Source: Candidatus Gaiellasilicea maunaloa
Lineage (GTDB): Bacteria; Actinomycetota; Thermoleophilia; Gaiellales; Gaiellaceae
Reading direction: 5' to 3'
Assembly (NCBI GenBank): GCA_024330215.1
Contig: JANDLU010000031.1
Coordinates: 1-36,340 of the forward strand
Length of the DNA stretch: 36,340 nt
The position numbers were made by a program, and so were the translations under genes. Position 1 is the first letter of the stretch. Every line of letters starts with the position of its first letter. Below the pieces are notes generated by a model. It was not told the DNA's origin and made no database searches. It saw only the letters and a program-made list of their open reading frames with translations. This document shows, piece by piece, positions 1 through 36,340 of this stretch.

Positions 1-1
1 G

Positions 2-499
2 CGCGACGACGCGCAGCGAGAGCGGCGGCGCGAGATGTCACTCGCCTTCGCCGAGCTCGCGCGTGAGCACGGCCTCCTCTCCGTGCTCGAGCCCGTCGTC
101 CGCGGCCCCGAGGGCTTCGAGCGCGAGGCGGCGATCGTCGAGGCCGCGGCGGAGCTCTCCCGAACCGGCTGCGACCTCTACAAGTGCCAGGTCCCGCTGG
201 AGGGGAAGGGCGATCCCGCGGAGATCACGCGCTGGGCGGAGAAGATCGACGCCGCGACCGTCTGCCCCTGGGTCGTCCTCTCCCAGGGCGTCGACCCAGC
301 CGTCTTCCCCGCTGCCGTCGAGGCTGCCTGCAAGGGCGGCGCCTCCGGGATGCTCGCGGGCCGCGCGGTCTGGATGGCGGTACTAGCGGCCGAAGACCCG
401 ACCGAGCTTCTCCGTCAGCACTCCGTCCCGCGCCTCCAGGCGCTGGGCACAATCATCGACGCCCACGGGAGGCCGTGGCGCGAGAAGGGAGCCACATGA
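2..499 (+). CDS. LacD/YihT-like class I aldolase, C-terminal part (cut by window edge)
   Basis: The frame is open to the left edge, so the start lies outside the window; the ATG at 35 is probably internal. The visible part carries features of the tagatose-bisphosphate / sulfofructose-phosphate aldolase family: a strand ending in LEPVVRG, then DLYKCQVPLEG with the candidate Schiff-base lysine, then VVLSQGVD and ASGMLAGRAVW near the phosphate-binding end of a TIM barrel. The family cleaves ketose phosphates into triose phosphates in the cytosol; the actual substrate here is unknown. Its stop overlaps the next ATG by four bases (496-499), so it is co-translated with the operon that follows. Confidence 0.75.
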   Translation, partial: RDDAQRERRREMSLAFAELAREHGLLSVLEPVVRGPEGFEREAAIVEAAAELSRTGCDLYKCQVPLEGKGDPAEITRWAEKIDAATVCPWVVLSQGVDPAVFPAAVEAACKGGASGMLAGRAVWMAVLAAEDPTELLRQHSVPRLQALGTIIDAHGRPWREKGAT

Positions 500-1266
500 G
501 CAGCACTGAAGTCGATGTCGATTTCTTCCAGGAGAACGGCTACCTCCTCTGCCGGGACGTCTTCGACGCCGGCGAGGTCGAAGACATGCGCGGAGCACTC
601 GAGCGCATCCTCGAGACCGTGGCCGGAACGAAGCACGACGAGAACCACGCCTGGAGCGGAGTCGCCCAGGAGGCCGTCCTCAAGGGCTTCCACAACGTCC
701 AGTACCACGATGCCGCGTTCACGCGGGCCGCGGCGAGCCCGCGGCTCCTCGAGGTGCTGACCCGCGTGATCGGCCCGGACGTCCAGCTCCACCACACGAA
801 GATGCTCGTGAAGCCGCCGGAGCAGGGAGCGCCGTTCCCGATGCACCAGGACTATCCGTACTTCCCGCACACGCGGCACAGCGTCGTCGCGGCGAGCGTC
901 CATCTCGACGACACGAACGAGGAGAACGGCTGCTTGCGCGTCGTCGCTGGCTCGCACAAGCAGGGGCCGCTCGAGGCACAGGGCTCGAGCAAGACGCTCG
1001 ACGTCCCGCTCGAGGACGGCGAGCCGCTCCCTGCTCGCGCCGGCGACGTACTCCTCTTCAGCTACCTGACGATCCACGGCTCCGGGCTGAACACGAGCGA
1101 CGCCGCGCGCCGGAACGTGCTCTTCCAGTACCGCGATCCCGCTGACGAGCCGGTGCTCGAGAACGGCGTCGAGCAGCACGTGAACTGGGGCCAGGGGATG
1201 ATGGTCGCCGGCCGGAATCCCTTCTACTGGCAGCGTCACCCGAGGTTCGAGGTCAAGCCGGCGTGA
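496..1266 (+). CDS. Phytanoyl-CoA dioxygenase (PhyH) family protein
   Basis: A 256-residue Fe(II)/2-oxoglutarate-dependent oxygenase of the PhyH family. The facial triad is visible: MHQDYPYF supplies His and Asp, and TIHGSGLN supplies the distal His. RRNVLFQYR after it holds the arginine expected to bind 2-oxoglutarate. The start is the ATG overlapping the previous stop (ATGA). PhyH proteins hydroxylate many small molecules, so the substrate cannot be read from sequence. Its place among sugar genes suggests oxidation of a sugar, polyol or osmolyte-like compound (inference). It overlaps the next gene by four bases. Confidence 0.85.
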   Translation: MSSTEVDVDFFQENGYLLCRDVFDAGEVEDMRGALERILETVAGTKHDENHAWSGVAQEAVLKGFHNVQYHDAAFTRAAASPRLLEVLTRVIGPDVQLHHTKMLVKPPEQGAPFPMHQDYPYFPHTRHSVVAASVHLDDTNEENGCLRVVAGSHKQGPLEAQGSSKTLDVPLEDGEPLPARAGDVLLFSYLTIHGSGLNTSDAARRNVLFQYRDPADEPVLENGVEQHVNWGQGMMVAGRNPFYWQRHPRFEVKPA

Positions 1267-2297
1267 GGATGAGGGGCGTGATCGAGGGGTTCTACGGCCC
1301 GCCGTGGTCGCATGCCGAGCGGCTCGAGCTGATCCGCTTCTGCGGGCGCGAGGGGTTGAACACCTGGGTTCACGCGCCGAAGGGCGATCCCTTCCACCGG
1401 AAGCTCTGGCGCGAGCCATATCCGGACGCAGAGCTCGAGCAGCTCGGCGAGCTCGTTCGGGAGTCGGAGCGGCACGGCGTCGAGCTCGCGTACGCGATCG
1501 CCCCGGGCCTCGACATCTGCTACTCGAAGGACGAGGAGCTGGAGACGCTGCTTGCGAAGTGTGCACAGGTTCAGAGCGCCGGGGTGACCAGGTTCCAGCT
1601 CCTCTGGGACGACATCGACCACTCGCTCAACTGCGCGGAAGACGAGACGCGTTACGGAACCGCGGAGCGGCCGAGCGGTGCTGCCCAGTGCGACTTCTCG
1701 AACCGCTTCCTCGCCGCCTTCCCCCAGCCGGGCCCGCTCGTCATCTGTCCAATGGGTTATGCGGGCACCGGCGATTCACCGTACCGGCGGAGCTTCGGGC
1801 CCGACCTCCATTCCGAGATCGTCGTCTACTGGACGGGTCCCGAGGTCGTCTCGCTCGGGATCACGCGCGAAGCGCTGAACGCGGCGGTCGCGCGCTTTCA
1901 CGGCCACGAGCTCCTGCTCTGGGACAACTATCCCGTCAACGACTTCGATGCCGAGCGGCCACTGCTCTTCCTGGGCCCGCTCGTCGGGCGCGACGCGCGG
2001 CTTGCCGAGGGGCACTGCGCCGGCCTGATCGCGAACGCGATGGTGCAGGCGATTCCCTCGAAGCTCGCGCTCGCGACGATCGCGGACTGGACACGCGAAC
2101 CGGCGGGCTACGACCCGATCGCCTCGTACGAGCGCGCGCTCCGCGAGTACGGCGCCGAGGTCGTCGAGGCGATCCGCGATCTCGCGGCGAAGCCCGCGCC
2201 CATCGAGCCGCCCGGCGACGTGCGGGGCCTCGTTGCCGCGCTCGAGCTCGGCGTCCATTCGCCGACCGCGCTCGCCTTGCTGGAACCGTTTGTGTGA
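1263..2297 (+). CDS. GH84-type beta-N-acetylglucosaminidase (O-GlcNAcase-like)
   Basis: A 344-residue protein beginning with the family hallmark GVIEGFYGPPWS, followed by the TIM-barrel motif NTWVHAPKGDPFHR and the paired catalytic aspartates in LLWDDID. These are typical of glycoside hydrolase family 84, which removes N-acetylglucosamine with help from the substrate acetamido group. No signal peptide is seen and the protein holds only the catalytic domain, so it probably acts in the cytosol on imported sugars. The start is GTG 1263 (overlapping the previous stop) or ATG 1269. The neighbours suggest catabolism of an amino sugar or a modified glycan. Confidence 0.88.
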   Translation: MRMRGVIEGFYGPPWSHAERLELIRFCGREGLNTWVHAPKGDPFHRKLWREPYPDAELEQLGELVRESERHGVELAYAIAPGLDICYSKDEELETLLAKCAQVQSAGVTRFQLLWDDIDHSLNCAEDETRYGTAERPSGAAQCDFSNRFLAAFPQPGPLVICPMGYAGTGDSPYRRSFGPDLHSEIVVYWTGPEVVSLGITREALNAAVARFHGHELLLWDNYPVNDFDAERPLLFLGPLVGRDARLAEGHCAGLIANAMVQAIPSKLALATIADWTREPAGYDPIASYERALREYGAEVVEAIRDLAAKPAPIEPPGDVRGLVAALELGVHSPTALALLEPFV

Positions 2298-3754
2298 CGG
2301 ATGTCGCGGTCTTCGGCGCCACGGCAACGGGCGTGATGGCTGCCGTCGCGGCGCGCGAGGCAGGCGCCCAGGTCGTTCTCTACGGTCCCGACCAACATGT
2401 GGGCGGAATGGTCTCGGGCGGCCTCTCGTGGACGGACGTCGGCGACGCGCGCGTCCTCGGCGGGCTCGCCCGGCGCTTCTATGAGGCTGTCGCAGAGCAC
2501 TACGACGCGCCCCTTTGGTCGGTCAAGGGACCGGAGCCGCATGTCGCCGAGCAGATCCTCGAGGAGATGCTCGTGGGCGTCGAGGTTCGGCTAGGCGAGC
2601 CCGAGCGTCCGGATGCGGCCGTCTTCGTCGACGCGAGCTACGAGGGCGATCTGCTCGCCGAGCTCGGCATTCCGTACGCGGTCGGCCGGGAGTCGTGCGA
2701 GCTCCACGGCGAGCGCTGGGCCGGCCGCCAGCCTGCCTACCGACCGGGGCGGCACAACTTCTCCGTTCTGCTCGACCCCTTTGCTGCGGACGGCTCGCTG
2801 TTGCCGGGAATCCGGGAGCCCGAGGTGGACGAGAGCGGCTGGCCGAGCGAGCGCCTCGGGGAGGGCGACGGCGGCCTGCAGGCGTATGGCTATCGCGTCT
2901 GCCTCACCGACCGCGAGGACAATCGCCTGCCGCTCGAGGAGCCGGCCGGCTACGACCCCGGCCGCTTCGAGCTCCTCTGCCGCTACCTCAGGGTCGCCGG
3001 CGTCGAGGCTCGCGATCTGCTCGGCCTCGTGCCCGACCTGCTCCCGAAGGGCAAGTGCGACGTCAACTCGATCGGGCCGTTCTCCCTCAACGTGCTCGAT
3101 GGCTCGAACCGTGGCTATCCCGAAGGCGACGAGGAGGAGCGACGGCGGATCCGCGAGCAGCATCTCGCCCATGCTCAGTCGCTCCTTTACTTCCTCGCCA
3201 ACGACGAGTCCGTGCCCACTCGGATCCGCGCCGAGGTCGCCCGCTGGGGGCCATGCGCCGACGAGTTCCGGGATACGGCCGGCTGGCCGCACCAGCTCTA
3301 CGTGCGCGACGGCCGCCGCCTGCTCGGCGAGGTCGTCTTACAGGAACGAGACGTCCTCGAGCCGGCGGCGCAGGACGACGTCGTCGCGCTCGGCTCCTAC
3401 AACATCGACGTCCGTGAGATCGAGCGCACCTGGCGGTATCTCCCCGAGTACGCCCGCACGCCGGCGGTCTTCAACGAGGGCTACCTCTCGGTCGCGGTGC
3501 CGCCGTATCCGATTCCGTATCGGGCTCTGACCCCGAGCCGCGAGGACGCCGAGAACCTGCTCGTGCCGCTCTGCCTCTCCGCCTCCCACGTCGCCTTCGC
3601 CTCCGTCCGGATGGAGCCGACGCTGATGCTGCTCGGTCACGCCGCCGGCGCCGCGGCCGCCCAGGCCGCCCGCCGCGGTGTCGCCGTCCAGGACGTCGAC
3701 GTTCCGCGGCTCCAGGACGATCTCCGCGACGCAGGTCAGGTGCTCGCGTTGTGA
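2294..3754 (+). CDS. FAD-dependent oxidoreductase (FAD_oxidored family)
   Basis: A 486-residue flavoprotein. The N-terminus has an FAD-binding fold (VAVFGATATGVMAAVAA) in which the usual GxGxxG is GATATG, followed by GGMVSGGLSWTD, typical of the PF12831-like FAD oxidoreductases. The C-terminus has the second FAD contact region (LVPLCLSASHVAFASVRMEP followed by a GHAAGAAAA stretch). GTG 2294 overlaps the previous stop (GTGA). Members oxidise sugars or related metabolites; the substrate is unknown. It sits mid-operon between a glycosidase and a sugar isomerase. Confidence 0.85.
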   Translation: MTDVAVFGATATGVMAAVAAREAGAQVVLYGPDQHVGGMVSGGLSWTDVGDARVLGGLARRFYEAVAEHYDAPLWSVKGPEPHVAEQILEEMLVGVEVRLGEPERPDAAVFVDASYEGDLLAELGIPYAVGRESCELHGERWAGRQPAYRPGRHNFSVLLDPFAADGSLLPGIREPEVDESGWPSERLGEGDGGLQAYGYRVCLTDREDNRLPLEEPAGYDPGRFELLCRYLRVAGVEARDLLGLVPDLLPKGKCDVNSIGPFSLNVLDGSNRGYPEGDEEERRRIREQHLAHAQSLLYFLANDESVPTRIRAEVARWGPCADEFRDTAGWPHQLYVRDGRRLLGEVVLQERDVLEPAAQDDVVALGSYNIDVREIERTWRYLPEYARTPAVFNEGYLSVAVPPYPIPYRALTPSREDAENLLVPLCLSASHVAFASVRMEPTLMLLGHAAGAAAAQAARRGVAVQDVDVPRLQDDLRDAGQVLAL

Positions 3755-4527
3755 TCGTCTTCATGACCGCGAATTACGTCGCCCGCGAGACCGGCTTTGC
3801 GATGCGCGGCTGGGGCCACGGCGACCGGACCACGAACGAGGCGTTCGCCCCGCTCGAGACGTACGGCGAGCGCTTCGACGCGCTGCTCCGCGACATCCGA
3901 GCGCTCGGCTTCGACGCGATCGACCTCTGGGGCGCGCATCTGAATCCCGAGTGGGCAACCGACGAGCACGTCGCGGTCGTACGCGACGCGCTCGAGCGAC
4001 GCGGACTCGAGGTCGCCACGTACGCTGTGTGGGTCGACAAATCGAACATCGTGCGTTCCTGCGAGCTCGCGCAAGCCGTCGGGACGAAGACGATCGGCGG
4101 CGGCTTGTCCGGCGAACCGGCCGAGCTGGCGCCCGTCCTCCGTGAGCACAGCGTCACACTCGCGATCGAGAATCACCCGGAGCGGACGCCGTCGGAGGTG
4201 CTGGCCAAGATCGAGGCTGGAGCGGGCACGATGGCCGCGACCGTCGACACGGGCTGGTGGGCGACGCAGGGCTACGACCCCGCCCGCGCGATCGAGGAGC
4301 TCGGCGTGCACGTTCGCCACGTCCACCTCAAGGACGTCCTGCACGAGGGCGAGCCGCACGAGACCTGCGCCTGGGGCAAGGGGATCGTCGACGTCGAGGC
4401 CTGTGTCCGCGCGCTGCAACGGATCGGTTACTCGGGCTCGCTGACGGTCGAGCACGAGCCGGAGCACCACGACCCGAGCCACGAGACCCGCGCGATGCGG
4501 ACGCAGCTCGAGGGGTGGCTGCGATGA
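3751..4527 (+). CDS. Sugar phosphate isomerase/epimerase (AP_endonuc_2 TIM barrel)
   Basis: A 258-residue TIM-barrel protein of the xylose-isomerase-like family. Metal-ligand candidates are in order along the barrel: FDAIDLWGAH, LAIENHPE, MAATVDTGWW, VRHVHLKDV and LTVEHEPEH. GTG 3751 starts inside the previous stop. These enzymes isomerise or epimerise sugars, keto-acids or inositols using a divalent metal. With the Gfo/Idh/MocA gene directly behind it, this is a pair often seen in polyol or aminosugar catabolism. Confidence 0.87.
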   Translation: MIVFMTANYVARETGFAMRGWGHGDRTTNEAFAPLETYGERFDALLRDIRALGFDAIDLWGAHLNPEWATDEHVAVVRDALERRGLEVATYAVWVDKSNIVRSCELAQAVGTKTIGGGLSGEPAELAPVLREHSVTLAIENHPERTPSEVLAKIEAGAGTMAATVDTGWWATQGYDPARAIEELGVHVRHVHLKDVLHEGEPHETCAWGKGIVDVEACVRALQRIGYSGSLTVEHEPEHHDPSHETRAMRTQLEGWLR

Positions 4528-5582
4528 GGGTCGCGCTGGCCGGGGCGGGAAACATCGCCGACCGCTATGCCGCCGCGATCGTGAACGCCCCGGAGCTCGA
4601 GCTCGCAGGCGCGACCGACCCCGTTCCCGGCCGGGCAGCCGCGCTCGTCGCCGCGCAAGGCGGGGTGGAGTATCCGACTCTCGAGGCGCTGCTCGCGGAC
4701 GAGGCCGTCGACACCGTGGTCAACCTCACCTCGCCGCAGGCTCACTTCGACGTCAGCGAGGCGTCCCTCGACGCGCAGAAGCACGTGCACAGCGAGAAGC
4801 CGCTTGCGCTGACCCATGACGACGCACGCGCTCTCGTCGAGCGGGCGAGGCGGAACGGCGTCAGGTTGAGCAGTGCGCCGACGACGCTTCTGGGCGAGGC
4901 ACAGCAGACGGCGTGGAAGCTCGTCCGGGAGGGCGCGATCGGCACGGTTCGAGCGGTCTACGCTGAGGCGAATTGGGGTCGGCTCGAAGCCTGGCACCCG
5001 GATTCGCGCAGCCTCTACGCGGTCGGCCCGCTCGTCGACGTCGGTGTCTACCCGCTGACGATCGTGACTGCGATGCTCGGCCCAGTGCGGCGCGTGCAGG
5101 CGTTTGCGAAGACGCTCGAGCCCGAGCGGAGGCTGCTCGACGGCACGTCCTTTGTGCCCGAGTCACCCGACTTCGTCGTCGCGAGCGTCGAGCTCGCCGA
5201 GGGCGTGCTCGTCCGCCTCACCGCGAGCTTCTACGTCGGCCCGTGCAAGCAGCGCGGGCTCGAGCTCCACGGGGACGCAGGCTCGCTCTACCTACCGACC
5301 TGGGCCGAGGCCGACTCGCTTATCGAGCAGCAGGTGCGCGGCGGGGAGTACGCGAAGGTCGCGCCGGTGCGCCGGCCATTCCACGGGGTCGACTGGGGGC
5401 GCGCGCTCGTCGATCTCGCGCACGCCGTGGACGAGGGCCGCCCGCACCGCTCGAGCGGAGAGCACGCTGCGCATGTGGTGGAGGTCTTCGATGCCGTTCG
5501 TCGCTCGCTCGCCCGGGGCGGGCTCGCCGTCGAGGTGCAGTCGGACTTCCGGCGTCCGGAGCCGATGGACTGGGCGCGTTGA
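4524..5582 (+). CDS. Gfo/Idh/MocA family NAD(P)-dependent oxidoreductase
   Basis: A 352-residue dehydrogenase. The Rossmann domain starts at once (VALAGAGNIADRYAAAI), followed by the family EKP motif in HSEKPLAL and the C-terminal substrate-domain signature VDVGVYPL. ATG 4524 overlaps the stop of the isomerase gene (ATGA). Family members oxidise a sugar or inositol hydroxyl with NAD(P). It is the last intact gene of an operon whose six members all overlap by four bases. Confidence 0.9.
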   Translation: MRVALAGAGNIADRYAAAIVNAPELELAGATDPVPGRAAALVAAQGGVEYPTLEALLADEAVDTVVNLTSPQAHFDVSEASLDAQKHVHSEKPLALTHDDARALVERARRNGVRLSSAPTTLLGEAQQTAWKLVREGAIGTVRAVYAEANWGRLEAWHPDSRSLYAVGPLVDVGVYPLTIVTAMLGPVRRVQAFAKTLEPERRLLDGTSFVPESPDFVVASVELAEGVLVRLTASFYVGPCKQRGLELHGDAGSLYLPTWAEADSLIEQQVRGGEYAKVAPVRRPFHGVDWGRALVDLAHAVDEGRPHRSSGEHAAHVVEVFDAVRRSLARGGLAVEVQSDFRRPEPMDWAR

Positions 5583-6064
5583 GTCGCGAACGGTCGTTCT
5601 ACGTGCAAAAAGACCGGGCGCTGATCAAGGGGCTCGGGCTCAACTTGAAGCACGTGGTCGCGGGCGCCGAGCCTGCGCAGGTGGCGCGCTGGAGCCAGCT
5701 GTACAAGCAGAAGAAGCCGATCCTCTTCTACTGGTACGACCCGCAGTACCTGAACGCGCAATACGACCTCGTTCGGGTCAAGCTGCCCGCGCGCTTCAAG
5801 GGCTGCCAGGACGACGAGAAGCAGGGCGGGGATCCGAAGCGCTACGCGTGCGAGTATCCGTCCTACGGCCTCGACAAGCTCGTCTCGAAGAAGTTCGCGA
5901 CGGGCGGCTCGCCGGCCCTCAAGTTCGTCAGGGCCTGGAAGTGGACGGCCGCCGACCAGAACTTCGTCGCCAATCTCATCTCCGGCAAGAAGCTGAAGCC
6001 GGAGAAGGCTGCGGAGCAGTGGGTCAGGGCGAATCCGGGCAAGGTCAACGCTTGGCTCAAGTAG
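5579..6064 (+). pseudogene. C-terminal fragment of a glycine-betaine/proline ABC binding protein (OpuAC)
   Basis: The frame from TTG 5579 gives about 160 residues that match only the C-terminal lobe of OpuAC-type binding proteins: a GLGLNLKHVVAG strand, the KKPILFYWYDPQY ligand region and a tail of the ANPGKVNAWLK type. A complete protein is near 300 residues and has a signal peptide; both are missing. The sequence immediately upstream is the intact end of the dehydrogenase gene, so a deletion or recombination joined the two. The TTGA overlap at the junction may be accidental. It is probably non-functional. Confidence 0.6.
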
Positions 6065-6212
6065 GAGGAGGGTGACGTCGACGGGGGTCGATCGCGGTCG
6101 TCGGATCGCGACCCGACCCCCGCGAGGCCACAGAAGACCACGAGCCCGGTCGCCCGCCGCGGCCGGCGCAGGCGGCCCGCCAGGAGGAGCGGGAGAGCGG
6201 GGCGAGGACGCC

Positions 6213-6863
6213 CTGCCGTTCGAAGCGTCGGGACGAGCCACGCAGCGCCCAGGTTCTCGGCTTCTCGGGCGGCGGCATACAGCGAGATCCCGGCAGTGAT
6301 CGCCGAGAGAGCTGCCACGCCGATTGCGGCGCTCGGATGGGGGAGCGCTCGAGCCGCGACCCGCGTCTCATCACCGCGACCATCCCGGTGACGACGATCG
6401 CGAGGCCGGCGAAGGCGAGGGGCGGAGACTTGACCCACGCGAGCAAGACCTCGCGCCGACGAGTCGCGCCGAGCGAGCTGCCGCAATCGCGGAGGTTCCC
6501 CCAGAGGAAGCCGCAGCTGTGCCGCCGAGGATGCCGATCGACGGCGAGGGTCGGCCGACCTAGCGGCCGTCTGCCTACGAACTCGGAAGAGGAAGCGCTG
6601 CAACACCGCTGGCGATGCCCGCCCGCTCCCGGCTGCCTGCGGCTGCAGCCGCAGGCATTCGCAAGCACGAGCGTCGCGAACATGAACGTCCATGCGACGG
6701 CGACCGTCGGAAGCTGCGCGATCGCTGTCAAGACCCGCTCGATCGCCTGCATCGGATTGTCGGTCAGGCCGGAGCAGGCGAGTCCGACGAGCATCAGGAC
6801 AAGCAGCGCCGCAAGAGGAAGACGAGCAGAGGCATGCGCTTCCGCAGGCGAGATGCCGGGCAT
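6213..6863 (-). pseudogene. Decayed membrane-protein gene (coding traces in more than one frame)
   Basis: No intact gene is visible in 6065-6894. On the - strand an ATG at 6863 opens about 70 residues with hydrophobic stretches (LPLAALLVLMLVGLACSG and AVAWTFMFATLVLANACG). The hydrophobic signal then dies at a perfect palindrome near 6634-6657. It reappears near 6470-6350 (PPLAFAGLAIVVTGMVAVM) and, in another frame, near 6327-6213 (AIGVAALSAITAGISLYAAA). This looks like a frameshifted polytopic membrane protein. The family is not recognised, and the call rests on hydrophobicity alone. Confidence 0.3.
6634..6657. repeat. Perfect 24-bp palindrome
   Basis: The 24 bases read identically on both strands; the core is GGCTGCAGCC, flanked by TGCCTGC and GCAGGCA. 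It can form a cruciform or RNA hairpin. It lies inside the decayed membrane-protein region, at the point where its first hydrophobic part ends. There is no T-tract. Confidence 0.7.
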
Positions 6864-6894
6864 CGCGATCAGCGAGCCGCCGGGCGTCCTGTGG

Positions 6895-7785
6895 CTACGC
6901 GTCGATCTGGAGAAGCTCCTGGTTGACGTGATCGACCTGCAGGGTCGTGTGGTCGATCTCATAGACGTTTTCGAGTAGCCGCTCCAACTCGCGTCGCTTC
7001 GCATGGCAGTCCTCTCCGCGCTCGACGAGGACGTGCGCAGCCAGGGCCGGGAAGCCGGATGTGATCGTCCAGATGTGGAGGTCATGCACGTTCGAGACAC
7101 CGGCAACGGACTCGATCTTCGCCTGCACCTGCTCGGCGTCGATGCCCTTCGGGGTCGCTTCCAGAAGGATCGAGACAGACTCCCTGAGCACACCCCAGGA
7201 GCTCGCGGCGACGAGGATTCCGATCAGAACGCTGATCAGCGGGTCCGCGTAGACCCAGCCAGTGAGCAGGATCACGATCGCCGCGGCGATCACACCCAGG
7301 GAACCGAGCACGTCGGCGACGACGTGCCGAAGCGCGGCCTGCACGTTGAGGCTTCCGCGGTCTCCGCGGGCAAGGATCAAAGCTCCCGCCAGGTTGATCA
7401 GGAGCCCGCCGATCGCGATACCGAGCATCCAGCCGCCCAGCACGACCGGGGGATCCGAGAGGCGTTGAGCCGCCTCGATGAAAATCCAGATCGAGATCGC
7501 GACGAGCGTGACGCCATTGAAGACGGCTGCGAGGATTTCTGCTCGCTTGAAGCCGAAGCTCCTCGCCGGGGTTGCCGGGCGTTTGGCGAGCCAGATCGCT
7601 CCGAGCGCGACCGCGAGGGAACCAGTGTCCGAGAGCATGTGCCCTGCGTCGGCGAGAAGAGCCAGGCTGCCGGTCAGCAGGCCACCGATCACCTCGGCAA
7701 CCGTGTAGGTGGCGGTCAGGCCGAGTGTGAGCAGGAGCGCCCGGGCGCTCCTGCTCTTCGCTCCATGCTCGTGACCCGTTCCCAC
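6895..7785 (-). CDS. CDF family cation efflux transporter (CzcD/ZitB-like)
   Basis: An inner-membrane divalent-metal/proton antiporter of about 296 residues. Six hydrophobic segments are visible. The transport-site motifs are ADAGHMLSDTG in the second and HVVADVLGS in the fifth, an HxxxD pair typical of Zn/Co/Cd exporters. The C-terminal cytoplasmic domain carries VSNVHDLHIWTITSG. GTG 7785 is chosen because the longer frame upstream is charged and low-complexity, and because the nearby ATG is followed at once by a stop. It lies 55 bases behind the CDF-like gene and is probably under the same CadC-type repressor. Confidence 0.9.
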   Translation of the reverse strand: MGTGHEHGAKSRSARALLLTLGLTATYTVAEVIGGLLTGSLALLADAGHMLSDTGSLAVALGAIWLAKRPATPARSFGFKRAEILAAVFNGVTLVAISIWIFIEAAQRLSDPPVVLGGWMLGIAIGGLLINLAGALILARGDRGSLNVQAALRHVVADVLGSLGVIAAAIVILLTGWVYADPLISVLIGILVAASSWGVLRESVSILLEATPKGIDAEQVQAKIESVAGVSNVHDLHIWTITSGFPALAAHVLVERGEDCHAKRRELERLLENVYEIDHTTLQVDHVNQELLQIDA

Positions 7786-7840
7786 TAGCTCGCCATCCGC
7801 TCGAGCCGATCGCGGCCGACAACAAGGGCGTCGCCGGCCG

Positions 7841-8503
7841 TTAGCAACCGGCGCATGCGCAGCCCTCGCCCCGCCAGCTCTCACGACCTTCACGGATCGA
7901 GACCGCAGCGATCACGAGAGCGGCGATCGGATCGAGCCACCACCAGCCGAGCAAAGTGTTCCCGAGCAGGCCCAGGAGGACGGCGCCCGCGAGGTAGGCG
8001 CAGAGCAAATTCTGGGTCCCTTCGCCGCGGGTGGCGACCGAGCCGAGCCTGTCAGCGAGGCGCCGCTTGGCGACACCGAGCAGCGGCATCCCAATCAAGG
8101 AAGACGCGACCAGCCCGATCCCGAGCCAGCTCGTGTCCGCGCGCTCGCCGGTGACCAGCTTGCCGATCGCCTCGTAACCGACGAAGGGGACAAGCAAGAA
8201 GAACTGGATCGCGACGAACTTCTGCGCCCGTCCCTCGGCCCTGTTCGAGGTGAGGCGGGCGCCGCTGAAAAGCCAGACGATCACGAGACTCGCAAGCCCT
8301 TCGATGAAGGATTGGATCCCGAACGCCGTCAGCGCGATCGACCCGGCGAGCACGCCCGTGACAACCCCGAGCGTTCCTTCCGTGCCCATCCAGAAGAGGC
8401 TTAACCAGGAGAGCTGGCGCGCCCGCTCGGCCGCTCGAAGCCACTCGGACGAGCGAACCTGCTGCTGAACTTGACCGAGCGGCAACTCACGGACGGTGCT
8501 CAT
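7841..8503 (-). CDS. Small CDF-like cation transporter membrane protein
   Basis: A 220-residue membrane protein related to the membrane part of cation diffusion facilitators: GSIALTAFGIQSFIEGLASL matches the second helix region, and WLDPIAALVIAAVSIREG resembles the last helix. It lacks the C-terminal cytoplasmic metal domain and instead ends in a Cys-rich tail, CACAGC, which could bind a soft metal. Its ATG overlaps the stop of the repressor gene (ATGA), so it is co-translated with the regulator. The metal cannot be stated; Cd, Zn or Pb fits the regulator type. Confidence 0.75.
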   Translation of the reverse strand: MSTVRELPLGQVQQQVRSSEWLRAAERARQLSWLSLFWMGTEGTLGVVTGVLAGSIALTAFGIQSFIEGLASLVIVWLFSGARLTSNRAEGRAQKFVAIQFFLLVPFVGYEAIGKLVTGERADTSWLGIGLVASSLIGMPLLGVAKRRLADRLGSVATRGEGTQNLLCAYLAGAVLLGLLGNTLLGWWWLDPIAALVIAAVSIREGRESWRGEGCACAGC

Positions 8504-8868
8504 AGGGCATCTCGCGCGGACACCTCGGAACCGACGACTGCTTCGAGAAGCGCGGTCGCCTCGGCGGTCAGCGAGTAGAAGACCATCCGCGCTTCCCGTC
8601 GGGAAGTAACGAGTCCAGCTTCACGCAGCGTCCGGAGGTGGTGAGACATCAGTGCCTGCGAGCGGCCGAGGATCCAGGCGAGGTCGCAGCCGCACAGCTC
8701 CTCTCCGGCTCGGAGCGCCAGGAGGACGCTCAGCCGCGTCGGATCGGCGAGAGCGCGAGCCCGCTCGACCGTCTCCGCGAGTGCAGCCGGATCGGGGAGT
8801 CCGTGGCGCACACGCTCCGCGACATCGAGATCGAGGCAGAGGAGCTCGCAGGTGTCACCAGCTGCCAC
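8500..8868 (-). CDS. cadC: ArsR/SmtB metal-responsive repressor, CadC type
   Basis: A 122-residue winged-helix repressor. The Cys pattern matches CadC: Cys7 and Cys11 in CELLC at the N-terminus and Cys59 and Cys61 in ELCGCD on the metal-sensing helix. The recognition helix follows in SQALMSHHLRTLREAGLV. CadC-type proteins bind Cd, Pb or Zn through these thiolates and leave the DNA. The start is GTG 8868: a TAGAAT element ends six bases upstream, which predicts a leaderless mRNA. An inverted repeat over that element is the likely operator. It heads the efflux operon. Confidence 0.88.
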   Translation of the reverse strand: MAAGDTCELLCLDLDVAERVRHGLPDPAALAETVERARALADPTRLSVLLALRAGEELCGCDLAWILGRSQALMSHHLRTLREAGLVTSRREARMVFYSLTAEATALLEAVVGSEVSARDAL

Positions 8869-8873
8869 GCCGT

Positions 8874-8895
8874 CATTCTAACCACGGTTTGAATG
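8874..8895 (-). promoter_or_regulatory. CadC-type operator overlapping a leaderless promoter
   Basis: Arms CATTCTAAC (8874-8882) and GTTTGAATG (8887-8895) are inverted repeats with one mismatch and a 4-base spacer. On the - strand TAGAAT (8875-8880) lies inside the left arm, six bases before the GTG at 8868, as expected of a -10 element for a leaderless transcript. A bound repressor would block RNA polymerase directly. Confidence 0.6.
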
Positions 8896-8914
8896 GAGCA
8901 CGGTTTGAATGGAG
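8883..8914. repeat. 16-bp tandem duplication carrying an extra operator half-site
   Basis: CACGGTTTGAATGGAG occurs twice in direct succession (8883-8898 and 8899-8914), followed by a third CACGG. Each unit carries one operator half-site GTTTGAATG, so the duplication adds a second half-site 16 bp upstream of the main operator. Confidence 0.75.
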
Positions 8915-8936
8915 CACGGGGAAGCTCCGGCAGAGC

Positions 8937-9716
8937 CTACGGCTTCAACCTCCAACCACTCCTGACCAATGCCGTTGCTGCCGCGAAGGCCGCAACGGCG
9001 ATTCCGGCGGCGACGAGCAGCGAGATCCAGATCGGTGACTCGTGGAAACCGGTCAGGCCGCCGCGGGTGGCATCGACGAGGTAGTAGAGCGGGTCGATCC
9101 GGGTCAGGGTCGCCCAGGGCTCGTCGAGCGCGTCGGCTGAGTAGAAGACGCCGCCGAGAAGCGCGAGCGGGGTGATCACGATGCTCGCGACGAAGGAGTG
9201 CTGATCGAAGCTCTCCGACCAGACGCCGGTGATCAGGCCGAGCGCAGCGAAGCCGAGCGCGCAGATGACGAGCGCCAGAACGGCGAGGCCGACATTGCCG
9301 CCGCCCTCCCAGGCAACCGGCAGCGCGACCGCGGCGACTGCCGCCGCGGCAACGAGGCCACGGACGAATCCCCCTGCAAGGTAGCCGAGCGCCAACTGCC
9401 AGGGGGCGAGCGGGCTCGTCAGCAGGTCTTCGATGTAGCCCTCGTTCTTTGCCTGGAAGAGGCTCGTCGAGCTGTTTCCGAACGCCTGCCCGACCACGGT
9501 CATCACAAGCAGTCCCGGGACGAGGAAGCTCGCGTAGTCGAGCCCCTCGAGCTCGCGAATCCTGGACCCGAGCGCGCCGCCGAAGACGGCGAGGAAGAGT
9601 AGCGCGGTGACGAACGGAGGCAGGATCGTCTGCGTCCAGAGCGCGAAGACACGGCGCACCTCGCGCCCGGCGAGCGCCGCAGTGCCACGCAACTGGAGAC
9701 GCTGCAGCTCACTCAT
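8937..9716 (-). CDS. ABC-2 type exporter permease
   Basis: A 259-residue membrane protein with about six hydrophobic segments and the ABC-2 family layout: a cytoplasmic N-terminal helix before TM1, FLVPGLLVMTVVGQAFGNSS in the middle, and the conserved late motif LALLGGVFYSADALDEPW followed by DPLYYLVDATRGGL. It is a drug or lipid exporter subunit of the daunorubicin-resistance type; the substrate is unknown. The ATG overlaps the ATPase stop by four bases, so the two form one transporter. Confidence 0.88.
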   Translation of the reverse strand: MSELQRLQLRGTAALAGREVRRVFALWTQTILPPFVTALLFLAVFGGALGSRIRELEGLDYASFLVPGLLVMTVVGQAFGNSSTSLFQAKNEGYIEDLLTSPLAPWQLALGYLAGGFVRGLVAAAAVAAVALPVAWEGGGNVGLAVLALVICALGFAALGLITGVWSESFDQHSFVASIVITPLALLGGVFYSADALDEPWATLTRIDPLYYLVDATRGGLTGFHESPIWISLLVAAGIAVAAFAAATALVRSGWRLKP

Positions 9717-10453
9717 CCGCGCATCGCCGCCTGGTAGGCATCCTCCAACGTCCCGCCGCCGTAGCGGCTGACAAGCTCGACCGGTGCTCCCTCGTCGATG
9801 ATCCGGCCGCCGCGAATCAGGGCGACAACCTCGCAGAGCGCTTCCGCCTCCTCGATGTAGTGCGTCGTCAATAGCACGGTCACACCCTCCTCGCCCTGGA
9901 GGCGTTGCAGGTAGCGCCACAGCTCGTGGCGCAGCTCGAGATCGACCCCGGCGGTGGGCTCGTCGAGGACGAGGAGGCGCGGGCGATGGACGAGCGCGCG
10001 GGCGATCAGGAGCCGTCTGCGCATCCCGCCCGAGAGGCGCTGCGGCTTCGACTGCGCTTTCCCGCCAAGGTCGAAGATGTCGAGCAACTCGTCGGCGCGT
10101 GCCTCGGCCTCGGCGCGCCTCATGCCGAAGTAGCGCCCGTGATAGGCGAGCAGATCTCGGGCCGAGAGGAAACGGTCGAGATGGATCTCCTGCGGGGCAA
10201 GTCCGACGAGCAAGCGAGCAGCGGGGTCACTGACTGGGTCATGACCGAAGACCGAGATGTGTCCAGCGGGTGCGCGGACAAGGCCGCTGAGCGAGCCGAT
10301 CAGCGTCGTCTTCCCCGCGCCGTTCGGGCCAAGCAGCCCAAAGAACGATCCAGCCGGGACGACAAGGCTCAGCTCGTCGAGAGCGAGGGTTCCGTCGCCG
10401 TAGCTCTTCGTGAGCCGCTCGACTGCAAGCGCGGGTGAGGAGATGACCTCCAT
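9713..10453 (-). CDS. ABC transporter ATP-binding protein (DrrA-like)
   Basis: A 246-residue ATPase with Walker A GPNGAGKT, signature LSGGMRRRL, Walker B RLLVLDEPTAGVD and switch His in LTTHYIEEAE. LSGGM followed by DEPTAGVD and the exporter-type permease behind it place it among DrrA-like efflux ATPases. It acts at the cytoplasmic face of the membrane with the ABC-2 permease encoded by the next gene. Confidence 0.92.
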   Translation of the reverse strand: MEVISSPALAVERLTKSYGDGTLALDELSLVVPAGSFFGLLGPNGAGKTTLIGSLSGLVRAPAGHISVFGHDPVSDPAARLLVGLAPQEIHLDRFLSARDLLAYHGRYFGMRRAEAEARADELLDIFDLGGKAQSKPQRLSGGMRRRLLIARALVHRPRLLVLDEPTAGVDLELRHELWRYLQRLQGEEGVTVLLTTHYIEEAEALCEVVALIRGGRIIDEGAPVELVSRYGGGTLEDAYQAAMRG

Positions 10454-10668
10454 CGAGTCGAACGTAGCGGTAGAGCCGCGTGAGGTGGCGGCTTCTCGGC
10501 AACGCCCCTACGCGCCCATCTGATCCGGTTCGGCTGCCGCCTCGATCCCTGGCCGGATCAGGATCCTCGCGTCCGAGCCGCATCACGTTCGCACGCACGA
10601 TCCCGTAGCTGGGACGCTCGACCAATCGGGCGGTCCGGCGTCCCACCGTCGCCGGTGCCGCTCGCGCG
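10454..10668. other. Intergenic stretch with an inverted repeat and a short dispersed repeat
   Basis: No gene is seen here. CTGATCCGG (10520-10528) and CCGGATCAG (10553-10561) are perfect inverted arms around a 24-base loop and could end transcription of the hyp operon. Bases 10580-10595 (GCATCACGTTCGCACG) are identical to the end of the longer repeat found at 29823 and 36012. Confidence 0.5.
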
Positions 10669-11742
10669 TTAGCAGATCCGAGGCAGCGGGTCGCCGACGA
10701 GCATGTCGACGACCCGCCTCCCGCCGAACGCGGTCTCGAGGACGACGAGCCCCGGCTGCTCCTCCCTGACGTGACCGACGACCTCGGCGTCGATCCCGAG
10801 CTTGTGCGACGCCAGCGCGGCGAAGGCGGCGGCGGCTGCCTCGGGCGCCACGACCGCCATCAGCTTCCCCTCGTTCGCGACGTAGAGCGGATCGATGCCG
10901 AGGATCTCGCAAGCGCCGTTGACCTCGGGGCGAATCGGCAGGCAGGACTCGTCGATCACGATGCCGACGTCCGCGGTGAGGGCGATCTCGTTCAGCACCG
11001 TCGCCAGCCCGCCTCGCGTCAGGTCGCGAAGGCAGCGCACGCCGTCGGTTGCGTCGAGCAGTCCGCCGACGAGCTCGGCGAGGGCGGCGGTGTCGCTCTC
11101 GAGGTCGACCTCGAGCTCGAGGTTGCCGCGGGCCACCATCACCGCCATCCCATGATCGCCGAGCGTGCCCGAGACGAGGATCTTGTCGCCGGGCCTGACG
11201 AGTGAGGGTGAGAGCTCCAGTTCCCGCTCGAGCGCTCCGACGCCGGCGGTGTTGATGTAGACGCCGTCGCCCTTGTCGCGTTCGACGACCTTCGTGTCAC
11301 CCGCGACGATCGCGACTCCGGCGGCCCGGGCGGCAGCTCCCATCGACGCGGCGATCCTCCGGAGCTCGGCCGTCGGGAAGCCCTCCTCGATGATGAAGCC
11401 TGCGGTCAGGTGCAGTGGGCGGGCGCCCAACATGGCGAGGTCGTTGACGGTGCCGTTCACCGCGAGCTCGCCGATGTCGCCTCCGGGGAAGAAGAGCGGC
11501 TTGACGACGTAGGAGTCGGTCGTCAGCGCAAACCGGATGCCGTTCTCAGTGAAGACCGCCGCGTCGGCGAGCGGAGCGAGCAGCGGGTTGCCGAGCTCCT
11601 CGAGGAAGAGCGCCTCGACGAGCACGTGGCTCGATTTGCCGCCCGCGCCGTGTGCGAGCGTGATCAGCGCGTCCGTGAGCCTCGGCTTCCTCCGTCGCCG
11701 CCGCTCGATCGTCTCGAGCACCTCTTGCTCGCGGCCGTTCAT
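10669..11742 (-). CDS. hypE: Hydrogenase maturation protein HypE
   Basis: A 357-residue AIR-synthase-like protein. AHGAGGKSS near the N-terminus and the ATP-site region NDLAMLGARP are family features, and the protein ends in PRIC, whose terminal Cys is carbamoylated by HypF and dehydrated to the thiocyanate that supplies CN to the iron. DLTRGGLATVLNEIA is also characteristic. ATG 11742 overlaps the hypD stop (ATGA). It would work in the cytosol with HypC and HypD on the Fe(CN)2CO unit of the hydrogenase encoded at 17927-21146. hypF is not in the window. Confidence 0.96.
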   Translation of the reverse strand: MNGREQEVLETIERRRRRKPRLTDALITLAHGAGGKSSHVLVEALFLEELGNPLLAPLADAAVFTENGIRFALTTDSYVVKPLFFPGGDIGELAVNGTVNDLAMLGARPLHLTAGFIIEEGFPTAELRRIAASMGAAARAAGVAIVAGDTKVVERDKGDGVYINTAGVGALERELELSPSLVRPGDKILVSGTLGDHGMAVMVARGNLELEVDLESDTAALAELVGGLLDATDGVRCLRDLTRGGLATVLNEIALTADVGIVIDESCLPIRPEVNGACEILGIDPLYVANEGKLMAVVAPEAAAAAFAALASHKLGIDAEVVGHVREEQPGLVVLETAFGGRRVVDMLVGDPLPRIC

Positions 11743-12860
11743 GTCGTCAGCGGCTCGAGACGGCGCGAGAAGCGGCCGTAGTTGTAGTAGGCGGCGCAGG
11801 CGCCCTCGCTCGAGACCATGCAGGTGCCGATCGGCTTCTCCGGCGTGCAAGCAGTGCCGAAGACCTTGCACTCCCACGGCTTGATCACGCCCTTGAGAAC
11901 CTCGCCGCACTGACAGGCCTTCGGGTCGGCGACGCGCACCCCGGGAACGTCGTAGAGCAGCTCGGCGTCCCAGTCGGCGAAGTCGTCCCGCAGCTTCAGG
12001 GCGCTCTGCGAGATGAAGCCGAGGCCGCGCCATTCGAAGGTCGTCCGGAGCTCCATGGTCTCGGCGATCGCCTCGAGCGCCCGCGCGTTCCCGCTCTCTC
12101 GAACGACACGTGAGTACTGGTTCTCGATCTCGGAACGCCCTTCTGCGAGCTGCACCATGACCATGTACGCCGCCTGGAGCACGTCGAGCGGCTCGAAGCC
12201 GGCGACGACGAGCGGCTTGCCGTGGTCTCGGGCGATGAACCGGTACGGCACCGTCCCGATCACGGTCGAGACGTGGCCGGGGCCGATGAAGCCGTCGAGA
12301 CGGAGGTCAGGCGAAGCAAGGATCGCGCGGATCGCCGGGATGATCGTGACGTGGTTCGCGAAGACGAAGAAGTTGCGGATCCCCTCGGCCCGCGCGCGAA
12401 GCAGGGTCAAGGCCGTGGACGGCGTCGTCGTCTCGAAGCCGATCGCGAAGAAGACGACTTCGCGGTCCGGGTGCTCGCGTGCGATTCGAAGTGCGTCGAG
12501 CGGCGAGTAGACCATACGCACGTCGGCGCCACGGGCCTTCGCCTCCAGCAGCGAGCCGTTGCCCCCGGGAACCCGCATCATGTCCCCGAAGGTCGTGAAG
12601 ATCACGTTTGGCCGCTCGGCGAGCGCAATCGCGTCGTCCACGCGTCCCATCGGGATCACGCAGACCGGGCAGCCGGGACCGTGGATCAGGTCGACCGCGG
12701 GCGGGAGCAGGTTCTCGACCCCGTGCTTGTAGATCGTGTGCGTATGGCCGCCGCAGACCTCCATCAGCTTGTACTGCCTGTCCGGCTCGACGAGCCCGGC
12801 GATCTGCTCCGCGAGGCGCAGTGCCAGATCGGGCGACCGATACTCGTCGACGTACCTCAC
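11739..12860 (-). CDS. hypD: Hydrogenase maturation protein HypD
   Basis: A 373-residue Fe-S scaffold protein, the usual HypD length. MEVCGGHTHTIYKHG, HGPGCPVCVIP, FAIGFETTTPSTA and GPGHVSTVIG are the family motifs, including the catalytic thiols. The C-terminal Cys set for the [4Fe-4S] cluster is visible at CQCGEVLKGV, ECKVFGTAC and GTCMVSSEGACAAYY. GTG 12860 gives the normal HypD N-terminus (VRYVDEYRSPD); the longer open frame upstream is not HypD-like. With HypC it holds the iron while CN and CO are attached. Confidence 0.96.
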   Translation of the reverse strand: MRYVDEYRSPDLALRLAEQIAGLVEPDRQYKLMEVCGGHTHTIYKHGVENLLPPAVDLIHGPGCPVCVIPMGRVDDAIALAERPNVIFTTFGDMMRVPGGNGSLLEAKARGADVRMVYSPLDALRIAREHPDREVVFFAIGFETTTPSTALTLLRARAEGIRNFFVFANHVTIIPAIRAILASPDLRLDGFIGPGHVSTVIGTVPYRFIARDHGKPLVVAGFEPLDVLQAAYMVMVQLAEGRSEIENQYSRVVRESGNARALEAIAETMELRTTFEWRGLGFISQSALKLRDDFADWDAELLYDVPGVRVADPKACQCGEVLKGVIKPWECKVFGTACTPEKPIGTCMVSSEGACAAYYNYGRFSRRLEPLTT

Positions 12861-12997
12861 GTCCCTGGCCGCCTTTCGCTCCCGCCCGGCAGAGTCGGGC
12901 TCCGCGAGGAGCTGACGTCGCTCGCGGCGCTCCAGCCGGCAGCCCGTACCTCCGTACTGTGCCGCCGGCCTACGCACCCCGAGCGACGCCCCAGGAA

Positions 12998-13013
12998 CGT
13001 GAGGAGCCTCACG
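12998..13013. repeat. Small hairpin at the end of the SIS gene
   Basis: CGTGAGG and CCTCACG pair with only AG between them, overlapping the stop codon of the SIS gene (13009-13011). It lies in the 148-base gap before hypD, the only long gap within the hyp operon, and could damp or stabilise the message there. Nothing else was seen in 12861-13008. Confidence 0.4.
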
Positions 13014-13614
13014 CCTTCGCTCCCACGACCTCGAGCAGCAAGTGGTAGACGGTGGCGTGCGCCTCCTGCACGCGTGGGACGTAGTCGCCGTCCGCGACGA
13101 GCAGATGGTCGAGCTCCAGCTCGCGAAGGCGCCCACCGTCGCCGCCCGTGATCGCGCAGGTGAGGAGAAGCTGCCGCTGGGCCTCCTCGAGGCCGGCAAG
13201 GATGTTCCGGGAGGAGCCGCTCGTCGAGATCGCGAGTGCCGCGTCGTTCCCTCGGGCGAGCGCGATCAGCTGGCGTGCGAAGACGTTCTCGAAGCCGACA
13301 TCGTTCCCGACCGCGGTGATTGTCGCGACGTCGTCGACGAGCGCGAGCGCCGGCCAGCCGAGCGCGCGGCAGTCGTGGGCGAGATCCTGGGCGTCGGTCG
13401 ACGAGCCGCCGTTCCCGAAGGTGAGCAGCCGTCCGCCGCGCTCGAGCGCGGCGCGGATCGCCTCTCCGCAGGCGACCACGGCCTCGAGGTCGATCCTGAG
13501 CCGCAGGGCGATCGTGTCGGCGCCCTTTTGCAGCGTCGAGGCTCGCACGTCGGCGAGGACGGTCGGGAGATCGGTCTCGCTGCCCTCGAGAAAGGGATAG
13601 AGGAACTCGGTCAA
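13009..13614 (-). CDS. SIS-domain phosphosugar isomerase-like protein (GmhA-like)
   Basis: A 201-residue protein of the sugar-isomerase (SIS) fold, closest in look to sedoheptulose-7-phosphate isomerase GmhA: LLTFGNGGSSTDAQDLAHDC is the phosphate-binding loop and AISTSGSSRNILAGLEEA the second SIS motif. It starts with TTG 13614, overlapping the stop of the SIS-HypC gene. No heptose or lipopolysaccharide genes are near, so a hydrogenase-linked role is more likely than LPS heptose synthesis. The substrate is unknown. It may pair with the SIS domain of the gene before it, since SIS proteins act as oligomers (inference). Confidence 0.82.
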   Translation of the reverse strand: MTEFLYPFLEGSETDLPTVLADVRASTLQKGADTIALRLRIDLEAVVACGEAIRAALERGGRLLTFGNGGSSTDAQDLAHDCRALGWPALALVDDVATITAVGNDVGFENVFARQLIALARGNDAALAISTSGSSRNILAGLEEAQRQLLLTCAITGGDGGRLRELELDHLLVADGDYVPRVQEAHATVYHLLLEVVGAKA

Positions 13615-14291
13615 TCGACCCGCTCCAGTGCGACCCCGGCGTGGCAGAGGATCGTGTCGCCGACCGTCACCCCTTCGACGAGCTCGATCGCGACCTGTTC
13701 TCGGGCGCCGTCACGCTCGATCGTCGCGGTCTGATTCGAGATCGCGACGATGCGCGCCTCGACGGCGACGTCCCCGCACGTGATGCAGGCATCGGCGAGC
13801 AGGCCAGGGTGCTCGAAGAAGACGTGAACGAGCTCCCAGAGCACGTGGTAGGCGGTCTCCTGCACCTCTTGGACGATCGCGCGGTCGTCGCTGGCGACGG
13901 AGAACGAGAAGTCGGCGTCGATCGGCTCGGGGCCGGTGAAGGCGATCGTGAGCAGGCCCGGGCGCGCCAACAGCTCCTCTACCTCGAGGTCGCGGCCGCC
14001 GTGGACGAGGCCGAGCGCGATGTCGTTCGGGCGCGCCAGCTCCGGGGCCGCCACGGCGGGAAGTGCTCGCTTGCCCACGATCACGGGGTGCATGAACTCG
14101 ACGGCGACGTGGGCTGCGTCGGTCGCTGCGGCACCGGTCCCGCACGCGACCAGGGTGCCGCCCGCCGAGAACGCCCGCGCCAGCGCGTGACACGCGAGCG
14201 CAAGCCGCTCCTGCTCCAGCTCGAGAAACGCGCTGAGCACCTGTTCGCGCTCCTCGATCTTCCTCACCAAACGCGAAGCGTTTGGCGTCAT
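13611..14291 (-). CDS. SIS domain-HypC fusion protein
   Basis: A 226-residue two-domain protein. Residues of about 1-155 form an SIS domain (GTLVACGTGAAATDAAHVAVEF, split here as GTLVACGTGA and ATDAAHVAVEF; LLTIAFTGPEPID). The end is a HypC/HupF domain: CITCGDVAVEARIVAI, then the late motif VGDTILCHAGVALERVD. In ordinary HypC the iron-binding Cys is residue 2; here the equivalent CxxC is internal, so it cannot work through a free N-terminus. ATG 14291 overlaps the hypC stop (ATGA). It is probably a specialised HypC partner or scaffold; how the SIS fold contributes is unknown. Confidence 0.8.
   Translation of the reverse strand: MTPNASRLVRKIEEREQVLSAFLELEQERLALACHALARAFSAGGTLVACGTGAAATDAAHVAVEFMHPVIVGKRALPAVAAPELARPNDIALGLVHGGRDLEVEELLARPGLLTIAFTGPEPIDADFSFSVASDDRAIVQEVQETAYHVLWELVHVFFEHPGLLADACITCGDVAVEARIVAISNQTATIERDGAREQVAIELVEGVTVGDTILCHAGVALERVD
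14267..14285 (-). repeat. Hairpin just inside the SIS-HypC coding start
   Basis: CCAAACGC and GCGTTTGG are perfect 8-bp arms with a 3-base loop. In the mRNA the stem begins three bases after the ATG at 14289-14291, a position where structure often lowers initiation. It could tune SIS-HypC output relative to HypC. Confidence 0.5.
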
Positions 14292-14566
14292 TCGATCGAG
14301 CTCGCGTGCAGCTCTCTCAGCTCCTCCTCGTAAGCGGCGCCGAGCTGTTCGAGGAACTCCCGCGTCGCCTGCGCCTCCGCCTCGTCGATCTTCGACATCG
14401 CAAAGCCGACGTGAATCAGGACCCAGTCGCCGATTCCGACCGCGTCTGGGCCATTGGCCAGCAGGGCGACGTTGACGTTCCGCCGGACGCCCGACACCTC
14501 GACCTTCGCGATATGGTGCTTGGGATCGACGACGTCGACGATCTGGCCGGGAATCCCGAGGCACAT
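14288..14566 (-). CDS. hypC: Hydrogenase maturation chaperone HypC
   Basis: A 92-residue HypC/HybG protein. MCLGIPGQIVDVV has the essential Cys2, and GDWVLIHVGFAMSKIDEAEA is the family C-terminal motif. It carries the iron with HypD and then delivers it to the large subunit. The C-terminus has an extra acidic helix (EFLEQLGAAYEEELREL). It follows the small membrane-protein gene by one base and overlaps the SIS-HypC gene by four. Confidence 0.95.
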   Translation of the reverse strand: MCLGIPGQIVDVVDPKHHIAKVEVSGVRRNVNVALLANGPDAVGIGDWVLIHVGFAMSKIDEAEAQATREFLEQLGAAYEEELRELHASSIE

Positions 14567-14567
14567 G

Positions 14568-14876
14568 CTAGGGAGTTTGGGCTTTCGGCCCCGTCATCGG
14601 CTCCATCGGGGTCTCCGGTGGGGCCGGCTGGGCGCTCTTTGCTCCGACAACGCCCTCGAGCGCTCCGGCGACTTGTTCGAGCGCCCCGTTGATCTCGCCG
14701 AGCACAGGCCCGATCGGCCGGGTCTGCTTCTCGATCGCGCGCACTCCGAATGTGACGAGCCCGAGCGTTTTCGAGATCTTGCGCAACGTCGCTGCGATGG
14801 TGACCAGGTAGAGGGCGAGGACGACGACCAGCAGGACCAGCTCGACCAGCGTGGCGATGATCAGCGCTGTCTTCAA
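14568..14876 (-). CDS. Small single-helix membrane protein 1 of the hydrogenase operon
   Basis: A 102-residue protein with one N-terminal membrane helix (LIIATLVELVLLVVVLALYL), then a polar helical tail and a Pro-rich end (PAPPETPMEPM). I recognise no family. It overlaps the preceding small membrane gene by four bases and ends one base before hypC, so it belongs to the hydrogenase accessory operon. By its place and layout it may anchor the hydrogenase or link it to the respiratory chain (inference). Confidence 0.7.
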   Translation of the reverse strand: MKTALIIATLVELVLLVVVLALYLVTIAATLRKISKTLGLVTFGVRAIEKQTRPIGPVLGEINGALEQVAGALEGVVGAKSAQPAPPETPMEPMTGPKAQTP

Positions 14877-15151
14877 CGTTCGCTCCTTTCGGCGAGGCGG
14901 GCGTGCTCGCCGAGCTCGGCGAGCAGATCGCCGCCGCGAGCCTTGGTCGTCTGCAAGAGGTGAGTGGTTTGCGTGTTCTGGGCGACGAGCTTGCCGGCCG
15001 TCCAGATCGCCGTCGCGCCCTCGTCCACGGCGCGCACCGTGCGGCGCAGCACCTCGAGGAGTGTCCAGACGACGACGGCGATGACCAGACCGACCACGAG
15101 GCCCAGGCTCCAGGCGAGCTCGACCCCGTTGCTGAGAGCGAGCAACCTCAT
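14873..15151 (-). CDS. Small single-helix membrane protein 2 of the hydrogenase operon
   Basis: A 92-residue protein with the same plan as its neighbours: a membrane helix (LAWSLGLVVGLVIAVVVWTL) near the N-terminus and a charged cytoplasmic helical tail (LLEVLRRTVRAVDEGATAIW onward). No cysteines or known motif are visible. ATG 15151 overlaps the previous gene's stop (ATGA), and its own stop overlaps the next start. No family is assigned. Confidence 0.7.
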   Translation of the reverse strand: MRLLALSNGVELAWSLGLVVGLVIAVVVWTLLEVLRRTVRAVDEGATAIWTAGKLVAQNTQTTHLLQTTKARGGDLLAELGEHARLAERSER

Positions 15152-15405
15152 GCCTTGCCGAGTTTCTGGAGATAGGCGACCGCCAGCCCCGGCACCGCCG
15201 TCGCGAGGTCGCGGGTGTGCACTGCCTCGTCTACCCCGTCGAGGTTGCGGGTGATCCCGAGTCCGGCGTCGAGGATGGCGCGAGTGTAGCGCTCGATCTC
15301 GAGCGCCGGCCGGACGACGCGGTCGAAGAGCCACACGACGAGGAGCGCGACCACGAGGCCGAGGGCGAGCCCGATCCAGGCGAGAACCACCACCGTCGTG
15401 CTCAT
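15148..15405 (-). CDS. Small single-helix membrane protein 3 of the hydrogenase operon
   Basis: An 85-residue protein. A membrane helix (VVVLAWIGLALGLVVALLVV) is followed by FDRVVRPALEIERYTRAILD and a tail containing NLDGVDEAVHTRDLATAVP. It is the same length as small membrane protein 4 (16931-17188), which was its direct upstream neighbour before the IS110 insertion. Its ATG (15403-15405) lies in the CTCAT that is duplicated at the two ends of the element. Function unknown. Confidence 0.72.
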   Translation of the reverse strand: MSTTVVVLAWIGLALGLVVALLVVWLFDRVVRPALEIERYTRAILDAGLGITRNLDGVDEAVHTRDLATAVPGLAVAYLQKLGKA

Positions 15406-15474
15406 TGGTCAACCTTGCTTTTGGTTCTGTCTGTTCTTTGAAATCTGAGAGTCCGCCCGCACGCAGTGATCGCG

Positions 15475-15660
15475 GGTGTCGACCGGCGCGGCTCGTAGCG
15501 TCGGCTCGTGGCTGACCGCCGCCGGGAGAGCGCCCTCGTCGCTTGCCGCTCAGACGGCCCGCATGAGACTTGCGCCTCCCGGCGGTGTGAGGCACCCGGA
15601 GCGGCGACAGGGCGTCGCCCCGCCGAGGGCCCGCCTATGAGCATCCGCCACGGTACCTCG
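15475..15660 (+). ncRNA. Putative IS110 bridge RNA with target- and donor-binding loops
   Basis: Two stem-internal loop-hairpin units follow each other, in the order known for IS110 bridge RNAs. Target loop: outer stem 15519-15533 with 15572-15585 (14 pairs, one bulged A), apical hairpin 15545-15558; its 3' side has GCATGAG (15561-15567), the complement of CTCATGC at the right flank. Donor loop: stem 15603-15606 with 15646-15649, apical hairpin 15617-15630; its 5' side ACAGGGCGTC (15607-15616) matches the element's right end ACAGGACGTC (16921-16930) at 9 of 10, and its 3' side CCTATGAG (15634-15641) matches the complement of the left end CTCATTGG at 7 of 8. The RNA ends are estimates. Confidence 0.75.
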
Positions 15661-15701
15661 CCGGTTGGCCCGCATCCAACACCCGAAGCGAAGGAGGACG
15701 C

Positions 15702-22498: not shown

Positions 22499-23667
22499 GG
22501 CTCCTCCAGCTCGGCGGCGATGCGGCGGAAGATCTCCTCGAGACGCAGGAGCTGCGGAACGTGGAACCGTCCGGCGGCCCGAGAGACGTCGGCGCGAAAG
22601 TGCTCTTTGACCGCGGTCTCGCGCGACCCTAGCGCTTCGAGCGCAGAGCGGATGAGCAACTCGATGCGCTCCGGCGGCAGTTCGAGTAGACCCCCGAGCC
22701 AGGCTTCGGCGCGCTCGACGCTCGAGTCGTCGATCCAGGCGGCGGCGTCCACTCGGCGGACGTCCGGAGGGGCCTCGGCGGAGCGCGCCAGCTCCTCGCG
22801 GACGATCCCCTCCCAACTCGCCTGCGCTTCCTGTTCCAGAACCCGCAGGAGGTCGTGTGCCGTCGCCTCGCCGATACGCGCGAGCACCGCCGCAGCCTGC
22901 GCGGCCACCGGCGCGGGCGGATCGGCTACCCCGAGGGCCTGCCGTGCCGACAGACGGGCCCTCGGCGCGTCGCCGTGCTGCTCGTAGGCGAGTGACAGGT
23001 TGGCCTTCGCCATCGCGAACTCCGCGGGGCGAACGGCCCGTGGGTGGGCGCCGGCCGCCTGGCGGAACGACCCGATCGCCTCCTCCGCCGCTCCGGCGGC
23101 GAGCCGGGCAAGTCCGAGCGCGTTCAGGGCGCCGCCGTAACCGGTCGCGTCGCCCCGCTCGGCCAGCTCGACCGCCCGCTCGAGCGTGCGCATCGCCTCG
23201 TCGAGCTCGCCGAGCGCGAGCAGCGTGGCGCCGAGCTCGCGCGCGGCGGCAGCCTCCGGTCCACCAGTCAGCAACGCTGCAGCGCGCCGGAAGCACTCGG
23301 CGGCCGCTGCCGGGTCGCGCTCGCGGCGGACGAGACCGAGATTGAAGAACGCGGCTCCGTGCTCCTGCTCGAGGCTCGAGCGCTCGAAGAGCTCGGCCGC
23401 TCGTTCGAACGAAGCCTCCGCCTGCTCGAGCTCACCCGCGAGTCGCTGCGCAGCACCCAGTGCGTTCAGCGCCTTCGCATGCTCCACCGGCAGCGCGTCG
23501 GGATCGAACAGCTCGGCTGCGCTCGCAAGCGATTCGATCGCCTCCGCCACGCGTCCCGCGTCCGCCAGGACAACGCCCAGGTGGAACCGCGTCGTCGCGT
23601 GCTGAACCGGGTACCGGGCCGGGTCGTAGCGGGCGAGTCGCTGCTCGAGCTCCAGGATCGGCTCCAT
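22489..23667 (-). CDS. TPR-repeat protein of the hydrogenase locus
   Basis: A 392-residue protein. About six tetratricopeptide-like repeats fill the first 250 residues (for example ALNALGAAQRLAGELEQAEA and AAFFNLGLVRRERDPAAAAE). A separate helical C-terminal domain follows (AAAWIDDSSVERAEAWLGGL onward, ending RRIAAELEEPWS). No signal peptide is seen. TPR proteins are docking scaffolds; coupling to the ligase-like gene (10-base overlap) suggests the two work together, perhaps on hydrogenase assembly. Its ATG is only 20 bases from the divergent endopeptidase start. Confidence 0.8.
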   Translation of the reverse strand: MEPILELEQRLARYDPARYPVQHATTRFHLGVVLADAGRVAEAIESLASAAELFDPDALPVEHAKALNALGAAQRLAGELEQAEASFERAAELFERSSLEQEHGAAFFNLGLVRRERDPAAAAECFRRAAALLTGGPEAAAARELGATLLALGELDEAMRTLERAVELAERGDATGYGGALNALGLARLAAGAAEEAIGSFRQAAGAHPRAVRPAEFAMAKANLSLAYEQHGDAPRARLSARQALGVADPPAPVAAQAAAVLARIGEATAHDLLRVLEQEAQASWEGIVREELARSAEAPPDVRRVDAAAWIDDSSVERAEAWLGGLLELPPERIELLIRSALEALGSRETAVKEHFRADVSRAAGRFHVPQLLRLEEIFRRIAAELEEPWS

Positions 23668-23674
23668 CCGCCCC

Positions 23675-23680
23675 TATCCT
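23675..23680 (+). promoter_or_regulatory. -10-like element for a leaderless endopeptidase mRNA
   Basis: TATCCT ends seven bases before the GTG at 23688, the spacing expected if transcription begins at the start codon. Only 20 bases separate the divergent starts (23667 and 23688), leaving no room for a normal leader. Confidence 0.45.
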
Positions 23681-23687
23681 GCTCGAC

Positions 23688-24164
23688 GTGAGGATCCTTG
23701 TCGCGGGTGTCGGGAATGTCCTCCGTGGAGACGACGGCTTCGGGGTTGCGGTGGCCCAACGCCTGCTCGCGCAGAATGTCCCCGAGGAGGTGGAGGTGCT
23801 CGACATCGGGATCGGCGGCATCCATCTCGTCCAGGAGCTCCTCGCCGGTGCCGACGCGCTGGTCGTCGTCGATGCCGTGGACCTGGGCAACGCGCCGGGG
23901 ACAGTTGTGGTGCAGCGCCCCGACGTCCGGGAGGTCTCCGGCCCCGACGATCTGGCCGATGTTCACTACGCGACGCCGGAGCGGGCCCTGATGTTCGCGC
24001 GCGGGCTCGAGATCCTCCCGGCGAGCGTCTGGCTCGTCGGCGGCCAGGTCGTCGACGCGGAGCGCCTGGGCGAGGGGCTCTCGCCGGCGCTGGCGGGGGC
24101 GGTCGATCCGGCCGCCGGCGAGGTACGACGGCTCGTGTGCGAGCTTGGCGTCGACTGGATCTGA
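23688..24164 (+). CDS. Hydrogenase maturation endopeptidase (HybD/HyaD family)
   Basis: A 158-residue peptidase. ILVAGVGNVLRGDDGFG is the family N-terminus with acidic residue 16. Asp62 (VVVDAVDLGNAPGTV) and His93 (ADVHYATPE) keep the other two metal ligands, at the same residue numbers as in E. coli HybD. These enzymes read the nickel in the finished large subunit and cut after the His of DPCxxCxxH; here the cut would be after His613 of the large subunit. GTG 23688 gives the normal N-terminus. It precedes the CooC-like gene by 16 bases, so nickel loading and tail removal are encoded together. Confidence 0.92.
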   Translation: MRILVAGVGNVLRGDDGFGVAVAQRLLAQNVPEEVEVLDIGIGGIHLVQELLAGADALVVVDAVDLGNAPGTVVVQRPDVREVSGPDDLADVHYATPERALMFARGLEILPASVWLVGGQVVDAERLGEGLSPALAGAVDPAAGEVRRLVCELGVDWI

Positions 24165-24180
24165 TCTAGACTGTGGCTCG

Positions 24181-24933
24181 ATGAAGCTCGCGGTCGCAGG
24201 CAAGGGTGGTTCCGGGAAGACGTCGATCTCGGGAACGATGGCGCGCCTGCTGGCCCGCGACGGCCGCAAGGTGCTCGCGATCGACGGGGACTCGAGCCCG
24301 AACCTCGCGCTCACGCTCGGGATTCCGCAGGCGCAGATGAGCGCGATGCCGACGCTCCCTCGGGATCTGCTCGATCGCTCGAACGGCGGCGCGGTGCTGA
24401 CGAAGACGCTGGAGGAGATCTGCGCCTCGCACTCGGTTCAGGGCCCCGACGGCGTCACCCTACTCGTGATGGCGCACCCGCAGCACGCGGGGACCGGGTG
24501 ACTGTGCGGCATGCACGCTACCGTGCGTAGCGTCATCGAGACCGCCCCAGCCGAGGACGTCTGCATCCTCGACACGGAGGCTTCGCCGGAGCATCTGTCG
24601 CGCGGAACGGCGCGCTACGCGGACGGACTGCTCGCGGTGGTCGAGCCGTACTTCAAGTCGCTCGAGACCGGCCGCCGGATGGCCGCGCTCGCGAACGATC
24701 TTGGGCTCGAGCGCGTGTCGCTCGTGGCGAACAAGATCCGGGACGAGCGGGATCTTGCCGCGGTGACGGAGTTCGCCGCGCAGCACAGGCTCGAGCTCGC
24801 AGGCGTGATCCCGTTCGACGACCAGCTTTCGGGGGCCGAGCGCGCCGGTGTGGCGCCGCTCGACTTCGACCCGGACTCGCCCGCCGTCGAGGCGATCGGC
24901 AAGCTCGGCCGCGACTTCGTGGGGACTCGGTGA
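24181..24933 (+). CDS. CooC-like nickel-insertion ATPase with in-frame UGA (possible selenocysteine)
   Basis: Reading through one UGA (24499-24501) gives a continuous 250-codon SIMIBI ATPase. GKGGSGKTS (residues 7-15) is the deviant Walker A motif, VLAIDGDSSPNL the switch region and CILDTEASPEHLSRG the Walker B region. UGA is codon 107, in HAGTG-UGA-LCGMHATVR, where CooC-type proteins carry the CxC that binds metal between two subunits (near residue 112-114 in the CO-dehydrogenase protein, as I recall). Hence U-L-C may replace C-L-C. A hairpin with SECIS-like spacing follows. Otherwise it is a point-mutated pseudogene or a sequencing error. It could supply nickel in place of HypB (inference). 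Confidence 0.8.
24515..24533 (+). promoter_or_regulatory. SECIS-like hairpin after the in-frame UGA
   Basis: ACGCTAC (24515-24521) and GTAGCGT (24527-24533) pair perfectly around the loop CGTGC. The loop begins 21 bases after the UGA and has a G in its first two positions. As I recall, bacterial SECIS models want 16-37 bases to the loop and such a G. It also codes for protein, so chance is possible. Confidence 0.4.
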
Positions 24934-25289
24934 GCGAGCTCGACGCGTTGAGAGTTCGGGAGGAGGTGCTCCAGGCGATGTATTGGATGCGCTCGGAAGG
25001 CCTCGGCGAGACACCGTCGGCGGCGGAGCTGGCGCGCTTTCTCGCCGTACCCGCGGCGACGCTCGGGCCGTATCTCGAACGGTTCGTCGACGAGGGCTAT
25101 CTCGAGCGCTCGGGCGAGGACTTCGGCCTGACGGAGCTCGGGATCGAGTCGGGCAAGCGCACCTTCGCGGAGGAGTTCGCCGACCTCACCCGGCCCGGTC
25201 ACGGCGAGTGCGACGCCGACTGCTGGTGTCACGACTCGCCCGAGGAGGCGGCTCGCTGCCTCGACGAGCGAGTGCAGCATGCGCATTGA
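24930..25289 (+). CDS. Winged-helix protein with Cys/His-rich C-terminus
   Basis: A 119-residue protein. The first 70 residues look like a MarR/DtxR-type winged helix (VREEVLQAMYWMRSEGLGET, AAELARFLAVPAATLGPYLE, DEGYLER, LTELGIESGK). The end is metal-binding in appearance: HGECDADCWCHDSPEEAARC holds five Cys/His in 15 residues, with more His at the very end. GTG 24930 overlaps the stop of the CooC-like gene (GTGA). It is likely a metal-sensing regulator or a small metal carrier acting with the ATPase; which one cannot be told. Confidence 0.7.
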   Translation: MSELDALRVREEVLQAMYWMRSEGLGETPSAAELARFLAVPAATLGPYLERFVDEGYLERSGEDFGLTELGIESGKRTFAEEFADLTRPGHGECDADCWCHDSPEEAARCLDERVQHAH

Positions 25290-25662
25290 GGACGAGGCTC
25301 CCGCGCTCCCAAAGAGCTTCCTCCGCCCCTGTCTGCTCTTGCTCCTGCGCGAGCAGCCGGCCCACGGTTACGAGCTCCTCGAGCGTCTGCGCCCTCTCGG
25401 CTTCGCCGGCGACGATCCCGGAGGTCTCTATCGCGCACTTCGTGCGCTCGAGCGTGATGGGCTCGTCCACTCCGCCTGGGAAGCGTCGCAGGCAGGCCCG
25501 AACAGGCGGATCTACCAACTCACGCGGACAGGGATGGAGGAGCTACACCGGCGATCGAAGGCCCTAGCCCGTGCCCGGTCGACGCTCGAGGTCTTCCTCA
25601 GCCGCTACGGCGAGTTCGTCGCGCTCGACGCCGGCGAGTCCGTCTCCCGCGCCACGCGCTAG
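25279..25662 (+). CDS. PadR-family transcriptional regulator
   Basis: A 127-residue winged-helix regulator. LLLLLREQPAHGYELLERL, PGGLYRALRALERDGLV and RRIYQLTRTGMEEL are the PadR motifs, followed by a dimerisation helix. It overlaps the Cys/His winged-helix gene by 11 bases and so belongs to the same transcript. Its ligand and target are unknown; it may control the hydrogenase accessory genes or the neighbouring ABC importer. Confidence 0.9.
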   Translation: MRIEDEAPALPKSFLRPCLLLLLREQPAHGYELLERLRPLGFAGDDPGGLYRALRALERDGLVHSAWEASQAGPNRRIYQLTRTGMEELHRRSKALARARSTLEVFLSRYGEFVALDAGESVSRATR

Positions 25663-26288
25663 GAAGCGTTTAGCTCCCAGTCGAAGCAGTCGGGGCACAG
25701 CCGCTTTCCGCGCAGGAGGCGGAGCCGCGTCTCCATCGTTTCCTCCTCGCAGCTGTCGCACTCCACCGAAACGTGGATCCGCGCCTTCCGGGGCGGCACG
25801 TCGTCGACCGGGACGACGGTGAAGAGCTCGTCCGGCTGCATCGCCAGAATCGCGGCCGAGCGCTCGCGATGCAGTTCCCAGAGCCGGTCCCGCTCGGCCG
25901 GCGTCGCCTCTCCCGCGCCGAGGCGCTCGAAAAGCTTCTGGTGCTCGGGGTCGCGCCTGCGCGCGCCGGCCCTGCCCGAGATGCGGACAGCTTTGGCGTC
26001 GGAGCGCCGCCAGAACGTATACGCGTTCTTGCCGAGATCGCGATGGATGAGGTTGCCTTTGCCATAGGTGCAGCCGGTCAGGAACTGGATTGCGTCGACG
26101 GCGCACATGTCCGTCTCGACCGTGGCGACGACCTCCTCGTCCTGCGCGTGGGCGCCGATCTCGCGCAGGGCGATCTGCGCCGCCTGGATCCCTAGCGCGA
26201 GCCCGGGACACATGTGGCCATGGAACTCGACGATCCGCTCGAGCTCCTCTGCTCCGATGACTTCATTGGACAAGAGCTCACCATTCAA
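25659..26288 (-). CDS. FmdE-family protein with C-terminal zinc ribbon
   Basis: A 209-residue protein of the FmdE (formylmethanofuran dehydrogenase subunit E) family. FHGHMCPGLALGIQAAQIAL (His23, His25, Cys27) and ETDMCAVDAIQFLTGCTYGK are the two core motifs. The C-terminus has a ribbon, CDSCEE then CPDCF. In many genomes such proteins stand alone near molybdenum, tungsten or metal genes; their role is not settled. It is tail-to-tail with the PadR gene (4-base overlap). A metal-handling role for the hydrogenase is inferred. Confidence 0.9.
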   Translation of the reverse strand: MNGELLSNEVIGAEELERIVEFHGHMCPGLALGIQAAQIALREIGAHAQDEEVVATVETDMCAVDAIQFLTGCTYGKGNLIHRDLGKNAYTFWRRSDAKAVRISGRAGARRRDPEHQKLFERLGAGEATPAERDRLWELHRERSAAILAMQPDELFTVVPVDDVPPRKARIHVSVECDSCEEETMETRLRLLRGKRLCPDCFDWELNAS

Positions 26289-26353
26289 GCGGCTCCTACG
26301 ACCGAGGGGTAGATGCGCGACGCACTTACGGAGCCACCTCTGGCCGCCTTACA

Positions 26354-27976
26354 TTGTCCCCCTTGTCGCGCCTTGCCCCGCCCAGGCTCGTTGGATCCGC
26401 CGTGCTTCTCGTCCTGCTAGTCCTCTCGGCAGGATCGGGTACGGCGGAGACCGCGCCGGCCCCGAAGCCGCTCTTCGGCGGGACGCTTGTCGTCGCCGCC
26501 GGCGATCCCGGCCCCTTGAACCCGGGGATCACGAGCTCGGGACAGGCCCATCCAGTCACAGGGCAGATCTTCAACGGTCTCGTCCGCCTCGACCGCTACT
26601 TCGCGCCGACTCCGGATCTGGCTCGCTCTTGGAAGGTCTCGAACGACGGGAAGACCTACACCTTCCAGCTCGCTCCGAACGTGCGCTGGCATGACGGCCG
26701 GCCGTTCTCGTCCGCGGACGTCAAGTTCACCTACGACGAGATCCTGCTCAAGCTGCACCCGCGCACCCGCACGCTCGCCGACGTGATCGAGCGGATCAGC
26801 GCGCCGAGCAAGAACGTCGTCGTCTTCCGTCTGAAGCAGCGCTATGCGCCGTTTCTGACGTGGCTCGACGAGGACAACGGCGCGATCCTTCCCCGGCATC
26901 TCTACCAGGGCACGGATCCGCTGACGAACCCGGTCAACCTGCGCCCGATCGGTACCGGGCCGTTCAAGTTCGAGTCGTACACGCCTGGCGACCGGGTCGT
27001 GCTCGTCCGCAATCCGACCTACTTCAAGACGGGGCTGCCGCGCCTCGACCGACTCGTCTTCCGCAACATGCCCTCCGCGCAGGCCGCGCAGGCCTTCGAG
27101 GCAGGCGAGGTCGGTGTGTACATGTTCCCAAGCGGCCCCGATGCGCTTCGCTTTCTGAACCGGCCAGGCGTAACGGTGACCGAGCGCGGCCGCGAAGGGT
27201 TGGCCCGCGTCGTCCCGCTGATCCTCAACAACCGCAAGAGCCCGTTCGACGATGTCCGGGTGCGGCGGGCGATGGCCTACGCGCTCGACATCGAGTTCAT
27301 CACGCGTACCGCCTACGCGGGAGTGCTGAGACCGGCGAAGAGCCCCCTCACGCGGTTCATCTCCTGGGCCTACACCTCGAAGGTGCAGCAGTACCCGCAC
27401 AATGTCGCGCGGGCGAACGCGCTGCTCGACGAGACGGGCGTCCGCCGCGGCTCGAACGGCGTCCGCTTCCGCACGTCGCTGATCTACGACGCCGGCTTCG
27501 CCCGCCAGGCCGAGCTGATCAAGGCGCAGCTCGGCGAGGTCGGCATCGTCGTCGACCTCCGGTTGATGGACATGAACTCGTGGGTTCGGCGGCTGTACAT
27601 CGACAAGGATTTCGACATGGGCTACACGAACTTCACTCATCCGGCGGATCCCGATGTGGGCTGGAAGCGCATCTACGTCTGCTCGAACTACGTCAAGGCT
27701 CCTTTCACGAACGGGTCCGGCTACTGCAACGCCGAGGTCGACAAGCTCTTCGACCAGGCCGTCGCGGAGCTCGACCAGAAGAAGCGAGGGGATATCTACA
27801 AGAAGCTGCAGCGGAAGCTCGCGAGCGACGTGCCGGTGATTCCGATCGGGGACGGGATCGGCCCCTGGATCTACAGGAACTCCGAGTTCCGCGGCTTCGG
27901 TAACTCCGGCTCAAAGGAGCAGTTCGCCTTCGGCGAGAAGGTCTGGTGGACGAAGGGAAGCTCGAGTAGACGCTGA
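26354..27976 (+). CDS. ABC importer substrate-binding protein (SBP_bac_5, Dpp/Opp/Nik type)
   Basis: A protein of about 540 residues. A hydrophobic signal sequence (LVGSAVLLVLLVLSAGSG) has no lipobox Cys, so it may be a secreted or tethered binding protein. The mature part shows family motifs: GGTLVVAAGDPGPLNPG, LARSWKVSNDGKTYTFQL, VRWHDGRPFSSADVKFTYD and the late RRAMAYALD. Ligands in this family are peptides, nickel complexes or sugars. Next to a hydrogenase, nickel uptake is attractive but not shown. The start is TTG 26354, or TTG 26363, which lies seven bases after TACATT and would be leaderless. Confidence 0.9.
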   Translation: MSPLSRLAPPRLVGSAVLLVLLVLSAGSGTAETAPAPKPLFGGTLVVAAGDPGPLNPGITSSGQAHPVTGQIFNGLVRLDRYFAPTPDLARSWKVSNDGKTYTFQLAPNVRWHDGRPFSSADVKFTYDEILLKLHPRTRTLADVIERISAPSKNVVVFRLKQRYAPFLTWLDEDNGAILPRHLYQGTDPLTNPVNLRPIGTGPFKFESYTPGDRVVLVRNPTYFKTGLPRLDRLVFRNMPSAQAAQAFEAGEVGVYMFPSGPDALRFLNRPGVTVTERGREGLARVVPLILNNRKSPFDDVRVRRAMAYALDIEFITRTAYAGVLRPAKSPLTRFISWAYTSKVQQYPHNVARANALLDETGVRRGSNGVRFRTSLIYDAGFARQAELIKAQLGEVGIVVDLRLMDMNSWVRRLYIDKDFDMGYTNFTHPADPDVGWKRIYVCSNYVKAPFTNGSGYCNAEVDKLFDQAVAELDQKKRGDIYKKLQRKLASDVPVIPIGDGIGPWIYRNSEFRGFGNSGSKEQFAFGEKVWWTKGSSSRR

Positions 27977-28058
27977 CGGAACGGCGGTTGCGCCCCGTGA
28001 CTCGTTCGCCGTCTTCCTGCTCCGCCGGCTCGTCTCCGGCGTTCTCCTGCTCGCCGCC

Positions 28059-28958
28059 GTGGCGGCGGCGACGTTCGTCCTGATCAGCCTCGCGCCCGGC
28101 GACACGGCGCAGGTCTTCGCGGGCCAGCAGGGCGCCGACCCGGAGTACCTCGCGCTGATCCGCGAGCGGCTGCAGCTCGACCGGCCGCTGCCGTACCAGG
28201 TCGGGTCGTACGTACGAGCGGCAGCGCAGGGAGACCTCGGGTTCTCCCTGATCCAGGGTCGGCCGGTCCGTGACTCGATTCTCGCCCGCCTGCCCGCGAG
28301 CGTCCTGCTCGCCGCCACCGGACTCGCGCTCTCGGCCTTACTCGGGATCACGCTCGGAGTGATTGCAGCCGCACGGCGCGGTGGGGTCGTCGATGCAGCG
28401 ATCGGCGTCCTCTCGCTCGTCGCTTACTCGCTGCCCGTCTTCTGGCTCGGGCAGTTGCTCGTCGCCCTGTTCGCCGTCCGGCTGCACTGGCTACCGGCCG
28501 GAGGAATGCGGTCGGCCGATGAACCGGGGGGCATCGTCGACGTCGTCCGGCATCTCGTCCTCCCCGCGACGACGTTCTCGCTGCTCCTGGCTGCGCTGAT
28601 CGTCCGGGTAACGCGGACCGCGACGTCCGAGGCACTGGTCGAGGACTACGTCCGCACGGCCCGCGCGAAGGGCGTGCCCGAGCGGCGCGTATTGCTCCGT
28701 CATGCCCTCCCCAACGCGCTTCGGCCGATCGTCACGGTACTGACCGGCTACCTCGGGATCGTCCTCACCGGGGCCGTCCTCGTCGAGACCGTCTTCGTCT
28801 GGCCCGGGCTCGGGCGCCTCCTCTACGACTCTGTTCTCTCACGCGACACGCCGATGCTCGCTGGGCTGCTGCTCTTCTCCGCGTCGCTCGTCGTGACAGC
28901 GAACATCCTCGCGGACGTGCTCTATCGCGTGCTCGATCCGCGCACCCGCTTGCGATGA
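28059..28958 (+). CDS. ABC importer permease, DppB/NikB-like
   Basis: The protein has about six membrane segments and the permease EAA-like motif VEDYVRTARAKGVPERRVLL. The first helix is only complete if coding begins upstream: the same frame reads FLLRRLVSGVLLLAAVAAAT from about 28014, matching the normal MxxxLLRRL start. No ATG, GTG or TTG exists in that frame before GTG 28059. Either a rare start such as CTG 28017 is used or a base is missing after the GTG at 27997. It overlaps DppC by four bases. Confidence 0.87.
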   Translation: MAAATFVLISLAPGDTAQVFAGQQGADPEYLALIRERLQLDRPLPYQVGSYVRAAAQGDLGFSLIQGRPVRDSILARLPASVLLAATGLALSALLGITLGVIAAARRGGVVDAAIGVLSLVAYSLPVFWLGQLLVALFAVRLHWLPAGGMRSADEPGGIVDVVRHLVLPATTFSLLLAALIVRVTRTATSEALVEDYVRTARAKGVPERRVLLRHALPNALRPIVTVLTGYLGIVLTGAVLVETVFVWPGLGRLLYDSVLSRDTPMLAGLLLFSASLVVTANILADVLYRVLDPRTRLR

Positions 28959-29776
28959 GGCTGCGGTCCCTCCTCGGCTCGCATCGCTTCGTCGTCGGCT
29001 CGCTCTTCGTGCTCGGCGTGCTCCTGGCTTCGGTGTTCGCGGCCTTTGCCGCCGGCGACCCCTTCCAGACGAGCGAGACGATTCTCGCTGGACCGTCGCG
29101 AGCCCATCCTTTCGGCACCGACGAGCTCGGCCGCGACGTCCTGACGAGAATCCTGAACGGTGCCGCAACGACACTCAAGGTTGCGATCGCTCCCCCTCTC
29201 GTCGCAGCGGCCATCGGCACCGCCGTCGGCCTTGCGGGCGGCTACTTCGGGGGGCTCCTCGACGACATTCTCCTGAAGCTGATGGAGTTCACGCTCGTTG
29301 TTCCCCGCTTCCTGATCGCTCTCGTAGCCGCGGCGTTCTTCGGGGGTCACCTCTGGCTCGTCGGCGTCGTCCTCGCGGCCACGTTCTGGCCGTCCACTGC
29401 GCGACTCGTGCGCGCGGAGGCGATCTCGTTGCGAGAGCGGGAGTTCGTCGAGGCGAGCAGGTCGCTCGGAGCGAGCAGCCTGTGGATCATCTCCAGGCAC
29501 CTTCTCCTGCTCGTCGCTCCACTAGTGGCGGTCAACACATCCTTCCAGGCCGGCCAGGCGACGCTCATCGAGGCAGGGCTCGCCTTTCTCGGCGTTGGCG
29601 ATCGGAACCTGGTGTCGTGGGGAGCGATGCTCGCTGACGCCCAGTCCTACCTCGGGATCGCCTGGTGGACATCGGTGTTCCCCGGGATCGCGCTTGCCCT
29701 GATGATCTTGGCTCTGAACCTGCTCGGCGACGGTCTCGCGGACACGTGGAACGTGCGTGGGCGCGTGCGGCTCTGA
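28955..29776 (+). CDS. ABC importer permease, DppC/NikC-like
   Basis: A 273-residue permease. The N-terminal helix is followed by the family motif HPFGTDELGRDVLTRILNGA, and FVEASRSLGASSLWIISRH is the loop that meets the ATPase. LIEAGLAFLGVGDRNLVSWG is also typical of DppC. The ATG overlaps the previous stop (ATGA). No DppD/DppF ATPase lies in the window, so the importer must borrow one or have it elsewhere. Confidence 0.9.
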   Translation: MRLRSLLGSHRFVVGSLFVLGVLLASVFAAFAAGDPFQTSETILAGPSRAHPFGTDELGRDVLTRILNGAATTLKVAIAPPLVAAAIGTAVGLAGGYFGGLLDDILLKLMEFTLVVPRFLIALVAAAFFGGHLWLVGVVLAATFWPSTARLVRAEAISLREREFVEASRSLGASSLWIISRHLLLLVAPLVAVNTSFQAGQATLIEAGLAFLGVGDRNLVSWGAMLADAQSYLGIAWWTSVFPGIALALMILALNLLGDGLADTWNVRGRVRL

Positions 29777-29822
29777 GCCGCGACAGTCCGCGCTTGGAAC
29801 GCCGCCGCCATCGATCCCCTCC

Positions 29823-29890
29823 GGGATCTGACGGAATGACCCGCGCGTGGACGCGGGTGGTCGGGCTGATGTTCGCATCACGTTCGCACG
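29823..29890. repeat. Dispersed repeat, copy 1 (68 bp)
   Basis: This copy matches 36012-36084 over its whole length except for one T/C change and five extra bases (TGAGG) in the other copy. It contains a hairpin, ACCCGCG (29839-29845) with CGCGGGT (29852-29858); the single substitution falls in the loop. Its end, GCATCACGTTCGCACG, recurs at 10580-10595 and holds the stop codon of the Doc-like gene. Confidence 0.8.
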
Positions 29891-30304
29891 AAGCTCACCG
29901 CGACTTGGCGGGGATCGGGCGGGGACGAATGCGCTCGGCGAGCTCGTCTGGCGTGAGGCTGCTGCTGAGCCCGATGATCCATTCGGCGAGTTCTGGGTCG
30001 GTGGCGTCGATCTGGTAGCCGTTGGCTTCGAGGAAGGTCAGCATCGCGACGAACGCGAGCCGCTTGTTGCCGTCGAGGAACGCCTGGCTCTCGGCGATAC
30101 GTGGGCGAGCACCGCGGCCTGAATCGCGAGGTCGGCACCCTGGTAGTGAGCATGGGTCGCGGGTCGTGCAAGCGCGCCTTCCAGTCCCGCGCGGAAGCGG
30201 AGCGTCGCGGCTGCCCGCTCGGTCGTGCCGGCAACGATTGCGGCGTAGAGCTCGAGCGCATCCGGGAGAGTGAGGTAGACGAGCTCGAAGTCGTCTTCTG
30301 CCAC
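29878..30304 (-). pseudogene. Doc/Fic-type toxin gene, frameshifted
   Basis: From GTG 30304 the frame gives the N-terminal part of a death-on-curing protein (LTLPDALELYAAIVAGTTER, then ADLAIQAAVLAH). One base appears to be missing in CACGTATCGCC near 30102. In the next frame the protein goes on with ESQAFLDGNKRLAFVAMLTF and LEANGYQIDATDPELAEWII to a stop at 29878. FLDGNKR is the Fic/Doc phosphate loop. Intact Doc proteins phosphorylate EF-Tu. This copy is inactive unless the shift is a sequencing error. The antitoxin gene lies 12 bases upstream. Confidence 0.75.
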
Positions 30305-30316
30305 CGAATGGCGAGG

Positions 30317-30556
30317 CTATCGCTCGGGGTCGTGCTCGGCCAGGATCCGCAGCGCCTCCGGATGGTCGGCGACCACGCCGCGCCCAATCTTCTTGATCTG
30401 CTCGCGGAGCTTCTCGGTCGGCAGGATCCGCAGCTCGCCGCCGGGGAGCTCGTCGACGAGCACGCTGGTGCCGGGCGTGTAGCCGTTGGCCTCGTACTCG
30501 CGTGGGATCGAGACGACGTTGCTGTTCCCGACCCGCCGCACCTTCACGATTCTCAT
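30317..30556 (-). CDS. AbrB/MazE-type antitoxin
   Basis: A 79-residue protein with an N-terminal SpoVT-AbrB swapped-hairpin domain (VKVRRVGNSNVVSIPREYE, then GTSVLVDELPGGELRIL) and a C-terminal segment (LAEHDPER) likely to bind the toxin. It precedes the Doc-like gene on the same strand, the usual order. ATG 30556 is six bases after TATACT, suggesting a leaderless mRNA. It would repress its own promoter and formerly neutralised the toxin. Confidence 0.85.
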   Translation of the reverse strand: MRIVKVRRVGNSNVVSIPREYEANGYTPGTSVLVDELPGGELRILPTEKLREQIKKIGRGVVADHPEALRILAEHDPER

Positions 30557-30562
30557 GCCCTG

Positions 30563-30568
30563 AGTATA
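30563..30568 (-). promoter_or_regulatory. -10 element of the toxin-antitoxin operon
   Basis: TATACT on the - strand ends six bases before the antitoxin ATG (30556), the arrangement of a leaderless actinobacterial transcript. The sequence around it (GTATATAC) is palindromic and AT-rich against the local background, so it may also be the antitoxin's binding site. Confidence 0.5.
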
Positions 30569-30912
30569 TACATGGATGTCCACGACAGTGGATTTCGTGA
30601 CGCTACTCGCGCGGATGCAAAACTCTGGCAGTGCGCTCGCTGATCGAGCGGGAGACAATCCGAAGACGATCGGGCGGCTCAGCGAACGGGACGTGCGAGC
30701 GGGGGAGGACGCTCGCGCAGCGGTCGAATGGCTGACCGCTGCGCACTCGCCGCCTCGGGCGACAGGACTCTCGCACCGGCGATTGCGCAGGTGCTCCGAG
30801 CGCATGGATCGAAGCGATAGATTCGCCATCAGCGTGCGTCTGCTCGCCCAGAACAGACTGCGCGCGGTCGCGGAGGACATCGACCTGCTCAACGCCTGGC
30901 GGCTCGCGCGCC
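30569..30912. other. Stretch without a recognisable gene
   Basis: Open frames on both strands cover this stretch (for example 30576-30992 on +), but their proteins are Arg-rich, have no motif and look like chance frames in GC-rich DNA. I see no RNA gene or repeat here. It may be a decayed gene. Confidence 0.4.
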
Positions 30913-31683
30913 ATGCCGCCGTGCAATGCTGGCGAGGTGGTCGTCGAGCCGAGACACGACGCCTACGGGCAGCTGCTGCTCGCAGCGCTTGAAGGCGACG
31001 ACGTCGTTGAGATCGTTGAGCGCGATGATGGTTTCATCAGCGCCAGCGTGATGGGGCCGAAGCTGTACCTCGCGCCGTTTCGCCGGTGGCCTTCGCATCA
31101 CCGGCGCGCAATGCGCTACGCGAGAGGGCGTGTGCTCGATGTGGGAGCAGGAGCGGGTCGCGTCAGCCTCCACCTTCAGGAGCGCGATCAGGACGTCGTC
31201 GCGATCGACAACTCTCCCGGGGCGATCGCGGTATGTCGCCGACGCGGCGTGCGAGAGGCGCGCGTGCTCGCCTTCGACGCGGTCGACGAATCACTTGGCA
31301 CGTTCAACACGATCGTTCTCTTCGGAAACAACTTTGGTCTGTTCGGCACCCCGACAAACGCGAAACAATTGCTCCGCCGGCTGTACCGGATGACTAGCAA
31401 CGATGCCCGCATCATCGTCGAATCACGCGACGTGGAGCGTCGCGGCGGCGCCGACGCACCGTGGCATAGGCGCTACCGAGAACGCAACATCGCGCGCGGC
31501 CGGCTACCGGGTCAGATCCGGATACGCGTGCGTTTTCGTGACGTCATTGGCCCGTGGATGAACTACCCGATGGTGTCGCCGGATCAACTGGGCGAGATAC
31601 TCGCCGGGACACGGTGGCATGTCGTCCACGTCTTCGACTCCGACGACACCTATGTTGCGATTATCGAGAAGACCGGCGGTTGA
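30913..31683 (+). CDS. Class I SAM-dependent methyltransferase
   Basis: A protein of up to 256 residues with a Rossmann methyltransferase core: RVLDVGAGAGRVSLHL (motif I, SAM-binding), DVVAIDNSPGAIAVCRRRG (post-I acidic residue), FNTIVLFGNNFGLFG (motif II) and LRRLYRMTSNDARIIVESRD. The start may be ATG 30913 or GTG 30937. The methyl acceptor is unknown, and no neighbour points to a pathway. Confidence 0.85.
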   Translation: MPPCNAGEVVVEPRHDAYGQLLLAALEGDDVVEIVERDDGFISASVMGPKLYLAPFRRWPSHHRRAMRYARGRVLDVGAGAGRVSLHLQERDQDVVAIDNSPGAIAVCRRRGVREARVLAFDAVDESLGTFNTIVLFGNNFGLFGTPTNAKQLLRRLYRMTSNDARIIVESRDVERRGGADAPWHRRYRERNIARGRLPGQIRIRVRFRDVIGPWMNYPMVSPDQLGEILAGTRWHVVHVFDSDDTYVAIIEKTGG

Positions 31684-31791
31684 GGTGAGGCGGAGTTCGT
31701 TTCGGCCCCGTCGACGGTCGGCGGTTGGTGTGGCGATGACCGGAGATCACGGGTGATGAGCCGAATGAACCCGAGATGGGCTCCTGCCTTC

Positions 31792-31840
31792 GGGGGACAT
31801 TTTATGAAACACTGGCGCAGCCGAGTTCTTTGTCTCCCCA
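31792..31840. repeat. Short element with GGGGGACA ends, one of three GGGGACATT sites
   Basis: GGGGGACATTTTATG (31792 onward) and TGTCTCCCC (ending near 31839) form an imperfect inverted repeat with one bulge, bounding about 48 bases. GGGGGACATTT recurs at 33384-33394 and GGGGACATTCCC at 34898-34909, all in the same orientation between genes. These may be ends or footprints of a mobile element. Confidence 0.35.
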
Positions 31841-31897
31841 CGAGGCCGGTGGTGCCGCGACGTCCGTAGATACCGCAGCACCACCGACCGGGTCGTC

Positions 31898-32470
31898 TTA
31901 CTTCGGGGCCCAGGGAAGATCGTCCCAGCCGTCAGGTCGCCGCACCTCCCACCGCCCATGCCGCTCCGGGTCGGTCGTCGTAGCCTCGGATCCCGCACCA
32001 TGCCGAAGGGCAGCCTCAGACCGCGGATAGACCCGCTCCAGGTCATCGCGACGGTTGCCCGTCGCAAGGATCACGCAGGGGCCGTCACCAATCGCGACAA
32101 AGGCGTGCGCCGTCATCGGCGGGCAATGCACGAAGTCCCATGCGCCCAGGTGACGCTCCTGCTCCTCAACGATGAGGACGCACTCGCCTTGCAGGATCAG
32201 GAAGTCCTCCTGCACCGACTCGGCGTGGTAGAGGTCGGAGGGCCTTCCCGGCGGCACAACGCGAATCGTGAACCCTGCGTTCGGCTTTTCATACTCCGTC
32301 AGATCGGGCCGCCCGCGGAGAACGAAGTCGTCCGACTCGAAGATGCAGACGCCGCCTGACCACTCAGCGTTCGTCACCCAAGCAGCCTCTGCTGTGTTGA
32401 CCACGAACCATCCGGGTGTGACTGGCGCCAGCCCAGAAGCGACGCTGTCCAATCGTGCCTCCTTGACCAT
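31898..32470 (-). CDS. Cupin-domain protein
   Basis: A 190-residue single-domain cupin. Motif 1 is YHAESVQEDFLILQGECVLI and motif 2 HCPPMTAHAFVAIGDGPCVI, giving His/Glu/His metal-ligand candidates in the barrel. The N-terminal 50 residues add a strand region (GWFVVNTAEAAW). Enzymatic or sensory roles are both possible and the substrate is unknown. It stands alone. Confidence 0.85.
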   Translation of the reverse strand: MVKEARLDSVASGLAPVTPGWFVVNTAEAAWVTNAEWSGGVCIFESDDFVLRGRPDLTEYEKPNAGFTIRVVPPGRPSDLYHAESVQEDFLILQGECVLIVEEQERHLGAWDFVHCPPMTAHAFVAIGDGPCVILATGNRRDDLERVYPRSEAALRHGAGSEATTTDPERHGRWEVRRPDGWDDLPWAPK

Positions 32471-32710
32471 GATTCTCTCCTAGCGAGTTGATCCATCACG
32501 AGGTACGCGCGCGTCTTCCGCCAGACTTTCTACGGACACCGTTCGCGACCAACAACGTGTCGATGTGAATCAGCTACGCCGGCGAACGCCACGCTTGCGA
32601 GTCTATCGGCGAGACCGTTCGGGCGTCATTGCGGAACGCTCGCGCAGGTGACGATTCGCTCGCCCGGCTTCACCTGATGAGCCTTCGACCGGCCCGGCTT
32701 ACACTCGCGA

Positions 32711-32880
32711 TGGTTCCGGACGGCCGTGTTCCACACCTACTCGGCGTACGCGCGCGGGCTCGATCTCTTCAACACGGCCCACAACTATCTTGACCTCGTC
32801 CTCAAGGTCCGTGACGAGGAGGGACAGGGACCCCGGTTCTGGGTTCGTCGCCACGACAAGCACGACGTGGCCCAGCCAAC
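32711..32880 (+). pseudogene. C-terminal remnant of a DUF899-like (thioredoxin-fold) gene
   Basis: The frame reads WFRTAVFHTYSAYARGLDLF, then HNYLDLVLKVRDEEG and FWVRRHDKH, which resembles the C-terminal signature of DUF899 proteins (FHTYSxYARGLD...YxxLD, WVRRHD). The rest of the gene is missing, and the frame runs on out of phase over the next gene. In 32471-32710 before it I see only one short dispersed motif near 32618. Confidence 0.5.
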
Positions 32881-32897
32881 GTTCTACGATCGGTCGC

Positions 32898-33347
32898 ATG
32901 AACGAGTTCGTCCCGCGCGACTTCGACGTCCCTCGGCGGCTCGAGACGCCGCAGTTTGTGCTCGAGCCGCTCGGCCCCGAGCACAACGACCAGGACTACG
33001 ACGCGTGGACCTCGTCGAGGGAGCACATCCACGCGACGCCTGGATGGGAGGACAGCAGCTGGCCGCGGGAGATGACGCCGGGCGAGAACCGGGCAGACCT
33101 GCAGCGCCATGCCGACGACTTTCGCAACCGGACGGGGTTCACGTACACGGTGCTCGATCCGGCCAGCCGCGACGTGATCGGGTGCGTCTACATCTACCCG
33201 CTGCCCGACAGCGACTACGACGCCCGTGCGCTCTCCTGGGTACGGGCGAGCCACGCGCAGCTAGACATGCCGCTCTGGCGCGTCGTGAGTGAGTGGCTTG
33301 CGTCCGACTGGCCGTTCGGGAGCGTCGAGTACGCGCCGCGCGCCTAG
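32898..33347 (+). CDS. GNAT-like N-acetyltransferase
   Basis: A 149-residue protein with a GNAT-like order: FVLEPLGPEHNDQDYDAW at the N-terminus, then TGFTYTVLDPASRDVIGCVY (central strands) and SWVRASHAQLDMPLWRVVSE, ending WLASDWPFGSVEYAPRA. ATG 32898 is chosen because the frame upstream overlaps the DUF899-like remnant. Acceptor unknown. The acetyl-CoA loop is not a textbook match, so the family call is moderate. Confidence 0.7.
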   Translation: MNEFVPRDFDVPRRLETPQFVLEPLGPEHNDQDYDAWTSSREHIHATPGWEDSSWPREMTPGENRADLQRHADDFRNRTGFTYTVLDPASRDVIGCVYIYPLPDSDYDARALSWVRASHAQLDMPLWRVVSEWLASDWPFGSVEYAPRA

Positions 33348-33485
33348 GCGCCCCCAAAGCAGCCATGCAGCTCCATTATCGTCGGGGGGACATTTCCCAC
33401 GCGCTCGCGCAACCAGAGGTACGGACGTCTGACCCAACGTACCCTGCGGGCACCGGCGATCTTTGCGATCCGCGAGAATAGCCGC

Positions 33486-33923
33486 GTGGCGCTTCAACGG
33501 ATGGACAACGTCGGCATCGTGGTGGAGTCGCTTGATGCCGCCATCTCTTTTTTCGCCGAGCTGGGCCTCGAGCTCGAGGGGCGAGCCATGATCGAAGGAG
33601 ACTGGTCAGGGCGCGTCACTGGACTGCGCGACCAGCGCGTCGAGATCGCCATGATGCGTATGCCGGACGGCCACGGCAGGATCGAGCTCTCGCGCTTTCT
33701 CACGCCGCCTCCGGTCGCCGATCACCGGAACGCACCGGTAAACGCCTTCGGCTACCTCCGCGTCATGTTCGCGGTGGACGACCTCGACGATACGCTGGCC
33801 CGGCTCCGCGAGCACGGCGCGCAGCTCGTCGACGAAGTGGTCCAGTACAAAGACGTGTATCGGCTCTGCTACGTCCGAGGCCCCGAGGGCATTCTCATCG
33901 GGCTGGCCGAGCAAATCGGCTGA
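33486..33923 (+). CDS. VOC (glyoxalase/bleomycin-resistance-like) protein
   Basis: A 145-residue single VOC domain pair: RMDNVGIVVESLDAAISFFA opens the first module and FGYLRVMFAVDDLDDTLARL the second, ending YVRGPEGILIGLAEQIG. The metal-ligand positions carry Asn or Tyr/Glu rather than a clear His/Glu set, so binding rather than catalysis is possible. GTG 33486 lies six bases after GAGAAT (33474-33479), a possible leaderless start. Confidence 0.8.
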   Translation: MALQRMDNVGIVVESLDAAISFFAELGLELEGRAMIEGDWSGRVTGLRDQRVEIAMMRMPDGHGRIELSRFLTPPPVADHRNAPVNAFGYLRVMFAVDDLDDTLARLREHGAQLVDEVVQYKDVYRLCYVRGPEGILIGLAEQIG

Positions 33924-34091
33924 CGCCCAAACGCGCTCGGGCGTCATTCGCGAACACTCGCCCACACGAGCTTCCCGCCTCCTCCGGTACTAACGAGGCG
34001 CGAACCCGGCTGCTTTGACCCGACCCGAGATCGACGACAGAATCCCGTGGGTTCGCGCCTCAGGCAAGCCCGCAACGGTAGCCTCGGCCGG

Positions 34092-34850
34092 GTGTTCGAC
34101 CACGTCGGCATCGCCGTCTCGGACCTCGCGGCCTCCGAGCGCTTCTACCGCATCGTCCTGAGCGTCCTGGGCGTCGAGCCCAGCCATGCGGACGCCGAGC
34201 TGGTCGAGTGGCACGACTGGGCCATCGGGCCGACGGACCGCGAGCACCCGGTGACCCGCGGGCTCCACGTCGGCTTCCGTGCCCGCGACCGCGCGCAGGT
34301 CGACGCGTTCTGGCAGGCCGGGATCGACACGGGGTACCGCGACGACGGCGCGCCGGGGCCGCGCACGCACTACGGCCCGACGTACTACGGCGGGTTCCTG
34401 CTCGACCCGGACGGCAACAGCGTCGAGGCGGTTTACGGCGACCGCCAGGACGCCGTGCCCGCCCAGGACGCCGTGCCCGCCGGCCGCATCGACCACCTGT
34501 GGATCCGCGTCCGCGAACCGCAGGTCTCCCGGCGCTTCTACACGACGATCGCCCCGCACGCCGGACTCCGCCTGACGCACGACGAGCCCGAGCGGGTGCA
34601 GCTGTCCGGCCCGGACTACAGCTTCTCGCTCGTCCGGGACGAGCGGCCGCTCACGGAGCACGTCCACCTCGCGTTCCCCGCGCGCGAGGACGCCACGGTG
34701 CGCGCGTTCCACGCCGCCGCGCTCGCGGCGGGCTACGAGGACCACGGCGCGCCGGGCGAGCGCGCGGTCTACCACCCGGGCTACTACGGCGCGTTCGTGC
34801 TCGACCCGGACGGGCACAACGTCGAGGTCGTCAACCACAACCAGGCTTGA
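34092..34850 (+). CDS. Two-module VOC family protein
   Basis: A protein of about 252 residues with two VOC units: residues 1-120 ([39 protein letters not shown]) and 130-250 ([39 protein letters not shown]). Each unit ends in the DPDGxxVE motif that supplies a Glu metal ligand. GTG 34092 sits seven bases after TAGCCT, so it may be leaderless. Substrate unknown. The 168 bases before it hold only a short dispersed motif. Confidence 0.85.
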
Positions 34851-34951
34851 GCGCCAGGCAGATCGCTGGGCGCCATAGCGGACGCTCCGCTCCAGCAGGG
34901 GACATTCCCGGACGCGGCCCAGGCGAGCGCCGCGCTCGTCTCCGGAGCCGA

Positions 34952-35638
34952 CTAGCTTGCCTCTGGGCTGGGGGCAAACAGCTTCCAGTGCCCTTCGGAG
35001 ACGACTTCGACGGCACCATCGACCACTGTTATTGCGGTGTCATCGTCGATCGCGTACGCCGGCACCGATAGCCCGGCGGCCCATTTTTCGATGTTGGCGC
35101 GGGACGTGTCCGGCATGTTCTCGCGCTCCAGGTGCGGAAATACCGAGAAATCGACCAGCCCGAGCGCGTTGTCGCTGCCGGTGAGCGGCTCGCTGTCGTC
35201 GTAGGTCGCGCCGCCGAAGTCGGGAGTTGCCACCATTGCTCCGCCGCTCGTGCCGACATACACGACCTCGGGCCGCAGCGACGGCAAGAGGTCAGCAAGG
35301 CCGGATTGCCGCATCCAGTAGCACAGATACAAGGGGCTCCCTCCCCAGACCAGCAGCGCGTCGACTTCCTGGACAGCCGCGACCCAATGCTCTCTCTTGA
35401 TGGTGGGCAGCGCGGCGAGCTCCAGCACTCCCAACGACTTCCAGCCCAAAGCGCACATGGGGCCGCCCCCTGTCCCGATGATGAACCGATAGACGTGTGA
35501 GGGTCCGCCGAGGAAGGGCTGTACTCCGGTGGGAATGCAAAGCGCGCTGGACTCGGCGATCGGTTTGCCCAGCAGGTCGACCAGTGCGTTGTGGATGGTC
35601 GTGTTGGTGATGCCGCTGGACGTGAGAAGGACCTTCAT
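34952..35638 (-). CDS. Peptidase E-like (S51 family) protein
   Basis: A 228-residue protein, close to the length of dipeptidase [19 protein letters not shown] opens the fold, [19 protein letters not shown] precedes the nucleophile, and [19 protein letters not shown] holds the candidate catalytic Ser. [19 protein letters not shown] supplies the likely His. Family S51 cleaves Asp-X dipeptides or cyanophycin products. No neighbours are linked to it. Confidence 0.85.
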
Positions 35639-35832
35639 GCTGCTCCCGAGGTCGGTTACGGATCCGTACGCCGTAGAGACTGGCAGACCACCGAAAGTTC
35701 ATCGGCTGCTGTCGGATCCAGCCTCGCGTCTTCAAGCGACCTCCCGAACGCTGGTCCAGTCGAGGTCACGGCCTCAATGTCGGGCGCCGGCTTGCGCTGC
35801 GACCGAGACGATCAAACGTCCGGACAACTCGG

Positions 35833-36008
35833 CTAGTCAGCCCACCAGTCGCGCTGGCCATCGACGTCTTCGCGCGGATCTTCGCCGAGGTTGGGCGCGC
35901 CGATGACGAGGATCTCGAGGCCTTCTGGCCCGGCCTCGTAGCCTCGCCAGGCACCGGGCGGGGACGCGCACCGCGTCCCATTCCTTGAGCTCGACGATCT
36001 CGTCGTCG
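35833..36008 (-). pseudogene. Cupin gene remnant, truncated and frameshifted
   Basis: In one frame the - strand reads VDDEIVELKEWDAVRVP and in the next GAWRGYEAGPEGLEILVIGA then PNLGEDPREDVDGQRDWWAD and a stop. Joined, they make the C-terminal half of a small cupin. One extra C in the run near 35963 explains the shift. The 5' part is missing and is replaced by the dispersed repeat that starts at 36012. Bases 35639-35832 hold nothing I recognise. Confidence 0.6.
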
Positions 36009-36011
36009 ACT

Positions 36012-36084
36012 GGGATCTGACGGTGAGGAATGACCCGCGCGCGGACGCGGGTGGTCGGGCTGATGTTCGCATCACGTTCGCACG
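36012..36084. repeat. Dispersed repeat, copy 2 (73 bp)
   Basis: Second copy of the repeat at 29823-29890, in the same orientation, with a 5-base insertion (TGAGG) and one C for T in the hairpin loop. It lies directly at the truncated end of the cupin remnant. Bases 36085-36240 show no gene. Confidence 0.8.
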
Positions 36085-36240
36085 GAAACTCAGCGCGATT
36101 CGGCAACACTCGAAACGGCACGCGTGATACTTCGATGTTCCTTGCGGCGGAGCTGTGGGTCTGCACTCTCTGAAGCAAGCCCTCGCTGGCTCGGGCGGAC
36201 TCCTCCGGGAGAGGAGAGACGGGGCTACGACGCCACAGGG

Positions 36241-36340
36241 TCACGACCCGTCGTTGTCCGCGCTGACTTCCGCAAGTCCGCGTGCGAGGATGTCCGGATC
36301 GTCGTGGAACTTGGGCGGCGATCTCCCCTTGACGATCAGA
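36241..36340 (-). CDS. C-terminal end of a gene cut by the window edge
   Basis: One - strand frame is open from the right edge to a TGA at 36241-36243 and reads LIVKGRSPPKFHDDPDILAR then GLAEVSADNDGS. The composition looks coding, but the piece is too short to name a family. Confidence 0.4.
   Translation of the reverse strand, partial: LIVKGRSPPKFHDDPDILARGLAEVSADNDGS

Follow-up and report, generated by a model that had tools for sequence, protein, structure and literature searches.

A CooC-type ATPase with a conserved in-frame UGA, very likely read as selenocysteine, in a [NiFe]-hydrogenase neighbourhood

An ATPase gene continues past an in-frame UGA

The window, that is, the whole 36,340-nucleotide stretch of Candidatus Gaiellasilicea maunaloa DNA analysed here, carries a plus-strand frame at 24181-24933 whose sole internal stop is a TGA at codon 107 (24499-24501), ahead of the terminal TGA at 24931-24933. 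This raises the question of whether the gene is broken at this codon or whether the UGA is read as selenocysteine (Sec), and what a Sec-containing protein of this kind would do. We found that the read-through product, here called SelCooC, is a SIMIBI ATPase of 250 amino acids with a Pfam match to CbiA, in which residue 107 (U) lies in a G-U-L-C motif and takes the first Cys position of a CxC metal motif. When dN/dS was calculated against the window gene (Nei-Gojobori), the values ranged from 0.06 to 0.34 upstream of the UGA and from 0.07 to 0.32 beyond it, indicating that purifying selection is equal on both sides and that coding continues past the UGA. The GTG start of a 119-amino-acid gene overlaps the SelCooC stop (GTGA overlap), and we infer that ribosomes reach this gene because its start lies inside that stop.

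The UGA column and its hairpin are conserved in relatives

The UGA column was compared across 399 genomes of the class and 70 fetched loci. In close relatives the codon there is TGA, TGC or TGT. At 45% identity or more, TGA was present in 25 distinct sequences, some of which are no more than about 50% identical, and Cys in 19 distinct sequences. A quick tree, with paralogues included and with the C-x-U form L042_8369 labelled Cys from its first position, required four or more switches between Sec and Cys on branches with good support.

Downstream of the UGA, a perfect 7-bp stem ACGCUAC/GUAGCGU (24515-24521 and 24527-24533) closes a CGUGC loop, forming a hairpin at 24515-24533 on the plus strand; the stem begins 13 nt and the apical loop 20 nt after the UGA. 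The published bacterial SECIS (bSECIS) model calls for a loop of 3-9 nt whose first or second base is G, a stem of 4-16 bp, a distance of 16-37 nt from the UGA and an energy of -7.5 kcal/mol or lower (PMC13188914). The window hairpin, with its 5-nt loop, G in second place, 7-bp stem, 20-nt distance and -8.5 kcal/mol, meets this model. Folded alone, it did not stand out from shuffled versions (z -0.22), and single-sequence folding was therefore discarded as evidence.

The evidence for the hairpin is instead comparative. It was retained in all 25 distinct UGA homologues and not in the Cys homologues, and its energy was -8.0 or below in 24 of the 25 (L027, -4.4). The core GCUAC..GUAGC is frozen in the UGA forms: the codons GCT, CGT and AGC occur in 24, 25 and 24 of the 25 UGA sequences, respectively, whereas the Cys forms carry them in only 2, 1 and 1 of 19. 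Because the stem is nearly invariant, covariation is limited to one compensatory pair, a U-A to C-G change on both stem sides in L037, and the frozen codons, set against the Cys forms, provide the stronger test. One Cys form, L116, retains CGT AGC, and judging by this remnant its lineage may possibly have lost Sec.

In three Sec forms (L117:1501-2253, L118:1501-2253 and L134:4805-5538) the second motif Cys is Gly (U-L-G), so the U-x-C pair is not universal among Sec members. These forms resemble a Cys clade with C-L-G or C-M-G (L032-L035, L044).

The genome encodes the machinery for selenocysteine

In the window's own genome (G000), SelA (E 9e-128) and SelB (E 5e-98) adjoin each other on contig C123, and SelD lies on contig C58 (E 2e-101). 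A tRNA-Sec gene with anticodon UCA sits at the end of C123 (L081:1-85) and scored above the Rfam gathering threshold; it is truncated at its 3′ end by the contig end, which is why ARAGORN missed it. SelA was present in all 12 UGA genomes with assemblies of 200 contigs or fewer, and in 14 of 18 UGA genomes overall; among the 381 other genomes, 177 had it (Fisher p 0.014). The four UGA genomes showing no SelA (G303, G179, G235 and G381) are 74-91% complete in 290-490 contigs, and SelB over the cut-off was also absent from these four fragmented assemblies.

We consider it very likely that UGA 107 is translated as Sec and that SelCooC, with Sec at a cysteine position of CooC, is a new kind of selenoprotein; there are no protein data, and actual Sec incorporation remains inferred. 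The original prediction, made from the sequence alone, had described one SIMIBI ATPase interrupted only by UGA at codon 107, at the first Cys of a CooC-type CxC, with a 7-bp stem and 5-base loop starting 13 bases downstream that fit the SECIS spacing rule. All of these claims held, the last of them against the published bSECIS model, and the homologue column that it proposed to inspect has UGA in 25 distinct relatives and Cys in others. It had named a lack of Sec machinery and a decayed downstream half as refuters; the selA, selB, selC and selD genes are present, and the downstream half shows no decay, its dN/dS being similar to that found upstream. Its observation is thus confirmed and its reading largely right, as no testable refuter holds.

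SelCooC resembles CooC in sequence and predicted fold

The best solved relative of SelCooC by sequence was CooC (3kje, E 6e-29, phmmer against PDB), and U107 and C109 aligned with Cys112 and Cys114 of CooC, which bind metal between two subunits, with one Ni bound per dimer (PMC6006190). SelCooC has the deviant Walker A KGGxGKT, the MinD/SIMIBI fold and the CxC motif (as U-L-C) of a CooC protein. An AlphaFold2 monomer model built on 38 relatives reached pLDDT 90.5 and pTM 0.89, with low confidence at residues 102-105, the loop before U107; its closest PDB fold was CooC1, and a continuous CooC fold is predicted by this model. TIGR00073 (HypB) was not among the NCBIfam matches of SelCooC.

SelCooC thus shares with CooC (PDB 3kje/3kjg/3kji) the deviant Walker A, the SIMIBI fold and a CxC aligned residue for residue. 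It differs in having Sec as the first Cys and in sitting beside a hydrogenase. No CooS was found in any of the 26 genomes with the ATPase, and we therefore class SelCooC as CooC-type and not as a CO dehydrogenase (CODH) factor. A role in CO dehydrogenase maturation was rejected on the same ground.

The gene is linked to a [NiFe]-hydrogenase

On the plus strand, the window encodes the [NiFe]-hydrogenase small subunit (17927-19246), the large subunit (19245-21146; nearest solved relative HofG, 5aa5), a second hydrogenase maturation protease-like protein (21187-21675) and a hydrogenase maturation protease (TIGR00072; 23682-24164). SelCooC is followed on the same strand by the 119-amino-acid Cys-rich protein (24930-25289) and a PadR-family regulator (25279-25662), both of them conserved neighbours. 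The minus strand carries HypE (10669-11733), HypD (11739-12953), GmhA-like SIS-domain proteins within the hyp cluster (13009-14288), HypC (14288-14566) and a TPR protein conserved in many relatives (22489-23667).

Cys-bearing Acidimicrobiales (L038-L041) are among the many relatives that share this gene order, which makes the hydrogenase link independent of Sec. A [NiFe] large subunit was present in 23 of the 26 genomes with the ATPase, and the most constant neighbours of the ATPase were the 119-amino-acid and PadR-like genes. The 119-amino-acid protein has no Pfam or NCBIfam match, and could conceivably be a metal-binding partner. It ends in the C-terminal run CDADCWCHDSPEEAARC and usually lies directly 3′ of the ATPase.

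The window large subunit carries the motifs SSRACGVCGGVH and SFDPCMPCTTH. The other large subunit of this genome, on C133 beside HypA/HypB, has TSRICGICGDNH and SFDPCLPCGVH, and these are the motifs of group 1h (PMC5364354); because its motifs differ, the window large subunit probably belongs to another subgroup than 1h. Groups 1l and 1h have both been described in Thermoleophilia-rich desert soils (PMC8528921), and that the window hydrogenase is group 1l is a possibility that we offer only as a guess. It is related to the hydrogenases with which aerobic soil bacteria subsist on trace hydrogen.

Two further frames lie within this region: a transposase-like gene (15702-16919), which separates the hypC side from the hydrogenase structural genes, and a minus-strand open frame (21797-22489) between the protease and TPR genes, whose product by eye resembles a biotin/lipoate-ligase-type domain.

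A proposed role in nickel delivery

Among the 26 genomes with the ATPase, neither HypA nor HypB was found over the cut-off in 12 hydrogenase-bearing genomes (G079, G223, G162, G179, G003, G351, G393, G226, G124, G306, G298 and G332). HypF was over the cut-off in 10 of these 12; G223 has part of HypF and G162 none. The maturation step that these 12 lack is that of nickel. The hydrogenase and hyp linkage, the absence of CODH and these HypA/HypB-less genomes led us to propose a nickel-delivery role. We think it likely that CooC-type ATPases deliver nickel to the window-type hydrogenase, although this is inferred without metal data.

In the proposed mechanism, UGA 107 would be read as Sec by SelA, SelB, SelD and tRNA-Sec, with the closely following hairpin as the signal. 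On the CooC model, two SelCooC subunits would dimerize on nucleotide, and one Ni(II) may be held between the two U-L-C motifs by two selenolates and two thiolates; both the dimer and the identity of the metal are inferred. ATP hydrolysis would then pass the metal on to the large subunit of the [NiFe]-hydrogenase encoded nearby, so that SelCooC may do the job done elsewhere by HypA/HypB, a replacement that is likewise inferred. The explanation as a whole, a Sec-containing CooC-type ATPase serving nickel delivery to a hydrogenase, appears likely in the absence of protein or metal data. The original prediction had proposed a U-x-C metal site in a hydrogenase nickel-insertion ATPase; the hydrogenase link held through the conserved neighbourhoods, and nickel binding and insertion remain inference.

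In G124, a HypB-like N-terminal fragment (G124:C4:85064-85273, profile 2-70) adjoins hypF, without a full HypB in that genome; it might be a relic of a lost hypB.

Alternative explanations

The alternative that survives best is that SelCooC is a genuine selenoprotein with a job other than hydrogenase nickel delivery, such as handling another metal, redox sensing or regulation with PadR. In its favour, no neighbours are more constant than the 119-amino-acid and PadR-like genes, HypA and HypB are present in the window's own genome on C133, and nickel binding by SelCooC itself is inferred. Against it stand the linkage to the hydrogenase, the proteases and HypC/D/E, the failure to find CODH, and the 12 hydrogenase-bearing genomes in which HypA/HypB were not found. 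We regard this alternative as unlikely.

Alternatively, the UGA might be recoded as cysteine, by a tRNA-Cys with a UCA anticodon, or as another residue. Relatives have Cys at the same site, and opal tRNA-Cys exist in some bacteria. However, SelA, SelB, SelD and a tRNA-Sec-type gene are present, and the bSECIS-type hairpin goes with UGA only, so that this alternative is very unlikely.

The plain alternative of the original prediction was a base-call error or a TGC-to-TGA mutation, taken here as a recent nonsense change in a gene that is decaying. The codon is one base from TGC and the window genome is a 200-contig assembly, but the same UGA occurs in 25 distinct sequences from independent genomes, some only about 50% identical, and purifying selection on the intact downstream half matches that on the upstream half; this contradicts the alternative and all but excludes it. 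Two separate proteins, a 106-amino-acid N-terminal half and a second half from the ATG at 24511, where an open reading frame does exist, are also all but excluded, as 8 of the 25 UGA sequences have Leu (CTG, CTC, CTT) or Ser in place of this Met, the Cys relatives are single chains and a continuous CooC fold is predicted.

Relation to known systems

The preferred reading, a Sec-containing CooC-type ATPase serving a hydrogenase, can be compared with known systems. HypB/HypA, including the ATPase-type HypB of Thermococcus kodakarensis (PDB 3vx3, 5aun), share with it the proposed NTP-driven nickel insertion into [NiFe]-hydrogenase, whereas SelCooC is closest to CooC, has Sec at the proposed metal site and, in 12 genomes, is without a HypA partner that could be found. 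In T. kodakarensis, an ATPase of the ParA/MinD class replaces the GTPase form of HypB (PMC9164220, PMC12134894), and by analogy this offers a precedent for ATPase-driven nickel delivery to hydrogenase (PMC9164220). The CobW-related selenoprotein (NF041053; PMC13188914) is likewise a Sec-containing P-loop NTPase of the metallochaperone kind, but its motif is UxxC; it is a G3E GTPase of another branch. Sec and nickel are also linked in the [NiFeSe]-hydrogenase large subunit, where the selenocysteine belongs to the enzyme itself; in the window system the enzyme retains Cys, and it is the maturation factor that carries Sec.

No CooC/MinD-type ATPase is listed among the 119 prokaryotic selenoprotein families of the 2026 catalogue, whose nearest entry is the CobW-related protein, and no NCBIfam selenoprotein model (June 2026) matched SelCooC. 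No Sec-containing CooC or CooC-like hydrogenase maturation factor was found in the literature searched, which left out subscription papers and preprints, so an earlier report is possible. Selenoproteins known so far are mostly regarded as redox enzymes; in the present case, Sec seems to belong to an ATPase that passes on a metal, beside a hydrogenase. Ordinary gene calling will truncate genes of this type at the UGA.

A paralogue probably forms a second selenocysteine family

A CooC-type paralogue, whose best match is also CooC, has CxCC in its Cys forms and, in other genomes, CxUC (G298, G306 twice and G393) or UxUC (G079 and G235). All six Sec paralogues carry the hairpin GAGC-AGUU-GCUC with the codons GAG CAG TTG CTC frozen, and this exact run is absent from the eight Cys paralogue forms listed. 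In G079, the paralogue comes after hypE with one further CooC-like gene between. It was not found in the window's genome, where, as in every genome, only the six best candidates were scored.

The selenoprotein catalogue likely gains at least one family, and probably two. A bolder reading, which seems to us as apt to fail as to hold, is a HypA/HypB-independent nickel insertion for an aerobic [NiFe]-hydrogenase lineage, with two or three CooC-type ATPases, selenolates as nickel ligands and one paralogue with a double-selenocysteine site (U-x-U-C). For hydrogenases without HypA/HypB, SelCooC offers a testable answer to the question of nickel supply.

The double-UGA paralogues (L128:391-1092 in G079 and L027:1032-1733 in G235) contain a pair of in-frame UGAs spaced two codons apart (U-T-U-C-G) and share one SECIS-like hairpin, both UGAs lying 16-37 nt from its loop.
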